NCBI RefSeq assembly: GCF_001592965.1
Contig: NZ_LRPC01000028.1
Coordinates: 1,116,001 to 1,180,000, forward strand
From: Roseivirga spongicola
Lineage (GTDB): Bacteria > Bacteroidota > Bacteroidia > Cytophagales > Cyclobacteriaceae
Length of the DNA: 64,000 nucleotides
Direction: 5' to 3'
Part shown: one piece after another, positions 1 to 64,000 of the stretch
How positions within the stretch are numbered: position 1 is the stretch's first letter
Layout: each line of letters opens with the position of its first letter
Program-made: the position numbers and the translations under genes
The notes under the pieces: generated by a model
The model's database searches: none
Seen by the model: the letters and a program-made list of their open reading frames with translations, nothing else
Told to the model about the DNA's origin: nothing

Positions 1-2
1 AA

Positions 3-734
3 AGCTGTGGCCTGCAGTACGGTAGAAATCACTATGACTTTGATGAAGGGGTTATGTTCTTCACTTCACCCAATCAGGTGCAGTCTGTGGAACAAACACA
101 AAAACGAAATGAAGTTCAAGGTTGGATGCTTTTCTTTCATCCAGATCTGATTAGAAACACAGATCTAGGCCGGAATATCGATAACTATAGATTCTTCGAT
201 TATGAAGTACATGAGGCACTCCATCTCTCAGAAGCCGAGCAGGCAACTATCACCAATTGCGTAAAACTGATAGAGCAAGAAGTTGGCGAACGAATTGACA
301 ACCATAGCCAAACTGTCATAGCCTCTTCCCTCACCTTGCTTCTGGATCTTTCTCAGCGGTATTATGCTAGACAGTTTAATACGCGTTCGGCACAAAACAA
401 CGATTTACTCAGTCAGTTTCAACAGCTTTTAAATCAATACTATCAGCAAGGTTTATTAAGCGAAAGTGGTGTTCCTAGCATTGACTATTTTGCCGAACGC
501 ATTAATCTTTCGGCTAACTATTTAAGCGATGTTCTAAAGAAAGAAACGGGGCAACATGCAAAAGATCATATCAATAACTTCATTATAGATAAAGCGAAAA
601 TCCTCTTGTTGAGCGAACAACATTCTATCAGCGAAATAGCCTATTCCCTCGGCTTTAATTACCCGCACTACTTCAGCCGACTATTCAAAAGCAAAACCGG
701 AATGACGCCTCAAGCTTATAGGCAGGTGGATTAA
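3..734 (+). CDS. AraC-family transcriptional regulator, 5' end outside window
   Basis: The reading frame is open back to the first bases of the window, so the ATG at 54 is internal and the N-terminus is missing. The visible part begins with the end of a cupin-like sensory domain (CGLQYGRNHYDF) and ends with two helix-turn-helix units of the AraC/XylS type: NLSANYLSDVLKKETG and ISEIAYSLGFNYPHYFSRLFK, followed by the usual TGMTPQAYR ending. Proteins of this type bind DNA and usually activate nearby genes; the effector cannot be read from the sequence. It is followed by a weak hairpin and then by a Crp/Fnr gene on the same strand. Family assignment is firm; target genes are unknown. Confidence 0.9.
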   Translation, partial: SCGLQYGRNHYDFDEGVMFFTSPNQVQSVEQTQKRNEVQGWMLFFHPDLIRNTDLGRNIDNYRFFDYEVHEALHLSEAEQATITNCVKLIEQEVGERIDNHSQTVIASSLTLLLDLSQRYYARQFNTRSAQNNDLLSQFQQLLNQYYQQGLLSESGVPSIDYFAERINLSANYLSDVLKKETGQHAKDHINNFIIDKAKILLLSEQHSISEIAYSLGFNYPHYFSRLFKSKTGMTPQAYRQVD

Positions 735-740
735 TTCAAC

Positions 741-758
741 ACCAAACCCCTTGGTTTT
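741..758 (+). terminator. weak hairpin after the AraC gene
   Basis: ACCAA (741-745) pairs with TTGGT (751-755) around a CCCC-rich loop, followed by a short T run. The stem is only 5 bp, so termination is possible but uncertain. Confidence 0.3.
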
Positions 759-806
759 GCACCATTTCTCTTACACTATTGTTACCCTTGCAAACCAAGC
801 AGATAG

Positions 807-1379
807 GTGAATCACAATAATCAGATTTTTGAGTTCTTCAACAGCAAATTCCCATTCAATCAGGAAGGGCTGACTGAGTTTTCTAAGGCTTTCAAAACCA
901 AAACCTACAAAAAGGGTAGTTTGATTGTAGGCAAAGATGAAACGGAAAATCATCTGAGGTTCGTCAGTCAAGGCATTGTTCGCGAATATTTTGCCCATGA
1001 AGAGCGAGAAATGAACACTCAGTTTTATCTGGAAGGAGAATTTACTACAGACTTTCATTTACTGCTTAACCAAGGTAAAAGGCGTAAGTATCAGGAAAGC
1101 CTTACCGATACAACAATTAAGCAAATGGATAGCGCAACCTTCTACGAGTTTATGGTGCGCTATAAATGTGGGAAAGAGTTTGTAGACGAGATATTCAGCC
1201 AAAATATAATGCTAAGAGAACAAGAAGAGTTCAAGCATTTCAGCCTCACTCCAGATGAACTTTATCTCGATTTGTTAAACACCAAGCCCGAATGGCTACA
1301 GCAAATACCGCTTTACCATATTGCTACTTATTTAAGAATGACACCCGAAACATTGAGTCGTATTCGCAAAAGAAATTGA
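807..1379 (+). CDS. Crp/Fnr-family transcriptional regulator
   Basis: A protein of 190 residues with an N-terminal cyclic-nucleotide-binding-like beta-barrel (about residues 25-120) and a short C-terminal helix-turn-helix ending in LRMTPETLSRIRK, the typical recognition helix of Bacteroidota Crp-like proteins. The start is GTG at 807; no ATG gives a full-length domain. The cAMP phosphate-binding motif is not conserved, so the ligand is unlikely to be cAMP. No Fnr-type cysteine cluster is visible. It lies 53 bp upstream of a metallo-hydrolase gene on the same strand, which may be its target or operon partner (inference). Confidence 0.85.
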   Translation: MNHNNQIFEFFNSKFPFNQEGLTEFSKAFKTKTYKKGSLIVGKDETENHLRFVSQGIVREYFAHEEREMNTQFYLEGEFTTDFHLLLNQGKRRKYQESLTDTTIKQMDSATFYEFMVRYKCGKEFVDEIFSQNIMLREQEEFKHFSLTPDELYLDLLNTKPEWLQQIPLYHIATYLRMTPETLSRIRKRN

Positions 1380-1432
1380 TTTGAATCAAGGCATTTGGCA
1401 AGCCTCGCTTTGAACTTTGCACAAAAAAAGAA

Positions 1433-2197
1433 ATGAAAGTTCATCATCTCAGAAATGCAACCTTAGCCATAGAAACTCAGCGTCAGGTAATTTTGGTAGA
1501 CCCTATGCTGAGTAAAAAGGGAACGAGTGCGCCATTTACACTTTTTAGGTTCAAGCCAAGAAAAAACCCTCTGGTAGACCTACCTGCAAACGCTTTTGAT
1601 ATACTGGAGAAGGTTACGCACTGCCTCATCACCCACCTTCACCCTGACCATATTGACGATGAAGGCGTGGCCTTTTTAAAAGAAAGAAATATTCCTGTGG
1701 TGTGCAGCGCTTTAGATGTAGCCAAACTGAAGAAAAAGGGCCTTAACGTTACAGAAACCCTAGAATATGGAGAAACAAAGCACTATTTGGGTGGAAGCAT
1801 CTCTGGAGTGAAGGCTGTACATGGCTACGGCTTTGTAAAGCACATTGCGGGCAATGTTATGGGCTACCATTTGGCTCTTCCTGATGAAAAATCAATTTAC
1901 ATTAGTTCTGATACCGTTTACACCGAACATGTAGATAAGGCATTAAAACAGTACAAACCAGATATTACTGTTTTGGCTGCAGGTATGGCTCAGCTAGATT
2001 TTGGGAAGCGCTTACTTATGAATAGCGATGACATAGTGATGTTTGTTCAAAACTCTCCCAAGCATGTTTTTGCTAATCATATGGAATCACTCAATCATTG
2101 TCCGAATACAAGAGCAGACCTCAAAAAACTCTTAGAGAAGCATGGGCTTCTGGAAAAAGTAGACATTCCGAACGATGGTGATTTTGTGAGTTATTGA
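1433..2197 (+). CDS. MBL-fold metallo-hydrolase, UlaG-like
   Basis: A 254-residue metallo-beta-lactamase-fold protein. The metal-binding motif THLHPDHIDD is at about residues 68-77, with a later conserved Asp in YISSDTVY and a terminal His in FANHMESLNHC. Length and spacing fit the UlaG-like branch of stand-alone hydrolases (L-ascorbate-6-phosphate lactonase relatives), not true beta-lactamases or RNase J. No signal peptide, so it should be cytoplasmic. Substrate unknown. It probably forms a transcription unit with the preceding Crp/Fnr gene. A short inverted-repeat element lies just downstream. Confidence 0.85.
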   Translation: MKVHHLRNATLAIETQRQVILVDPMLSKKGTSAPFTLFRFKPRKNPLVDLPANAFDILEKVTHCLITHLHPDHIDDEGVAFLKERNIPVVCSALDVAKLKKKGLNVTETLEYGETKHYLGGSISGVKAVHGYGFVKHIAGNVMGYHLALPDEKSIYISSDTVYTEHVDKALKQYKPDITVLAAGMAQLDFGKRLLMNSDDIVMFVQNSPKHVFANHMESLNHCPNTRADLKKLLEKHGLLEKVDIPNDGDFVSY

Positions 2198-2228
2198 GTG
2201 AGTAAATCACTTAGGTGTTTTCAATAAG

Positions 2229-2361
2229 AAGAAGCCGTCTCAAAAATAAGTCGTCATTCGAGGCTCTATCCAGATACCATAGAAGGAAATATCTAAAAGT
2301 CGATAGAGCTTCGCGCTCAAGGTGGGAATGACGAAAACAATAGCTTTTGAGACAGCTTCTT
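2229..2361. repeat. 133-bp inverted-repeat element (MITE-like)
   Basis: The outer arms 2229-2245 and 2345-2361 are inverted copies of each other with 16 of 17 positions matching. Inside them, GTCGTCATTC (from 2250) faces GAATGACGA near the right end as a second nested inverted pair. The element lies between two convergent genes and has no coding capacity. It looks like a short non-autonomous interspersed element; copies elsewhere cannot be checked from this window. Confidence 0.6.
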
Positions 2362-2387
2362 TCAGATTATGTTTATGAGAAATGAGC

Positions 2388-3373
2388 CTATTTTAATGAC
2401 TCAAGGTGCTGGTTAATACTAGCCATGTCAGCATCGGAGATTGATAAATTCATAGCTGCAGCATTAGAAGCTACTTGCTTTTCATTTCTGGCTCCGGCCA
2501 AAGTAACTGTAATTCCTGGCTGGTTCATTGTCCAATTAAGTACTAACTGAGCAAGAGAAGCATTATAGCTATCGGCAATAACCAACAGTTCATTTAGCAC
2601 TTTCTCAATTCGCTCTAAATCGAACTGCTTAAAATACCCGTTTCTGTGATCAGCCTCTTCTAGCTTTCCATCTTTGAAATACTTACCTGTCAATAGGCCT
2701 CTTTCCATTGGGCTGTAAGCAATTAAGCTCATGTCATTAGTCTGAGCAAATGGGACTAAATCAGCTTCAATACCACGTTGCAACATGCTGTAAGAAACTT
2801 GGTTAGAACTCAGTTTAAGAGTTCGTTCCGCTTCCTTCAACTGATCTACACTGTAATTACAAACTCCTGCTGCTCTAATTTTGCCTTGCTCATGTAGGCG
2901 TTCCATGGCCTCCATAGTTTCACTAATAGGCGTGGTAGAATCTGGCCAATGCAATTGCAACAAGTCAATATAGTCCGTGCCTAGTCGCTTCAAACTCTCC
3001 TCTACTTCCTTCACTACATTTTCTTTTGAGGCAAACTTAAAATGGAATAGTTCTTCCCGTTATCCTCAGTATCAAAGAAGTAATCACCCTTTCCGTTATT
3101 ACTTCCATCCCAGACAAGTCCGAACTTGTTCAAGATCTGAATGTCTTCTCTACGCTTATCCGCAATGGCCTTCCCTATCAACTCTTCACTTCTACCCAAG
3201 CCATAAAATGGTGCGGTATCTAAGGTAGAGATACCATTGTCTATGGCTGCGTGAATTGCGTTAATCGAGTCCTTTTCTTCGTTCCCTGCCCACATGGTTC
3301 CTCCAATAGCAAAGGCACCAAAAGCAATAGGCGAAACTTCTATATCTGTATTTCCTAACTTTCTTAAGTTCAT
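2388..3373 (-). pseudogene. aldo/keto reductase, broken by a single-base frameshift
   Basis: Two frames together make one aldo/keto reductase of about 328 residues. The N-terminal part (3373 to about 3055) has the start MNLRKLGNTDIEVSP, the catalytic Asp and Tyr in LDTAPFYGLG and the Lys in LNKFGLVWD. The C-terminal part (to 2388) has the catalytic His in DYIDLLQLHWPD and the NADPH-site region ITVTLAGARNEKQV. The frames join if one A is restored at about 3051-3058 (minus strand GGGAAGAA read as GGGAAAGAA), giving NGKELFHFKFASKEN. All four catalytic residues survive. It is the last gene of the DJ-1/MFS/LLM operon. A true recent mutation or a sequencing error are both possible. Confidence 0.85.
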
Positions 3374-3384
3374 ATTCTAATTGT

Positions 3385-4374
3385 TTAAGCTGGCAGGCAG
3401 TCTGCCATTTGATTTTTAAAATGCGGGAGCACGTGTTCTCCCAACTGTTCCATTGCCTCTTCAATTGGCAATTCTGATTTCCGTAAGTGAATGGCCATGT
3501 GCGAGACCCCAGCTTTCTGATAATCCATCATCAGATCAGCTACTCGATTAATCCCAATCAATCCGCCAAAACGCGCAGGACTAAAAGCCTGGTCTTTGTC
3601 TTTGGTTAAGTTCAGATGAATGGCTGTGATGTATGGCTTTTCTGGCTGGTCGTTATCATAAAGTGCATCTCGCCAGTTGAGCACCACTTCCTTCGCCTGT
3701 TCAACAGGCCTTGGATAGCTAAACCAAGCGTCCATGTTTTGAGCAATCCAATCCATAGACTGCCTAGCTCTACCGGCTAAAACCCACGGCACTTTATGCT
3801 TTGGCTTAGGATAAACTTGATAGTTGGCGTTCAGCGTTTCATAATAAGCCTGAAGGTTATGATCCTCCTTCCAAGCCTCTTTTACGATTTCATAATTTCT
3901 TCTGAAGCGTTCATCCCTATCGTCAAAACTATGACCAAGCACAGGAAACTCCACTGGCCTATCGCCTAAACCAACTCCCATTAAAAACCTACTATCAGAT
4001 AAGTTTTCAATGGTGGCAGCAGCTTTTGCCAACTGTAACGGATTATGGAGCGGCATTACAATAGCCGCAGTTCCTAAAAGAATGTTGTCAGTTACCCCAG
4101 CCAGATAGCCGAGGTAACTTAATGTATCGAAAAGCTGGGCTGCATCACCAAAAGTGGGATCGTACAAAGGTACTTCCCGTACCCAAAGTGTATTGAACCC
4201 CAGCTGATCGGCCAGTTTTGCTCGAACAAATTGCCGGCTCATATCTGGCACACCAAAGGGTCTTCCCTCCTCTTTGCGCTTTCTATCCCCGGCCAAAGAC
4301 CAATCATTATCTAGGGGCATTTCAAGCCCAATGGTCATTCTTCCTGGATGATGGAGCTTACAAATAGTATCCAT
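3385..4374 (-). CDS. LLM-class flavin-dependent oxidoreductase
   Basis: A 329-residue bacterial-luciferase-like monooxygenase. Recognisable pieces are the N-terminal IGLEMPLDNDW, FNTLWVREVPLYDPTFGDAAQLFDTLSYLG, the flavin-site stretch ILLGTAAIVMPLHNPLQLAKAAATIENLS and FLMGVGLGDRPVEFPVLG. It most resembles the group of stand-alone LLM oxidoreductases that use reduced flavin from a separate reductase. Its stop is 11 bp from the downstream aldo/keto reductase start and its start directly follows the MFS stop, so the genes are co-transcribed. Substrate unknown; the context suggests oxidation or detoxification of a small reactive compound. Confidence 0.88.
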   Translation of the reverse strand: MDTICKLHHPGRMTIGLEMPLDNDWSLAGDRKRKEEGRPFGVPDMSRQFVRAKLADQLGFNTLWVREVPLYDPTFGDAAQLFDTLSYLGYLAGVTDNILLGTAAIVMPLHNPLQLAKAAATIENLSDSRFLMGVGLGDRPVEFPVLGHSFDDRDERFRRNYEIVKEAWKEDHNLQAYYETLNANYQVYPKPKHKVPWVLAGRARQSMDWIAQNMDAWFSYPRPVEQAKEVVLNWRDALYDNDQPEKPYITAIHLNLTKDKDQAFSPARFGGLIGINRVADLMMDYQKAGVSHMAIHLRKSELPIEEAMEQLGEHVLPHFKNQMADCLPA

Positions 4375-4375
4375 A

Positions 4376-5577
4376 TCAGCGCTCCCTTCTATGGCTTACC
4401 AGAGTAAGCAAAAACCCGATGAAAACGAGAATAGAGCCTATCCATGGTGTTGCGCCAACTCCTAGAGATGATTCAACAATCTTTCCACCTAAAGCTGCAC
4501 CAATAGCAATACCCACATTAAAGGCGGCTATGTTAAGTGCTGAAGCCACATCTTCTGTTCCTGGGGCATATTTCTCTGCCATTTGCACTATGTACAACTG
4601 CAAAGCTGGCACATTTGAGAAGGCCAGAATACCCATAAAAAACAGTGTTACTACAGCAGCTACTTGGAATGGAGCGGTAAAGTAAAGTACCAACAAGACA
4701 ATGGCTTGCAGAATAAACATCACCATTAAAGCCTTGCTTGGCTTTTTATTGGAGACTTTTCCACCAACTATATTTCCAATGGCTATAGCAATACCATATA
4801 CCAAGAGCAACAAGCTGGTCATACTGGCTGAAAAACCAGTCACTTCTTCCAATAGCGGGGCTAAGTAAGTAAAGGTTACGAAAGTACCACCGTAGCCCAA
4901 AGCTGTAATGGCCAGAACTAATAGTACCGAAGGGCTTTTGATCACCTTCAGTTGATCTACTATTCGCAAGGCTTTCCCTCCCTGAATTGATGCAGGCACC
5001 AAAACGGCACTAGACAAAGCACCTATTATACCTAAAATAGACACACCAATAAAAGTGGCTCTCCACCCAAAATTCTGACCGATGAAAGTCCCTAAAGGCA
5101 CACCAGTAACAATGGCTATGGTTAAACCTGCGAACATAATGGCTATGGCAGAAGCACGTTTATTAGCTGGTACTAAACTAGCCGCAATGGTAGCACCTAT
5201 TGAAAAGTAAACACCATGTGCAAAACCAGTCAGTATCCTGGCCATCACTAACAAGCCGAAGGTTGGAGCAATTGCCGCTAATCCGTTACCCAATATGAAA
5301 AGTAGCATTACCCCTAAAAGCAGCTTTTTCGTGGAATCTTGCTGGTTAACGCTGTAAGAATTGGTGCTCCAACAGCTACGCCAACCGCGTATAAACTCAC
5401 TAAAAGACCCGCTGATGATATCGAAATGGCTAAGTCTTGAGCAACTGTGGGCAGTAAGCCCACAATCACAAACTCCGTAGTTCCTATACCGAAAGCACTG
5501 ATGGTTAATGCCCAAAGTGCTGCCGGCATACTTTTTCTTTTGGCCGTATTGGCCGTCATTGTTGCAGAAGAATCCAT
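4376..5577 (-). pseudogene. MFS transporter (AraJ/drug-efflux type), frameshifted in an A run
   Basis: The N-terminal frame (from 5577) reads MDSSATMTANTAK followed by a first membrane segment typical of sugar-efflux and drug-efflux MFS proteins (FGIGTTEFVIVGLLPTVA), and breaks after SKIPRK. The second frame continues exactly with KLLLGVMLLFILGNGLAA and runs to 4376 with about nine more membrane segments. Adding one A in the A5 run (plus-strand T5 at 5325-5329) restores a protein of about 400 residues, the normal MFS size. The likely role is efflux across the inner membrane. Two bases separate it from the DJ-1 gene and it abuts the LLM gene. The homopolymer position makes an assembly error as likely as a mutation. 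Confidence 0.85.
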
Positions 5578-5579
5578 GC

Positions 5580-6323
5580 TTATTTAGCGTTGATCAATGC
5601 AACAATTTCAGTGGCTACTTTATGCGCTGAAGCAGGGTTTTGACCAGTCACTAATCTACTGTCAACACTTACTTTTTTAGCCCAATCTGCTCCCTTCACA
5701 ATGGTAGCGCCTCTTTCTAAAAGTATGTTTTCTAAGGAGAAAGGCACTACATCTTCTAACTCAACGGCAATCTCTTCTTGGTTGGTGAAAGCGCTCACTT
5801 GCTTACCTTCTACCAAATATTGACCATTGGAAAGTTTGATATTTACCAAACCTGATGGGCCGTGACAAACAGCACCAATAATTCCATTTAACTCGTAAAT
5901 TTCAGCCGCTTTTTTAGCTAAGGCTTCATTGTTCGGGAAGTCCCACATGGTACCATGCCCTCCCGCATAATAAATGACATCGTACTTTTTAGACGCTATC
6001 TCAGCTGGCGTTTTGGTATTATTAATAGATCTTTGGAAGGTTTTATCTTCCCAGTACTTTTTATTCACTTCGTCTTCTAGGTCGAATCCATCTACTGGAG
6101 CTTTACCACCTTCAGGACTCACAAAGTCAATTTTGTAGCCCGCCTTTTCGAACACTTCATAAGCATGAGTGGCTTCACTTAAATAGAAACCTGTGGTTTT
6201 GCCAGTGTTGCCAAGTGCTTCATGACTAGAAAGCACCATCAGTACGTTCACATCTTTTCCTTTTTGAGCCATCATAATGGTAGATGTAAAAAGGAGTGCA
6301 ATAAGTAATTTTAATTTATTCAT
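5580..6323 (-). CDS. exported DJ-1/PfpI-family protein (type 1 glutamine amidotransferase-like)
   Basis: A DJ-1/PfpI superfamily protein of 247 residues from the preferred ATG at 6323; an upstream in-frame ATG at 6350 would put nine charged residues before the signal sequence. MNKLKLLIALLFTSTIMMAQ is a signal peptide, so the protein acts in the periplasm. The nucleophile elbow GAVCHGPSG carries Cys and His (about residues 153-154), and YYAGGHGTMWDF is the matching oxyanion loop; the class resembles Hsp31-type deglycase or protease proteins. First gene of the four-gene operon, behind two Crp-like palindromes. Glyoxal or stress protection is plausible but inferred. Confidence 0.87.
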   Translation of the reverse strand: MNKLKLLIALLFTSTIMMAQKGKDVNVLMVLSSHEALGNTGKTTGFYLSEATHAYEVFEKAGYKIDFVSPEGGKAPVDGFDLEDEVNKKYWEDKTFQRSINNTKTPAEIASKKYDVIYYAGGHGTMWDFPNNEALAKKAAEIYELNGIIGAVCHGPSGLVNIKLSNGQYLVEGKQVSAFTNQEEIAVELEDVVPFSLENILLERGATIVKGADWAKKVSVDSRLVTGQNPASAHKVATEIVALINAK

Positions 6324-6346
6324 GGTTTTTCGTTTTTGTTTCTGAT

Positions 6347-6355
6347 ACAAAAGTC
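6347..6355 (-). promoter_or_regulatory. candidate -7 element of the DJ-1 operon
   Basis: On the minus strand GACTTTTG (6355 to 6348) differs from the Bacteroidota TAnnTTTG consensus at one position and lies about 25 bp before the DJ-1 start. No clean -33 element is seen, so this is tentative. Confidence 0.35.
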
Positions 6356-6402
6356 CATGAATTATGAGCCCTGTGCGAGGAGCTAAATCACAAGAATGAG
6401 GT

Positions 6403-6437
6403 GTGACAAATCACTAGCAAAAAGTGATATACATCAC
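6403..6437. promoter_or_regulatory. two Crp/Fnr-like palindromic operators
   Basis: GTGA-N4-TCAC (6403-6414) and GTGAT-N4-ATCAC (6424-6437, which also reads GTGA-N6-TCAC) lie 10 bp apart in the gap between the Crp/Fnr gene and the DJ-1 operon. The second matches the classical Crp/Fnr half-site spacing. Their distance from the proposed operon promoter, some 60-85 bp upstream, suits an activator. The binding protein is inferred to be the adjacent Crp/Fnr regulator. Confidence 0.5.
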
Positions 6438-6450
6438 ATCAAAAAAGGAA

Positions 6451-7017
6451 CTAAAGTCGACTGAGTGTTTCTCTGCTTACGCCCAAAAAAGAAGCCAACA
6501 AACGTTTAGGAACCCGCTGAATTAAATGAGGCATTTTCTGTAGAATCTCTTCATACCGCTCTTCAGCAGTCTGAGTCAATAGCGACATAATACGCTGCTG
6601 CAGGTTGATATATCCAAGGTTCGATTTGGTTCGAAAAAAGTTGGCCATGGCTGGCACTTGATGGCAAATGGTTTCTCTGTCGTTAAAAGAAAGCGAAAAG
6701 AAAACAGAGTCTTCAAGGCAGTCTACATTCATGGTGGCTTCTCGCTTAAACTGAAAAGCAGGATAGTCGCTTACCCAGTAGTTTTCCATACCAAATTGCA
6801 TAATATGTTCCTTGCCTTTGGCGTCTATGGCGTAAGACTTCACCAAGCCTTTTACTATCCAAAACTCATGGTCTACCTTTTGGCCTTCCTGAACCAAGAA
6901 ATGATGTTTTTTTAACCTTCTAAGATGAAAATGAGATGCTATAAACTCCCATTCCTCTTCGGTTAGTTTAGAGATTTCTTCAATGTGTCTTCTTAGTTGT
7001 AAATGCTCCTGCTCCAC
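6451..7017 (-). CDS. Crp/Fnr-family transcriptional regulator
   Basis: A 188-residue Crp-like protein: N-terminal beta-barrel (HFLVQEGQKVDHEFWIVKGLV, then IMQFGMENYWVSDYPAF) and a C-terminal helix-turn-helix RVPKRLLASFLGVSRETLSRL. It stops almost directly after the recognition helix, as is common in the small Bacteroidota members. There is no cysteine set for an iron-sulfur cluster. It is transcribed in the same direction as the DJ-1/MFS/LLM/AKR operon that starts about 130 bp further on, with two Crp-like palindromes between them, so it is probably the local regulator (inference). Confidence 0.87.
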   Translation of the reverse strand: MEQEHLQLRRHIEEISKLTEEEWEFIASHFHLRRLKKHHFLVQEGQKVDHEFWIVKGLVKSYAIDAKGKEHIMQFGMENYWVSDYPAFQFKREATMNVDCLEDSVFFSLSFNDRETICHQVPAMANFFRTKSNLGYINLQQRIMSLLTQTAEERYEEILQKMPHLIQRVPKRLLASFLGVSRETLSRL

Positions 7018-7107
7018 TTTTTAAGGGTTTGAAAAGGGTCAACAACAAGATAAATCTAAAAATTCAGCTTTGAGAAAATTTTATAACTAACTCTACCTAG
7101 GCGCAGA

Positions 7108-7491
7108 TTACAATACATTCTCCTCAAAAAGCTTTTCAAGCGTTTTGGCCAAGTCTGAGCTGAAACCAGTGTGCGGCCTGCTGGTCTGAATAATAGAGCT
7201 TCGCACAGCGGTAAGCCAACGGAAGCGTGAAGCCAAATCCATATCGGCAATCTGACCTCCTTGAGCTTTTCCCGAACAAATCTTCTCAAAAGACTGTAAG
7301 TTCAGCCTGATCATTTCTACATCAGCTTCAGGGTCTAATGCCAAAAGCTTCTGCTCATTAAGCTGAATTTTGGCACCAATAAAACCACTCTTGGCATCAC
7401 AGAGAATGACCCCTGCATTGATAAACTCTTCTCGCTCCACCCGAGGCACCACCCGGATGATGGCATACTCATATAAGTGCTGTCCTGGCAT
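7108..7491 (-). CDS. DUF3037 protein, partner of the HipA-like kinase
   Basis: A 127-residue protein beginning MPGQHLYEYAIIRVVPRVEREEFINAGVIL, which is the hallmark start of DUF3037. The conserved middle region ALDPEADVEMIRLNLQSFE and the F-x-WLTAVRSSIIQTS block are also present. DUF3037 genes are usually found right after HipA-like kinase genes, as here: the start overlaps the kinase stop by 23 bp. No catalytic residues are known for the family. It may be a partner, inhibitor or substrate of the kinase; function is not established. Confidence 0.85.
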   Translation of the reverse strand: MPGQHLYEYAIIRVVPRVEREEFINAGVILCDAKSGFIGAKIQLNEQKLLALDPEADVEMIRLNLQSFEKICSGKAQGGQIADMDLASRFRWLTAVRSSIIQTSRPHTGFSSDLAKTLEKLFEENVL

Positions 7492-8263
7492 CTTGGGCTT
7501 CTTTAGTGAATTGATCTGAATGTGATAGTCTTAATTTGAGGAAGTTGGCATAAACTGCCCTTGCGTCAGAAGCACGCTCCTCATCGCAAGCAGCAAGCAG
7601 CCACTCATCGGGAATAAGCGCTACCAATGCATCTATCTGCTCTGGTTTAAGCAGTGCCTTTAGCTGCTCGTTTGCTTCGGAAAGTTGAGACGCCTGCTTA
7701 AGCAAAACATGGTTGGCTATGATGGGGAATTTGCCTGTGGCGTTCTTCTCCCAATTAGTCCACGAATGATGAAAAAGGAATGCCGCCCCATGATCGATCA
7801 GCCAAAGTTCCCTATTCCACATCAGCATATTGGTATTTCGAAATGTGCGGTCTACATTGGTAATCAGCATATCTAGCCAGACTATTTTGGAAGCCAACAA
7901 AGTGTCTACTTCCATAGCCAATGCATCGTAATTAATGGAGCCAGAAAGAAAATGGAGTGCCAAATTCAAACCTTGGCTTCCTTTAAGCAAATCTTGAATT
8001 TCTTCATCGCCTTCCGATCTACCAAAAGCCGGATCTAACTCAGCGAAAACCAATTCCGGAACCTTCAAGCCAAGTATTCGGGCAATCTCCCCACCCAAAA
8101 GCTCGGAGATCAAAGCCTTTTCTCGCTGGCCTGCACCTCTAAACTTGAGCACGTATTTAAAGCCATCGTCAGCATCGGCTAGGGCTGGCAATGAACCACC
8201 TTCGCGAAGCGGAAGAATGTATCTGGTAACATTTACCTGACGCAATTGAAGCGTATTTTCCAT
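7469..8263 (-). CDS. HipA-like kinase domain protein (HipA_2 type)
   Basis: A 264-residue protein related to the HipA kinase fold but much shorter than HipA (about 440 residues), lacking the HipA N-terminal subdomain. An N-terminal lobe carries the Lys in FKYVLKFRGAGQ; the catalytic loop is LITNVDRTFRNTNML with Asp and Asn; the metal-binding Asp is in LWLIDHGAAFLFH. No HipB-like antitoxin gene is next to it; the partner is the overlapping DUF3037 gene. It may phosphorylate a protein target; toxin activity has not been shown for this branch as far as the sequence can tell. Confidence 0.85.
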   Translation of the reverse strand: MENTLQLRQVNVTRYILPLREGGSLPALADADDGFKYVLKFRGAGQREKALISELLGGEIARILGLKVPELVFAELDPAFGRSEGDEEIQDLLKGSQGLNLALHFLSGSINYDALAMEVDTLLASKIVWLDMLITNVDRTFRNTNMLMWNRELWLIDHGAAFLFHHSWTNWEKNATGKFPIIANHVLLKQASQLSEANEQLKALLKPEQIDALVALIPDEWLLAACDEERASDARAVYANFLKLRLSHSDQFTKEAQDARTALI

Positions 8264-8436
8264 CGGTTAAACTTTGGGTTGAACTGAAAAATTCAACACC
8301 ACAAATGATTTAATTATTCAAAGATTCAACAAAAGATTCGTTTTGCAAATCAGTCAATAAAACTATGGTTTTAGTTTCTAGCAAGATTAACACACCATCC
8401 CTACCGAATTATCTATTTGCTTTGCCAACCTTTATC

Positions 8437-8451
8437 AGATGCACTGCATCT
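8437..8451. promoter_or_regulatory. perfect 15-bp palindrome upstream of the LRR lipoprotein
   Basis: AGATGCA-C-TGCATCT is a perfect inverted repeat 35 bp before the LRR gene start. The half-site TGCATC also occurs in the inverted repeat at 17884-17907. It may be a protein-binding site; no regulator can be assigned. Confidence 0.35.
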
Positions 8452-8485
8452 TTATTTTGTCAAAACTCAAAACAACGTTCAAAAC

Positions 8486-9325
8486 ATGAAATTACCATTT
8501 TTCTCAAAGCACTCGATACTAGCTATTTGTGCCATTACACTAACCTTCGGCTGTAAAAACAATGATGACAGCACACCCGAAACAGTCAACATTCCTGACG
8601 CAAAATTCGAACGAAAACTTATTGACCTTGGAATAGATAGTGACCAAACCATAAATCAGCAGTTGAGCATTTCGGATGCGCTGTCTGTTACATCGTTGAA
8701 CTTAACTAATTACAACGAGGGTACTGCCATAACGGACCTTACAGGAATAGAGGCTTTTACCAATCTCACTTCATTGGTAGTAACAAACAATATGCTTACC
8801 ACAATAGACGTGTCTAAAAACACCAACTTGGTAAACCTCAACTTGTTATTCAATGACCTAACTTCTGTTGAAGGCCTCAATGCTGCCACACAACTGAGAA
8901 TCCTTAACCTCTCTTGGAACTTCTTAAGCACCTTGTCTTTAGATCTTCCTTCATTGGAAGTGCTTAATATTAGTGAAAACGAATTGCAGCAAGTTGATGT
9001 ATCTAAGTGCCTGAACCTGACTTCAGTGCTAGCTAAAACCAACCAACTTCAAACTGTAGACTTTTCTCAAAACAGTAAGCTCAGCACTCTAGTGCTTAGC
9101 GATAATCAATTGGAGCAAATTGATTTAAGCAATAACTCGGAATTGGAGTTTTTATGGATTTCGGCCAACAAACTAGAGCAGCTAGACATTAGTAAACTGC
9201 CTAAACTACACAACCTTAGCACAATCAATAATCCAAATTTGGGTTGCATAGCTATTGCTCAAGATCAGTCTGTGGCTACCTTAAATAAAACGGAGAATCA
9301 GCAACTAATGGTTGGTGGATGTTAA
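8486..9325 (+). CDS. leucine-rich-repeat lipoprotein
   Basis: Start chosen at ATG 8486 because it gives a lipoprotein signal, MKLPFFSKHSILAICAITLTFGC, with lipobox and Cys; longer starts add a hydrophilic leader. After a Ser/Thr/Pro-rich linker there is an EF-like N-terminal segment seen in many Bacteroidota LRR proteins (NIPDAKFERKLIDLGID), then about eight LRR units of the type LxxLxLSxNxLxxIDVSxN. The protein ends with a Cys pair context (NLGCIAIAQDQ ... GGC). It is likely an outer-membrane-anchored protein with a protein-binding surface. Partner unknown. Confidence 0.85.
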   Translation: MKLPFFSKHSILAICAITLTFGCKNNDDSTPETVNIPDAKFERKLIDLGIDSDQTINQQLSISDALSVTSLNLTNYNEGTAITDLTGIEAFTNLTSLVVTNNMLTTIDVSKNTNLVNLNLLFNDLTSVEGLNAATQLRILNLSWNFLSTLSLDLPSLEVLNISENELQQVDVSKCLNLTSVLAKTNQLQTVDFSQNSKLSTLVLSDNQLEQIDLSNNSELEFLWISANKLEQLDISKLPKLHNLSTINNPNLGCIAIAQDQSVATLNKTENQQLMVGGC

Positions 9326-9330
9326 GAGAG

Positions 9331-9357
9331 AAGGCCTAGGTAGCAAGCCTTAACTTT
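9331..9357 (+). terminator. weak hairpin after the LRR gene
   Basis: AAGGC (9331-9335) pairs with GCCTT (9347-9351), followed by AACTTTT. Short stem, so low confidence. Confidence 0.3.
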
Positions 9358-9424
9358 TAGTTAATGGCACTACCACTTCTAAAAGTGACTAATAGTTTAA
9401 ATTCGAGCTGTTTAAACTTAGTTC

Positions 9425-10205
9425 ATGAAAAAACTATTACTGTCGCTCGCATTCTGTCTTTTGGCTCAAGTGTCTAATGGTCAAACTAAAATAATTGCTC
9501 ATAGAGGCTCTTCAGGCATAGCCCCGGAAAACACCTTAGCTGCTTTTCAAAAAGCCATTGATCAAGGAATTGAATTCTTTGAGCTGGATGTACACATTAC
9601 CAAAGACGATTCTGTGATGGTTATTCATGATAGTTCAGTAGACCGTACCTCTTCCAATGGAAAAACCGGCAAAGTAAAAGACATGACCTATGCCGAATTA
9701 AGGAAAGTAAAGTAAAGGTTGGTTATTCTGAAAAGTTTGGGACTGAATTTAAGAAAGAACCTATTCCAACATTAAGGGAGGCGTTAGCTCTGGCCAAAGA
9801 TAAAATCAAGGTTTGTGTGGAAATAAAAGCATACGGTGCCGAAGAAGAGGTTATACGAGCTATTAGAGAACTAGGAATGAACGATCAGGTGATTGTTTTT
9901 TCCTTTTATTACCCAGTTTTAGCTAAAATCAGAAAGTTTGACAAAGACATTCCTATCTCTACTTGAAAGGCACTGCAGATGAGTTTACCTTAGATTATGC
10001 CAAGGTGTTAAATGCAAAGTACATTGGTGTAGGTGGTGGCACTAAGCTCACAAGAGATTTCATAGACCAAGCTCATTCCGAAGGAATAAGAGTTTGGCGC
10101 TATACAGTAGATGATGAGGCTACAATGAAAGAGCTACTAGCAGTTGGCATAGATGGTATAATCTCCAACTACCCTGACCGGGTAATGAATGTAATAAAGC
10201 CATAG
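9425..10205 (+). pseudogene. glycerophosphodiester phosphodiesterase, two frameshifts
   Basis: Three frames together spell one GDPD. Frame 1 (9425-9715) has a signal peptide ending FCLLAQVSNGQ and the active-site stretch IIAHRGSSGIAPENTLAAFQKAI plus FFELDVHITKDDSVMVIHD, with catalytic Arg, Glu and His. It ends at a perfect tandem GTAAA duplication (9707-9716); removing one copy joins it to VGYSEKFGTEF. The middle frame holds KVCVEIKAYG and VFSFYYPVL and stops at 9964. Restoring one C near 9953-9957 gives PILYLKG and joins the last frame (DGIISNYPDRV). It would hydrolyse glycerophosphodiesters to glycerol-3-phosphate in the periplasm, but is inactive as read. Confidence 0.88.
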
Positions 10206-10207
10206 GA

Positions 10208-10573
10208 TTGAAAAACCTTATTAAACTAGAGGAGCTTGCCATGCTTGGGCTCTCCATTTTCTTATTTAGCGAGACAGATTTTGCCTGGTGGTGGTATCTG
10301 GCCCTTATTCTTACACCAGATATAGGCATGTTAGGCTATGCCCTGAACACTAAAATTGGACCCGCTACCTACAACTTCTTTCATCATAAGGCAGTAGCCA
10401 TTTCAGTATTGTGCTTAGGGTGGTTCTTTTCTCAAGAATGGCTAGAGTTAGCGGGGATTATCCTATTTGGTCACTCTAGTTTGGATAGATTATTCGGTTA
10501 CGGACTAAAATTTTCAGACCATTTCAAACATACGCACCTTGGGTGGATACAAGAATCAATCACTTCTAAATAG
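10208..10573 (+). CDS. DUF4260 integral membrane protein
   Basis: A 121-residue membrane protein starting at TTG 10208, 2 bp after the GDPD stop. It matches the DUF4260 pattern: an N-terminal KLEELAMLGLSIFLF segment, a second helix with WWWYLALILTPDIGMLGY, a third helix, and a conserved end FGHSSLDRLFGYGLKF-HTHLGWI. Four hydrophobic segments are visible. The family has no known function. The position suggests co-transcription with the broken GDPD gene. Confidence 0.8.
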   Translation: MKNLIKLEELAMLGLSIFLFSETDFAWWWYLALILTPDIGMLGYALNTKIGPATYNFFHHKAVAISVLCLGWFFSQEWLELAGIILFGHSSLDRLFGYGLKFSDHFKHTHLGWIQESITSK

Positions 10574-10641
10574 CCTATACTTTTGTAAAAGATTTGAGAG
10601 AAAGTGTTGAATTCATATATTCATAGTAAAAACTACACACT

Positions 10642-10998
10642 ATGAAAAGCGCACTCTACACCCTCTACTTTTCACTACTGGCACTAGTTTTTTTTAGTAA
10701 AATAGCCAATTGGTTTCTGAACTTTAGCCAAGCCACTAACGACCTTATCAGCACAGCCATGTTTTGCTTAATTGGAGTTGGCTATATATTCTTAAATCAC
10801 CATTCGTTCAATAAAGTATGGCTGAGAGTCTTTACTACAATTTGTGGTGTTTATTTGATTATAATGAACTTTATACCCAAAGACACGCTGCTTTACATCT
10901 TATCAATAGCAAGCGTTGTGTGTCCACTTATATTGGCTAAAATCTTCAAATCGAAAGGTCAAAAAAATACAGAAATGGCTGATTCAATCAGCAGATAA
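10642..10998 (+). CDS. small hypothetical membrane protein
   Basis: A 118-residue protein with about four hydrophobic segments (residues 5-25, 33-50, 60-78, 84-104) and a short charged tail FKSKGQKNTEMADSISR. I do not recognise the family. It is followed by a small perfect hairpin, AATGGC-AA-GCCATT at 10997-11010, that overlaps its stop region. Likely inner-membrane; no function can be offered. Confidence 0.65.
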   Translation: MKSALYTLYFSLLALVFFSKIANWFLNFSQATNDLISTAMFCLIGVGYIFLNHHSFNKVWLRVFTTICGVYLIIMNFIPKDTLLYILSIASVVCPLILAKIFKSKGQKNTEMADSISR

Positions 10999-11038
10999 TG
11001 GCAAGCCATTCATTTAAGTTTGAAGAAATGAAAAGTTA

Positions 11039-11070
11039 AGCTAGGCAGCTGAAACACTCACTAGCTTTTT
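11039..11070 (+). terminator. possible terminator before the hybrid kinase gene
   Basis: AGCTAG (11039-11044) pairs with CTAGCT (11061-11066) and runs into TTTTT. The loop is 16 nt, so this is only a moderate candidate. Confidence 0.35.
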
Positions 11071-11110
11071 GCGCTTATAAAGATGTCGATCATTTTTTCG
11101 TTATCCACTT

Positions 11111-13642
11111 ATGGCGCTTTCACCTAAAAGCAATTCAAAGATCTGGCTTACTTTCATCATTATACTAATTGTGGTGGGTGCAGCTATTTTCTGGAGTTTT
11201 CAGAGCTATAAGAAGCTCAATAACTCTATCGACAGCCTTACAGAGCCTGATCATAAATCTGCACTCATTCAAAATACCATTCAGGGCATTACAAAAGCCG
11301 AAAAGCACATTCAATCGTACATACTTACTAACGACCCAAATATCTATCAGAACTATAGAGATGAGATAAATAATGTGCTAAGTAACATTGACAACCTAGA
11401 GCAAGAAATGTCTGAAGATAGCCTTCAGGTTCAGCGGGTTAAGTCACTAGAGCGTCTTTTCCTTCAAAAACTCTCCTATTTAGATGACTTCCTGAAAGAG
11501 AAAAGAGCTGCTCAATATCGGGTATTCAGCTCTCAGGCTTTAGAAAAGATTGAAGAAACCACCGCAGATTCTGCTCTTACCGAATCTCAGGTTTTAACGA
11601 AGCTTAAAACCACCGAAAAAACTAAGCCCGTTCTAAAACAAGATGTGGTTGAAACCGAATATAAAGCCCCTGGGCTCTGGGAAGGAGTAAAACGCCTATT
11701 CGGAGCAAAAAACATTAGAGTAGACACCATCACCAGAATCTCTAACGATACCGTGACTACCACAGAAATTGTAATTGACACCCTACAGGTGGTTGACTAC
11801 AACCCTGACACCATGCTTTTGAAGGTGAAAAAAGTTTTGCAAGAGGTGGCCAATCAAGAATACAATAAGCGAAGGCTTCTTTCTAGTAAAGAGCTAAACC
11901 TTCTTCAGCAAGATTTAAAACTGAGTGAGGAAATTGACCGAATTATTAGCCAGCTGCAAGTGCACGAGCGAAAAAATGGAGCCAGAAGAAGGGCAGAAAG
12001 TTATGATGTTACAAGAAGCTCTACTCAAATAGTATTAGCCTTTGGCCTAATTGGTATTTGTGTTGGAGGCTTTTTCCTGTTCGCCATCGGGAGAGATCTG
12101 ACCCGATCTAGGTACTTAAGTAAGCGCTTAGAAGAAGAAAAGAACAAAGCCAACCAGCTTGCTAAAATGAAGGAAGAATTCTTGGCCAACATGAGCCATG
12201 AAATTAGAACTCCATTGAACAGTATTTTGGGCTTTTCTAATCTGATAAAGCAAACTTCTCTGAATAATCAGCAAAAGGAATATTCCGTTGCCTTAGACGA
12301 GAACACACGCTATTTAACTGGTTTAATCAATGATATTCTAGATTTCTCAAAGCTAGAATCGAGCAATATTGAGCTTCACCCCACGCCCTTCTATGTACCC
12401 GATTTGGTAGAAAACCTTCAGTCGCTTTTTGCTCTTCAATGTGCCGAAAAAGGACTAGAATTAAAGCTTGAGCTTGATAATAAACTGCAAGAAGTTGACC
12501 TAATCGGTGATGAATTCAGGCTAAAACAAGTCCTCACCAACTTATTGAGCAATGCGGTTAAATTCACCAAGGATGGAGGAATTCACCTTACCATAGACAC
12601 TAAAGAAAGAGCAGGACAACATCAGCTAACCATTAAAGTAAGAGATACTGGCAAGGGTATAGACCCTTCGAAATTCAAGCACATTTTCAATGCTTTTGAG
12701 CAAGAAGACTCTTCCGTAACCAGAGAATTTGGAGGTACTGGTTTAGGCTTAGCTATTGTTAAAAAGTTGACGGATGCTATGGGAGGTAAAATTACTGTAG
12801 ACAGCAAAGTTGGAGAGTTCACAGAGTTCAAACTTAGACTAAACTTGGATTATCAAAACCATATGGCAAGTGCTAAAAACACTGAAAAACAGGCAGCAAA
12901 CAACTCCTTCCAAGGCCATGTGGTAGTAGTAGAAGATGATTACTGGAATAAAACACTTCTTCAGACCGTCATTTCTCCGCAAGTAGAGAAAGTAAGCCTC
13001 TTTGAAAGTGCGTCAGATGCTTTAGATTTCATCTTAAAAAATCGGACCAGTATAGACTTAGTTTTAACTGACATTAGCATGCCTGAATTTAGTGGTGTAG
13101 ACCTGCTGAATCGCTTACAAGTTGCTCAGGTTTCTACACCAGTGGTGGCCATAACTGCTCACGCTATGCCAGAAAAGCTCAAGCAATTCAATGAACTCGG
13201 CTTTAAGGCTATTATTACCAAACCATTCAATGAGGGCGGCATACGAGCCGTTTTACAAGATTTTCTAACAGAAAAGGAACAAGATCAAATGTCTAATAAC
13301 CAAGAACCCTACGTCTTTAATTTTGAAAGAATAAAGCAGTTTGCTGGTGAAGACAAAAGCCTTTTAGATGACTTGGTGAGGAGCCTGATTGACAATAATT
13401 CCCAGAACCTGAACCTATTTGAGGAGCATTTAGAAGAAAAAAACAGAACGCTTTTATCTGATATGGCTCACAAGATGATACAGACTTACGACAGCCTACA
13501 GCTTAATCAGGTTGTTGAGCGTTTAAAAAGCATAGAAGTCTATCATGAGCTTGGTAAGCCAGAACGCATGTTAGAAGAGGCCAACAGCCTTCTTCCAGAA
13601 TTAAAATCTATTCACCTACAGCTATTGAGTATTAGGCCTTAA
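11111..13642 (+). CDS. hybrid sensor histidine kinase with receiver and Hpt domains
   Basis: An 843-residue inner-membrane phosphorelay protein. TM1 is at about residues 12-30 and TM2 at about 305-326, enclosing a helical periplasmic domain of about 270 residues with a Thr/Lys-rich insertion (about 150-225). The cytoplasmic part has the H-box MSHEIRTPLN (His363), an HATPase domain (NLLSNAVKFT, GKGIDPSKF, FGGTGLGLAIVKKL), a receiver (VVVVEDD, Asp654 in LTDISMPEFSG, KPF) and a C-terminal Hpt-like helical domain (His787 in MAHKM). The phosphoryl path is thus His-Asp-His, with output to a separate regulator. The neighbouring NtrC-type regulator, convergent and overlapping by 11 bp, is the natural candidate. 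The signal is unknown. Confidence 0.9.
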   Translation: MALSPKSNSKIWLTFIIILIVVGAAIFWSFQSYKKLNNSIDSLTEPDHKSALIQNTIQGITKAEKHIQSYILTNDPNIYQNYRDEINNVLSNIDNLEQEMSEDSLQVQRVKSLERLFLQKLSYLDDFLKEKRAAQYRVFSSQALEKIEETTADSALTESQVLTKLKTTEKTKPVLKQDVVETEYKAPGLWEGVKRLFGAKNIRVDTITRISNDTVTTTEIVIDTLQVVDYNPDTMLLKVKKVLQEVANQEYNKRRLLSSKELNLLQQDLKLSEEIDRIISQLQVHERKNGARRRAESYDVTRSSTQIVLAFGLIGICVGGFFLFAIGRDLTRSRYLSKRLEEEKNKANQLAKMKEEFLANMSHEIRTPLNSILGFSNLIKQTSLNNQQKEYSVALDENTRYLTGLINDILDFSKLESSNIELHPTPFYVPDLVENLQSLFALQCAEKGLELKLELDNKLQEVDLIGDEFRLKQVLTNLLSNAVKFTKDGGIHLTIDTKERAGQHQLTIKVRDTGKGIDPSKFKHIFNAFEQEDSSVTREFGGTGLGLAIVKKLTDAMGGKITVDSKVGEFTEFKLRLNLDYQNHMASAKNTEKQAANNSFQGHVVVVEDDYWNKTLLQTVISPQVEKVSLFESASDALDFILKNRTSIDLVLTDISMPEFSGVDLLNRLQVAQVSTPVVAITAHAMPEKLKQFNELGFKAIITKPFNEGGIRAVLQDFLTEKEQDQMSNNQEPYVFNFERIKQFAGEDKSLLDDLVRSLIDNNSQNLNLFEEHLEEKNRTLLSDMAHKMIQTYDSLQLNQVVERLKSIEVYHELGKPERMLEEANSLLPELKSIHLQLLSIRP

Positions 13643-15008
13643 TCTGGTACTTGGAAATTTTATTATACAAAGTAGATCGGTCTATATTGAGCAATTCGGC
13701 TGCTTTTGACTTGTTGTAACGAACTTCTTCTAAAACCCGCTGAATAGTCTCCTTTTCTTGATGTTCCTGGATATTCTTTAGGTCATAGCCTGGAGTGTTC
13801 TGTTCAGCATTGGGCTGCTGCGCTCTAGATTCAGTTATTAAAGTTTCTGGAATATGCCCTAAGCCAATCTGCCCCCTTTGGCAAAGCAGAGTTGCTCTCC
13901 TTACTACATTGCGCAATTCGCGTAAGTTGCCTGGCCAATGGTAAGCCTTAAAAACCGACACTACCTCTTCGGCAAAGCCTGTCACTTCTAAATCTAGTTC
14001 ATTATTAGAGCTGTGGAGGAAAAAATCTAGGTATTCATCTAAGTCTTCCATCCTGTTCCTCAACGGTTCAAGATGCAGTTCAAACTCATTCAATCGGTGG
14101 TATAAGTCTAAGCGAAAGTGCTGTGAATCAATGGCACCGGCCATCTTTTCATTGGTAGCTGCAATTACTCTAACATCTACTTTAATCTCCTTTTCGCTCC
14201 CCACCTTTCGAACACTCCTCTCTTCCAATGCACGCAGCAATTGCACCTGAACATCGTAAGGAAGATTGCCTACTTCGTCTAGAAAGAGAGTGCCTCCATT
14301 AGCAATTTCAAACTGTCCTTTTTTGTCACTAAGGGCGCCCGTAAATGCTCCTTTTACATGACCAAACAGCTCGCTGGCCGCCAGTTCCTTAGAGAGCGAA
14401 CCACAGTCGATGGTCGCGAATACTTCATTGGCACGCTTACTCTTCTCGTGGATCATTCGCGCAGCATATTCTTTACCCGTTCCGCTTTCGCCTAAAATCA
14501 ATACACTCATTTTGGTAGGCGCTACCAGTTGAATGTGCTCCCATGTTTGCAGAGACTTCTCCCCTTTGCCAACAATATGTTTTCTCTCCGACTGCTTAGG
14601 TTTCGATTCTCTTTGCTTTGACTCAGCTTCAGAACTTACTCCTTGCTTATGTTTCAAAGCAGCTTTTACGGTTAGCAAAAGTTCATCTGGATTGACAGGT
14701 TTAGTTACGAACTCAAAAGCCCCCAGTTGAATTGATTTCACTGCTGTTCTAATATCTTGATAGTTAGTCATAAGAATCATGGCCGACTTTGGTGAAACCT
14801 CCTTCACCTTTTCCATTAACTCAAGCCCATTTAAGTCGGGCAGCTTAAAGTCTGTAAGTACCAAATCTGGAGTTTCTTGCGAAAGGCTCTCAAGAGCTGA
14901 GGCAGAACTGAATACTGAGTTCACCTTAAAATCATTTCTGATAAGAAATGACGAGAGCATTTTATTGAATGAGGGGTCATCATCTACCACAAGAATGGTG
15001 TGCTGCAT
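13632..15008 (-). CDS. sigma-54-dependent NtrC-family response regulator
   Basis: A 458-residue activator with the classic three parts. Receiver: LVVDDDPSFNK with phospho-acceptor Asp53 (LVLTDFKLPD) and Lys in VTKPV. AAA+ domain: Walker A GESGTGKE at 173-180, the sigma-54 contact loop GAFTGA at 220-225, Walker B GTLFLDEVGNL. C-terminal Fis-type HTH: IQRVLEEVRYNKSKAAELLNIDRSTLYNKISKY. It would drive sigma-54 RNA polymerase from -24/-12 promoters. The next gene on the same strand (15505-15176) has a plausible such promoter with an upstream palindrome. The convergent hybrid kinase is the likely phosphodonor. Confidence 0.93.
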   Translation of the reverse strand: MQHTILVVDDDPSFNKMLSSFLIRNDFKVNSVFSSASALESLSQETPDLVLTDFKLPDLNGLELMEKVKEVSPKSAMILMTNYQDIRTAVKSIQLGAFEFVTKPVNPDELLLTVKAALKHKQGVSSEAESKQRESKPKQSERKHIVGKGEKSLQTWEHIQLVAPTKMSVLILGESGTGKEYAARMIHEKSKRANEVFATIDCGSLSKELAASELFGHVKGAFTGALSDKKGQFEIANGGTLFLDEVGNLPYDVQVQLLRALEERSVRKVGSEKEIKVDVRVIAATNEKMAGAIDSQHFRLDLYHRLNEFELHLEPLRNRMEDLDEYLDFFLHSSNNELDLEVTGFAEEVVSVFKAYHWPGNLRELRNVVRRATLLCQRGQIGLGHIPETLITESRAQQPNAEQNTPGYDLKNIQEHQEKETIQRVLEEVRYNKSKAAELLNIDRSTLYNKISKYQIKA

Positions 15009-15175
15009 GGATAATTCTATTTAGGCTAAGTTTAAGGGTTAACGAGCAGAAGCCCTATTTGTGTTCAAAAGTAATTAGCAAAAGCCTAAAATGAGTAAGG
15101 CCGCCCTTGGAAGGCGACCTTATACTACTCACATCTGGGTCACACGCGATGCTCTAAACAACCAAATAGCATCAC

Positions 15176-15505
15176 CTATTTTTGAGCATCAATCTTCTTC
15201 TCTCTCAAGAACTTACCGGTCATATCGAAATGAACAGCGTACTTATCTGAATCTCTCATTACAATGAACTCGATGAATTCGTTAGTCTGAGACTCTACTT
15301 TGAAAACTTTCTCCACATTTTCGTCTTTGTAGGTGCTCTTTTCCCAACCTGCTTTAACTGCATCTGGCAATTGCTCCAACTTAATTTCTGTTTTCTTTTC
15401 TTGTTGTTGCTCCTGAACTACTGGATTCTGTGCGTTTTGAGCAAGTGCTACAGTTGAGAATCCGAACATGGCTATCATTAGGGTGCTTAAAATTGTCTTT
15501 TTCAT
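15176..15505 (-). CDS. small exported PepSY/BLIP-like protein
   Basis: A 109-residue protein with a clear signal peptide (MKKTILSTLMIAMFGFSTVALA, cleavage after ALA). The mature part has a Gln/Glu/Lys-rich linker and one copy of a repeat typical of the putative beta-lactamase-inhibitor-like / PepSY-like family: LPDAVKAGWEKSTYKDENVEKVFKV then YAVHFDMTGKFLREKK. Such proteins sit in the periplasm; molecular function is unknown. It lies 168 bp upstream of the NtrC-type gene in the same direction and carries a candidate sigma-54 promoter. Confidence 0.78.
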   Translation of the reverse strand: MKKTILSTLMIAMFGFSTVALAQNAQNPVVQEQQQEKKTEIKLEQLPDAVKAGWEKSTYKDENVEKVFKVESQTNEFIEFIVMRDSDKYAVHFDMTGKFLREKKIDAQK

Positions 15506-15548
15506 GATTTTGATTTTTAAGTGATTAATCTATTTGCCAAGTATTAAT

Positions 15549-15563
15549 GAAAACCTTGTGCCA
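15549..15563 (-). promoter_or_regulatory. candidate sigma-54 (-24/-12) promoter
   Basis: On the minus strand TGGCAC (15563 to 15558) is followed after five bases by TTTCA, against the consensus TGGCAC-N5-TTGCA. The -24 half is perfect and the -12 half has one deviation, at the G of the GC pair. The predicted transcript start is near 15538, about 33 bp before the ATG at 15505. An NtrC-type activator gene is the neighbour. Confidence 0.5.
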
Positions 15564-15613
15564 GAACTCACAAAAACCATAAACCATTGAATAACAAATA
15601 GTTAAAAACAATA

Positions 15614-15670
15614 ATTGAAATTACCATGTGTAGAACCAAACCACAGAGTGTGGAATAATTCTACACTCTG
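15614..15670. promoter_or_regulatory. candidate upstream activator sites (palindromes)
   Basis: The 27-bp segment 15644-15670 is an almost perfect palindrome (arms CAGAGTGT and ACACTCTG around GAAT-A-ATTC; only two symmetric pairs fail besides the centre). A second, looser site with outer TGTG and CACA arms follows at about 15625-15643. The centre is about 120 bp upstream of the predicted sigma-54 start, the usual place for enhancer sites of NtrC-type activators. There is no T run on either side, so a terminator is less likely. Confidence 0.5.
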
Positions 15671-15697
15671 TTGAATTAACATGAAGTTACAGGGTGG

Positions 15698-17791
15698 CTA
15701 AAGCAGGCCTTTCTTTTCCAGATCTGCTCTAAGTGCGTTATGATTAGCCCAGAATTTGTCCTTGATTATTTTCCAGAGCTTTTGAGCTTCGGGGGTGCGG
15801 TCTAAAGCATCTGTTTGCGGATCTTCATCGAATAGAATGAGCCAAAATTGATAATTTTCTTTTTGAGAGAAGCGCCTTAAGTATTCCAAAGCTTTTTCGG
15901 TTTCACCACGGTAGGCATAATAAGCGTAGTAGTTCAGGTCTTGGTAAATAGTCTGATCTGTTTTAATGAACTCAAAATAGTCTTGATAGAACTCATCTGC
16001 TTTTTCTTTCATCCCTAGTTTATCGAACACAGCTCCAATTTTGCCATGTTCATATCGGTAAATGTCTAGGTTATTCTCCTCCCTTATATCGAGGAATATT
16101 TTGTAATAGTAATAGGCGGAATCGAACTCTCCCATGAAAAAACTTACTTTGCCAATTTCCTGCAGAATGTCTAATCTGGAAGAATCCTTCTTCCACTCTA
16201 CCACAAGCCTCTTTCTTAGTGAAGCCTCGTTTTTGTCTTGTCCATACTGAACAAAAGCCTTTACGTAATTAGAAAAACCATTATTCTGGCTGTAATCCAA
16301 TGACCTGTTCACATAATAAAGCGCTTCATCTACAAAACCGGTCTGAATTAATGCATTACTTAGGTGCAGGTACAAATAGCTTGTAGTCAAGGAGTCGTAC
16401 CCTTCATTATTTAACTGAATACCTCTTAATGCATACTCCAAATACTTATTGGTGTCAGGCATGTAGTTGGCATATAAATCGGAAAGCATGTTGATGATTT
16501 CAACGTTATTGGGAGATAACTCTAATGCTCTCTCTAAGTATTTTACCTGTTCTGGATAATCACCAATGTATTGATAGTAAAGTGCGATAGCCATTAAACT
16601 TTCCGGAGAATTCGCATCTAATTCCATGGCTTTATCTGCATTGTCTTTGATGTTTTGTTCGTGCACTTTTTGTGACTGAAAAAGGTCTAGGTAGAAGTAA
16701 CAAATAGTTAAGGCTGCATAAGCCTTAGAGAAGTTTTCGTCTAACTCTATCGCCTTTTCAAAGTAAGGTTTAGCCAAATTCAATTTCTCCAAATCGCCCA
16801 TTACTAAAAGGTTTTTACCTTTTAGGTAGTTATCATAAGCCACTAGGTTAGAGGTTGGAATTTTGGTGATTTGCCTGCGCTCTTCTGGAGTAATAATAGC
16901 CCTTACCTCACTAGCAATGTTACTAGCAATTTCTTGCTGAATCTTGAAAATATCTTTAGAGTCTCGCTCATATTGAGCTGCCCATAAGTGTTTATCAGTA
17001 GTTGCTTCAATTAGCTGAATATTGAGCAAAATTCTATCCCCAACTTTCTGGCCACTACCTTCAACAAAATAGCTCACACCAAGCTCTCCAGCTATTTCTG
17101 GTCCAGATTTGGCTGAGTTTCGATACTTCTCGGCAGAAGTACGGCTTATCACTCTCAAATCGCCAATTTTCTGAAGATTGTTAAGAGTTGATTCCATCAG
17201 TCCATTTACCAAATACACATTAGAAGAATCCGCACTGTCGTTCTTAAAAGGCAAAACAGCAATGGACTTCTCCAAAACAATATCGTTGCCATCAGCCCTT
17301 GTATTAAACAAGACTACTGCTAATAATAGCACAACGAATATCCCTCCTACTATTAGCAAAGGAGTTTTAATTGTCGATTTTGATTGAGAAGGAATTGATT
17401 CTTCAGTTGAAACTTCCACCTTTTCGGGCGTTTGTACCTCTTCTTGAACGTGCAATCTTTTCCCTACTTCTCCTGGAGGATACCCATATTGTTCTCGGAA
17501 ACATTTAACGAAATAAGAAGTACTGCTAAAACCAACTTGATCGGAAACTTCAGTTACATTAAGAGAACCTTCTTGCAATAAACGCATGGCCTCTTGTAAC
17601 CTCACTTCTCTGATGTATTGACTGACCGACAGCCCTGTTAGCTTCTTCAACTTGCGCAATAAGTTGGAACGGCTCATACCAGCCTCTGTTGCCAACTCAG
17701 AAACACCGAAAGTCTCATTAGACATATGCTGCTCAACCAATGCTCTGAGCTTGTCTAAAAAAATCTGATCATGAGGAGAATGAGTTGGCAT
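15698..17791 (-). CDS. membrane AraC-type regulator with FlgO-like and TPR domains
   Basis: A 697-residue one-component regulator in reverse orientation to a receptor kinase. Residues 1-110 are an AraC HTH pair (VSELATEAGMSRSNLLRKLKKLTG, VTEVSDQVGFSSTSYFVKCFREQYGYPP). One membrane segment lies at about 144-163. Outside follows a FlgO-like / adenylate-cyclase-associated domain (SIAVLPFKNDSADSSN, VISRTSAEKYRNS, LGVSYFVEGSGQKVGDRI), then about ten TPR helical pairs from residue 310 to the end. Such proteins sense an envelope signal through the TPR region and bind DNA from the membrane. It is divergent from the ankyrin lipoprotein, with inverted repeats between them. Confidence 0.87.
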   Translation of the reverse strand: MPTHSPHDQIFLDKLRALVEQHMSNETFGVSELATEAGMSRSNLLRKLKKLTGLSVSQYIREVRLQEAMRLLQEGSLNVTEVSDQVGFSSTSYFVKCFREQYGYPPGEVGKRLHVQEEVQTPEKVEVSTEESIPSQSKSTIKTPLLIVGGIFVVLLLAVVLFNTRADGNDIVLEKSIAVLPFKNDSADSSNVYLVNGLMESTLNNLQKIGDLRVISRTSAEKYRNSAKSGPEIAGELGVSYFVEGSGQKVGDRILLNIQLIEATTDKHLWAAQYERDSKDIFKIQQEIASNIASEVRAIITPEERRQITKIPTSNLVAYDNYLKGKNLLVMGDLEKLNLAKPYFEKAIELDENFSKAYAALTICYFYLDLFQSQKVHEQNIKDNADKAMELDANSPESLMAIALYYQYIGDYPEQVKYLERALELSPNNVEIINMLSDLYANYMPDTNKYLEYALRGIQLNNEGYDSLTTSYLYLHLSNALIQTGFVDEALYYVNRSLDYSQNNGFSNYVKAFVQYGQDKNEASLRKRLVVEWKKDSSRLDILQEIGKVSFFMGEFDSAYYYYKIFLDIREENNLDIYRYEHGKIGAVFDKLGMKEKADEFYQDYFEFIKTDQTIYQDLNYYAYYAYRGETEKALEYLRRFSQKENYQFWLILFDEDPQTDALDRTPEAQKLWKIIKDKFWANHNALRADLEKKGLL

Positions 17792-17883
17792 TGTTTCGCG
17801 CTAAAGCTGATACAAAAAAGTAAAATTTAAGCCGAACTAACAACATGTTCCAAACAGCCTCAATTGGCTATATAATCAACTTT

Positions 17884-17915
17884 TGCATCATAATTTATAC
17901 TGATGCACCATAATT
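17884..17915. promoter_or_regulatory. operator-like repeats between divergent genes
   Basis: TGCATCA (17884-17890) and TGATGCA (17901-17907) form a perfect inverted repeat with a 10-bp spacer. In addition TGCATCATAATT (17884-17895) recurs as TGCACCATAATT (17904-17915), a 20-bp-period direct repeat with one change, close to two helical turns. Direct repeats of this spacing suit AraC-type binding, so autoregulation by the 17791 regulator is a reasonable guess. Confidence 0.4.
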
Positions 17916-18030
17916 CTCAGGGTTGATTTAAACTTTATATAATCCGCATCAGGGTCGATAACGCTGCCTTTCCATTTCTCAGGACCTTTGAGCTACCGAA
18001 ACAAACAGAAAAACTCAAAACGATAAAATC

Positions 18031-18621
18031 ATGAAAATTGAATCACTCAAAACCTTGAAAGCGGTATCTATTGTATTTCTACTAAGCCTCTTTCTAAATG
18101 CCTGTTCGCAAACTCAGAACAATAATGAGTCAGAAGCTGAAGGAGTTACTGCAACTACAATAAAAGCTCCGAAAACTCCGATACACGATGCCGTTATAAT
18201 AGGTGACTTGGCTGCTGTAAAACAACATATTGCCGCCAATACAGACTTAAACAAAAAGGAGTCTATAGGAGGTGCTACTCCGTTAATCTTAGCTACTGTT
18301 TTTGGCAGAGATGAAATTGCTAGGGAACTGATAGAAAATAATGCAAAACTCAATATTCAAAACAACGATGGTTCTACCGCTGTTCACACTGCCGCCTTCT
18401 TCTGTAGAACTGAAATTCTAGAAATGCTTTTAGAAGCTGGAGCAGATAAGTCGGTAAAAAACAACTTTGGCGCCACAGCGCTAGAATCTACTCAAGCACC
18501 TTTTGAGGCAGTAGAAGGCATTTACAACATGATGGCACAGCAGCTTAAGGGAGTGGGCTTACAACTAGACATGGAGCGCATAGAAAAAACCCGACCTCAG
18601 GTGGTAGATATGCTTAAGTAA
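18031..18621 (+). CDS. ankyrin-repeat lipoprotein
   Basis: A 196-residue protein with a lipoprotein signal (VSIVFLLSLFLNAC, Cys at about 25), an Asn/Glu/Thr linker, and three ankyrin repeats: IHDAVIIGDLAAVKQHIAANTDLN, TPLILATVFGRDEIARELIENNAKLN and TAVHTAAFFCRTEILEMLLEAGAD. It would be anchored in the cell envelope and act through protein binding. It is divergent from the AraC/TPR regulator, which may control it, and is followed 30 bp later by the acyltransferase gene. Confidence 0.87.
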   Translation: MKIESLKTLKAVSIVFLLSLFLNACSQTQNNNESEAEGVTATTIKAPKTPIHDAVIIGDLAAVKQHIAANTDLNKKESIGGATPLILATVFGRDEIARELIENNAKLNIQNNDGSTAVHTAAFFCRTEILEMLLEAGADKSVKNNFGATALESTQAPFEAVEGIYNMMAQQLKGVGLQLDMERIEKTRPQVVDMLK

Positions 18622-18651
18622 TCAAGGTCAGAAACTCAAAATATCAACATT

Positions 18652-19746
18652 ATGCTAGTTACAGAAAGAAGATACGATATAGACTGGATGCGCGTAATTG
18701 CTATCGGCCTATTACTAATCTATCACATTGCAATTGCCTTTCAGCCATGGGGTTTGCTGGTCGGCTTTATTCAAAGTGATGAACCAATGCCCTCACTCTG
18801 GATCCCTATGACAATGCTTAATGTTTGGCGTATACCACTGCTCTTTTTCGTATCAGGCATGGGAGTCTTTTTCGCTATGAGAAAAAGAAACATACTGGGG
18901 CTTTTAAAGGAAAGAACGGTTCGCATACTTATTCCATTCATCTTCGGTTTTTTAGCCATTTCACCATTGCATGTGGTATTAATAATGGACTATTATGGAC
19001 AAGCTCCACAGTATATGCCATCTGCTGGTCACCTTTGGTTTCTAGGAAATATCTTCACCTATGTACTCATCCTTTCTCCTCTTTTTTACCACCTAAAGAA
19101 GAACGATCAGGGCAAGTTGGCAGTGGGCATCAAAAAGCTCTTTTCTAACCCGCTAGGTTTGGCTGTTGCTATAATTATTATGGTAGCTGAAGCTGTACTA
19201 GTAAATCCTAATCCCTTTGAGCTTTATGCCGAAACTTGGCATGGCTTCTTTATTGGTCTGTTAGCCTTTCTATTAGGCTTTCTATTTGTTTTTAGTGGAA
19301 AAGGCTTCTGGTCAATGCTTTTAAAATGGAAGTGGGTGTTTGTTATTCTAGCCTCTGCCCTATACATTTTTAGATTGATTGAATTCGACTTGGTTGCACC
19401 TAGCTATTTAATGTCCATTGAGTCTTGCCTATGGATTTTTAGTTCATTCGCTTTTGCCCTAAAGTACCTGAATAAACCAAGTAAAACCCTAACCTATTTG
19501 AGTCAGGCCGCCTACCCGATATACATCATACACATGTTTATGTTATATGGTGCTTGTTGGTTGATTTTTCCACTTGAAATGCCCGTTGAGCTTCAATTTG
19601 TATTGGTGGTATTATTCACGTTTACTGGCTGCTTTGCGCTTTATGAATTGGTCATTCGTAGAGTTAGCTTGTTGCGCCCTTTATTTGGTCTAAAACTAGA
19701 AAAGAGGAAGATTGAACAAGTCAACTTAGAGGTGAAGGAAGTCTAA
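18652..19746 (+). CDS. acyltransferase family 3 membrane protein
   Basis: A 364-residue polytopic membrane protein with about ten helices. The start RYDIDWMRVIAIGLLLIYHIAIAF has the Arg and the active-site His of acyltransferase family 3 proteins, and FFVSGMGVFFAMRKR is the second conserved block. The family moves acyl groups onto sugars or lipids across the inner membrane; it includes OpgC-like and macrolide acyltransferases. The substrate cannot be read here. It is probably co-transcribed with the ankyrin lipoprotein. Confidence 0.87.
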   Translation: MLVTERRYDIDWMRVIAIGLLLIYHIAIAFQPWGLLVGFIQSDEPMPSLWIPMTMLNVWRIPLLFFVSGMGVFFAMRKRNILGLLKERTVRILIPFIFGFLAISPLHVVLIMDYYGQAPQYMPSAGHLWFLGNIFTYVLILSPLFYHLKKNDQGKLAVGIKKLFSNPLGLAVAIIIMVAEAVLVNPNPFELYAETWHGFFIGLLAFLLGFLFVFSGKGFWSMLLKWKWVFVILASALYIFRLIEFDLVAPSYLMSIESCLWIFSSFAFALKYLNKPSKTLTYLSQAAYPIYIIHMFMLYGACWLIFPLEMPVELQFVLVVLFTFTGCFALYELVIRRVSLLRPLFGLKLEKRKIEQVNLEVKEV

Positions 19747-19762
19747 TCTTCACCTCTTCTTT
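19729..19762 (+). terminator. terminator overlapping the acyltransferase 3' end
   Basis: GAGGTGAAG (19729-19737) pairs perfectly with CTTCACCTC (19748-19756), followed by a TTCTTT stretch. The first arm lies in the last codons and the stop is in the loop. Confidence 0.65.
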
Positions 19763-19801
19763 ACCAAAATTGATTAGTTTTAACCATTCAATTTTTGGCT
19801 T

Positions 19802-20206
19802 ATGAGACTTTTATCTGGCTTTCTTTTTTTCCTACTCTTAGTTGGATGTTCTAACCAAAACCATCTAGAAAAACTCAATGGAACTTGGGAATTGGTTGCA
19901 CAAGAGATAGGAGGAATGAAACTTCCTGTAACCGCCTCGCTCAATCAAACTCACGTGATTAATGGTGAAGAATATTCAATGACAGCCGAGAGTGTAGACA
20001 AGGGCACCATTTCTGCCAATGAAACGCAATTGGACATTTTTGGCACTGATGGCCCCAACGCTGGCAAAACATTTAAGACTATATACAAGCTTGAAAATGA
20101 CAAACTAACTATATGCTACAACCTAAGTGGCGATAGCTATCCAGAAGAATTCTCAACAGACGGTAAGGCAATGTTTTTCATGGCTACTTTTGAAAAAGCC
20201 AATTGA
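19802..20206 (+). CDS. small lipocalin-like lipoprotein (TIGR03067-like)
   Basis: A 134-residue protein with a lipoprotein signal ending LLLVGC. The mature part starts LEKLNGTWELVAQEIGGMKLP and continues with a YKLENDKLTICYNL block and PEEFSTDG, which resembles the lipocalin-like domains of the TIGR03067 / DUF5004 type. Such small beta-barrels are of unknown function, probably ligand binding. It precedes the hydroxylase-like gene by 28 bp on the same strand. Confidence 0.75.
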   Translation: MRLLSGFLFFLLLVGCSNQNHLEKLNGTWELVAQEIGGMKLPVTASLNQTHVINGEEYSMTAESVDKGTISANETQLDIFGTDGPNAGKTFKTIYKLENDKLTICYNLSGDSYPEEFSTDGKAMFFMATFEKAN

Positions 20207-20234
20207 AGCTTAAATTGGAGAAGAATTTACTAAG

Positions 20235-20819
20235 ATGAACAACACAATAAGCACAGCAGACAGAATACAACTTCCTTTTCAGTTCGATGTAGAAAAGATG
20301 TTGGCCGAGGTGAGACAAATGAACCTCAATAATTTCATTTACTATAATGTAATTCCGCTGAGATCACCCGCCCACATGGTAGACCCAAGTTTGCCAGTTC
20401 CACCTCCGGCAGAAGACTTTGCGGATGGTTCTTGGACAGAGTGGATGGATACGGCAGACCTTAAATTATCTCCCTACCTAAACGAAGTGGTAAACACCTT
20501 TAAGGAACACACCACTGTTACGCTAGTCAGAATATTAAGGCTGGCAGCTGGCAATGTAGTAAAAGAACATTGCGACCCTACTTTAGGTGTGGAGATTCCA
20601 AAATCTGTGATTAGACTCACTGTGCCCATTTTAAACGAAAGCGGTGTTGAATTCTACCTCAACGGAGAACCTGTTCCTATGAAACCTGGAGAGTGTTGGT
20701 ATATGCGACTTACCGACCCGCACAGTGTAATAAACAACAGCAGTGAAGACAGAATTAACCTCACCATAGATATGATTCCAAACGATTGGGTAAAGTCTCG
20801 TCTACTGAAGGAGAGTTAA
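20235..20819 (+). CDS. aspartyl/asparaginyl beta-hydroxylase-like dioxygenase
   Basis: A 194-residue protein with the iron-binding features of the aspartyl/asparaginyl beta-hydroxylase family: His and Asp in VKEHCDPTLG, the later His in MRLTDPHSVINNSS, and the 2-oxoglutarate-binding Arg in EDRINLTIDM. It contains the double-stranded beta-helix core IRLTVPILNES...EFYLNGEPVPMKPGECWYM. No signal peptide, so it is cytoplasmic. It would hydroxylate a peptide or small molecule using Fe(II) and 2-oxoglutarate. Substrate unknown. Confidence 0.83.
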   Translation: MNNTISTADRIQLPFQFDVEKMLAEVRQMNLNNFIYYNVIPLRSPAHMVDPSLPVPPPAEDFADGSWTEWMDTADLKLSPYLNEVVNTFKEHTTVTLVRILRLAAGNVVKEHCDPTLGVEIPKSVIRLTVPILNESGVEFYLNGEPVPMKPGECWYMRLTDPHSVINNSSEDRINLTIDMIPNDWVKSRLLKES

Positions 20820-20850
20820 GCTCCTTTTTCTCGAAACAATTAATAGCGCT

Positions 20851-20881
20851 TCCGTGTATATCTTCATGCACGGATTTTTTT
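20851..20881 (+). terminator. rho-independent terminator
   Basis: TCCGTG (20851-20856) pairs with CACGGA (20869-20874), followed by seven T residues. It ends the hydroxylase gene; the next ATG is only 8 bp downstream. Confidence 0.8.
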
Positions 20882-20888
20882 ATTTAAG

Positions 20889-21473
20889 ATGCAGCGAATT
20901 TCAACACCTAAAATAGGCTCCGCTATATGCATTGCGGTCTTACTTTTACTTTCTTCAAGTGCTTTCGGTCAAAAGGTAGAAAGAGAGTCTAGAATTAAAA
21001 GCCCTGAAGTACCCGAAAAGGCACTAGAATACATTGAACAAACCTCTTTAGACAAAGTGAAATGGTACAGAGAAACTGGCCTAGAGTCAATTTCATTTGA
21101 AGCCAAATTCAAACATGAAAGAAGATGGTATAGTGTAGAATTCTCAGAAGAAGGTGTTTTAGAAGATATCGAAATAGAAATAGACTTACATCAGGTGCCA
21201 GAACCTACCAGAGAATCGATCGATAAGTATCTTGAGGCTGAATTTAAAAGGCACAGAATAAAGAAGGTTCAGATTCAGTATAAACAGACTTCTTTACAAG
21301 CTTTGATAAAGGAAGAAGTATCCAAAACCGATTCTCCTCATGCTTTTGAGTTGGTAGTAAAAGGCAAGAAATCTAGGCTTATGAAGCTCTGGGAAGTTGC
21401 TTTTAGTTCTACAGGTAAGTATATATCAATAGATCAAATTCTCAACAGAAACAGCACCCACCTTGAATACTAG
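20889..21473 (+). CDS. hypothetical exported protein
   Basis: A 194-residue protein with a signal peptide (IGSAICIAVLLLLSSSAFGQ). The mature part is charged, with a region WYRETGLESISFEAKFKHERRWYSVEFSEEG that resembles PepSY-like or BLIP-like modules in shape, and IKKVQIQYKQTS. I do not recognise a defined family. Its end overlaps the next start by 11 bp, so it is translationally linked to the DUF2490 gene. Confidence 0.65.
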   Translation: MQRISTPKIGSAICIAVLLLLSSSAFGQKVERESRIKSPEVPEKALEYIEQTSLDKVKWYRETGLESISFEAKFKHERRWYSVEFSEEGVLEDIEIEIDLHQVPEPTRESIDKYLEAEFKRHRIKKVQIQYKQTSLQALIKEEVSKTDSPHAFELVVKGKKSRLMKLWEVAFSSTGKYISIDQILNRNSTHLEY

Positions 21474-22152
21474 ACTTAGCACATTGGTATTACTGGGACT
21501 GCTCTGTTTCAGTGGGTTGAGAGCACAAAACACTTTTCAGACCGGAGCTCTTCCTGGTATAAACTTCAATAAAGATCTTGGTGAAATCTATTCACTCAAT
21601 TTTAAAATTGAGAGTCGTGAGCAGTTTTGGGGAGGCGAAGTAGGAAGTGATGCACCATTCAACCATCAGCATTTACTCACTGACTTTACGCTAATTGGCT
21701 CTAGGCAAGTGGGGCTATCCGAAAAGGTGAACTTTGGTTACATGTTTCGCTTGGAAGAAGGAGAAACCATACACAGAACCATACAACAGTTTTCCTTTAT
21801 CAGCAGACTGAGAACATTCAGCCTAGGGCACCGATTAGTAACTGATCAAACCTTTGAACCTGAAGAAAGCACTGCCTTTAGGTTACGATATCGTGTTAGT
21901 GCAGAACTGCCATTGGATGGAGATAAGGCAGATCCTGGGGAATTCTACGTAAAACTGAATAATGAATTATTACAGGGTTGGCAAGATGGTAGCAAGCCAT
22001 TATTAGAGTACAGATTTGGACCGTTCTTAGGCTACTCATTAGATCAAACACATAAGCTAGAAGTAGGCCTAGACTACCGCAACAGATCCATTTTAACTGA
22101 CCCCACTCGCCACAGTTACTGGCTGAGTATCAATTGGTTTTTCAAATTGTAA
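21463..22152 (+). CDS. DUF2490 outer-membrane beta-barrel protein
   Basis: A 229-residue protein from a TTG start at 21463, with a signal peptide ending GLRAQ. The mature part alternates polar and aromatic residues as in a beta-barrel, with YMFRLEEGETIHRTIQQFSFI, RLRYRVSAELPLDG and the aromatic C-terminus YWLSINWFFKL; the pattern matches DUF2490. The family is expected in the outer membrane; function unknown. The 11-bp overlap with the preceding exported protein suggests the pair work together. Confidence 0.75.
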   Translation: MNTRLSTLVLLGLLCFSGLRAQNTFQTGALPGINFNKDLGEIYSLNFKIESREQFWGGEVGSDAPFNHQHLLTDFTLIGSRQVGLSEKVNFGYMFRLEEGETIHRTIQQFSFISRLRTFSLGHRLVTDQTFEPEESTAFRLRYRVSAELPLDGDKADPGEFYVKLNNELLQGWQDGSKPLLEYRFGPFLGYSLDQTHKLEVGLDYRNRSILTDPTRHSYWLSINWFFKL

Positions 22153-22214
22153 AGCATTTCCAAATCCAAAAGCACCTTTCTCTAAATAAGTCCAAAACTA
22201 TTCCTCGCTTCCTT

Positions 22215-22244
22215 TTTCAAGGCATATAAAACTCTTACCTTTGC
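22215..22244 (+). promoter_or_regulatory. Bacteroidota-type promoter of the ABC-F gene
   Basis: TACCTTTG (22237-22244) fits the -7 consensus TAnnTTTG exactly, with a T-rich -33 region at about 22213-22219. It lies 19 bp before the ATG at 22264. Confidence 0.6.
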
Positions 22245-22251
22245 GGCCTGA

Positions 22252-23877
<1,626 letters not shown>

Positions 23878-24025
23878 GAAGCTTATATAAAGCTCAACCC
23901 TATAGTTTTATGAACTGGGCAGCTCAAACGGTGCTACCTCCCTTATAGCCTCTAGTGTGCAAACGTTGGCATTCCTGAATAGCTAGCAAACGAGTATATT
24001 ACCTTTTCAATAATGTACTCGCTTC

Positions 24026-25303
24026 ATGCTCAACTTTCAGAAGAACCTAACCAAGCCCTTCTTTATGGTGCTTAGCCTTCCGGCTACAGCCATGGGATTC
24101 GCGCTTTCCGTTCAAATTGCAGCCCTTAGCTGGATTCTCAACACCAAATTCGGCTTCAACCTTGAAGAGATAGGCTACGTATGGCTCGCTGGCCCAGCAG
24201 CTGGAATTCTCGGTCAAGTAATTATAGGCTTGGTCAGTGACAATGTCTGGTTCTGGGGCGGAAGAAGAAGGCCATTCATCCTAATTGGTGGAATTATTGC
24301 CTCCATAATGCTACTAGCGCTTCCAAATATTGGAGTAATCAGTGAGGCTTTAGGTTTGGAAGAAGTGATTGGTGTTGCCATAGCGGTAGCCTTGTCTTTA
24401 GATCTAGCCATAAACATTAGCTTCAACCCTACCCGATCAGTCATTGCGGATGTAACTCCCAAAGGTGCTGTTAGAACCAAAGGCTACACATGGATGCAAA
24501 CCATCTCCGGTTTCTTCGGGGTAGTAGCCTACCTGATTGGAGCGTTCATCAGTAATTACACTTTGATCTATCTCGGAGCGATATTGGTTTTTCTTTTCTC
24601 CGTGATTCCTACCCTCTTCATAACAGAGCCCAAAAACCTTACGCCTGAAGATGAAATCATCGATACAGATCAGTCTAAACAGAAAACCAACCTACCAGAG
24701 TTTTTGAAAGTTTGTGTAGCGCATGCCTTTACATGGATTGGTGTTCAAACCATGTTCATTTACACCTTCTCCTTTATTAAAGAGAACATTATGGGCTTTG
24801 GAACTACGGAACAGCTTACAGAAGCTCAAAACGATGAGGTTGGATTTATAACAGGTGTTTCATTTGCCATTCTGAACACGGTTGGTTTCTTACTCCCTGC
24901 ATTGGTTCTAGAACCTATTACCAAAAAAATTGGGAGAGTAAAAACACATATGTTGTGTATAGCAACTATGGCCATTGGCTATCTCCTCATCATTCTATTC
25001 GGAAACTCCTCCGCAACCCTTTTCATACTGATGGCAGTTGTTGGTATCGGCTGGGCTGCTGTGGTGAGTTTACCTTTTGCTATAATGTCAGAAACTGTTG
25101 ATCAAAGCCGAATGGGCTGGTATATGGGTTTGTTCAATTTGTCTGTGGTGTTACCACAATTAGTGGCATCAGGGCTTGGTGGTTTTATAGATACTGCCGA
25201 AGACAAATCCATGATATTCATTATCAGCGCCATTTCTTTAGGTATTTCGGCCGTGCTTTGGCTTCTGGTCAAGGAGAACAAAAACAATATTCAGCACAGC
25301 TAA
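24026..25303 (+). CDS. SLC45-like MFS sugar transporter
   Basis: A 425-residue protein with twelve hydrophobic segments. GYVWLAGPAAGILGQVIIGLVSDNVW and FWGGRRRPFILIGGI are the conserved TM2-TM3 loop of the sugar-proton symporter group related to SLC45 and plant sucrose transporters, and NPTRSVIADVTP is a second block. It stops 11 bp before a pullulanase gene, so it probably imports maltodextrins, maltose or a related glucoside released by that enzyme. Inner membrane. A near-consensus promoter element TACCTTTT lies at about 23999-24006. Confidence 0.87.
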   Translation: MLNFQKNLTKPFFMVLSLPATAMGFALSVQIAALSWILNTKFGFNLEEIGYVWLAGPAAGILGQVIIGLVSDNVWFWGGRRRPFILIGGIIASIMLLALPNIGVISEALGLEEVIGVAIAVALSLDLAINISFNPTRSVIADVTPKGAVRTKGYTWMQTISGFFGVVAYLIGAFISNYTLIYLGAILVFLFSVIPTLFITEPKNLTPEDEIIDTDQSKQKTNLPEFLKVCVAHAFTWIGVQTMFIYTFSFIKENIMGFGTTEQLTEAQNDEVGFITGVSFAILNTVGFLLPALVLEPITKKIGRVKTHMLCIATMAIGYLLIILFGNSSATLFILMAVVGIGWAAVVSLPFAIMSETVDQSRMGWYMGLFNLSVVLPQLVASGLGGFIDTAEDKSMIFIISAISLGISAVLWLLVKENKNNIQHS

Positions 25304-25313
25304 ACTTCATAGT

Positions 25314-27320
25314 ATGAACTCAAAATCAATGAAAAATACGCTATCAATTCTCATCTGTTTTATCATCATTATGACTTCCTGTGAGAGCCAACCCACCTAC
25401 GAGACTTTAACTGATTACCCTGTTTATAAGGGTGCAGACCTAGGCTTTACTTACACTCCTAAAGAGACAGCCTTTAGGCTTTGGTCGCCCGCTGCTCAAG
25501 AAGTAAAACTCAATATTTACTCTGCAGGAAACGGTGACAACTTGGAAAGCACCTACAAAATGAAAAGGGACGATGCCGGAACCTGGACGTTCAAAGCTTC
25601 TGGCGACCTTCAAGATAAGTACTATACTTATCAGGTAATGCAAAATGGAGAGTGGCTTCAAGAAAAGCCCGATCTCTATGCCGTTGCTGTTGGCGTAAAT
25701 GGGCAAAGAAGCATGATTGTAGATTTGGACAAAACCGACCCTGAAGGTTGGGCAAATGCCCAAAGACCAGCCCTTGAAAACTATACCGACATCATTATTT
25801 ATGAACTGCACATCCGTGACATGACAATCCACCCATCTTCGGGTTCATCGCAGCCTGGAAAATACAAGGGCTTAGTAGAAGAAGGCACAAGAAGTCCGAA
25901 AGGATTAACCACCGGAATAGACCACATCAAAGAGTTGGGAATAACACATGTTCATCTATTACCTACTTTCGACCACAGATCGATTGATGAAACTAGATTG
26001 GACGAACCTCAATACAATTGGGGCTATGACCCACTAAACTACAATGTGCCTGAGGGTAGTTTTTCGAGCAATCCATACGATGGCAGAGTTCGAATTAAGG
26101 AATTCAAGGAGATGGTGCAGCAGTTCCACAAAAATGGAATCAGAGTAATTCTTGATGTGGTGTACAACCATACTGGCCAAACGGAAGACTCTAACTTCAA
26201 CCAGCTTGTACCAAGATATTATTACCGCCAGAATGAAGAAGGCGGATTCTCAGATGCATCAGCCTGCGGCAACGAAACCGCGTCAGAAAGAGAAATGATG
26301 CGCAAATACATTGTGGAGTCTGTTCAATATTGGGTGAATGAGTATCACTTGGATGGTTTCCGTTTCGACCTGATGGGAATACACGATATGCAAACCATGA
26401 ATGAGGTAAGTGCGGCAGTTAGAGCCATTGACCCGAGCATTTTTGTTTATGGTGAAGGCTGGACAGCTGGCTCTTCTCCCCTTCCTTCGGAACAACAAGC
26501 CCTTAAAGCCAACACCTACAAAATGCAGAATGTAGCGGCCTTCAGCGATGATCTTAGAGATGGCTTAAAAGGAAGCGTTTTTGAACATGAAGAAGGTGGT
26601 TTTGCCAGCAACCGACAAGGTCTAAAGGAAAGTATCAAATTCGGAGTAGTAGCTTCTACTCAACATCCACAAGTGAACTACGACTCCGTGAATTACTCAA
26701 ATGCGCCTTGGGCTGCAGAACCAAGCCAAACCATAAGCTATGTGTCTTGCCACGACAACCATACTTTATTCGATAAACTGACCATTTCGAACCCGGAGGC
26801 AAGTGAAGCTGAACTTATCAAAATGCATAAGCTAGCTGAAACCATTGTGCTTACTTCTCAAGGAGTATCGTTCGTACATGCCGGCATGGAAATGCTTAGA
26901 ACCAAAGATGGAGTAGAAAACTCCTATAACTCACCAGACTCCATCAATCAAATTGATTGGACAAGAAAGGAAAAGTATGAAGACGTTTTCAACTACTATA
27001 AAGGTTTGATCGCACTCAGAAAGAACCATCCCGCCTTTAGAATGACAAGTACCGAACAAATTCAAGAACACCTAGAATTCTTAGACTATGAAGGTGAAAA
27101 TTTCTTGGGCTATCAGATCAAAGAAAACGCTAACGGAGACTCTTGGAGTGATATTTTGGTTCTCCTAAATGGAGGCAACCTGAATAAGACCATCAGCTTA
27201 CCAGAAGGCTCATGGACGGTAGTGCTCGATGGAAAAAATGTCAATGAATTTGGCATTAGAAAAGCCGGAAGAAGCATTACTATTCCAGCTTTTACACCAT
27301 TCGTTCTAAAGAGAAATTAG
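25314..27320 (+). CDS. pulA: type I pullulanase, lipoprotein
   Basis: A 668-residue glycoside hydrolase family 13 debranching enzyme. MKNTLSILICFIIIMTSC (from the second Met) is a lipoprotein signal. An N-terminal CBM48-like domain (FTYTPKETAFRLWSPAAQEVKLNIY) precedes the barrel. Markers are the pullulanase-specific YNWGYDPLNYN, the region-I VVYNHT, the nucleophile Asp in DGFRFDLMGIHD, the acid Glu in VYGEGW and YVSCHDNH. It cleaves alpha-1,6 branches of pullulan, starch or glycogen. The lipid anchor puts it in the envelope. The preceding MFS gene likely imports the products. Its stop overlaps the convergent PhzF gene by 4 bp. Confidence 0.93.
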   Translation: MNSKSMKNTLSILICFIIIMTSCESQPTYETLTDYPVYKGADLGFTYTPKETAFRLWSPAAQEVKLNIYSAGNGDNLESTYKMKRDDAGTWTFKASGDLQDKYYTYQVMQNGEWLQEKPDLYAVAVGVNGQRSMIVDLDKTDPEGWANAQRPALENYTDIIIYELHIRDMTIHPSSGSSQPGKYKGLVEEGTRSPKGLTTGIDHIKELGITHVHLLPTFDHRSIDETRLDEPQYNWGYDPLNYNVPEGSFSSNPYDGRVRIKEFKEMVQQFHKNGIRVILDVVYNHTGQTEDSNFNQLVPRYYYRQNEEGGFSDASACGNETASEREMMRKYIVESVQYWVNEYHLDGFRFDLMGIHDMQTMNEVSAAVRAIDPSIFVYGEGWTAGSSPLPSEQQALKANTYKMQNVAAFSDDLRDGLKGSVFEHEEGGFASNRQGLKESIKFGVVASTQHPQVNYDSVNYSNAPWAAEPSQTISYVSCHDNHTLFDKLTISNPEASEAELIKMHKLAETIVLTSQGVSFVHAGMEMLRTKDGVENSYNSPDSINQIDWTRKEKYEDVFNYYKGLIALRKNHPAFRMTSTEQIQEHLEFLDYEGENFLGYQIKENANGDSWSDILVLLNGGNLNKTISLPEGSWTVVLDGKNVNEFGIRKAGRSITIPAFTPFVLKRN

Positions 27321-28111
27321 AGATTAATCTCCGTTTCAAAAACCTTAACCGCATGCCCTTTAATGAGTGTGCGGTTTTCTTTTACCGTTACAAAGAGTTC
27401 TCCTCCCCTTGCCGAGGCTTGGTAGCATCTAAACTCAGTTTGATTTTTCTTACCCGACCAATATGGTGAAAGAATAGTATGAATGAATCCAGTCACTGGG
27501 TCTTCCTTAATACCGAGATTCGGAGCAAAGTATCGCGAAACGAAATTATACTCTTCTGAATCATCCCAACCAGATACCATTACGCCATTGACAGCAAGTT
27601 CTGCAATGATGTCAGAAGATGGGTTTGCATTTCTCACAGACTCAGACGAATCTAAAATGACAATTAGCTCATTAGGCACTTCTAACACTTCAACTACCGA
27701 AGCTCCGAACAACTCCTTAGCTTTAATTAGGCTTGAACCTTTATAAGGAGAAGGATCCGTTCTCGGAAAGTCCATAAGAAGAGTACCATCATTCTGCTTT
27801 CTTACAATTAAATCACCACTTAAGGTTTCGAAAGTTATTGGCTGGTGAGCATCATGAATTCCTTCTTCAAAAAGCACAAAAGCTGAAGCCAAAGTAGCAT
27901 GACCACACAATGGAACTTCCCTAGCCGGGGTAAACCATCTTAAGCCATACTTATCACCTTTTTTCTCTATGAAAGCTGTCTCAGCCAAGTTCATCTCCGT
28001 TGCCAAAGCTTGCATGGTGTCTTCGCTCAAAGCTTTTTCTACCAAACAAACACCGGCAGGGTTGCCTTTGAAAATCTCTTGAGTAAACGAATCAATTTGA
28101 AACAGTCTCAT
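27317..28111 (-). CDS. PhzF-family isomerase/epimerase
   Basis: A 264-residue protein of the PhzF fold. FKGNPAGVCLVEK, then MNLAETAFIEKKGDKYGLRWFTPAREVPLCGHATLASAFVLF holds the catalytic Glu (in ETAF) and the CGHATLA motif. The second half repeats the fold (EDPVTGFIHTILSPYW). Most members are not phenazine enzymes; the reaction here is unknown, probably an isomerisation of a small metabolite. The start overlaps the preceding EamA exporter gene by 20 bp, so the two are co-translated. Confidence 0.9.
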   Translation of the reverse strand: MRLFQIDSFTQEIFKGNPAGVCLVEKALSEDTMQALATEMNLAETAFIEKKGDKYGLRWFTPAREVPLCGHATLASAFVLFEEGIHDAHQPITFETLSGDLIVRKQNDGTLLMDFPRTDPSPYKGSSLIKAKELFGASVVEVLEVPNELIVILDSSESVRNANPSSDIIAELAVNGVMVSGWDDSEEYNFVSRYFAPNLGIKEDPVTGFIHTILSPYWSGKKNQTEFRCYQASARGGELFVTVKENRTLIKGHAVKVFETEINL

Positions 28112-28955
28112 TTGTCCTTTTATTTTTAAATATCACATTTAGCACTACTCCCGTCATAACAGCAGCCATTCCAAGGTAGGTTAACACATTAAAAGTCTCA
28201 TCGAAAAGGAAGAAACCGAACCCTAAAGCATAAAGAATCCCTATAAAGTTGATGTTAGAAACTTTAGAAAGTTCTTCCGACTGATAGGCAATAGTCATGA
28301 AATACTGGGCAATTTGAGTAAGCACACCGACCCCAATTAAAATCACCCATTCAATACCTTCGGGCTGAACCCAATTTAAAGCAGAGTAAATCCCCACAAT
28401 AGGTAAGGTCACCAATGGGAAATAGAAAATAATAACCAACGGGTGTTCAGAGGTTTTTAGTTTTCGAATCATGTTATAGGCAACCCCAGAGAAAAATGCA
28501 GCCCCCACCCCAAGCAATGCCATAAAAGGCGAAATTCTTGGGTCGAACCCTTTGATCATCACAATACCAACAAATGACATGGCAAAGAATAACCACTGAA
28601 TAGGTCGAACTTTCTCTCCTACAATCCAAATACCGATAAGGGTGGTGAAAATCGGGCCTAAGAACATTAGCGTCACCGCACTGGCTAAAGGAATCTCTTG
28701 AAGTGTTGTAAAAAACATCATGAGTGCCAATGCTCCAGCAAGGCCACGAATAAGCAATATCTTTTTATTCTTCCCTAAGAGCGGAATTCCTTTCATCTTT
28801 AATGTGACACCCGACATAAAAAATGAAACAATAGACCTGAAAAGAATGATTTCTATAGCAGGTATATTTGGTAAGAATTTTACCAGCACATTCATTACAG
28901 CAAAAATGAATGTGGCAAGCATCATGTAAAGCACTCCTTTGGAAAGCATGCGCAA
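28092..28955 (-). CDS. EamA/DMT-family transporter
   Basis: A 287-residue membrane protein with ten helices made of two EamA repeats (GVLYMMLATFIFAVMNVLVK; LGVGAAFFSGVAYNMIRKLK). Conserved pieces include ALMMFFTTLQEIPLASAVTLMFLGPIFTTLIGIWIVGEKV. Such proteins export amino acids or metabolites across the inner membrane. It overlaps phzF, suggesting removal of the substrate or product of that enzyme. It is divergent from the peroxiredoxin gene with only 33 bp between them. Confidence 0.9.
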   Translation of the reverse strand: MRMLSKGVLYMMLATFIFAVMNVLVKFLPNIPAIEIILFRSIVSFFMSGVTLKMKGIPLLGKNKKILLIRGLAGALALMMFFTTLQEIPLASAVTLMFLGPIFTTLIGIWIVGEKVRPIQWLFFAMSFVGIVMIKGFDPRISPFMALLGVGAAFFSGVAYNMIRKLKTSEHPLVIIFYFPLVTLPIVGIYSALNWVQPEGIEWVILIGVGVLTQIAQYFMTIAYQSEELSKVSNINFIGILYALGFGFFLFDETFNVLTYLGMAAVMTGVVLNVIFKNKRTNETVSN

Positions 28956-28988
28956 AGATGCACTTATTCATAAAATGAAGCTCAGCAA

Positions 28989-29432
28989 ATGGCATTAAAA
29001 GTAGGACAAAAAGCACCCCTTTTCGAATTAAAAAATTCGGAAGGAAAATCAGTAAAACTAGAAGAAAACCTCCCTTGTATCGTTTACTTCTACCCTAAAG
29101 ATTTCACTCCAGGTTGCACGGCAGAAGCTTGCAGTTTTAGAGACAACCATCAAGTTTTTAAAGATTTCGACATCACAGTTTTTGGAATAAGTAGAGACTC
29201 TGTAGCCTCTCACAAGAAATTCAAGGAAGAACATCAGTTAAGTTTCGATTTGCTTTCCGATACATCTGGGAAAGTTTGCAAGCAGTACGATGCGCTGATG
29301 CCAATTGTTAAAGTTCCCAAGAGGATCACCTATCTTATTGATGCCGAACAAAGAGTTAGGGCTGTTTATTCGGACATGTTTGGGGCAACCAAACACATTA
29401 AATCAATGATAAATCAATTAAAAACTGAATAA
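28989..29432 (+). CDS. bcp: thioredoxin-dependent peroxiredoxin (BCP type)
   Basis: A 147-residue peroxiredoxin. PKDFTPGCTAEACSFRDN contains the peroxidatic Cys in TPGCT and a nearby second Cys in the same helix, the arrangement of BCP/PrxQ proteins. The conserved Arg lies in PKRITYLID. It reduces hydrogen peroxide and organic peroxides in the cytoplasm using thioredoxin. The length is normal for the family. Divergent from the EamA exporter. Confidence 0.92.
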   Translation: MALKVGQKAPLFELKNSEGKSVKLEENLPCIVYFYPKDFTPGCTAEACSFRDNHQVFKDFDITVFGISRDSVASHKKFKEEHQLSFDLLSDTSGKVCKQYDALMPIVKVPKRITYLIDAEQRVRAVYSDMFGATKHIKSMINQLKTE

Positions 29433-29457
29433 AAGTCGTTTTTCTACGTTCGAATGA

Positions 29458-29465
29458 TAAATTTG
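29458..29465 (+). promoter_or_regulatory. -7 promoter element
   Basis: TAAATTTG fits TAnnTTTG exactly, 25 bp before the start of the beta-barrel gene at 29491. The -33 region (about 29435-29442) is only T-rich. Confidence 0.5.
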
Positions 29466-29490
29466 TGAGCTAACCTCTATAAGGATTTAG

Positions 29491-30363
29491 ATGAGAATTA
29501 TCCTTTCCCTCTGCTTAATAGTTTGCACAACCATTCAGGTAAGTGCACAGCAATATGTAACTACAGGAGATTTCGATAGGATTTCGAAAGCATCTTTTGG
29601 TATAGGCTTAAACACCTACTTTGGTGAATTAAGGAGAGCACCAGACCCCAAATTACAAACTGGGTTAAGTGCTACAATTGGCTATGAGCACCTTTTTACC
29701 GACCAGATTGCCATTAGAACAGGTTTGTCTATTTATAAAATCCAAGCAGACGATTCTCTTTCTCCCTTACCAGATAATAAAGTTAGGAACCTAAACTTCA
29801 AGGCCACCAACTTTGAGTTGGTAGTTCAGGCTATGTATTACGCTTTCAGACACCCTGCTTCGGGCTACAAAGACAGGGCTTTTGCTAATCCTTACATACA
29901 CCTAGGTATTGGAGTAACAAGTAACAACCCTAAGGCTGAACTTGCTGGCACTACTTACGATTTGCGACCTCTGTCATTGGAAGGTGTTCAATACGGTGGT
30001 TTAGCCCTAGCCATTCCGATGGGCTTTGGGTTCAATTTTTTCCTTTCAAGAAATTTTGATCTCCAAATGGAGGTGCAATACACCATGGCAATGACAGGTT
30101 ATTTGGACGATGTAAACTCGGTTTACAGAGACCCTGCCTCTTTTTCTGAAACCGATGGTGTAGATGCTACTACCTTAGGTTTATTATCCGACCCAAGAGC
30201 AGCGCTCTCTCCACCCGTTGAACCTGTTCCTGCAGGCACTATTCGTGGTGATGGTACTAACGATTCTTATCTTCGTTTTGGGTTTAGGCTGGCCTACTAT
30301 CTGCCAAAGTCACTTTACGGTAAGTCTTCAATCCGCTGCAAAGTGGTTAAGCGTACAAGATAG
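29491..30363 (+). CDS. outer-membrane beta-barrel protein (DUF6089-like)
   Basis: A 290-residue protein with a signal peptide ending QVSAQ. The mature part has alternating strands and a start ISKASFGIGLNTYFGELRRAP, which resembles the SxGxGxxxYxGDL opening of DUF6089-type and PorT-like barrels. RNLNFKATNFELVVQAMYYAF and NPYIHLGIGVTSNNPKA follow. It is clearly related to the protein at 32560-33513 (shared segments VRNLNF, NPYI.LGIG and YLDDV). Outer membrane; function unknown. Its 3' end overlaps the convergent LolD-like gene by 17 bp. Confidence 0.78.
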   Translation: MRIILSLCLIVCTTIQVSAQQYVTTGDFDRISKASFGIGLNTYFGELRRAPDPKLQTGLSATIGYEHLFTDQIAIRTGLSIYKIQADDSLSPLPDNKVRNLNFKATNFELVVQAMYYAFRHPASGYKDRAFANPYIHLGIGVTSNNPKAELAGTTYDLRPLSLEGVQYGGLALAIPMGFGFNFFLSRNFDLQMEVQYTMAMTGYLDDVNSVYRDPASFSETDGVDATTLGLLSDPRAALSPPVEPVPAGTIRGDGTNDSYLRFGFRLAYYLPKSLYGKSSIRCKVVKRTR

Positions 30364-31015
30364 AGCCATCTTTAATTTCCACTTTCCTATCTGAGAGTTC
30401 AGCGAGCTCCTCATTATGGGTTACAATAACAAATGTTTTTTTAAACTGATCTCTTAAATCGAAGAAGAGCTTATGCAGTTGCTCCGCGTTTTTGGAATCT
30501 AGGTTACCACTAGGCTCATCTGCAAAGACAATATTAGGGTCGTTAATCAAAGCTCGAGCTACAGCCACTCGTTGTTGCTCTCCACCTGATAATTCTGATG
30601 GTCTATGATTAGCTCGGGCACCAATACCAAGAATTTCCAGAAGTTCCTTGCCCCTACTTTTTACTTCAGCATCTGGTTTACCAGAAATGAATCCAGGCAA
30701 ACACACGTTTTCTATAGCACTGAATTCTGGTAACAGGTTATGAAATTGAAAGACAAAGCCCAATTGACTATTTCTGAATTTTGCTAGCTTATTGGCAGAT
30801 AGAGCCACCACATCATATCCGTTGATAGTAAGGCTGCCAGCATCTGGTTTGTCTAAAGTCCCTAAAATATGAAGCAAGGTACTCTTTCCTGCTCCCGAAG
30901 CCCCCACAATAGAAACAACCTCATTATTCATCAAATCTAGTTCTACATTCTTCAGCACCTGCAAGTCATTATATGACTTGGATATATTGTTCGCCTTTAG
31001 GATAATTTCAGACAT
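30347..31015 (-). CDS. lolD: LolD-like ABC transporter ATP-binding protein
   Basis: An ATPase of 222 residues from the ATG at 31015 (in-frame ATGs at 31027 and 31039 are possible but add non-homologous residues). Walker [11 protein letters not shown]-loop [14 protein letters not shown], signature [15 protein letters not shown], Walker [13 protein letters not shown], and the H-loop VTHN. The [10 protein letters not shown] stretch and EPSGNLD are typical of the MacB/LolD group, which moves lipoproteins or acts with FtsX-like permeases. No LolC/E-type permease gene is nearby, so the partner must be elsewhere. Confidence 0.85.
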
Positions 31016-31080
31016 ATTTTCAAACATAACGAATAGCAATGAAAGCAGTATATGGATGAACTCTAATAAACTGAATTCAC

Positions 31081-31111
31081 TTGTTATTATAACCCCAAAG
31101 ATTTAGCTTCG
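31081..31111 (+). promoter_or_regulatory. promoter of sucC
   Basis: TTG at 31081-31083 and TAGCTTCG at 31104-31111 (one change from TAnnTTTG) are separated by 20 bp, close to the usual spacing. The ATG is 19 bp further on. Confidence 0.5.
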
Positions 31112-31129
31112 CACCAAATTAAAAGCGTC

Positions 31130-32341
31130 ATGAATATTCACGAATACCAAGCAAAAGAATTACTAAAAGGATACGGTGTAAAAATTCAAGAAGGCCTAGT
31201 TGCTGAAACCCCTGAAGAAGCGACTGAAGCTGCTAAAAAGCTAAATGCAGAAACCGGAACTAGCTGGTACGTAGTTAAAGCCCAAATTCATGCCGGAGGT
31301 AGAGGTAAAGGTAAAGTTCAAGAAACTGACTCTAATGGTGTAGTTCTTGCCAAAAGCCTAGAAGAGATTGCTCCTAAAGCAGAAGCTATTTTGGGAGGAA
31401 CTCTTGTTACTCACCAAACCGGAGCAGAGGGCAAAAAAGTAAACAAAGTATTAATCGCTCAAGATGTTTACTACCCAGGCGATTCTGAGCCTAAAGAATA
31501 CTACCTATCAATTCTTTTAGACAGAGCTAAAGGTTGCAATGTAATTATGGCTTCTACCGAAGGTGGTATGGACATTGAAACTGTTGCCGAAGAGACTCCT
31601 GAAAAAATTATTAAAGAATGGATTGACCCTAAGGTTGGCCTCCAAGGATTCCAAGCAAGAAAAGTAGCGTTTAAGCTAGGTTTGGAAGGTCAGGCTTTCA
31701 AAGAAATGGTTAAGTTCATCTACTCTCTTTACAAAGCATACGAAAATTCTGACGCTTCTCAATTCGAGATTAACCCTGTATTAAAGACTTCAGACAATCA
31801 GATTTTGGCAGTTGATGCTAAAGTAAATCTAGACGATAATGGTCTTTTCAGACATAAAGATTTAGCTGAGTTAAGAGATATTACTGAAGAAGCTCCTGAA
31901 GAAGTAGAAGCTGGAAAATTCGGCCTGAGCTACGTGAAATTAGATGGCAACGTAGGTTGTATGGTTAATGGTGCTGGTTTAGCTATGGCTACCATGGACA
32001 TCATTAAACTTTCTGGTGGTGAGCCTGCTAACTTCCTAGATGTTGGGGGAACAGCAAATGCAGAAACCGTTGAAGCTGGTTTCAGAATTATTATGCAAGA
32101 CCCTAATGTAAAAGCCATTTTGATTAACATCTTCGGTGGTATTGTAAGATGTGATAGAGTAGCCAACGGTGTTGTAGAAGCTTACAAGAAAATCGGAAAT
32201 ATCAACATTCCAATTATTGTAAGGCTACAAGGAACCAATGCTGAAGAAGCTGCTAAAATCATCAATGAGAGTGGTTTAGCTGTTGAGTCTGCAATTGTAT
32301 TAAAAGACGCTGCTGCAAAAGTTCAGCAAGCACTAGCTTAA
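31130..32341 (+). CDS. sucC: succinate-CoA ligase, beta subunit
   Basis: A 403-residue protein with the standard start [17 protein letters not shown], the ATP-grasp region ([16 protein letters not shown]) and the C-terminal CoA-ligase-like domain ([25 protein letters not shown] and [19 protein letters not shown]). It forms the nucleotide-binding subunit of the TCA-cycle enzyme that converts succinyl-CoA to succinate with ATP or GTP formation. The alpha subunit gene sucD is not adjacent, as is common in Bacteroidota. A tRNA-Arg gene follows 18 bp after the stop. Confidence 0.97.
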
Positions 32342-32359
32342 TAGAAATTTTAGAATTCA

Positions 32360-32433
32360 GCACCCATAGCTCAACTGGATAGAGCGCTGGATTTCGGCTC
32401 CAGAGGTTGAGGGTTCGACTCCTTCTGGGTGTA
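32360..32433 (+). tRNA. tRNA-Arg (anticodon TCG)
   Basis: A 74-nt cloverleaf. The acceptor arm GCACCCA pairs with TGGGTGT (one G-T pair at the end), followed by discriminator A. The anticodon stem is CTGGA/TCCAG with loop TTTCGGC, giving anticodon TCG for CGA and CGG codons. The T-arm contains GGTTCGACTCC. The CCA end is not encoded. It sits between sucC and a terminator and is probably transcribed with sucC. Confidence 0.93.
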
Positions 32434-32436
32434 CAA

Positions 32437-32467
32437 AAATCTCTAACCAATAGGTTGGAGATTTTTT
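32437..32467 (+). terminator. rho-independent terminator after sucC/tRNA-Arg
   Basis: An 11-bp stem, AATCTCTAACC against GGTTGGAGATT (one G-T pair), with a 4-nt loop, followed by a run of T residues. Confidence 0.88.
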
Positions 32468-32485
32468 GTTTAGATTAATAAATCG

Positions 32486-32493
32486 TAAATTTG
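32486..32493 (+). promoter_or_regulatory. -7 promoter element
   Basis: TAAATTTG fits TAnnTTTG exactly, and TTTTTTG lies about 17 bp upstream (in the T run of the preceding terminator) as a -33 candidate. It serves the barrel gene at 32560 with a leader of about 60 bases. Confidence 0.5.
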
Positions 32494-32559
32494 TAATTCC
32501 TCAGCTAAGATAGTTTGTAACCGAAACAGAAGTTAATTAGCTTTACAGCAAGCATTAGC

Positions 32560-33513
32560 ATGAAAAAATTCACTTTCATCTTACTTCTTATCTTAGCGTT
32601 CACAGAAATTGCTGACGCACAATCCTTCTATTCTCGAAGAAGAGATAGAACTTGGATGCTCTCTTACGGAGTCGGTTTTTCAACTTATCATGGCGATTTG
32701 CACGATGTATTTTACGATGGTATGCAAAGTGCCTTAGGTCCAAGCTTAGGCGTAGGTTTAAGAAAGAAGTTCGGTTCGCAACTATCTTTAAGAGTAGATC
32801 TCAATTGGTACCAGATTGGAGGAAGCGATGCGGAAAACAAACAAGGGTTCATCTCTGGCAGGTTGAGCAATAGAGATGACACTGGTGACGAAGATGATAG
32901 ATACATTCGTAATCTTAATTTCCGTTCTCGAAACCTTGAGTTATCGGCCTTAGCCATCTTTAATTTAATTCCAGTAGATGGCAGCTATACAAGAAGACCT
33001 GTGGTAAATCCTTACATAATGCTAGGGATTGGAAGAAGCACAAACAGACCCAAGACTTACCTACCTGGAGAAGAAGGTAACTACACAGTGAATCTATGGG
33101 AATATCAAACAGAAGAAGGAGCTCCTGTAGGGTCTTATCCAAAATCTATTACTGTTATACCTTTCGGTATAGGTATTAGGCTAAAGGCAAATCAGTACAT
33201 TGACATTCTCCTCGAAGGAGGAAGACGTTTCACTTTCACTGATTACTTGGATGATGTAGCTACTTATTATCCTTCTAAAGATGAAATTATAGAGTGGAAT
33301 GGTGGCGTTGGTTCCCCTTCTGCGGATGTTGCCGTTCAGATTTATGACAGATCTGTTGAGGGCGGATATACAGCTAGACAAAAAGGAGCCATTAGAGGTA
33401 GAGAAAACAATGATGCCTATTACATTTTCTCTATTAAACTGGAGATGTACCTTCCTGATAACTTCCTAGGCGAACTATTCTCTCCATCAAGAAGAAAGCC
33501 TAAATTCAGATAG
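32560..33513 (+). CDS. outer-membrane beta-barrel protein, paralogue of 29491-30363
   Basis: A 317-residue protein with a signal peptide ending TEIADAQ. After an Arg-rich stretch (FYSRRRDR) the mature protein opens with MLSYGVGFSTYHGDLHDVF, the DUF6089/PorT-like opening, and continues through alternating strands to a C-terminal strand. It shares VRNLNF/IRNLNF, NPYIMLGIG, IPFGIGIRLK and DYLDDVATYY with the protein 2.2 kb upstream, so the two are paralogues separated by lolD and sucC. Outer membrane; function unknown. Confidence 0.8.
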   Translation: MKKFTFILLLILAFTEIADAQSFYSRRRDRTWMLSYGVGFSTYHGDLHDVFYDGMQSALGPSLGVGLRKKFGSQLSLRVDLNWYQIGGSDAENKQGFISGRLSNRDDTGDEDDRYIRNLNFRSRNLELSALAIFNLIPVDGSYTRRPVVNPYIMLGIGRSTNRPKTYLPGEEGNYTVNLWEYQTEEGAPVGSYPKSITVIPFGIGIRLKANQYIDILLEGGRRFTFTDYLDDVATYYPSKDEIIEWNGGVGSPSADVAVQIYDRSVEGGYTARQKGAIRGRENNDAYYIFSIKLEMYLPDNFLGELFSPSRRKPKFR

Positions 33514-33617
33514 TCCTGAGAATCTAGACCTGATTTTATCAGTTTACCGTATTCATAGTTTGGGAATCTCTGTGGTGAGACTCTCCAATGATTAATCAGC
33601 GTATTGTTATGAATGAC

Positions 33618-33645
33618 AGCCAGCTTTTGAGAGACTGGCTTTTTT
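33618..33645 (+). terminator. rho-independent terminator
   Basis: AGCCAG (33618-33623) pairs with CTGGCT (33635-33640) and is followed by a run of T residues. It closes the plus-strand barrel gene before the convergent polysaccharide locus. The rest of the 277-bp gap shows no further gene. Confidence 0.75.
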
Positions 33646-33791
33646 GATTGCAAGTAAAGCGGCCGCTTGAAACACTTTAGGAAGCTACTTTACTCGCTCT
33701 TTGGAATAAAGGAAAGAACCTATTTATGACTGGATTTTAGCTTCAAGGTACTACAAGGACAAGGACAGCAAAAGAATAGAACTATAGTGCA

Positions 33792-35684
33792 CTAGTCTAA
33801 GGCTTCAAACTTAGAAGCCTTGCTTTTATACTCTAGAAGCATGCTCTTGAGAATTTTGACTATCTCTATATCCTTATCTATCATTTCACCGGAGCGAACA
33901 GCCGATTCCATTTGGTCTACGCTTTCCTTCACCTCAGTAAAATCAATTTTTCTAGTTTGAGCAATCATGATTTTAGGATGGTGAGTAGCCATATTACTTT
34001 CCTCGTTATCTAAAAGCTCTTCATATAACTTTTCCCCTGGCCGCAAACCAGTAAAAACAATATCTATATCCTTTCCTTCAACAAGACCAGAAAGCTGGAT
34101 CATTCTCTTCGCTAGGTCCACAATCTTAACTGATTTCCCCATGTCGAAGACAAAAATTTCACCACCATCTCCCATGGTACCTGCTTCTAAAACTAGACCG
34201 CATGCTTCAGGTATGGTCATAAAGTATCTGGTGATTTCCGGGTGCGTTACAGTAATTGGCCCACCTGCTTGAATCTGTTTCTTGAAGATTGGAATTACTG
34301 AACCGTTAGAACCTAATACATTACCAAATCTGGTAGTGATGAATTTTGTCGACTCTGAGTCAATGCTTACCAGAAAATCATTCAAAGACTGTACATATAC
34401 CTCAGCGGCTCTCTTTGTTGCTCCCATCACACTGGTTGGGTTAACCGCCTTATCTGTAGAGATCATTACAAATTTCTCTACTTCAAACTCAACAGAGAGG
34501 TCTGCCACATTTCTAGTCCCTAAAATATTGCAGGCAATTGCTTCAGGAACATTAGTTTCCATCATAGGAACATGCTTATAAGCTGCAGCATGGAAGATCA
34601 GATTAGGTCTATAAGTTGAAAAGCACTCCTTCAATCTACCTCTATTGGTAACATCACAGACAAAAGGGACTAACTCATCTCCCATTTTCTTAATTGACCG
34701 AATTTCGTTCTCTATTTCAAAAAGACCTGTTTCAGACTGATCTAGCAGAACAATTTTTGAAGGTGAATAACGTACAACTTGTCTTACAATTTCACTCCCT
34801 ATGGACCCAGCAGCACCTGTGATTAAGATGCATTTATCATTTAGCTCTTTGCTAATGAACTTGTTCTTGAGAATAATGGTGTTTCTGCCTAACAGATCCT
34901 CAATTTTGACCTCTTTAATCTGGTTGATGTCAAACTCCCCTCCTATCCATTGATCTGCGGAGGGAACACTAGTAACTTTTATACCAAATTCTAAACACTT
35001 GTCTACAAGTTCATTTTTCTTCTCGAGAGAAAGCTTGGTAGCAGCAAGTATAAGCTCCGTTGGACTATGTTTGAGAACCACCTTTTCAAATTCATCTTTT
35101 GCAGAATAAATACGGACACCGCTAATTACGTTACCTATTTTTCTAGGATTATCTTCTAGAAAGCCTACGACCTTCACATTAGACTTGGTATCATTATCTA
35201 TCATCTGTTTGGTGATCATACCTGATCTACCTGCGCCCATAATTAGCACCTTCCTTTGACTTTTAGGAACCGTTCGATAAAAAGCGAAAAGCTCCTTCAC
35301 TAAAAGTCTATAACTAATTGAGAATACTAACGATACCAAAAAAGCAATTAGAGCAACCGAGTACGGCAAAGAGTTTTCCGACAAAGAGTTAATAGCAAAT
35401 ACAATGGCAAGGGTAATGAGGTTAGCATACAGGACCCTTAGTGTATCTTGAATACCTGTGTACCGAATAATTCCTGCAAAACTTCTCGTAAGTAGAGAGG
35501 AGATTAAACCAGCTATGGTGTAAATGGCTATCCCTCTCAAAAAATCGAACTCATAGAGCTCGTCTATTTGAAAATTAAGCCTGAGCATATACCCCACTAA
35601 CGCAGCTAAAGAGAAGATTGTCAGATCAATCAGAACGATAATCCACCTAGGAAGTACATTAAGGGTTTTAAATCTATTGAGCAT
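33792..35684 (-). CDS. UDP-GlcNAc 4,6-dehydratase, PglF/CapD-like membrane enzyme
   Basis: A 630-residue protein of the large membrane-bound nucleotide-sugar dehydratase family. Four or five N-terminal membrane segments (residues 12-130) are followed by a first Rossmann domain (ILIMGAGRSGMITKQ) and the catalytic SDR domain (ITGAAGSIGSEIVRQ at about 285, ISTDKAVNPTSVMGATKR). It converts UDP-GlcNAc to the 4-keto-6-deoxy sugar, the first step to UDP-diacetylbacillosamine. It overlaps the PglE-like gene by 11 bp; the neighbouring PglE, D, C and A-like genes support this role. It is the last gene of the polysaccharide locus. Confidence 0.88.
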   Translation of the reverse strand: MLNRFKTLNVLPRWIIVLIDLTIFSLAALVGYMLRLNFQIDELYEFDFLRGIAIYTIAGLISSLLTRSFAGIIRYTGIQDTLRVLYANLITLAIVFAINSLSENSLPYSVALIAFLVSLVFSISYRLLVKELFAFYRTVPKSQRKVLIMGAGRSGMITKQMIDNDTKSNVKVVGFLEDNPRKIGNVISGVRIYSAKDEFEKVVLKHSPTELILAATKLSLEKKNELVDKCLEFGIKVTSVPSADQWIGGEFDINQIKEVKIEDLLGRNTIILKNKFISKELNDKCILITGAAGSIGSEIVRQVVRYSPSKIVLLDQSETGLFEIENEIRSIKKMGDELVPFVCDVTNRGRLKECFSTYRPNLIFHAAAYKHVPMMETNVPEAIACNILGTRNVADLSVEFEVEKFVMISTDKAVNPTSVMGATKRAAEVYVQSLNDFLVSIDSESTKFITTRFGNVLGSNGSVIPIFKKQIQAGGPITVTHPEITRYFMTIPEACGLVLEAGTMGDGGEIFVFDMGKSVKIVDLAKRMIQLSGLVEGKDIDIVFTGLRPGEKLYEELLDNEESNMATHHPKIMIAQTRKIDFTEVKESVDQMESAVRSGEMIDKDIEIVKILKSMLLEYKSKASKFEALD

Positions 35685-36822
35685 TCCTCAACACTTTACT
35701 AACTACATCTGCTATTCTATCCCGGTCAGAGTCTGTTAGATTAGAACCTGAAGGCAAACATAATCCACGTTCAAATAAATCTTCAGACACTTGTCCGCCA
35801 TACATTTTCGATTCACTATAAAGAGGCTGTAAATGCATTGGCTTCCACAGAGGTCTCGATTCAATATTTTCTTCGAGTAAAGCGTCCATTAATATCTCTT
35901 TGTTCAATAAAACACTATCCGCTGGAAATAAGATAGCAGTTAACCAATGATTAGAGAAGAAGTCAGCACTACTCTCTTGATGTACAGTAATACCTGAGCC
36001 TTTAAAAAGGTCTGAGTAGAACTGATTATTGCTGCGCCTCAGAGACACGAACTTATCTAATATCTCCATTTGTCCAACACCAATTCCAGCCAGAACATTT
36101 GATAGGCGATAGTTATATCCTAGTTCACTATGTTGATAATGGATTGCCTTATCTCGTGCCTGTGTTGACAGAAAACGAGCTTTCGCAACCCATTCTTCGT
36201 TAGATGAAAGTAAAGCGCCTCCTCCAGAGGTGGTGATTATCTTGTTTCCATTGAACGAAAGAATTCCAAAATCACCAAAGCTACCCAACTTTTTCCCCTT
36301 GAATGTAGAACCTAATGCCTCGGCAGCATCTTCTATGACAGGAATTTCATACTCGGCACAAACTTGCATGATTTCGTCAATTCTAGCAGGCATGCCGTAT
36401 AGATGTACAGGAATAACTGCTTTTGGCTTCCTTCCTGTCGCCTTAATTCTATCTTCAATGACTTCTCTAAGTAGATTCGGATCCATATTCCAAGTCACCG
36501 GATCACTATCCACCAAGATTGGGGAGGCCTTTTGATACAAAACGGGGTTAATTGATCCGCAGAAAGTGAAAGATTGAACAATCACTTCATCATTTATACC
36601 CACACCCAGAATCTCCAATGCTAAATGAATAGCTGCCGTGCCACTACTCAAAGCTGCGCAATGTCCTGCTCCGGTATAGTCTGCTAATACCGACTCGAAC
36701 TTATCTACTAAAGGACCTAATGGGGCTATCCAGTTAGTTTCAAAAGCCGAAGCCACATACTTTTGCTCATTCCCAGCCATGTGGGGTGAAGACAGCCAAA
36801 TCTTACTCTTCTCCATTTCCAA
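35674..36822 (-). CDS. DegT/DnrJ/EryC1 aminotransferase, PglE-like
   Basis: A 382-residue PLP-dependent sugar aminotransferase. The start KIWLSSPHMAGNEQKYVASAFETNWIAPLGP is close to the pattern of PglE, the UDP-4-amino sugar enzyme of bacillosamine synthesis. LSSGTAAIHLAL, VIEDAAEALGS and the PLP lysine in FNGNKIITTSGGGAL are all present. It would transaminate the 4-keto sugar made by the PglF-like neighbour using glutamate. It overlaps both neighbours by 11-20 bp, showing tight translational coupling. Confidence 0.9.
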   Translation of the reverse strand: MEMEKSKIWLSSPHMAGNEQKYVASAFETNWIAPLGPLVDKFESVLADYTGAGHCAALSSGTAAIHLALEILGVGINDEVIVQSFTFCGSINPVLYQKASPILVDSDPVTWNMDPNLLREVIEDRIKATGRKPKAVIPVHLYGMPARIDEIMQVCAEYEIPVIEDAAEALGSTFKGKKLGSFGDFGILSFNGNKIITTSGGGALLSSNEEWVAKARFLSTQARDKAIHYQHSELGYNYRLSNVLAGIGVGQMEILDKFVSLRRSNNQFYSDLFKGSGITVHQESSADFFSNHWLTAILFPADSVLLNKEILMDALLEENIESRPLWKPMHLQPLYSESKMYGGQVSEDLFERGLCLPSGSNLTDSDRDRIADVVSKVLRNAQ

Positions 36823-37411
36823 TTTTTATTATTCGACCAGGGTTTCCAACCACAACTGCATAATCAGGAACATCTTTTATAACCACAGCTCCTGCTCCAA
36901 TTGTAGCCCACTTTCCTATTTTTAGATTCGGAATTATTGTGGCACCTGCTCCTATATGAGTTCCCTCCCCCACTTCGATAGTGCCACATAAAGTAGCGCT
37001 CGGACTAATATGAACGTAATCTGCAATCTCACAATCATGATCTATAGAAGCAGAGGTATTAATAATACAATGATTGCCTACCTGGGTGGAAGGGTTGATT
37101 ATTGCCCCTGCCATTACAACTGTACCTTGACCAATTGAGACATCATCTCCTAAAATAGAATCAGGATGAATGGCCCAACCAAACTTTACTTTTCGTTGTT
37201 CTGAAACTCTTTTTCTAATCAAATTAGAGCCTATAGAAACAATATACTCTTGATTGATATCATCTATATGGTCTTTGTCTTCGATTACATTATATCCCGC
37301 CAATTCCTTGATATTCGGATTAGCATCCAACAAATAATCAACGGTAAATTCGTTCTTCTCAAGAATATCCAAAATCACTTTTGCATGTCCTGAGGCTCCA
37401 ATTAGTATCAT
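36803..37411 (-). CDS. sugar acetyltransferase, PglD/NeuD-like
   Basis: A 202-residue protein with an N-terminal Rossmann-like part ([20 protein letters not shown]) and a left-handed beta-helix of hexapeptide repeats (VSIGQGTVVMAGAIINPSTQVGNHC, HISPSATLCGTIEVGEGTHIGAGATI). The catalytic His is in SIDHDCEIADYVHI. PglD acetylates the 4-amino group to complete UDP-diacetylbacillosamine; this fits the PglE and PglF-like neighbours. The NeuD-type sialic acid O-acetyltransferases share the fold and cannot be fully excluded. Confidence 0.88.
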   Translation of the reverse strand: MILIGASGHAKVILDILEKNEFTVDYLLDANPNIKELAGYNVIEDKDHIDDINQEYIVSIGSNLIRKRVSEQRKVKFGWAIHPDSILGDDVSIGQGTVVMAGAIINPSTQVGNHCIINTSASIDHDCEIADYVHISPSATLCGTIEVGEGTHIGAGATIIPNLKIGKWATIGAGAVVIKDVPDYAVVVGNPGRIIKIGNGEE

Positions 37412-38016
37412 TATAGGTTACCTTTAAATTTCTCCATAGTGGCTGAATTATCAGCACTAATACCTTCTCTTACAAAGACTTTCTTCACCGTCAAAAATAA
37501 GATTTTTATATCGAGCCAAAAGCTTAAATGCTCCACGTAATGTACATCCAACTCAAACTTAGTTGGCCAGTCAATGGCGTTTCTTCCATTCACCTGTGCC
37601 CAACCAGTAATTCCAGGTTTAACATCGTGTCGCTTTGCCTGTCTCTCACTGTATAGTGGAAGATATTCTACTAGCAAAGGCCTCGGCCCAACCAACGACA
37701 TATCGCCTTTAATTACATTCAATAGCTGTGGGATTTCATCTAGTGACAATTTTCTCACCAACAGTCCAATAGAAGTAAGTCTCTCAGCGTCAGGTAAGAG
37801 ATTTCCATTAGCATCTTTTCTATCGTTCATGGTTTTGAATTTGAAGATCTTAAAAACCTTCTCATGCTTACCTGGTCTTGACTGAAAGAAAAATGGTTTT
37901 CCAGAGTTCGCCACTATAAGCCATATTGTGGTGATTAAGAAGATAGGGCTTAACAATAAAAAAGCTGCCAACGCAGCTATGAAGTCGAAGAGTCTTTTGA
38001 AAAGAAATCTATACAT
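37411..38016 (-). CDS. initiating sugar transferase, PglC-like
   Basis: A 201-residue monotopic phosphoglycosyl transferase. [22 protein letters not shown] is the re-entrant membrane helix, and [48 protein letters not shown] and [11 protein letters not shown] are the conserved cytoplasmic blocks, including the catalytic Asp-Glu. The small size matches PglC rather than the large WbaP type. It moves phospho-diacetylbacillosamine onto undecaprenyl phosphate, starting the glycan. Overlaps the GT4 gene by 8 bp. Confidence 0.92.
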
Positions 38017-39151
38017 CGCTCAGTTGCATAAATTTAAGTAATCGTTCATTAATCTTATTCACATCGAACTTTTCTTTTGCCATTTCATGACTCTGCTGAC
38101 CCATTATTAAAACTTGCTCAGGCTCTTTTATAAATCGCTCCATAGCATCAGCCAATGATTGAGCATCTCGTGTTGGTATAAGAAAACCGTTTCTTCCTTC
38201 TTCTACCGTTTCTCTACAGCCCGGATGGTCTGTAGTAATGATAGGCTTTTTCATGGCCATGGCCTCTTGTATAGTTCTTGGCAAACCTTCATTGTAATAA
38301 GTCGGCAACACAAATACATCGGCAGCTTCAATATACGGACGAACATCATCCGTTGTGCCGAGGTAATTAACTAATCCAGAGCTATGAAGTTCATCTACTT
38401 CTTTTTGAGAAATGCCTCCCGGATTAGGATCTACCCAACCCAACAGTTGAACTTCAAAATCACAATCTTTTTTCTTAAGCAGTTTAGCGGCTTCTACCAA
38501 TTCAGGAATGCCTTTTTCCTTGATGAGCCTAGCGATGAATAAGAACTTCACTTTCTCAGGAAGCGAAGGCTCATTTTTCAAACGATAATGAGCCATATCG
38601 ACCCCAGTGCCTTCAATAACCCCTCTTTGTACAGTGTTAGTGAGTAAGCCATTTTGTTCGAAAAACGCTTGATCATCGGCATTCTGGAAAATTACTCCGT
38701 CTACAGATTTTAAAGTGTCTCGATATAGTCCCTTTACTACTTTTGCAATCGCCTTCGACTTTAGGTTCGTTTCATCAAAACCAGAGCCCTTCCCCGTAAT
38801 CAAGGCATATCGTTTAACGCCTTTGAACTTAGCGGCTTTCAAACCAAAAACTACTGGTTTAATGGTATAAGCCAGCACATAATCTGGAGCTATTTCCTTA
38901 ATCTGCTTTCTAAACTTAAGAAGTGCTTTTAAATCTTTGGCTGGGTTAAGGCCAGTGCGTTCAAACTCTGTAGAAATACAATTTGCACCAATTGCCTCCA
39001 CCTTTTCTCTAATATCATCATCAATGTAGGGAGCTGCAGCAAAGACCTCAAAGTCTTGCACAAGCCTTTTCAGTAAAGGCCCTCTAAAATTAATTAAAGA
39101 AGAGGCAAAGCCTCCAATCAATAAGAATTTAGGTTTTCTGGAGTTCTGCAA
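38009..39151 (-). CDS. glycosyltransferase family 4, PglA-like
   Basis: A 380-residue GT-B enzyme. [49 protein letters not shown] and the C-terminal donor site [33 protein letters not shown] (Glu-x7-Glu type) identify family GT4. The start and the position right next to the PglC-like transferase match PglA, which adds the second sugar, GalNAc in Campylobacter. The sugar here is not known. It overlaps the polytopic membrane protein gene by 23 bp. Confidence 0.88.
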
Positions 39152-40376
39152 TTTCTTGATATCGTTTTTCTTGTGCTTGCTGTCTCTTTTTTCTTAAGAA
39201 AGCGACACGTTTATCTGAATAGGCATAAATAATCATAAACATAAACGGATAGAGGATTATCCGCTGTCTGGCGATTAAACCAAGGTTTACTAGAGCCAAG
39301 CCTGCACCTACAGCAAAAAGGCCAATGAAGATAAAGCAAAAGGCAATAAGCCTGTCTTTTCGAATCATTGAGAAAGATCTTTTTACGCTTTTCCAGTTTT
39401 TAAAGGCCAAGTACCAAATGAAGTAAATATCAAAGAAGCTTATGATTTGAAGGAATCCCCCCACCTCCCAAGGAAAGGGTCTTAAAAGAATGTTCACTGG
39501 AGCCTGAACAAACTTTAAGGGCCCATCAGAAACTGATATTTCACTACCTCCATAAGAAGATTTCCGTTGAGTTTCTTGAGCAAGATCCGTTACCTCAGTC
39601 ACATCCTCTACCCCTAAAACTGATAGAAAGTAGAAAGCTCCCACGACAGCTAATATTAAAACAAACACATTTTGAAAGGTCAATTTCTTCAATGAACCTA
39701 AAAAATAAGAGCCAGCCAAAGCAAAGGCCAAAATTGCAGCTAATTGAGGTCTTACCAGATAACACCAGAAAAGCCCGAACACCATGATCGGAATATTTTG
39801 CTTTCTATTCTTGCCCACCATTCCTGTTAGAAAAGTAGCCGCACCAAAAACCATCCAAGTATCCTTACTAATACTCGCTGTCCAAAACCATAAGGATGGA
39901 TAAATTAACAGGATATAGAGATAATTTTTATATTCAATCCCTCCATAAGCCCGATAAAAAACCTTGGCAAAAAAGAAAAGCCCTATTAAGCACAATGAAG
40001 AGTACAACAGCCAAGTGCCGCGAAAACTCTCTCCAACAAAGAGAATCATAATCGCGGCAGGATAACCTACAAAATTAGTACCGGCAAAGGCTGGCCCTCT
40101 CCATAAATCTCGGTCATAGAAAGGAGATAAATCGAATTGCTTAAAATACTCAACAAAGCGTTGCCCCCAACGGAAATAAATTACCGGATCTCCACCTCCA
40201 CCATAAATGCCAAATACAACAAATGCATAGGCAAATACAGCAACAATTCTGATAAGAATTGAATTAGTAACCATACTTTGAAATTGGGCGGGTATCTGCT
40301 TTTGCCCAACTAAATACACGATCATCGAAAAAAAGATAATCGAAATAATTAAGCCAGGTATTTCAAAGGAAGCCAA
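39129..40376 (-). CDS. polytopic membrane protein, Wzy-polymerase candidate
   Basis: A 415-residue protein with about ten to eleven membrane segments and a larger outside loop (about 260-310, DVTEVTDLAQETQRKSSYGG). No clear family signature can be read, but this topology, the SKDTWMVFGAATFLTGM segment and the location among glycosyltransferases fit the EpsG/Wzy-like polymerases. It may polymerise repeat units or act in O-unit ligation. The assignment rests mainly on context. Confidence 0.6.
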   Translation of the reverse strand: MASFEIPGLIISIIFFSMIVYLVGQKQIPAQFQSMVTNSILIRIVAVFAYAFVVFGIYGGGGDPVIYFRWGQRFVEYFKQFDLSPFYDRDLWRGPAFAGTNFVGYPAAIMILFVGESFRGTWLLYSSLCLIGLFFFAKVFYRAYGGIEYKNYLYILLIYPSLWFWTASISKDTWMVFGAATFLTGMVGKNRKQNIPIMVFGLFWCYLVRPQLAAILAFALAGSYFLGSLKKLTFQNVFVLILAVVGAFYFLSVLGVEDVTEVTDLAQETQRKSSYGGSEISVSDGPLKFVQAPVNILLRPFPWEVGGFLQIISFFDIYFIWYLAFKNWKSVKRSFSMIRKDRLIAFCFIFIGLFAVGAGLALVNLGLIARQRIILYPFMFMIIYAYSDKRVAFLRKKRQQAQEKRYQEIAELQKT

Positions 40377-40505
40377 AGGGGATTTTTGATTTTAGATGTA
40401 CGATTTGCGATTTAAATAATCTTTTCAAAAGACCTTCAATCGTTTCATTACTCGGCTTTAATCAGGTACTTCAAAACATAAAGAGACCAAACTATCTATT
40501 GATCA

Positions 40506-41651
40506 TTACCCTAATGCCTCTTGATAAAAAGTGATAGTCTCGTCTACCATTCTGTGAAGGTTGAAATATGATTTAAGCTTATCATAAGCCGCTTCTACTA
40601 TCTCTTCTTGCTCTTGAGGTGAATCTAATACTTCAATTAATTGATCCGCTAATTGATCTGTATGGTATGGTTCTACTAAGTAACCCGTTTTACCATGTTT
40701 CATGAGTTCATTTCCAGAAGGCACATCCCAAGCCACTACTGGAGTTTTAGCGGAAAATGCCTCTAAGAACACCACACCAAAACCTTCAGAGATAGAAGGT
40801 ACAACCACTACATCGGAATTAGCCATGAAACTACCTACTTCTTTACTATAGCCTAAGAACTCTACGGCTTCAGATAAGCCTAATTCCTCCACCTGAGATC
40901 TTAAAATACCTTCCAAGCCTCCAGTTCCCGCAATCAATAACTTTACATCCGAACCGAAGGTGTGTTTTACTTTACTCATGGCCTCAATAAGGAACTTGTG
41001 TCCTTTAAACCCTATGAGTCTACCCGCAATCATGATTTGCTTGGGCGCTTTTCTAAACCCTTCCTTTCCTTTGCTTAAGTAATTCTCGGGCATATCAAAA
41101 CCATAATGAATAAGCCTCATCTTTTCTGATTTTGTCAGACCGGTTCCAATAAAGAAATTTCTTAACCCATGAGATATAGTAAAAGACGCCTTCATCCGTC
41201 TTTCAGCCCATTTACTCAAAAGGAAGTATGGCGTATTGGTTTGCTTGGAGGCATCAAAACCAAACTTAGATGTAAAGGCATTATCATAGCCATGCTTACT
41301 AGACACCAATACAGGCTTCAGAGACATAAAAGCCTTGATCAGCGCCAAATGAAAATCGGCATGAATCAGGTGCGCATGTACCAAGTCAAACTGACCTCCA
41401 TTGGCAATTTGCTTGATTTGATTTAGCACTTTCGGAGTTGGATACTTTCCAATATTGACCTCGTAAGTCTTTACCCCGAGTTGATTAAGGCGATCAATAA
41501 ACTCTCCTCCTTTACCACCCTGATAGTCGGTGTAAAGCCTTAGGAACTCAACCTCAATTCCTTTTGCCAACAAGCCTGGAATAACCTTTAGCTGATAGTT
41601 CTCAGCACCAAAGATTCCTCCCTCTTTTTGAACGAATAGGGTTCTCATCAT
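40506..41651 (-). CDS. glycosyltransferase family 4
   Basis: A 381-residue GT-B enzyme. N-terminal acceptor domain with EGGIFGAENYQLKVIPGLL and FDLVHAHLIHADFH; donor domain with IAGRLIGFKGHKFLIEAM and the nucleotide-sugar site VVVPSISEGFGVVFLEAFSAKTPVVAWDVP. It starts right at the stop of the GT8 gene. Donor and acceptor unknown; a role in assembling the surface polysaccharide is implied by context. A 129-bp gap without a gene follows. Confidence 0.9.
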   Translation of the reverse strand: MMRTLFVQKEGGIFGAENYQLKVIPGLLAKGIEVEFLRLYTDYQGGKGGEFIDRLNQLGVKTYEVNIGKYPTPKVLNQIKQIANGGQFDLVHAHLIHADFHLALIKAFMSLKPVLVSSKHGYDNAFTSKFGFDASKQTNTPYFLLSKWAERRMKASFTISHGLRNFFIGTGLTKSEKMRLIHYGFDMPENYLSKGKEGFRKAPKQIMIAGRLIGFKGHKFLIEAMSKVKHTFGSDVKLLIAGTGGLEGILRSQVEELGLSEAVEFLGYSKEVGSFMANSDVVVVPSISEGFGVVFLEAFSAKTPVVAWDVPSGNELMKHGKTGYLVEPYHTDQLADQLIEVLDSPQEQEEIVEAAYDKLKSYFNLHRMVDETITFYQEALG

Positions 41652-42595
41652 TACTTATAAATTCCTATTCTACTAATCTTAACCTTTAAAAACCTACTCC
41701 AACGAGTAAGAAAATTCTTCAAATTCCTATCCCTATAAGAGTAACCGTTGTAAGAGGTCATGTTCAAATACTTCCAGTACAAATATGAGTAAGGATTAAT
41801 GTCCAAATACTCCCATGGCCTCATGGCACCAGAGTAGTGCACAATAATAGGGTTTTCAATTGAATCTTTGATTTCATCTTTGGTATATGGTAAATCTTCT
41901 ATTTTAAAAGGATACTGAAGATAAAAATGATGTAGGTTATACTTTGGCAGGCAAATTTTCCAATTATTGTAAAAAAGCGGATTCAATGTATCCTGAGTTG
42001 GTGCCGCTAGAATATCTTCATATTTAATTATATGGTCTACAGCTTTTTTAGAGACACCCCAATCTCTCCACTTTTTTAGGTCAACTAAAGTAACTCCGCA
42101 ATTAAAATTGGTCTTTGCATTTCTTTTTTCAGGCTCTATTCCAAACTTTTTGAAGTTACTAGGTCTTACCTCGGCCACAGCAGCCATTATTTCATTATCC
42201 CCCAAGTCTTGCTCATAGAATTCGCTAATATCACCATTAACAACCAAGTCTACATCTATCAATAAAATTCTATCTAAATCAGGAAGAACTTCTCCTATAT
42301 TCAATCTTAAATAGATTATTTTGTAATACCCCTCACCATAGTGAAATTTAGTCTTGAGCTTAGGAAAGCGACTCTGATCAAAGTCTATAAATATAAATTT
42401 AGCAGACTCTTGCTCAAATTCTTTAGACAATTTCTCAGATACAACTTCTTTGTCTTCGGTATAAATATAGATATTAAAACCAACGGAAGGATTGTTATAA
42501 AACAATGATCTAAGCATTACAACCCCATGTTGTAAAAAATTTCTATCAAATGTCAATAAGAGGTTCATTCTACTTTGAGTTAAATCAGTTTCCAT
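41651..42595 (-). CDS. glycosyltransferase family 8
   Basis: A 314-residue GT-A enzyme related to LPS galactosyltransferases and glycogenin-like proteins. Signs are ILLIDVDLVVNGDISEFYEQ with the metal-binding DxD, then NFNCGVTLVDLKKWR and PTQDTLNPLFYNNW, and the end HYSGAMRPWEY with the second metal-binding His. Family members use UDP-glucose or UDP-galactose with retention. It abuts the downstream GT4 gene. Confidence 0.88.
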   Translation of the reverse strand: METDLTQSRMNLLLTFDRNFLQHGVVMLRSLFYNNPSVGFNIYIYTEDKEVVSEKLSKEFEQESAKFIFIDFDQSRFPKLKTKFHYGEGYYKIIYLRLNIGEVLPDLDRILLIDVDLVVNGDISEFYEQDLGDNEIMAAVAEVRPSNFKKFGIEPEKRNAKTNFNCGVTLVDLKKWRDWGVSKKAVDHIIKYEDILAAPTQDTLNPLFYNNWKICLPKYNLHHFYLQYPFKIEDLPYTKDEIKDSIENPIIVHYSGAMRPWEYLDINPYSYLYWKYLNMTSYNGYSYRDRNLKNFLTRWSRFLKVKISRIGIYK

Positions 42596-42647
42596 ATTAT
42601 AATCTGCTCTTAAGGTTAGGATACGACTTTCACTATCAATGACTGTT

Positions 42648-43634
42648 CTAATATAGTTCCAAAAGGTTCATAGTTTGATTTCTCCATATAAGCACCTCTA
42701 CATTCGCATAGACTAATTCTCCACTATTTAGATACTCAAGAGCTTTATTTAACTGAATAACCTCATGTTCTTCAACATTCAAGAATTCACTAACTGCCCC
42801 TGCACCATCAGAAATAACCATGCATCCGCACAAGGTCGCTTCCAAAGCCGGCCAACCAAAACCTTCTGAAATAGAAGGAAATAGTAAGGCCTTTGCATTC
42901 TGATAACAGTACTTTAAGTCTAGATCACTCAGGTTTTGAACTCGGGTAATTCGATGATTAATGCCCAAATCTTGTATAAGCCCTTCGTTCGATTGGTTGA
43001 AAGCACCAATTCTCAATAAATGGAATTTCTCTGGCAAGTCTGCCATCAGTTTTAGCGACCACTGGTTATTCTTATACCAAGCATCAGTTCCTACCGAAAG
43101 CAATATTTGTTTACTTTGAAATAGCTCTATCAGGGCTGTATTGCCCGACTCCACCCTAGCCTGATCAACCCAAAATTGCTCTATACCATTATGAACGACC
43201 TCAACATTTTGGTGTGTCGAGAATTTAGGCACAAACTTCAATAAGTCATTCTTGGTATGATTGGATACACAAACCACCTTTTTCGCTCTAAACATTTTAT
43301 TTAGAAAGAAGCGATACAAACGCTGATGAATCTTTGGAGTATTGGCCTGAGGGTAAAGTGTATGTAAATCGTGACAAACGACTATGGAGTCTTCATGCAT
43401 AAAAGGCACCAGGTACGCATAGCGCTCACTTATTATAATGTGCTTCCCTTTGTTTCTTTTCTTTTTTCGAGTGAGTAAAGGATAATCGATATACTTTGCC
43501 TTTAACCCACTTCCTTTTGGACGAACCACCTCAAAAGGAATGTCATTGGCTTGAAGTCCACTTACTAAACCATCAAAATATCGGTTCATGCTGAAGCTAC
43601 CACCAAGACTTGGATAAATGTAGACCTTATCCAT
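42648..43634 (-). CDS. glycosyltransferase family 1/4
   Basis: A 328-residue GT-B enzyme, slightly short. YIYPSLGGSFSMNRYFDGLVSGLQ begins the acceptor domain; VVCVSNHTKNDLLKF and ILLSVGTDAWYKNNQWSLKLM lead into the donor site ALLFPSISEGFGWPALEATLCGCMVISDGAG. It overlaps the upstream gene by 8 bp. Specificity unknown. Confidence 0.88.
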   Translation of the reverse strand: MDKVYIYPSLGGSFSMNRYFDGLVSGLQANDIPFEVVRPKGSGLKAKYIDYPLLTRKKKRNKGKHIIISERYAYLVPFMHEDSIVVCHDLHTLYPQANTPKIHQRLYRFFLNKMFRAKKVVCVSNHTKNDLLKFVPKFSTHQNVEVVHNGIEQFWVDQARVESGNTALIELFQSKQILLSVGTDAWYKNNQWSLKLMADLPEKFHLLRIGAFNQSNEGLIQDLGINHRITRVQNLSDLDLKYCYQNAKALLFPSISEGFGWPALEATLCGCMVISDGAGAVSEFLNVEEHEVIQLNKALEYLNSGELVYANVEVLIWRNQTMNLLELY

Positions 43635-44805
43635 CTAAAGTATTTCTTAAAGCGTTATCATCAACTCCATCTGGTAAAATAAACTGACGTTTGATATTTG
43701 GTTTCTCTACTTCATAGTCCGTAAACTCAATATCCTCTATACGGAAGGACCAGAAATCTAATATAGATGCTCCATTGAGCTGACCAATAGCTTCTTGTAA
43801 TCCAGAATACTGAATTTTAAAAAGAACAGTGGGTTTCCAATATACCGCTGGAATGATCATAGTGGAATAAAAGCCGAAGCAGCCTTGGGCACTTTGAATA
43901 ACTCGATTGAAGTTCTCTACCTGCTTGAGGTAAGTGATATTTTCGTGCTTTGGAAGCCAATCAGAATTATAAGACTCAGGGTGTAGTTTTATGTAGAGCT
44001 TCGAGCCTTTGCTAAGACAGAATTGATTCAGTTTCAGATAGAAGTCGATCATCTTCTCTTTTGATACGGTTTCTTCTCCAAAAGAATTTTCCGCTAACGC
44101 TTGATCTATATGCAGATAGAAGTCTTCTTCGATCAGGTCATGCTCTACCTGTAAAAACGGTATCAATTCAGGACTACCGATATACTTTAAGCGTTCTTCA
44201 CCTATTCTATCCGTTTCTTTGTGAATAGTGGCGTTGTAAGGACTAAAACACAAATACCAATTTGCTCTTTTCAACTTTAAAGGTAGATGTTTAGCTGTCC
44301 AATATGGTCCATTCCTCTGCTGTAACTTGGTGTAAATTGCGATCCATAGCAACTTGAACTGACCAACTCCATTTAGTGAATTTCGAATAAACGTAAATGT
44401 GCTAAATGATTTTTCCGACTGTTCTTGCTTAACGGATTGCGCAACTTCCTTCTTTCTCCAGAGTTTTTCTCTGGTTCTGTAATCGCGATAATTAGTGAAA
44501 ATGCCATGTTGAAGAATGAAGGTATTTATGCCTTTACGCTGTGCCACTATATTGAATACCATACTTAGACCCGATTCAATGGACATGAAAATGATGCCGT
44601 CAGGTTTCAATTCCTGCAATATGTCTTGTGCTGAGTTGAATTCTGACCAATAGCGACAAGCAAATTCATTGGTGTAATTTAAATCCTTAGGAAAAGTAGA
44701 CGGAAGGAAAGTGAATTCAAAATCATCTTTAAGATCATCGAACACTTTAATCCAATCCTTTCGAATTGTGGGCCAGACTAAGAGGTAGTGTTTTTTAGAA
44801 GGCAC
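43627..44805 (-). CDS. GT-B-like protein, possible sialyltransferase/polysialyltransferase relative
   Basis: A 392-residue protein not firmly placed in a family. Features resemble the capsule and alpha-2,8-polysialyltransferase-like GT-B proteins: an early TFILQHGIFTNYRDY, a central LYIKLHPESYNSDWLP (the HP motif), and CFGFYSTMIIPAVYWKPTVLFK (the Ser-containing nucleotide loop). The HP and S-x motifs bind CMP in bacterial sialyltransferases. Located next to a KdsC-like phosphatase and neuB, it is a candidate nonulosonate transferase. A CDP-glycerol-type transferase is the alternative. Confidence 0.6.
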   Translation of the reverse strand: MPSKKHYLLVWPTIRKDWIKVFDDLKDDFEFTFLPSTFPKDLNYTNEFACRYWSEFNSAQDILQELKPDGIIFMSIESGLSMVFNIVAQRKGINTFILQHGIFTNYRDYRTREKLWRKKEVAQSVKQEQSEKSFSTFTFIRNSLNGVGQFKLLWIAIYTKLQQRNGPYWTAKHLPLKLKRANWYLCFSPYNATIHKETDRIGEERLKYIGSPELIPFLQVEHDLIEEDFYLHIDQALAENSFGEETVSKEKMIDFYLKLNQFCLSKGSKLYIKLHPESYNSDWLPKHENITYLKQVENFNRVIQSAQGCFGFYSTMIIPAVYWKPTVLFKIQYSGLQEAIGQLNGASILDFWSFRIEDIEFTDYEVEKPNIKRQFILPDGVDDNALRNTLDG

Positions 44806-44828
44806 TCTAGATTATGTTTGTGAGATTC

Positions 44829-44873
44829 CCTGCCTAGCGGCAGGCAGGTTCGGTCTCCCGATAGCCATCGGGA
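44829..44873. repeat. two adjacent palindromes (REP-like)
   Basis: CCTGCC-N4-GGCAGG (44829-44844) and TCCCGAT-N4-ATCGGGA (44856-44873) lie side by side in the gap between two genes, flanked by GAGATTCCC on the left and GAATGACG on the right. Much more GC-rich than the surroundings. Palindromes of this kind are typical of dispersed intergenic elements. Terminator activity is unlikely because there is no T run. Confidence 0.6.
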
Positions 44874-44895
44874 TCCCCTGAATGACGTTGAATAA

Positions 44896-45387
<492 letters not shown>

Positions 45388-45403
45388 TTATGTCGTTAAT
45401 TTT

Positions 45404-45538
45404 TTCACGCAAAGGGCGCTAAGGCTTTTACACAAAGCCCGCAAAGAATTCCCCGTGTTTTTAAGTACCTACTCTTTGCGTTCTCTGCAGTCATCCTTCT
45501 TTGAGATCTTTGCGTGAAGTTACCCCTGTGGTCTCTAA
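45404..45538. repeat. cassette left flank, copy A
   Basis: Contains CGCAAAG at 45408 and 45440 and CTTTGCG at 45474 and 45508, so it can fold on itself. It shares an exact 17-bp stretch, CCTACTCTTTGCGTTCT, and CTGTGGTCTCT with copy B (45585-45683), in the same order and orientation. Confidence 0.65.
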
Positions 45539-45547
45539 GTGAAAACC

Positions 45548-45574
45548 TTATAGATTATTTACTACTCGTTTTTT
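45548..45574 (-). pseudogene. remnant of a second GxxExxY gene (last codons)
   Basis: Read on the minus strand this stretch gives KKRVVNNL and a TAA stop. The intact neighbour ends HRVVNNL and TAA. It is followed, as the intact gene is, by CTGTGGTCTCT and CTTTGCG repeats. It is best explained as the 3' end left by a lost or overwritten second copy. Confidence 0.6.
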
Positions 45575-45584
45575 TCAAGCTGAG

Positions 45585-45683
45585 AGCGCAAAGTTAGTCG
45601 CAAAGCTCGCAAACGGTTTTCTTTATTTCAATGTTGCCTACTCTTTGCGTTCTTACCGTTAATTCTTCTCTGTGGTCTCTGAG
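45585..45683. repeat. cassette left flank, copy B
   Basis: CGCAAAG-type repeats at 45587 and 45600, CTTTGCG near 45644, and the blocks CCTACTCTTTGCGTTCT and CTGTGGTCTCT shared with copy A. It directly follows the stop of the intact GxxExxY gene. Confidence 0.6.
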
Positions 45684-45691
45684 AGAATCAT

Positions 45692-46069
45692 TTATAAATT
45701 ATTCACCACTCGGTGAATATCGTTTTTTAGGATCTTTGAGTTGAAATTGATTAGTAGCCCAAGTTTCTTATTCGATAGTTTTAAATAAGTCAATAGCTGA
45801 GCATAGTGTACAGGTGCTAATGTTTCAACTGATTTAACTTCAATGATTACCTTATTTTCAACAAGAAGGTCAACCCGATAGCCTACTTCCATCTTTACCT
45901 CTTTATAAAGAAACGGTAAAGGAAGTTGTTGTTTCACATCAAGACCAGATTCTCTCAGATCATAAGCCAACGCATTTTCATAAGCAGATTCTAATAAACC
46001 TGGACCTACATTTCTATGCAAATCTATGGCAATACCAATGATTTTATATGAAATTTCGTTCTCGGTCAT
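45692..46069 (-). CDS. GxxExxY protein, PD-(D/E)XK-like fold
   Basis: A 125-residue protein of the GxxExxY family, named for the GPGLLESAYENAL motif near residue 23. EVGYRVDLLVENKVIIEVKSVE has the Asp, Glu-x-Lys order of PD-(D/E)XK nucleases (PDDEXK_3 family), so nuclease activity is possible. The family occurs widely, often as one gene with repetitive flanks. It is in the same orientation as the polysaccharide genes but unrelated to sugar metabolism and surrounded by repeats. Biological function is not established. Confidence 0.87.
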   Translation of the reverse strand: MTENEISYKIIGIAIDLHRNVGPGLLESAYENALAYDLRESGLDVKQQLPLPFLYKEVKMEVGYRVDLLVENKVIIEVKSVETLAPVHYAQLLTYLKLSNKKLGLLINFNSKILKNDIHRVVNNL

Positions 46070-46074
46070 GTGCT

Positions 46075-46207
46075 TATTTCACACAAAGAACGCGAAGGGT
46101 GCTACGGATTCTTTGTGTAATATCTATCCGTACTCCCTCTCTGCGATCTCTGCGTTCATTTCCCTTTGCGGTCTCTGCGTGAACCCTCTTTGCGAACTCC
46201 GCGTGAA
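46075..46207. repeat. cassette right flank
   Basis: CACACAAAG near the left end followed by TTCTTTGTG, then repeated TCTCTGCG, CCTTTGCGG and CTCTTTGCGA units up to GCGTGAA at 46201-46207. Same vocabulary as the left flank, as expected if both belong to one element. Confidence 0.6.
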
Positions 46208-46211
46208 CATT

Positions 46212-47252
46212 TTAAGAAATCATTTCTTTATATATCACCTCATCGGCAGATACATTCTGATTAAGTTTCTTGCCTATCAACTGATCTTTTTGTGCCCACT
46301 GAAATCCATCTCCTGGACTGAGCAGATGCACATCGGCTTCAGAGATTACTTCGCCTTGTCGCATATCTCTTTTGGTTGCAATACTGCGCTCTAACTTCAC
46401 CTTGGCCGCAGAAACTGCTTCACTACGCTCCTTCTTCATCTCACCAAAAGCCATTTCAAGATTACGGATATCACGCACCATTCTACGCATTCCATCGGGA
46501 GCTAAAGAGCCTGCTTGATCGGTTCCTTTCATGGTTCTATCGAGCGTAATATGTTTTTCGATTGTCGTTGCCCCCATGGCCACAGCAGCCAAAGGAATAG
46601 ATATACCAATACTATGGTCAGAATAGCCTACTTCAAAATCGCTGTACTTTTGTTTTAAATAGTGAATACTATTCAGGTTAATATTCTTGTACTCACTCGG
46701 ATACTGAGAAAGGCAGTGTAAGATGGACACTGAATTATGATGCTTCGTGATTACCTCTAAAGCATCATCTATTTCTTGTTCTCCTCCCATCCCAGTAGAA
46801 ATCACCATGGGTATTTTAGTTTCAGCCATAGCATTCAAAAGAGGTAAATTGGTAAGGTCTCTACTGGCTACTTTGAGTCTATCAGGTGTAAATAGTTTGA
46901 GCATACTTAAGCAACCGATAGCGCAAAGTGTCTCGACAAAGTCCAAGCCCTTTTCTTTGGCATATTGATACAATTCAAAATGCTGCTCATCATCCAGTTC
47001 TAGTTTTGCTCTATGTTCACCGTAGGTTTTACCAAAACTATGTGGACTGTCATATGGCCTGTTCATAGCTGAAGCAGAGAGCTCTTCTGCTAAATCACGC
47101 TTGGTAAGCTTCACAGCATCCCATGGTTTTAACTCTAAGCCAAAAAGCTCATCTTTAACCGGTTGTGCGGCTTTATCGATTAAGAGTTTAGCTAAATCTA
47201 CTGAACCATTGTGATTCTGACCTATTTCACCAATTAAGTAGGTATGTGGCAT
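46212..47252 (-). CDS. neuB: N-acetylneuraminate synthase family protein
   Basis: A 346-residue NeuB-type enzyme. IGEIGQNHNGSVDLAKLLI starts the TIM barrel, MVISTGMGGEQEIDDAL and SDFEVGYSDHSIGISIPLAAVAMGATTIEKHITLD are the conserved PEP and metal-site blocks, and the C-terminus (ISEADVHLLSPGDGFQ...LIGKKLNQNV) is the SAF antifreeze-like domain. It condenses phosphoenolpyruvate with an aminosugar to a nonulosonic acid such as sialic, legionaminic or pseudaminic acid. The SpsF-like cytidylyltransferase is upstream. No NeuC-type epimerase is in the window, so the exact sugar is open. Confidence 0.9.
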   Translation of the reverse strand: MPHTYLIGEIGQNHNGSVDLAKLLIDKAAQPVKDELFGLELKPWDAVKLTKRDLAEELSASAMNRPYDSPHSFGKTYGEHRAKLELDDEQHFELYQYAKEKGLDFVETLCAIGCLSMLKLFTPDRLKVASRDLTNLPLLNAMAETKIPMVISTGMGGEQEIDDALEVITKHHNSVSILHCLSQYPSEYKNINLNSIHYLKQKYSDFEVGYSDHSIGISIPLAAVAMGATTIEKHITLDRTMKGTDQAGSLAPDGMRRMVRDIRNLEMAFGEMKKERSEAVSAAKVKLERSIATKRDMRQGEVISEADVHLLSPGDGFQWAQKDQLIGKKLNQNVSADEVIYKEMIS

Positions 47253-47311
47253 CTTTAAGAGTGTTGAATTTTTAATGTCGAATTTTTAATGAGCACGATA
47301 AAGTATAACAC

Positions 47312-48064
47312 TCACTTATTAAACTGATCAATTCCTTCACGCATAATCAATTTAATCTTAGGATTAGCGTCAACTAATTCAATTAGTTGTTCAAGACTAG
47401 CGTTGGAATTAGCCAATTGGAGCAAGCTATGCATATTTTCGAAATCGGCTGGTGTGTCTATTGTAAAGCGAAGATCATTTCTGTGCAAAATCGCTGAAGG
47501 TGCCTCTTCCAATACTACATTAAACTCATTTGGATTACCATAAATAAAGTTGGTTACGTGCTCGGAATAGAAGTCTCGCTGGTCGTGATTTTGTAATAAA
47601 ACTAAGGCTCGCTTTAATGCCGAAAGGCTCACTCCCTCTACAAACAGACCCCAGTGAGTTCTGATGGCAGGGGTTCCATCAGCGTTGCAAAAACTAATAT
47701 AGTCTACACCGTTACTCAGTTCATTCATATAGTGTGAAGCTTGCCCAAACTGCAGAAAAGGATTATCAGAGCAAACTCTAACGAGTTGCTTTGCATTATA
47801 GTGCTCTGCACAATCTATAAATCGTTGCAGGACATTATACTCCTCTCCTCTAAAACACTCTACTTGATTTTTCTGAGCCCAAGCTTCAAGCAAATCATCC
47901 GCTTGGTTACTGCTAGTCGCTAAAACAAAGGGTATATCAAGCTTCTTTAAAGCTTCCAACTGTAGGTCTAGCAAGCATTGCTCTCCGATTAGAGGCTTCA
48001 ACACCTTGCCTGGTAAACGAGTAGAAGAAAGCCTGGCTTGAATGATGATGAGGTTACGAGGCAT
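47312..48064 (-). CDS. SpsF-like cytidylyltransferase
   Basis: A 250-residue nucleotidyltransferase from the ATG at 48064; an earlier in-frame ATG at 48100 would overlap the upstream gene by 47 bp and add unrelated residues. MPRNLIIIQARLSSTRLPGKVLKPL is the CMP-sugar-synthase-type nucleotide loop, and LVRVCSDNPFL the metal-site Asp. This is the SpsF branch, related to CMP-KDO and CMP-sialate synthetases. Next to neuB it probably activates the nonulosonate with CTP (inference). Confidence 0.82.
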   Translation of the reverse strand: MPRNLIIIQARLSSTRLPGKVLKPLIGEQCLLDLQLEALKKLDIPFVLATSSNQADDLLEAWAQKNQVECFRGEEYNVLQRFIDCAEHYNAKQLVRVCSDNPFLQFGQASHYMNELSNGVDYISFCNADGTPAIRTHWGLFVEGVSLSALKRALVLLQNHDQRDFYSEHVTNFIYGNPNEFNVVLEEAPSAILHRNDLRFTIDTPADFENMHSLLQLANSNASLEQLIELVDANPKIKLIMREGIDQFNK

Positions 48065-49112
48065 GGAGATCTTCAATGACTTTTTCGTAAAGGCCAACAA
48101 CCTTCTTCACAGCATACTGTTCGGACAACTCAATCGCCCCTTTTGAGCAGTGTGACATCAAGTTAGGCGACTCTTTTAACTTTTTAATAGCTAAATCCAT
48201 ATCTTCAAGGGTTTCACATACTACTCCATTTTCCCAGCTTTGAATCCATTCTTCAGCGCCATAGTCATTGAAAACAAGAGAAGGGACACCTGCTGCTGCA
48301 CACTCAATAATTCCTTTAGGAAAACCCTCGGACTTAGAGGTCAAAATATGCAGATCACACTCTTTTAACTTTTCTAATAATCCAGAGTGAGTTAACATCC
48401 CCAAATAAGTAAGGTTATTATAAGAGTTCGAATTCAGAATATTCTCCAAGAAACCACTATCCTTTCCAATTATTAGGAATTCTATTGAAGGATGGAGTTC
48501 CGATAGAGCAACAAAATCATTTACTCTTTTCCTTTTCATATCATTTCCTAAAAATACGATACGCCTAATACTTTTTCTTACGAAGCTTACTTTTCTGAAT
48601 AAAGCGGTATCTATAACTGGAGGTAGAATCAAATCCTCAGAATTAATTCCATGTTGCTCATGGTTATACCTCCTCATGAAAGAAGTGATTGAAAATGTTT
48701 TAGTAGTAAAACTATAATTCTCTTTTGCCCTTGGAACCGTACCTAAAACAGATAAGGCTGTAGTTAGTGCTTCTTGGTCTATGACATTTTCTACAGTTTT
48801 AAAACATTTTCTGTTAAAAAGTTTTACTAGCGATCGTTGAATCCTATAGTTGTTTCCTCTTGGTAGATAAGCCACATCCGACTTCTGGATTCCCCAGAAA
48901 AAGCCCAACCATTGAGTGAACTTCACTGGATACTTACAATTAAACGTTGTAACTCCGGCAATAGAAAACCTACCCAGGTTGCCGTGATTAATCTCTAAGG
49001 CGTATAGTTCAAATTTTGATTTATCTAAATATTTAGCCAAGCTCAAACAGTTTAAATTTTGAGCATTTGTTTGGTTGATGTACGCACCTAAGAATACTTT
49101 AATTTTCTTCAA
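48054..49112 (-). CDS. glycosyltransferase family 4
   Basis: A 352-residue GT-B protein. KVFLGAYINQTNAQNLNCLSLAKYL begins the acceptor domain. RRIVFLGNDMKRKRVNDFVAL and the donor site LHILTSKSEGFPKGIIECAAAGVPSLVFNDYGAEEW place it in GT4. It overlaps both neighbours by 11-14 bp. Specificity unknown. Confidence 0.88.
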   Translation of the reverse strand: MKKIKVFLGAYINQTNAQNLNCLSLAKYLDKSKFELYALEINHGNLGRFSIAGVTTFNCKYPVKFTQWLGFFWGIQKSDVAYLPRGNNYRIQRSLVKLFNRKCFKTVENVIDQEALTTALSVLGTVPRAKENYSFTTKTFSITSFMRRYNHEQHGINSEDLILPPVIDTALFRKVSFVRKSIRRIVFLGNDMKRKRVNDFVALSELHPSIEFLIIGKDSGFLENILNSNSYNNLTYLGMLTHSGLLEKLKECDLHILTSKSEGFPKGIIECAAAGVPSLVFNDYGAEEWIQSWENGVVCETLEDMDLAIKKLKESPNLMSHCSKGAIELSEQYAVKKVVGLYEKVIEDLHAS

Positions 49113-50244
49113 GGATAGTCTTTAATTGATTTTGCAAATAGACCTGATTGAAAGTGAGGCCTTTATTGTAAGCATTGTTTGCGATTTTATTTAATTCATT
49201 TGAATTTCTAACCCAAGAAACTACTTGGTCTGACATGTTCTGCACGTCCATATAATCTACTACAACACCACAGTCATTCGCTATAAATTCCTCAGCTCCA
49301 CCACAGTTTTTAAAACATATACTTGGCGTCTTAGCCAAGGCATTCTCTAACACCACCAATGGAAAAGAATCCCATCTGGATGTCATCAAAAGGATGTCGA
49401 AAAGCTCATAAATTTTTTCTGGAGCACTTGTTTTGGGTAGGAAAATGACTGAATCTTGCAGAGAAGTTTTCTTTAAATCATATAGTATTCTTTTTTCAAA
49501 AGGTGACTTTGCCTCAGTATTTAAATCACCCATAGCACCTAACCAGACAAAATGAGCATCCGGGCACTTTTTAACAGTCAGCGCACAAACTTGTAAAAAG
49601 TAGTCAACACCTTTCTCCCAGATTAATCTTCCAGATCCTCCTATGATTACTTTACCTTTTTCTTTAAGCTCAAGTAGTTTTTTCGGAGAATCACCAATAC
49701 TCAATTCTTTTCCTTTGTTTGCAGCAATTCCATAAATCACCTGGACTTTTGCGCCCTTATCTAAGCATTCTTTCAATGAATTAGCATTTGCATTTGATGG
49801 TGCGACAACTTTCAAGTGTCCATGGTTTAAGCTATCTCTTAAAGCCTTGAATTCTCCTCTTAAAATGGTTTTAATTGAATGGGTACTCTCTGGAAGTCGT
49901 AGAAAAAAATGTTCGAAACTTTCGAAAGAAAAGTTTTTAATAAAAAACCATGATGATGAGCTATTGGCTAATCCAATGTGAAAGGATTTCTTTTTTACTA
50001 AAGCCTCATACTTGCTTCTTACCAAGCGATACCTAATCTTCTCATACAGGTTATTCCTCTTATTTCTCGAGATAACCACTGTTCTTCCATAATTTGAAAA
50101 TTCCTTTTCTAACTCCCCTGCCTTGAGTATTACGATTGTACATTCAAAGTCTAGGTCGATATTTTGTAAAGCACGTATAAACTCTAAAAGTGAAAGTGGG
50201 GCACCACTTCTATCAGCACTATGTGCAATAAATAAGTACTTCAA
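49099..50244 (-). CDS. glycosyltransferase family 4
   Basis: A 381-residue GT-B protein. YLFIAHSADRSGAPLSLLEFIRAL is the acceptor-domain start; VIIGGSGRLIWEKGVDYFLQV and LLMTSRWDSFPLVVLENALAKTPSICFKNCGGAEEF are donor-side blocks. The gene is visibly AT-rich. Overlaps the next gene by 14 bp. Confidence 0.88.
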   Translation of the reverse strand: MKYLFIAHSADRSGAPLSLLEFIRALQNIDLDFECTIVILKAGELEKEFSNYGRTVVISRNKRNNLYEKIRYRLVRSKYEALVKKKSFHIGLANSSSSWFFIKNFSFESFEHFFLRLPESTHSIKTILRGEFKALRDSLNHGHLKVVAPSNANANSLKECLDKGAKVQVIYGIAANKGKELSIGDSPKKLLELKEKGKVIIGGSGRLIWEKGVDYFLQVCALTVKKCPDAHFVWLGAMGDLNTEAKSPFEKRILYDLKKTSLQDSVIFLPKTSAPEKIYELFDILLMTSRWDSFPLVVLENALAKTPSICFKNCGGAEEFIANDCGVVVDYMDVQNMSDQVVSWVRNSNELNKIANNAYNKGLTFNQVYLQNQLKTILEEN

Positions 50245-50274
50245 AACTTTTTATTATTGGAGAATGACTGTTGG

Positions 50275-51378
50275 CTAACCCTTCAAAGTTCTAATTAGCT
50301 CATAGTATTGAGTCCCTATTCTCTTTAGGCTATGTTTTTCAACGACATGCTCAGAATTCTTTTTTCCAATCATGGTTCTCATCTCATGATTTATCAATAG
50401 ATAAACTATAGCCTCACTTATTTCTTCTATAGATTCATTTGAAAAAAGATAGTCACTGTTTTCATTCGGTAATAGATCAGAAATCGGTTGGAGTTTTGTA
50501 GCAACAACCGGTAACCCCAACTTCATATATTCCATTACAACATTAGGCTGTCCTTCGTAATCACTAAAAAAAAGACCTATATCAATAGACTTCTCAATAA
50601 TAAATCTCTCCGCATTATCTATAAAACCAACACAGAAAATAAAAGGGCTTAGATGTTTAAATTCAGAATATTCATCCATTAGTGTCTCCGTATTTCTCCC
50701 AACTATGTAGACTCTGAGAACACCTTTGTATATCTCCCGAACTTTAGACATAACGCTTAGCAAAACATCATATCTCTTAGGGGGTCTATGATTTGCCACC
50801 ATAATTAAGCTCAACTCATCTTCATTTTTTTCCTCTGAACGAACCTGATAGAATGATTCTGAAATGGCATTCGGAATTATTTTGATTTCGTAAGAAGAGC
50901 GAATTTCTTTTGAATTTAAAAGGGAAAAGTTCTTGGCAGCTAATTTAGAATTACTGATTACTTGATCTGTACATTTCAAAGCCAAATTCTGCCAGAAGCT
51001 TTCTTTAAATCTAAATTCAGAACTTCTTATCCCCCAGATATGAAATTTGACTCTTGGGGAAACTTTACTGGCAACAGCAGATAACAAACAAGGTAATTCG
51101 AGAAAAGCTATCACACCATCAACTTTATTGATAATAAAAAAACGAGATATCCTTAGGATATTAATTGGTGTATTCAATGATGAATTTGAAAAGTTAAAAA
51201 CCTTGTGAGGTATGCCTTTTTGGTTTAGGATTGAAAACAATGGGTTGTCCTGAGATTCCTTTAAAAATAGAAAGAGTGGCTGAATCTGATTCTCTTTTCT
51301 CAGATATTCTGCAAGACGTATCAATTGCACCTCTGCTCCACCCACAAGTGGCACCCATAAAAAGAAAGCTACTTTCAA
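50275..51378 (-). CDS. glycosyltransferase family 4
   Basis: A 367-residue GT-B protein. FFLWVPLVGGAEVQLIRLAEYL opens the acceptor domain; SLIMVANHRPPKRYDVLLSVM and IGLFFSDYEGQPNVVMEYMKLGLPVVATKL are donor-side motifs. Local base composition is strongly AT-rich, for example around 50400. Sugar specificity cannot be read. Confidence 0.88.
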   Translation of the reverse strand: MKVAFFLWVPLVGGAEVQLIRLAEYLRKENQIQPLFLFLKESQDNPLFSILNQKGIPHKVFNFSNSSLNTPINILRISRFFIINKVDGVIAFLELPCLLSAVASKVSPRVKFHIWGIRSSEFRFKESFWQNLALKCTDQVISNSKLAAKNFSLLNSKEIRSSYEIKIIPNAISESFYQVRSEEKNEDELSLIMVANHRPPKRYDVLLSVMSKVREIYKGVLRVYIVGRNTETLMDEYSEFKHLSPFIFCVGFIDNAERFIIEKSIDIGLFFSDYEGQPNVVMEYMKLGLPVVATKLQPISDLLPNENSDYLFSNESIEEISEAIVYLLINHEMRTMIGKKNSEHVVEKHSLKRIGTQYYELIRTLKG

Positions 51379-51406
51379 ATCTTAGAATAAATTGAGTTCG
51401 AAAAGT

Positions 51407-52291
51407 TTACTTACCCAGATCAATCAAGTGTTTTCCCATGGATATAAGGTATTTACCTGATTTTATTAATATTCGAGAACCAAGGTTTTTTTTTGGAATA
51501 GGTGAAACCCTAAATACAGTCTCACCTTTGTAATCATCTATTACTTTATTTACCTCCTCATAGAGCTGTTTAAATTCAGCTTTTTCTAATTTATCCTTGG
51601 ACTCTTTTAGAGACTGATAAGCATCAAGAGAATTGAAAAAGTTGATATTGGCCTCCGCTCTTGCATGTTTGTTTCCTTCTAACCAACCATTTAATAAGAT
51701 ATTATAATCTGAATCAATATTCAGATTCCTCGACCAATGAGTTAAAAATTGACATGCATCTCTACGGTGTTTATGAGCATGAAAAAAACCTTTTCGGAAG
51801 TAATCCAAATCATATTGATAATAGTCATGGATACCATAAATGTATTTGTCAATTACATTTAATAAGCCCTTTGAAGCAAGCTTCTTATAAGTATCAGACT
51901 CAGGTCTATGGTTCTGATTATTTTTTTCAAGAAAAGAAAGTGCCGTTTTAAGATGTGCAGAATTATATAAATGAGGTCCTCCTCCTCTAACAGTTCCAAA
52001 AACCTTATCTATTATATTTCCCTGATATATATATAAATTATCTCCAGATACCGAGGCTCTTTTAGTCATTTTGAGAATACAGTCATCTGTCATCAATATG
52101 TCTGCATCTACAGCCAAAGTCCATTTCCTTTTCTCAGAAATGCCGATTTCAAAAGTTTTTTGAACAGCCTTCCAAAAAGGCCTTTCATGTATAACAAAAA
52201 CCTGGCTCGATGGAACCTGCTGTTCTACAATGTATTGACAAAGTTTTTCGGTTCTTTCCCCCGCAGCTCTTATGACAACTGTTACATCCAA
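51407..52291 (-). CDS. GT-A-like glycosyltransferase, unclassified
   Basis: A 294-residue protein. It starts with a beta-strand and a glycosyltransferase-like first segment (MDVTVVIRAAGERTEKLCQYI) and has WTLAVDADILMTDDCILKM, a DxD-type motif at about residues 82-84. A Lys/Glu-rich helical region and a basic C-terminal helix (GSRILIKSGKYLISMGKHLI) follow, suggesting membrane contact. Probably a GT-A enzyme of the locus, but I cannot name its CAZy family. Confidence 0.65.
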   Translation of the reverse strand: MDVTVVIRAAGERTEKLCQYIVEQQVPSSQVFVIHERPFWKAVQKTFEIGISEKRKWTLAVDADILMTDDCILKMTKRASVSGDNLYIYQGNIIDKVFGTVRGGGPHLYNSAHLKTALSFLEKNNQNHRPESDTYKKLASKGLLNVIDKYIYGIHDYYQYDLDYFRKGFFHAHKHRRDACQFLTHWSRNLNIDSDYNILLNGWLEGNKHARAEANINFFNSLDAYQSLKESKDKLEKAEFKQLYEEVNKVIDDYKGETVFRVSPIPKKNLGSRILIKSGKYLISMGKHLIDLGK

Positions 52292-52293
52292 AA

Positions 52294-53016
52294 TTAACCC
52301 TGCACTTTTCTTCTTAATCGATTGAAAAAAGAGCTTCTCTTCGCGAACCTTGAGTTGTCTATAGCATGACAGCCTACCCAGTTCTGAAACACTCCGATAG
52401 CCGGCTCGGGGTCTTCATAACTAAAACAAAAAGGAATCTTTCTTGCGTATTCCGAACCTGATTTTAATCCAATACAAAAGAGATAGATGGAAGCATTCTT
52501 GTGCCCATTGAAGGTCAAGTAATGAAGGTCTAATCCATTTTCCTCATACATACGTTTCATCGTAAGTGGAGTAAAACGCCAAAAATCACCATAGTCTGCA
52601 TGCATTTCCTGCAAAAAAGGGACTATTACAATTACTACATCTTTGGAAAGTTGGCAGAGATTATGAAATGCCTTCTGAACTTCATAAACATGCTCGAGAA
52701 CTGTATGGTTAAAGACCACGTCAAAACTTCCTTTTAAGTCTTCGGGCAAATCTTTTGTCAAGTCCAAAAATATTTCCCCTTCCTGACCCTGAAAGCCTCT
52801 GGCCTCAGCCTTATAGTTAGTGATAGTATAACTTGAGGCATTGACAAAATAATCCCGATATTTCCTCCCTTCTTTATCTATATCCTTCCATCCACTTACA
52901 TTGGCAATGCTTCCTTCAAAAAGGTGGGCAAACTTCTTTAGTTCCCTATTACTCCATACTCTAGGTAGTCTAAACCTTCGGTCAATGAAGGGATCATATT
53001 CTTGATTGTTCTTCAT
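52294..53016 (-). CDS. class I SAM-dependent methyltransferase
   Basis: A 240-residue protein from the ATG at 53016; a longer in-frame start at 53058 adds a short unrelated leader. GEIFLDLTKDLPEDLKGSFDVVFNHTVLEHVYEVQKAFHNL matches methyltransferase motifs II-IV, although the usual GxGxG loop I is weak (NVSGWKDIDKEGRKY region). Probably modifies a sugar of the glycan; capping methylation would be typical but is inferred. Confidence 0.7.
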   Translation of the reverse strand: MKNNQEYDPFIDRRFRLPRVWSNRELKKFAHLFEGSIANVSGWKDIDKEGRKYRDYFVNASSYTITNYKAEARGFQGQEGEIFLDLTKDLPEDLKGSFDVVFNHTVLEHVYEVQKAFHNLCQLSKDVVIVIVPFLQEMHADYGDFWRFTPLTMKRMYEENGLDLHYLTFNGHKNASIYLFCIGLKSGSEYARKIPFCFSYEDPEPAIGVFQNWVGCHAIDNSRFAKRSSFFNRLRRKVQG

Positions 53017-53123
53017 AACTTTTATTTTTACCAATTTGCATAAGTCAGGTATTATCAAGAATTCATGTAAACCAAAATTACTGAACCTAAATAAAAACCA
53101 ATTGTGCTAGATTAAATAATCGC

Positions 53124-53651
53124 TCATTGAATAATAGGCAGGTCCAATCGCTTTATTCGTTTTGCAGGAACTCCAGCAACCAGAGTGTAAGGCTCAACAT
53201 CCGAATTAACAACTGCTCCCGCTGCTACTACTGAGCCTTTTCCTATTGTAACTCCTGCTAAAATTGTGCATTGACTTGCTATCCAAACGTCATCCTCTAT
53301 TTTAACTGCCTTTTCGTAATGGGTCCTAGGATATTGCAAAAGGTTTAAGCCGTGTGTAAGAATGATTGTATAAGGGCTGATACGTACGTTATTTCCAATA
53401 ATGACAGATTCTCTAGCTGCGATCAATACGCCTTGATTTAAAGTGCAATTATCCCCTATAGAAACTTTATTAGGATTGATAATATCAATAAACCCATAAA
53501 ACTTGACCCCTTTTCCAAGAGCATTTAATCTCTTCCTGTAGAAATAATTATATTCATCCGATATAGTATTGCTTTTTATATAGTGATCAAATCTTATCCA
53601 AAACCTAGTTATCAACCTAGCTACTCTAGTTTTCATTCTTAATCCAAACAT
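53124..53651 (-). CDS. hexapeptide-repeat acyltransferase (WcaF/MaA-like)
   Basis: A 175-residue left-handed beta-helix protein: ISIGDNCTLNQGVLIAARESVIIGNNVRISPYTIILTHG, then IEDDVWIASQCTILAGVTIGKGSVVAAGAVVNSDVEPYTLVAGVPAKRI. The His in THG is the catalytic base. It most resembles sugar O-acetyltransferases of exopolysaccharide loci. It overlaps the wzt gene by 26 bp. Confidence 0.88.
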   Translation of the reverse strand: MFGLRMKTRVARLITRFWIRFDHYIKSNTISDEYNYFYRKRLNALGKGVKFYGFIDIINPNKVSIGDNCTLNQGVLIAARESVIIGNNVRISPYTIILTHGLNLLQYPRTHYEKAVKIEDDVWIASQCTILAGVTIGKGSVVAAGAVVNSDVEPYTLVAGVPAKRIKRLDLPIIQ

Positions 53652-54927
53652 GATCGACTAAAACTTCCCCTTTATTAATATTTGTTTTTGAACCTGTAGA
53701 ATAGAAATCTTCCTCTAAAACCTCAAATTGCAAAACTCTTTCAATCCTATCTTGCTGATCATTGTTCAAATTTACCTGAACACTAAAAAAATATCGACCA
53801 GGAATCAAAAAGGGAGAGTTGACTCTACAAAGTACTTTAATGTTGTTTTCAAAACTTTTTAAAAACAAAGATGTTTTTGTCATCAGGGTTGAACATGAAA
53901 AAATATTGGTTTCCCTTTCGTTAAAAACCCTAATCCCTATATCCAATTTACCTTGAGCACTTTTGTTAGATAAATCAATATCGAAAACTAATGTATCCCT
54001 AATCTTAATAAACCTGCTCTCATTATCCGGATAAACATCAACATGACTAATCTGAACATTTCCCATGCCATTAGGTATCCTAGACTTGAAATCCAATAAT
54101 TCATTCTGCTCAACGGATATCTTTAAATAATTATCTATTGCCTCTTTTACTTCCAAATTAAATCTTATCATTCCCTTATCAAGTACGAGTGCTGAAGAAC
54201 AGAGATTCTCCACTGCTGCCATATTATGACTCACAAATAATACAGTTCTCCCATCTCCTTTGCTTACATCCTGCATCTTACCGATAGCCTTCTTTTGAAA
54301 TTCAGCATCACCTACTGCAAGCACTTCATCTACTATTAGTATTTCAGGTTCCAGAAAAGCTGCTACAGCAAATGCCAAACGTACTTTCATACCAGAAGAA
54401 TAGCGCTTCACAGGTGTATCCACATAGCGAGCACAACCTGAGAAATCGATGATCTCATCTAGCTTAGCTCTGATCTCAACTTTGGTCATTCCCAAGATAG
54501 CACCATTCAGGAATATATTTTCTCTTCCAGTAAGTTCCGGGTGAAAACCAGTACCTACTTCCAAAAGGGCACCAATTCTTCCTTTCGCTGATATTCTACC
54601 AGTTGTGGGCCCGGTTACTTTTGAAAGGATTTTTAAAAGTGTACTCTTCCCTGCTCCATTCTTACCAATAATACCTAACACTTCACCCTGCTTTACTTCA
54701 AAGTTGATATCCTTTAAAGACCACACATAGTCAGAATTCCCAGCCTTTGAACGATCATTGGTTTCTCCAATTTTTAAGAAAGGATCCTCTTTGCCTCGGA
54801 CTTGAGCCCACCAGCGGTTAAGATCATGACTAATTGTACCAGTACCAACCGTACCAAGCCGGTATTGCTTAGAAAGGTTTTCTACCTTTATGGCTATCTC
54901 ACTGTCACTCATATTATCAGTTAACAA
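53626..54927 (-). CDS. wzt: polysaccharide ABC exporter ATPase, Wzt-like
   Basis: A 433-residue protein. ABC domain with Walker A GKNGAGKST, Q-loop region GALLEVGTGFHPELTGREN, signature KRYSSGMKVRLAFAVA and Walker B ILIVDEVLAVGD, all typical of the TagH/Wzt/KpsT exporter group. Residues from about 250 onward form a separate beta-sandwich (FDIDLSNKSAQGKLDIGIRVF, IPGRYFFSVQVNL) like the Wzt carbohydrate-binding domain that recognises the finished O-antigen end. It pairs with the permease gene 40 bp upstream and exports undecaprenyl-linked polysaccharide. Confidence 0.9.
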   Translation of the reverse strand: MLTDNMSDSEIAIKVENLSKQYRLGTVGTGTISHDLNRWWAQVRGKEDPFLKIGETNDRSKAGNSDYVWSLKDINFEVKQGEVLGIIGKNGAGKSTLLKILSKVTGPTTGRISAKGRIGALLEVGTGFHPELTGRENIFLNGAILGMTKVEIRAKLDEIIDFSGCARYVDTPVKRYSSGMKVRLAFAVAAFLEPEILIVDEVLAVGDAEFQKKAIGKMQDVSKGDGRTVLFVSHNMAAVENLCSSALVLDKGMIRFNLEVKEAIDNYLKISVEQNELLDFKSRIPNGMGNVQISHVDVYPDNESRFIKIRDTLVFDIDLSNKSAQGKLDIGIRVFNERETNIFSCSTLMTKTSLFLKSFENNIKVLCRVNSPFLIPGRYFFSVQVNLNNDQQDRIERVLQFEVLEEDFYSTGSKTNINKGEVLVDHVWIKNEN

Positions 54928-54967
54928 CCTGTTGTGAAATCATCAATCTAAATTCGTACATAACAAA

Positions 54968-55816
54968 TTATACAGTGTCCATAAAGTTTTTCTCGGTACG
55001 ATTAAATATCGCCAAGCCAATAATAAAAAGAACAATAGCAAATACAGTTGAATACAGAAGATGCCCATAGTCCAATGTTCCTGTACCTAAAAACATATAC
55101 CGGAAAGTTTCAATTATTGGCGTCATTGGGTTAGCCATGATGTATATTTTATATTCCTCTGGAATACTAGATAGGGGGTAAATTACGGGTGTTCCATACA
55201 TTAGTAGTTGCACTCCAAAAGTAATTAGGAATTTAAGGTCACGATACTTGGTGGTTAAGGCCGAAAGAATGAATCCAAACCCTAAACCTAAAAGCATCAT
55301 TATAAAGATCAGAACAGGAAAAAGAGCCAGTTCTCTTTGTATACTCAAATCAAACTGCCTTGAAACAACATAATAAGCATAAAATGCAAAAAAAAGGATC
55401 AATTGAACCCCATAAGTAACCAGATTGGTAATAGTAATAGAAATGGGCATTATAGCTCTTGGAAAATAAACCTTTCCAAAGATGTCGGCATTCTTTGAAA
55501 AGGTCTCCGATGTTTTAGTCAATGAATCTGCAAAGTATCTCCATGAAGTTACACCTGCCAGATAAAAAAGCATTTTAGGAAGCCCATCCGTTGAGAGTCC
55601 CGCTACGTTACCAAAGATTAACACATAAGTAAGTGTTGTCAGAATAGGTTGAATAAAATACCAGATAGGTCCTAGGATAGTTTGCTTATACTGTGCCACC
55701 AAATCCCTTCTAACAAATAGCAACAACAAATCTTTGTATTGCCTTAATTCCTTGATCTTTAAATCAAAAAGAGCCGATTTAGGCTCTATAACGGTATCCC
55801 AATGTTCCTGACTCAA
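54968..55816 (-). CDS. wzm: polysaccharide ABC exporter permease, Wzm-like
   Basis: A 282-residue membrane protein with six segments of the ABC-2 type. KELRQYKDLLLLFVRRDLVAQYKQTILGPIWYFIQPIL is the conserved amphipathic start and LLMYGTPVIYPLSSIPEEYKIYIMANPMTPIIETFRYMFLG the re-entrant loop of O-antigen and teichoic-acid exporters. It overlaps wzc by 4 bp and precedes wzt. Confidence 0.92.
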   Translation of the reverse strand: MSQEHWDTVIEPKSALFDLKIKELRQYKDLLLLFVRRDLVAQYKQTILGPIWYFIQPILTTLTYVLIFGNVAGLSTDGLPKMLFYLAGVTSWRYFADSLTKTSETFSKNADIFGKVYFPRAIMPISITITNLVTYGVQLILFFAFYAYYVVSRQFDLSIQRELALFPVLIFIMMLLGLGFGFILSALTTKYRDLKFLITFGVQLLMYGTPVIYPLSSIPEEYKIYIMANPMTPIIETFRYMFLGTGTLDYGHLLYSTVFAIVLFIIGLAIFNRTEKNFMDTV

Positions 55817-58239
55817 TTCTTAATCCTATTAATGAAAGATTTAGACCCTTTCGTTTTTTCTTCATCTGAATAATACCCTCCACCATAATTTCCATAACCA
55901 TAACCATAACCATAGCCATAACCATAGCCATAACCGTAACCATAGCCGTAACCGTAACCATAACCATAGCCTCTATTCACTTTGAAGTCATTGAGTAATA
56001 GGGTGGAGTTTTTGACTAATCCCTTCTTGGTGATGTCGTTCAAGAAGGGAAAGACTTGTTTTACTGTATAGTTCTGGCGAACAACAAAAATATTAAGATC
56101 CGCCAAAGGAGTTAAATTGAAGGTATCTGCCACAATACCAATTGGTGGAGTATCTATGATTACCTGTTCGTAATCTTCTTTAAGGCTATTGATCAAATCC
56201 TTCAATCCTTGAGAAATCAACAACTCAGCTGGATTAGGTGGCACAGGTCCCGCTGCAATTAGGTCTAAATTTTCATAAGGTGTTTTCTGGATAATCTTGT
56301 CTCTCTCTACAAAACCTGCTAGGTAGTTAGAAACGCCAAAATCATTTGTTAGGCCAAAGTCATTATACAGTTTGGGCTTTCGCAAGTCTAGGCCTACCAA
56401 AACGGTTTTCTTTCCTGAAACCGCCAGCATAGAAGCTAAGTTCAGGGAACAGAATGACTTGCCTTCTCCACTAGCATTAGAAGTAAGTAACACCGTCTGA
56501 ATTTTCCTCTCCCTTCCGAAAAAAGCCAAATTGGAGCGTATAGCTCTAAAAGATTCTGACATGATAGACTTCGGATGCTCAAGTACAGCCAAGTTCCCAT
56601 CGTACTTATTGTGACCAATCATACCGATAATTGGAATCTGAGTTAGCTTTTCTATTTGCTTCCTAAATTCAATCTTATCATTTAAGAATTCCTTTAAGGC
56701 GAAGAACAAAAGTGGAATGGCAAAGCCAACACCCGCAGCTGCCGCGTAGTTGAAAGGCTTATTAGGAAAAACAGCCTTCACGTTAGGAGTAGCCTCATCT
56801 ACAATTCTTGAATTAGCTTCATTAGACGCTTTTAAGATCCCGGCTTCAGCACGTTTCTGCCTAAAATAGAGGAACATATTGTAATACATGTCATAGATTC
56901 TCTCTGTATCGCTATAATCTCTTTTAGCCGAAGGAAACCTATCGAATTGCCTATTCAATTGAACTAACTGGGCATCAGTACTCTTAATTTCATTTTTTAA
57001 TTCATTAATCTTTAGACTTATGGTTCCACTCAAAAACTTAAGCAATCCGTCTATTTCATTGTCAAGACTGATCATAGTCGGAGTTCTATCCGATAAGATT
57101 TCTGCTTTCTCCTTTCTTGTGGCATACTTTTCTTGAAGTTGCGATACATAACGTTCTAGCTCAACTTGTAAGGATGGAGAAACAGAGAATGATACTTGAT
57201 CTATACTATCTCGCTGATTTAACAACCTTAAATTATCTTGGAGATTCCTAACAGTCAGTTCGTTTATTCTTTTTTGAGCTTCCAACTTTGAGATTTCACC
57301 TATAATATTGGAACCCACGTTATCAATAGAACTTACTTTATTCTCAATTTTTACATCGTCCAATTGCGAGGCATAAATGCTCAATGTGTCCTGCAGTGCA
57401 GCCATTTGAGTATTTACATAATTAATAGTCTTCTGAGCTGCCTGATTCTTTCTGTCTAGCTCTTGAGACATATAGGCATACATAAGTGCATTGAGAAAAT
57501 CTGCCCCCTTTCGAGGATTTGTATAATTCAAACTAAGGGCTGCAATGGACGTAAACTCACCTTGATAAGTAACCCTAAGCCTACTAGACCATTCGTCAAT
57601 CAGTTTGTCTCTGGAGCGTAAGGTGAAATTGTAAACCTTTCCACTTAAGTCTCTAGATGAAGTAAACTCTAACCTAACTGCCAAATTATCGGTTACCACA
57701 TCTTGATAAGGCTGAAAGAGTTCTTGAGACGGGTTATCAGAATTGGTCTTATAAATTTTGAAATTATTACCTTCCACAAACTCTACAGTAAAAGGCACTT
57801 CGTAGGTTTGATTTTTCCCTGCCAACGGAACTACTTCAAACGGCAGTGAATTGTATTCTTCAATGGTCTTAATTCTCCCTACAGAATAATATTGAACATC
57901 GAAGTCGAGCGTATCTAATGCCAAACCTGTCATTTTCTCACTTTTCAATATTTCTAGTTCATTTAAAAACTGAGAAGTATTGCTGGAAGTGAAGAATTGC
58001 ATAATGCTCGGATCGATATTCGGATTTGTATCCGGAATAAGCAAGGTGGAGCTAAGCTTAAAACGTTCGTTGGTATATCTATGATAAATGAAAGCCACCA
58101 ACAAACCTAGAAAGACCGAAACCACGAAGATCGGCCAGTTCCTAATCACCTTGATTAGGATTAACCTAGGGTCTATGGTGCTTTGATTGCCAGAGTTGGC
58201 ACTGCTTTCGTTATCAAAAAAATCGAATTCGCTAGCCAA
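55813..58239 (-). CDS. wzc: polysaccharide co-polymerase tyrosine autokinase, Wzc-like
   Basis: An 808-residue protein. Two membrane segments bracket a Wzz-type periplasmic domain (residues about 35-510, with coiled-coil helices near 265-450). The BY-kinase domain has Walker A SNASGEGKS (Lys594), Walker A' LVGLDLRKPKL and Walker B VIIDTPPIG. The C-terminal tail has 13 consecutive Gly-Tyr pairs followed by further Tyr residues (16 in all), far more regular than the usual tyrosine cluster. It controls chain length and export with the Wza protein next to it. It overlaps wzm by 4 bp. Confidence 0.93.
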   Translation of the reverse strand: MASEFDFFDNESSANSGNQSTIDPRLILIKVIRNWPIFVVSVFLGLLVAFIYHRYTNERFKLSSTLLIPDTNPNIDPSIMQFFTSSNTSQFLNELEILKSEKMTGLALDTLDFDVQYYSVGRIKTIEEYNSLPFEVVPLAGKNQTYEVPFTVEFVEGNNFKIYKTNSDNPSQELFQPYQDVVTDNLAVRLEFTSSRDLSGKVYNFTLRSRDKLIDEWSSRLRVTYQGEFTSIAALSLNYTNPRKGADFLNALMYAYMSQELDRKNQAAQKTINYVNTQMAALQDTLSIYASQLDDVKIENKVSSIDNVGSNIIGEISKLEAQKRINELTVRNLQDNLRLLNQRDSIDQVSFSVSPSLQVELERYVSQLQEKYATRKEKAEILSDRTPTMISLDNEIDGLLKFLSGTISLKINELKNEIKSTDAQLVQLNRQFDRFPSAKRDYSDTERIYDMYYNMFLYFRQKRAEAGILKASNEANSRIVDEATPNVKAVFPNKPFNYAAAAGVGFAIPLLFFALKEFLNDKIEFRKQIEKLTQIPIIGMIGHNKYDGNLAVLEHPKSIMSESFRAIRSNLAFFGRERKIQTVLLTSNASGEGKSFCSLNLASMLAVSGKKTVLVGLDLRKPKLYNDFGLTNDFGVSNYLAGFVERDKIIQKTPYENLDLIAAGPVPPNPAELLISQGLKDLINSLKEDYEQVIIDTPPIGIVADTFNLTPLADLNIFVVRQNYTVKQVFPFLNDITKKGLVKNSTLLLNDFKVNRGYGYGYGYGYGYGYGYGYGYGYGYGYGNYGGGYYSDEEKTKGSKSFINRIKN
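55894..55971 (-). repeat. hexanucleotide repeat encoding (Gly-Tyr)13 in wzc
   Basis: Thirteen 6-bp units, GGY-TAY, encode the tyrosine tail of the kinase. Codons vary (GGT/GGC, TAT/TAC), so it is an interrupted array. Because the unit is a multiple of three, gain or loss of units changes the tyrosine number without a frameshift. Confidence 0.92.
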
Positions 58240-59097
58240 TTAATTATTACTTAAAACACTGATAACTAACACTGTACCTGAAATTACCGAGACAATGGTG
58301 GCAAAAGTCTGCAAAGCGGTTTCACCAGTTCCTAACTCACGAATCTTTAATGGGGCAACATAGATTAGATCATCTGGCTGAATAAAAAACAGCTCAGACT
58401 CAATAAATTTGCGCCCCGTAACGTCCACTTCATGGATTTTAACACCATCAGGGTATTGGCGCATAATAAGTACATGATTTCTATTGGCGTTAATAGTCAA
58501 ATCACCAGCTCTGGCGATTGCTTCTAGCAAGTTCAAATCGTACTGTCTAACCAACTGTGGGCCGGGGTTATTCACCTCTCCATATATTGTGAATGGAATA
58601 CCACTTAGTTTTACGCTTACCCCAATATCTGAAATATCGGGTCTAATCAGATCTTCAATTTGCTTTTTAAGCTCAGTAGTGGTGAGACCAGCGGCATTTA
58701 CTTTTCCCAAACTGTTAATTTCAATCTTTCCGTCTCTATCCACGTTATAACCAGTCATGTAGGGATCATTATTATTGTTCCCATTACCATTATTTCCACC
58801 TCCGTTTTGGTTACCCATTCTCAAGAGGTTGTCAGGGCGAGCAAAAATTGGATAGTACTTCTCTACTTCACCTAGTTCTCTACTGTAGAAATTAATTAAG
58901 AGAATATCATTGGGTTGAAGTTTGTAATCTACTCTTGAAAGTGCAATCAGTTGATCATTGGACAATGCCTCTTCATCCTCCTTATTCTGCATGTAAACGA
59001 TCTTCTCGTTTGGAATACAGCTACTAGCTAATAGGATTACAAAAAGAAAGCCCATAAACTTAATAGCTAGAGGGCTTCTGTTTTCTTTATTTTTCAT
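58240..59097 (-). CDS. wza: polysaccharide export outer-membrane lipoprotein, Wza-like
   Basis: A 285-residue protein with a lipoprotein signal (FVILLASSC). The Poly_export domain is LQPNDILLINFYSRELGEVEKYYP and later VDRDGKIEINSLGKVNAAGLT, followed by a SLBB domain (FTIYGEVNNPGPQLVRQYDLNLLEAIARAGDLT). A Gly/Asn-rich insertion lies at about residues 95-112. A C-terminal hydrophobic helix (TFATIVSVISGTVLVISVL) fits the Wza transmembrane alpha-barrel. It directly precedes wzc, its inner-membrane partner. Confidence 0.92.
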   Translation of the reverse strand: MKNKENRSPLAIKFMGFLFVILLASSCIPNEKIVYMQNKEDEEALSNDQLIALSRVDYKLQPNDILLINFYSRELGEVEKYYPIFARPDNLLRMGNQNGGGNNGNGNNNNDPYMTGYNVDRDGKIEINSLGKVNAAGLTTTELKKQIEDLIRPDISDIGVSVKLSGIPFTIYGEVNNPGPQLVRQYDLNLLEAIARAGDLTINANRNHVLIMRQYPDGVKIHEVDVTGRKFIESELFFIQPDDLIYVAPLKIRELGTGETALQTFATIVSVISGTVLVISVLSNN

Positions 59098-59939
59098 TCG
59101 ATATCGTTGCTTGCCTGCTGACCTAGCTCAAAAGCTTCTTTGCACATGGTCAGGAAATCATTCATTTTATGAAGAGGCACCATATTTGGCCCATCGCTTA
59201 AAGCTTCTTCAGGTTTAGGGTGCGTTTCTATGAAGAAACCATCTACTCCAACTGCTCCTGCGGCTCTGGCTAGAAAGGGTGCAAATTGCTTCTGCCCTCC
59301 TGAGCTCCCTCCCATACCACCTGGTTGTTGAATGCTATGAGTAACATCAAAAACAACTGGGGCATGTTGGCGCATTACTGGAAGTGAACGCATATCTACC
59401 ACTAGGTTATGATAACCGAAAGAAACTCCCCTTTCGGTAAGAATTACTTTCTCGTTTCCGGTAGATTTAACTTTGTTGACTGCGTACTCCATATCTTCTG
59501 GTGCCATAAACTGTCCCCTCTTGATTTTCACTGTTTTACCTGTTTCACCAGCAGCTAAAAGAAGGTCGGTTTGTCGGCATAAATAAGCGGGAATTTGCAA
59601 TGCTTGCGCCACGTCACTCACAGGTTTCGCTTGGTACGACTCATGAATATCAGTGACTATTGGCAACTCGAAATCTCGCTTGATTTGGTCTAATACGCTC
59701 AAACCATCGTCTAACCCTACCCCTCTGAAAGATTTTGCCGAAGTACGGTTGGCCTTATCAAACGATGCTTTAAAGATATACTGAATATCGAGCTTCAAGC
59801 AAATTTCCATGAGTGTTTCTGCTACCCTCGCACATACGTCATAAGACTCTACAGCGCATGGACCAGAGAATAAAACCATCTTTCCATTTCCAACTTCAAT
59901 AGAATCAGAGAGTTGAAAACTCTTCTCAAATTTCTTCAT
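59094..59939 (-). CDS. kdsA: 3-deoxy-8-phosphooctulonate synthase
   Basis: A 281-residue Kdo-8-phosphate synthase. MVLFSGPCAVESYD opens the DAHP-synthase-type barrel; KASFDKANRTSAKSFRGVGLDDGLS, ICLCRQTDLL-type blocks (PAYLCRQTDLLLAAG), VILTERGVSFGYHNLVVDMRSLP and VVFDVTHSIQQPGG follow. It condenses PEP with arabinose-5-phosphate to Kdo-8-phosphate. It overlaps both the KdsC gene and wza by 4 bp, tying Kdo synthesis to polysaccharide export. Confidence 0.95.
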   Translation of the reverse strand: MKKFEKSFQLSDSIEVGNGKMVLFSGPCAVESYDVCARVAETLMEICLKLDIQYIFKASFDKANRTSAKSFRGVGLDDGLSVLDQIKRDFELPIVTDIHESYQAKPVSDVAQALQIPAYLCRQTDLLLAAGETGKTVKIKRGQFMAPEDMEYAVNKVKSTGNEKVILTERGVSFGYHNLVVDMRSLPVMRQHAPVVFDVTHSIQQPGGMGGSSGGQKQFAPFLARAAGAVGVDGFFIETHPKPEEALSDGPNMVPLHKMNDFLTMCKEAFELGQQASNDIE

Positions 59940-60466
59940 ATCAATTCCTTAATAATATCTTCATATCGGTTTTGAGCCTCCAAGACCAAATCGGCCAATT
60001 CGCGAAGCACCCCTTCTCCACCTTTGGATTTCAAAACTAAATCAACGTGTTCCTTCACTTTGTAGTGCCCATCGCTTGGTGTACAAGACAAACCACAACG
60101 AACCAACACAGGCAAATCATTGATATCATCGCCCACATAAGCAATTTGCTCATCGGTAAGCTGCCACTTCTCCTTTAGCTTTTGGTAGGTTTCGAGCTTA
60201 TTCTTGATACCATGGTAGTGTTTATCGATCTTTAGTTCTTCACAACGGTTTCTCACTACTAACGAATCTCTACCTGTAATAACTGCTGTGTAAATCTCAG
60301 CTCGCTTCAGGTATTTGATTATTTGCCCGTCCTTTACATTGAAGCGCTTAAATTCCATTCCTGCATTGTCGTAGACAATACCTCCATCGGTCAACACACC
60401 ATCAACATCGAATATGATAGCCTTAATTTTTCTGGCTTGCTCTATAGTTTTTTCTGAATAGCTCAT
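59936..60466 (-). CDS. kdsC: Kdo-8-phosphate phosphatase
   Basis: An HAD C0-type phosphatase of 176 residues from the ATG at 60466 (60484 is also in frame). IKAIIFDVDGVLTDGGIVYDNAGMEFKRF has the two catalytic Asp residues, YTAVITGRDSLVVRNRCEEL motif II and IAYVGDDINDLPVL the metal Asp pair. The overlap with kdsA makes the Kdo role nearly certain. It is the first gene of the polysaccharide operon and has its own promoter. Confidence 0.93.
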   Translation of the reverse strand: MSYSEKTIEQARKIKAIIFDVDGVLTDGGIVYDNAGMEFKRFNVKDGQIIKYLKRAEIYTAVITGRDSLVVRNRCEELKIDKHYHGIKNKLETYQKLKEKWQLTDEQIAYVGDDINDLPVLVRCGLSCTPSDGHYKVKEHVDLVLKSKGGEGVLRELADLVLEAQNRYEDIIKELI

Positions 60467-60481
60467 TGGATTATAATGCGG

Positions 60482-60513
60482 CAAAGGTAGAACGAATACA
60501 ACTTACAAAACAA
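60482..60513 (-). promoter_or_regulatory. promoter of the polysaccharide operon
   Basis: On the minus strand TACCTTTG (60489 to 60482) matches TAnnTTTG exactly, and TTG at 60513-60511 lies 21 bp upstream as a -33 element. It could drive the whole 26-kb minus-strand locus. The transcript start would be close to the ATG at 60466. Confidence 0.55.
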
Positions 60514-60578
60514 CTTGAGGCCTTGCCAAACTAAATCTCCTTTAAGATTCTATATATTAAGAGGAAATTTCAGCATCT

Positions 60579-62993
60579 ATGAAGATTTTCAAGTTCGTCC
60601 TGTCACTGATTTTAGCGATAGGAATTTTCTATGCATTGAACACCAAATTTGGCCAAATCCCTCCACTTGGCAAGTTTCTAAGTCCTAACCAAGGAGTATG
60701 GCAAAACGAAATTACTGAAGGAGAAGAGAAGGCTTATGAGATTAATGGTCTTTCAGCACCAGTTCAAATTCACTACGATGACCACTTAATTCCGCACATT
60801 TTCGCTCAAAACAATACTGACCTATATAGAGCCCAAGGATATGTAACCGCTCAAAATAGACTTTGGCAGCTAGAATTTCAGACACATGCATCGGCCGGAA
60901 GGCTTTCAGAAATTGTGGGGAATGCTGCCTTGGAGTATGACAGGGGACAACGAAGAAAAGGAATGGTTTACGGAGCTGAAAGGGCCTTGGAAAACATGAA
61001 AAAGGATAGCGAGATGCTCGGGTATTTAGAGGCTTACCGCGATGGAATCAATAGCTATATTGAATCACTATCTCCTGCCAATTATCCTGTAGAATATAAG
61101 CTCCTCGATTACAAGCCAGAGCCTTGGACCATGAAAAAAACAGCTCTATTGTTAATGTACATGACGGACATGTTGGCCGGAAGAGACTCTGACTTAGAGT
61201 TCACCAACTTTGTGAACAAATATGGAAAAGAACGTTTCGACTTCCTTTTTCCGGATTTCTTCGATGTAAACGACCCTATTATTCCTAAAGAAAGAGACTG
61301 GAGCAGTTGGGAAGTTTCGGTACCAGAAGTGCCTGCAAGTGAATACATGCTTGACTCCATACAAAAAGTTATGGAAAAGCCTCACCCAGACAACGGAAGT
61401 AACAACTGGGCTGTTGGGCCTGAGAAATCTTACTCGGGAAATCCAATCTTAGCCAACGACCCTCACCTTCAACTTAACTTGCCTTCTATTTGGTATGTGA
61501 TGCAATTGGCCACCCCCGAGAAAAACACCTTTGGTGCTACACTTCCTGGTGCGTTAGGCATTGTCATCGGCTTTAATAATCACATTTCATGGGGAGTTAC
61601 TAATGCTACTCGCGATGTTAAGGACTGGTTTAAGGTAAAGTTCAAAGACGAAAACAAGGATGAATACTGGCATGATGACCAGTGGAAGTCAACGACTAAA
61701 AGAGTTGAAGAAATTGGAATTCGAGGAGAAGCCACCTACTACGACACCGTTGTCTATACGCATCATGGGCCTGTCAGCTACGATGACACCTTTAAAGGCA
61801 ATGAAGAAAAAATGGGCTATGCCATGCAGTGGACAGGCCATTTAGGTGGCAATAATCAGAGAACTTTGATTGAACTGAACGCAGCCAAAAATTACGATGA
61901 ATACAAAGAGGCTCTTGTTCACTTTTTAGCGCCTGCTCAAAACTTTATCTTCTCTTCTCGCGAGGGAGACATAGCACTTTGGATTCAGGGAAGGTTTCCA
62001 AATAAGTGGGAAGGACAAGGCAAGTTTCTTCTGGATGGATCAAACCCCGAGCATGACTGGCAAGGTTGGATTCCTCAAGAACACAATGCTCACATAAAAA
62101 ATCCAGAAAGAGGTTTTGTAAGCTCAGCCAACCAACACCCGGTCGATGAGAGCTATCCATACTACGTATTCAATGATGGATATGAAATGTACCGAAACAG
62201 AGTGATCAACAATTTTTTTAGATCAAAAAACAAGTTCACTATTCAAGACTTCAAAGACCTTCATAGCAACAATTACAATCTAAAGGCAGCAGAATTACTT
62301 CCTCATATGCTAGAGGTAATGCCTAAAGAAGAGTTAAGCAAAGAAGAATTAGCCTATTTGGAAGAAGCCGGAAAGTGGAATTTCTACAACGAGATTGACT
62401 CCAAGGGAGCTAGTATTTGGGAAGCTTGGTGGACTAGATTGAATAGAATGGTATGGGACGAAGTGAGAGATAGCCAAGAGGCTATAGATGCTCCTTTTGT
62501 GTATCAGACAATATACCTTCTGAAGAATTACCCAGACGATCCTTTTATGGACATAGCTTCTACCCCAGAAGTCGAAACTGCCAATGACCTATTTTTGGCC
62601 TCGTTCAAAGAAGCTGTCAAAGACTTAAACACTTGGAAGTCAGGACTTGGTGATTACCAGTGGGGCGATGTAAAAGCTACTTATGCTGGCCATTTACTTC
62701 AAGCACTACCTGCATTTTCAAGGTTCAACATACCTATTGGAGGTAATAGTGGAATTGTAAACGCAACGTCCAAAAACCATGGAGCCTCTTGGCGTATGAT
62801 CGTAGAAATGTCTGACCCACCAAAAGCATTTGGTGTTTATCCAGGTGGACAATCGGGAAACCCAGGTAGTAAATTCTACGATGATTTGGTAGATATCTGG
62901 GCCGCAGGCGAATATTTAGAACTCAACTTTATGCAGTCGGCAGAAGATCAAACTGGCGTTTCATTCACTCAAACACTAAACCCTAAACAATGA
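60579..62993 (+). CDS. penicillin acylase family protein
   Basis: An 804-residue Ntn-hydrolase precursor. The N-terminal hydrophobic segment (LSLILAIGIFYALNTKF) is a signal or membrane anchor. PVQIHYDDHLIPHIFAQNNTDLYRAQGYVTAQNRLWQLE is the alpha-chain start; DNGSNNWAVGPEKSYSG carries the nucleophile Ser that becomes the beta-chain N-terminus after autoprocessing, followed by NDPHLQLNLPSIWY. Asn and Arg residues of the oxyanion site follow. It may cleave amides or N-acyl homoserine lactones; substrate unknown. ATGA overlap with the next gene. Confidence 0.9.
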   Translation: MKIFKFVLSLILAIGIFYALNTKFGQIPPLGKFLSPNQGVWQNEITEGEEKAYEINGLSAPVQIHYDDHLIPHIFAQNNTDLYRAQGYVTAQNRLWQLEFQTHASAGRLSEIVGNAALEYDRGQRRKGMVYGAERALENMKKDSEMLGYLEAYRDGINSYIESLSPANYPVEYKLLDYKPEPWTMKKTALLLMYMTDMLAGRDSDLEFTNFVNKYGKERFDFLFPDFFDVNDPIIPKERDWSSWEVSVPEVPASEYMLDSIQKVMEKPHPDNGSNNWAVGPEKSYSGNPILANDPHLQLNLPSIWYVMQLATPEKNTFGATLPGALGIVIGFNNHISWGVTNATRDVKDWFKVKFKDENKDEYWHDDQWKSTTKRVEEIGIRGEATYYDTVVYTHHGPVSYDDTFKGNEEKMGYAMQWTGHLGGNNQRTLIELNAAKNYDEYKEALVHFLAPAQNFIFSSREGDIALWIQGRFPNKWEGQGKFLLDGSNPEHDWQGWIPQEHNAHIKNPERGFVSSANQHPVDESYPYYVFNDGYEMYRNRVINNFFRSKNKFTIQDFKDLHSNNYNLKAAELLPHMLEVMPKEELSKEELAYLEEAGKWNFYNEIDSKGASIWEAWWTRLNRMVWDEVRDSQEAIDAPFVYQTIYLLKNYPDDPFMDIASTPEVETANDLFLASFKEAVKDLNTWKSGLGDYQWGDVKATYAGHLLQALPAFSRFNIPIGGNSGIVNATSKNHGASWRMIVEMSDPPKAFGVYPGGQSGNPGSKFYDDLVDIWAAGEYLELNFMQSAEDQTGVSFTQTLNPKQ

Positions 62994-63346
62994 AAAAGCT
63001 TAGCAATTTTATACTTACCATCATTTTAGGCGTCATTCTATCTCTTTTCCTTCCATGGTGGGCAGTTATGCTAGCTGCCTTCTTGAGTGGTGCAATCGTT
63101 CGCCTACGAAATGTAGCGGCCTTCTTTGTTCCGTTCGGGGCAATCGCATTACTTTGGATAGTAAATGCTTGGATGCTGTCTAGTGCCAATGACTATACTT
63201 TAGCGAGCAAAATAGCTGTATTACTACCTCTTGAAGGAAACGTGGTTTTACTGATTCTGGTAACAGGGGTTATTGGCGGATTAGCAGCAGGAATTGCCGG
63301 ACTTTTTGGTAATCAGTGCCGAGCTATTATGGCCAAGGAAGATTAA
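62990..63346 (+). CDS. small hypothetical membrane protein
   Basis: A 118-residue protein with four hydrophobic segments (FILTIILGVILSLFLPWW; MLAAFLSGAIVRL; FFVPFGAIALLWIVNAWML; VVLLILVTGVIGGLAAGIAGLFG). It has a small basic C-terminus. No family recognised. It overlaps the penicillin-acylase stop (ATGA) and the following start (TAATG), so three genes form one transcription unit. Confidence 0.75.
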   Translation: MKKLSNFILTIILGVILSLFLPWWAVMLAAFLSGAIVRLRNVAAFFVPFGAIALLWIVNAWMLSSANDYTLASKIAVLLPLEGNVVLLILVTGVIGGLAAGIAGLFGNQCRAIMAKED

Positions 63347-64000
63347 TGACTGAAATAAAGACTAAGCCGCATTTTGTAATCGATTTTGATAGCACCTTCA
63401 CCCAAGTGGAGGCGTTGGACATTTTGGGGGAAATCTCCTTAGAAAATCACCCAGAAAAGGAGCTTCGCCTGCAGCAAATAAAAGATGTAACTGACCTTGG
63501 TATGGCTGGTGAACTGTCGCTTCGTGAATCTCTAGATGCCAGAATAAAAATCTTAGATGCCAAGCAATCTCACCTAGCAGAATTAGTTAAGAGATTGAAA
63601 AAATTGATTTCGAAGTCGATCAACAGGAATAAGGCTTTCTTTCAAGAGAATGCGGAGAATACCTTCATTGTTTCTAATGGCTTTAAAGATTTTATAGTAC
63701 CCGTTGTTACTGAATTAGGAATTAAAGCAGAGCATGTTTTTGCTAATGACTTTGTTTTTGATGAAGCTGGTAATATTGTAGACTTCAACAGAGATAATGT
63801 TCTTTCTTCCAATGGAGGAAAAGTAACGCAAATTGAACAACTTAGACTTCAAGGAGAAATCCACATGATTGGTGATGGTTATACCGATTATGAAGTAAAA
63901 AAGGCCGGAGTTGCTAAGAAATTCTGGGCCTTCACTGAGAATATTGAACGCGATAGCGTGAAAGCCAATGCTGACCACATTGCACCGAGTTTTGACGAAA
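63346..64000 (+). CDS. HAD phosphatase of the serine pathway, 3' end outside window
   Basis: Starts at ATG 63346 and remains open to the last base (218 codons), so it is truncated by the window edge. FVIDFDSTFTQVEALDIL is the HAD motif I of the phosphoserine-phosphatase class (DxDST), FIVSNGFKDFIVPV motif II and MIGDGYTDYEVKKAG the motif-IV Asp pair. In several Cytophagales this domain is fused to D-3-phosphoglycerate dehydrogenase; whether that is so here lies outside the window. Confidence 0.8.
   Translation, partial: MTEIKTKPHFVIDFDSTFTQVEALDILGEISLENHPEKELRLQQIKDVTDLGMAGELSLRESLDARIKILDAKQSHLAELVKRLKKLISKSINRNKAFFQENAENTFIVSNGFKDFIVPVVTELGIKAEHVFANDFVFDEAGNIVDFNRDNVLSSNGGKVTQIEQLRLQGEIHMIGDGYTDYEVKKAGVAKKFWAFTENIERDSVKANADHIAPSFDE

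Follow-up and report, generated by a model that had tools for sequence, protein, structure and literature searches.

A GxxExxY gene between mirrored word arrays in the neuB-kdsC gap of Roseivirga spongicola looks like a one-gene insertion element

A useful point of comparison for the locus described here is the intervening sequence (IVS) of 23S rRNA, an inserted element with hairpin arms that hosts one small gene. REPIN/RAYT systems and MITEs are built on short inverted repeats and have gene-less copies alongside gene-bearing ones; the gene of REPIN/RAYT systems encodes a Y1 (TnpA-REP) transposase. One paper calls the 23S rRNA IVS selfish and states that RNase III cuts it out (PMC4990558), and another describes direct repeats of a single heptamer word, TAACTGA, in Beggiatoaceae, cyanobacteria and Bacteroidetes (PMC4679880).

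Here we describe a locus of Roseivirga spongicola that shares some of these features. The window, a stretch of 64,000 nucleotides of contig NZ_LRPC01000028.1, contains a gene of the known GxxExxY family between neuB and a KdsC-like gene, and this gene is flanked by mirrored arrays of short words (Table 1). The surrounding element fits no mobile-element family whose defining features could be tested, and the cassette looks like an undescribed one-gene insertion element. That a GxxExxY gene between mirrored arrays of ~9-bp words forms an inserted unit is, in our estimation, highly probable. The most likely reading of the whole, to which we give slightly better than an even chance, is a chromosomal one-gene array cassette that bears a nuclease, has no transposase, and whose nuclease recognises its own arrays.

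Table 1. Features of the neuB-kdsC gap and its neighbours (positions in the window).
Feature	Position	Strand	Basis
KdsC-like HAD phosphatase gene, downstream neighbour of the cassette	44896..45384	-	ORF; Pfam Hydrolase_3/Hydrolase; "KdsC-like" is the earlier note's name
Outer (downstream) mirrored array, flank of vanished copy A, TTCACGCAAAGGGCGCTAAGG ... CTTTGAGATCTTTGCGTGAA	45404..45518	.	inverted repeat 20 nt at 80%; DNA fold z -4.1
Scar: KKRVVNNL*, last eight codons and stop of a second GxxExxY gene	45548..45574	-	translation; flank duplication 71 nt at 73% identity
Downstream array of the intact gene, CGCAAAG/CTTTGCG words, CTCTGTGGTCTCT adjoining the stop	45574..45690	.	fold no better than shuffles, z -0.84
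GxxExxY / PDDEXK_3 gene, 125 aa, D67/E77/K79	45692..46069	-	PF13366 E 5.5e-41; TIGR04256 E 8.9e-44; alignment of 13; model pLDDT 95
Upstream array of the intact gene: CACAAAG..CGCGAAG hairpin followed by the words CTCTGCG, CTCTGCG, CTTTGCG, CTCTGCG, CTTTGCG, CTCCGCG	46076..46207	.	DNA fold z -3.0
NeuB gene, upstream neighbour of the cassette	46212..47252	-	ORF; NeuB E 1.5e-67

Like the 23S rRNA IVS, the cassette is an inserted element with one small gene. Unlike it, this gene is of the PD-(D/E)XK type with no PF05635, the site lies between neuB and the KdsC-like gene rather than in a 23S rRNA helix, and the arms are iterated words whose mismatches carry no signature of RNA pairing. With REPIN/RAYT and MITEs it shares short inverted repeats and the coexistence of gene-less and gene-bearing copies, but its single gene is a PF13366 PD-(D/E)XK gene, not a Y1 transposase, and the strict arrays defined below number 0-11 per genome across 39 genomes. 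The terminal inverted repeats (28 nt at 71% in the end-to-end inverted match) recall insertion sequences and MITEs, as do the mirrored arms found with protein subfamily A (those of subfamily B are not chiefly mirrored). Unlike in an insertion sequence, there is no transposase gene: besides GxxExxY no ORF of transposase size was found in the gap, the largest other one reaching in being 122 aa on the opposite strand. Homing endonuclease genes are likewise lone nuclease genes, filling the same gap in some sisters and leaving it empty in others, but here the site is intergenic and the arrays are part of the cassette; lineages that share a filled gap are compatible with homing-style copying into an empty allele, and also with vertical descent. 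The flanks of four-helix-bundle genes (PF05635, the 23S IVS protein family), to which we return below, resemble the TAACTGA repeats in being 7-bp iterated words in gaps. Those repeats, by contrast, are described as direct and of one word, and the main text describing them is without the terms four helix, S23 and STRR (PMC4679880). The literature that we searched, with most subscription journals and preprints outside it, yielded no description of an array cassette around GxxExxY and no match to any of six 15-16-base motif strings or to PDDEXK_3.

All three genes are on the minus strand, and the gap between the outer two is 827 bp (45385-46211). An earlier note on this DNA had described the GxxExxY gene as embedded in CGCAAAG/CTTTGCG repeats that extend from about 45404 to about 46207. 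We find the same extent, and 9 of the window's 15 such heptamers fall within the gap. The left flank is indeed present twice, as that note had claimed: the exact 17-bp block CCTACTCTTTGCGTTCT occurs at 45468 and 45637, and CTGTGGTCTCT at 45526 and 45670, neither recurring a third time on that strand of the window, and the two copies of this duplicated downstream flank lie 144 nt apart. Translation of 45574-45548 on the reverse strand also confirms that copy A ends in KKRVVNNL and a stop, as the intact protein ends in HRVVNNL and a stop, and is therefore the tail of a second GxxExxY gene. The inverted 7-mer TTCACGC/GCGTGAA which the two ends had been said to share is real (45404 and 46201), but alone it marks nothing, because GCGTGAA occurs six times and TTCACGC twice in the window. 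As single-stranded DNA, the outer and upstream arrays (45404-45518 and 46076-46207) fold better than all 200 of their shuffles, whereas the middle block between gene and scar does not. Elsewhere in the window there is a second KdsC-like match, at 59957-60424 (G000 C28:1175957-1176424; G000 is the window's genome), with 39% identity to the first.

The protein itself is a predicted nuclease. PF13366 is its only Pfam match at E up to 0.001, with 140 bits against a curated cut-off of 22, and TIGR04256 reaches 148.6 bits against a cut-off of 35. Its D67, E77 and K79 are invariant across 13 aligned GxxExxY sequences. The predicted structure matches lambda exonuclease, Cas4 SSO0001 and LHK-Exo best, and tRNA splicing endonucleases less well. 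These matches are moderate: relative to the query, TM falls from about 0.5 to 0.33, the first three have an rmsd of 4.3-15.7 with 15-22% identity, and E is at most 0.001 in just one hit out of 396. A search of PDB chains by sequence found no relatives up to E 1. The Pfam match, the conserved D/E/K residues and the moderate lambda-exonuclease/Cas4-like fold match thus support the PD-(D/E)XK core that had been attributed to the family. GxxExxY matches are absent from 50,697 phage records and present in 8 of 72,556 plasmid records, all typed non-mobilizable. One published passage mentions a GxxExxY domain, reported by a pipeline, beside a reverse transcriptase and labelled CRISPR-like.

Do the same words recur around other GxxExxY genes? 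A broad subfamily A set was made from the best 80 of 577 matches in named genomes, which are hence chosen for likeness to the query and include many metagenome bins; 77 of these 80 loci have full 120-bp flanks and were used. The titles of these best 80 of 577 span Bacteroidota, Alphaproteobacteria, Chloroflexota, Acidobacteria, Planctomycetota, Neomarinimicrobiota, Ignavibacteria, a cyanobacterium and a Methanothrix. Across the 77 loci (from the best 80 of 577), CRCRRAG occurs 141 times in upstream flanks, where shuffles give 4.1, and its mirror CTYYGYG 150 times in downstream flanks, where they give 3.3, an enrichment of 34-45 fold; the opposite orientation is seen 41 times upstream and 57 times downstream. 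The upstream word is found at 55 of these 77 loci and the downstream mirror at 61, with a commonest spacing of 9 bp and most spacings at 8-11 bp, so that the flank repeats of different GxxExxY loci are related. In the 48 loci of this set (best 80 of 577) with units on both sides, the three variable purines agree from arm to arm (r 0.87, 0.78 and 0.71), and still do so with host GC removed (0.87, 0.72 and 0.66, where the best of 2000 permutations gave 0.50-0.52).

The word depends on the protein. The CRCRRAG unit accompanies 82 of 94 subfamily A genes (including the broad set, best 80 of 577), 1 of 14 subfamily B genes and neither of two others. Flanks of subfamily B carry GATT-type words instead, with a TGTCTGA-type end, by pattern, in 4 of 14. 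This sampling is uneven, with B loci solely from near relatives and A loci mostly from far ones, and four loci were left out of the counts (L068 for GxxExxY; L014, L128 and L278 for the four-helix-bundle genes). The reading in which the nuclease acts on its own flanks gains from this result, because the words differ by protein subfamily. Another GxxExxY gene of the window's genome, of subfamily B, has 9-bp GATT-type arrays (L006, G000 C29:186000-189391); its contig ends within another GxxExxY fragment, and by eye a gene like that for a type I restriction specificity subunit lies between.

The spacing of the words was analysed by autocorrelation of 60-bp flanks, with a z score per lag. GxxExxY loci of the relatives peak at lag 9 (z 4.6 upstream, 6.0 downstream). 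In the broad set (best 80 of 577) lag 9 reaches 7.7 downstream, and the upstream peak is at lag 10 (3.4; lag 9 gives 1.7). Subfamily B peaks at lag 9 (2.4 and 4.5; 14 loci), and subfamily A of the relatives has lag 9 upstream (2.9) and lags 10 and 9 downstream (4.1 and 3.6; 14 loci). The four-helix-bundle genes are also common, being found in 34 of 39 genomes (the window's own included) and in 116 of 148 genomes of the phylum, and where they are intergenic (L007-L014, L106-L134, L265-L294) they are flanked by mirrored arrays of 7-bp words that vary by gap. Their lag 7 peak is strong among the relatives (8.0 and 9.8, with harmonics at 14 and 21) and across the phylum (5.1 and 9.6; 29 of 30 loci). 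The relative set includes nine loci of one same gap, and lag 7 persists when one of the nine is kept (6.2 upstream, 8.7 downstream), just as it does in the phylum set without similar neighbours (5.5 and 8.0; 19 of 29). For single 75-bp flanks, the best lag is 9 in 49/158 and 22/59 GxxExxY flanks (the broad ones from the best 80 of 577) against 28/200 control flanks, and 7 in 37/70 and 36/58 four-helix-bundle flanks against 36/200. Neither GIY-YIG genes of the same genomes (23 of 25 loci) nor 100 ordinary neighbour ORFs have such a period, with 7 and 9 bp looked for in the GIY-YIG genes.

Mirroring is a less distinctive feature. It was scored between the upstream flank of a locus and its own reversed downstream flank, against mismatched pairings. 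The z scores are 10.2 (relatives) and 17.6 (broad, best 80 of 577) for GxxExxY and 10.7 and 11.0 for the four-helix-bundle genes, and among all pairings of a flank the one with its own partner scores highest in 12/29 and 20/77 cases (the 77 from the best 80 of 577) and in 16/34 and 15/29, respectively. GIY-YIG flanks are mirrored as well, with z 8.8; of 30 such loci five were set aside for their long open frames (from about 600 aa upwards), and 23 of the remaining 25 were used. GIY-YIG genes are thus no negative control for mirroring. The 100 ordinary neighbour ORFs also score above mismatched pairs (10.3 against 9.2, z 5.7), so mirroring alone is not special to GxxExxY. What marks a family is its word and its period, and mirroring is common to several kinds of small intergenic gene. 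Many of the small GIY-YIG genes (L336-L361) are flanked by mirrored sequence, e.g. GTCATTCCCGC...GCGGGAATGAC, or are placed, by eye, among fragments that resemble tRNA. Four-helix-bundle flanks are mirrored only, with inverted medians of 14.0 and 15.0 and a direct median of 9.0, the level of mismatched pairs, and the broad A set (best 80 of 577) is mainly mirrored, at 18.0 inverted against 10.0 direct and with the inverted match better in 48 of 77. Subfamily B has a median of 15.0 direct against 12.5 inverted, with inverted better in 4 of 14. Since direct matches are as frequent as mirrored ones in subfamily B, the selfish-nuclease reading loses some of its weight.

One alternative works at the level of RNA: the arms would pair in the operon transcript, RNase III would trim the gene-bearing loop, and the mRNAs of the neighbours would be released, so that the insertion is tolerated. 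The 23S rRNA IVS, with its S23 protein gene, is removed like this, and RNase III excision is stated for that of Coxiella (PMC4990558). The four-helix-bundle genes also fit: intergenic copies are flanked by mirrored arms, and both neighbours run in the same direction as the gene in 28/30 and 22/26 cases (p 0.0004 and 0.016 against neighbour triples; loci with two neighbours within 600 bp counted). The same count for the broad GxxExxY set (best 80 of 577) gives 53/66, p 0.007 against 41/69 for the triples, which speaks for the cassette reading; the GxxExxY relatives give 17/26, which is not significant (p 0.39), and GIY-YIG genes 6/17. The mismatches between arms speak against the RNA-level alternative. 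Mismatches that sense RNA tolerates (G-U) and those that it does not number 109 against 119, 44 against 50 and 27 against 46, with no preference for G-U, and G-U and A-C cells are depleted about equally in the broad GxxExxY set, best 80 of 577 (12.0 and 11.2 against 31.0 and 30.3 when permuted). RNA-tolerated mismatches are not favoured, so the arms look alike as DNA. Furthermore, Rfam has no match in 45100-46500 up to E 1. The RNA-structure reading is therefore unsupported by these mismatch counts and pair types, and we consider it improbable.

The history of the neuB-kdsC gap was read for KdsC matches of at least 74% identity, which are the window's own and those of six sisters (L076-L082). 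The gap is empty in five of the six (G002, G003, G005, G013 and G015), where the stop of neuB overlaps the start of kdsC or stands one base away. The remaining sister, G016, hosts a GxxExxY gene with internal stops and has AACTTATG in common with the window's genome at the right junction. KdsC of the window's genome is 88% identical to that of G003, whose gap is empty, and 76% identical to that of G016, so there may have been an exchange of the locus as such. The GxxExxY copies from the two filled neuB gaps do not group together in the protein tree. Filled and empty gaps, here and at the parE-parC site below, are too diverged for a target-site duplication to be read, and neither movement nor an excision product was seen. 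The empty sister gaps, together with the recurring flank words, bear out the earlier suggestion of a cassette, so that both refuting conditions set in the earlier note were resolved in favour of that suggestion, and we infer that the cassette has moved.

A second site, the parE-parC gap, has held several occupants. Among 19 genomes (18 sisters and the window's own, states read by eye) it is short and empty in seven (G001, G002, G003, G005, G009, G013 and G017). A subfamily A gene fills it in three (G000, G012 and, broken, G004), a subfamily B gene in five (G006, G007, G008, G014 and G015), and scars are left in four, A-like in G010, G016 and the very decayed G018, with a B-like array only in G011. 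These scars, of array and gene debris or of array alone, resemble the scar of a second copy which had been reported in the window, and broken copies and scars are present in several gaps. In the FtsZ tree G004 stands beside G006 and G014, yet G004 holds A where the other two hold B. The B copies of this gap form one clade in the protein tree (0.959), whose branching agrees with FtsZ although a single node is weak (0.388). A further clade (0.934) joins both intact A copies; much of the pattern may thus reflect vertical descent and loss. Besides repeated fresh insertion, the gap may owe its states to vertical inheritance followed by loss or to movement from one equivalent gap to another. The four-helix-bundle genes have comparable sites, again by eye and counting the window's genome: between ftsA and ftsZ 8 of 19 genomes have the gene, 8 have array-like remnants and 3 neither, and between sufB and sufC 6 of 15 have the gene, one a scar and 8 neither.

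Some of the arrays lack a gene altogether. Across 39 genomes the strict pattern AACCRCRRAGNNCRCRRAG has 57 matches and its reversed form 2, and by coordinates 4 of the 57 adjoin a GxxExxY match. The window's own genome has two mirrored gene-less arrays (L043 and L045) and two half arrays (L044 and L046), so that the CGCAAAG family does occur elsewhere in this genome, where the earlier note had proposed to look. Another genome (G007 C95:7900-9500, L317) has five consecutive array units in a row every 170-175 bp. The arrays could accordingly be the mobile unit, MITE- or REP-like and spread by another enzyme, with the GxxExxY gene a passenger or past captor. The selfish-nuclease reading likewise loses weight because 53 of the 57 strict arrays in the relatives have no adjoining GxxExxY match. 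That said, a neutral passenger would need no tie between word and protein subfamily, and most of 20 array stretches fetched from relatives are half arrays by eye, as expected from decay. We regard arrays spread by another enzyme as quite improbable, somewhat more so than the RNA-level alternative. The strict pattern matches neither of the two subfamily A genes of the window's genome, and G014 has 11 strict arrays while its three GxxExxY matches are all of subfamily B. L043:1110-1182 and L045:1051-1127 have the reversed order, with CTTTGCG outside and GGTT...AACC central, as if the right end of one element had been fused to the left end of another. The contig of the five-unit array is without a GxxExxY match. 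Half arrays of G004, G006 and G014 (L321, L322, L331, L332 and L335) lie, by eye, beside another dispersed repeat, CGTCACTGCGA... CAGTCTC.

Are these genes useful to their hosts? A resident gene with a host function in DNA repair or defence, immobile now and with the arrays as operator or processing sites, is a further alternative. The parE-parC GxxExxY pair has a dN/dS of 0.02 (1 of 10 pairs usable), a sign of strong purifying selection which suggests host-useful maintenance, and because this sole usable orthologue pair is so constrained the selfish-nuclease reading again loses weight. Four-helix-bundle genes give 0.05-0.14 (6 of 28 pairs usable), and one of them is kept in nine genomes, arrays included, at a gap between thiolase and acyl-CoA dehydrogenase genes (names by eye, as for the other gaps) whose neighbours are 87-99% identical to those of L007. 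For eight of these nine genomes a simple estimator finds synonymous sites saturated in 22 of 28 pairs; the heptamer words are still there despite this, so something maintains the arms of four-helix-bundle genes. Against a resident host gene stand the patchy presence of GxxExxY (22 of 39 genomes, the window's own included) and its broken copies and scars in several gaps, and we rate it the least probable of the alternatives.

We therefore keep the nuclease-bearing array cassette as the preferred reading, and propose a mechanism for it. The cassette would have entered the neuB-kdsC operon gap in the sense direction, next to what is left of an earlier copy, and the arrays would be recognition sites of the encoded GxxExxY nuclease. 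Cutting would take place at the arrays, most likely at hairpins or cruciforms that the arms form in single-stranded DNA, and repair of the cuts could copy, move or delete the cassette and keep both arms alike. The sense orientation may be best explained by a need for read-through transcription. That the encoded nuclease acts on the arrays is the tentative part of this scheme, and we place it somewhat short of an even chance. A wider and more speculative idea unites GxxExxY genes with four-helix-bundle genes in a single undescribed class of elements that lack a transposase. Each protein family would dictate a period, 9 bp with the nuclease and 7 bp with the helix bundle, the word would drift by locus and hairpin-templated copying would keep the arms alike, with elements sense-oriented in operon gaps and decaying to gene-less arrays. 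Such a joint class is less likely because subfamily B flanks are not mainly mirrored, and we think it rather unlikely.

If gene-plus-array elements of this kind are real, the odd repeats scattered in bacterial gaps gain one explanation, and the idea of the selfish 23S rRNA intervening sequence extends into ordinary operons. Furthermore, the link between protein family and word period would make the binding of each protein to its own word and spacing directly testable.
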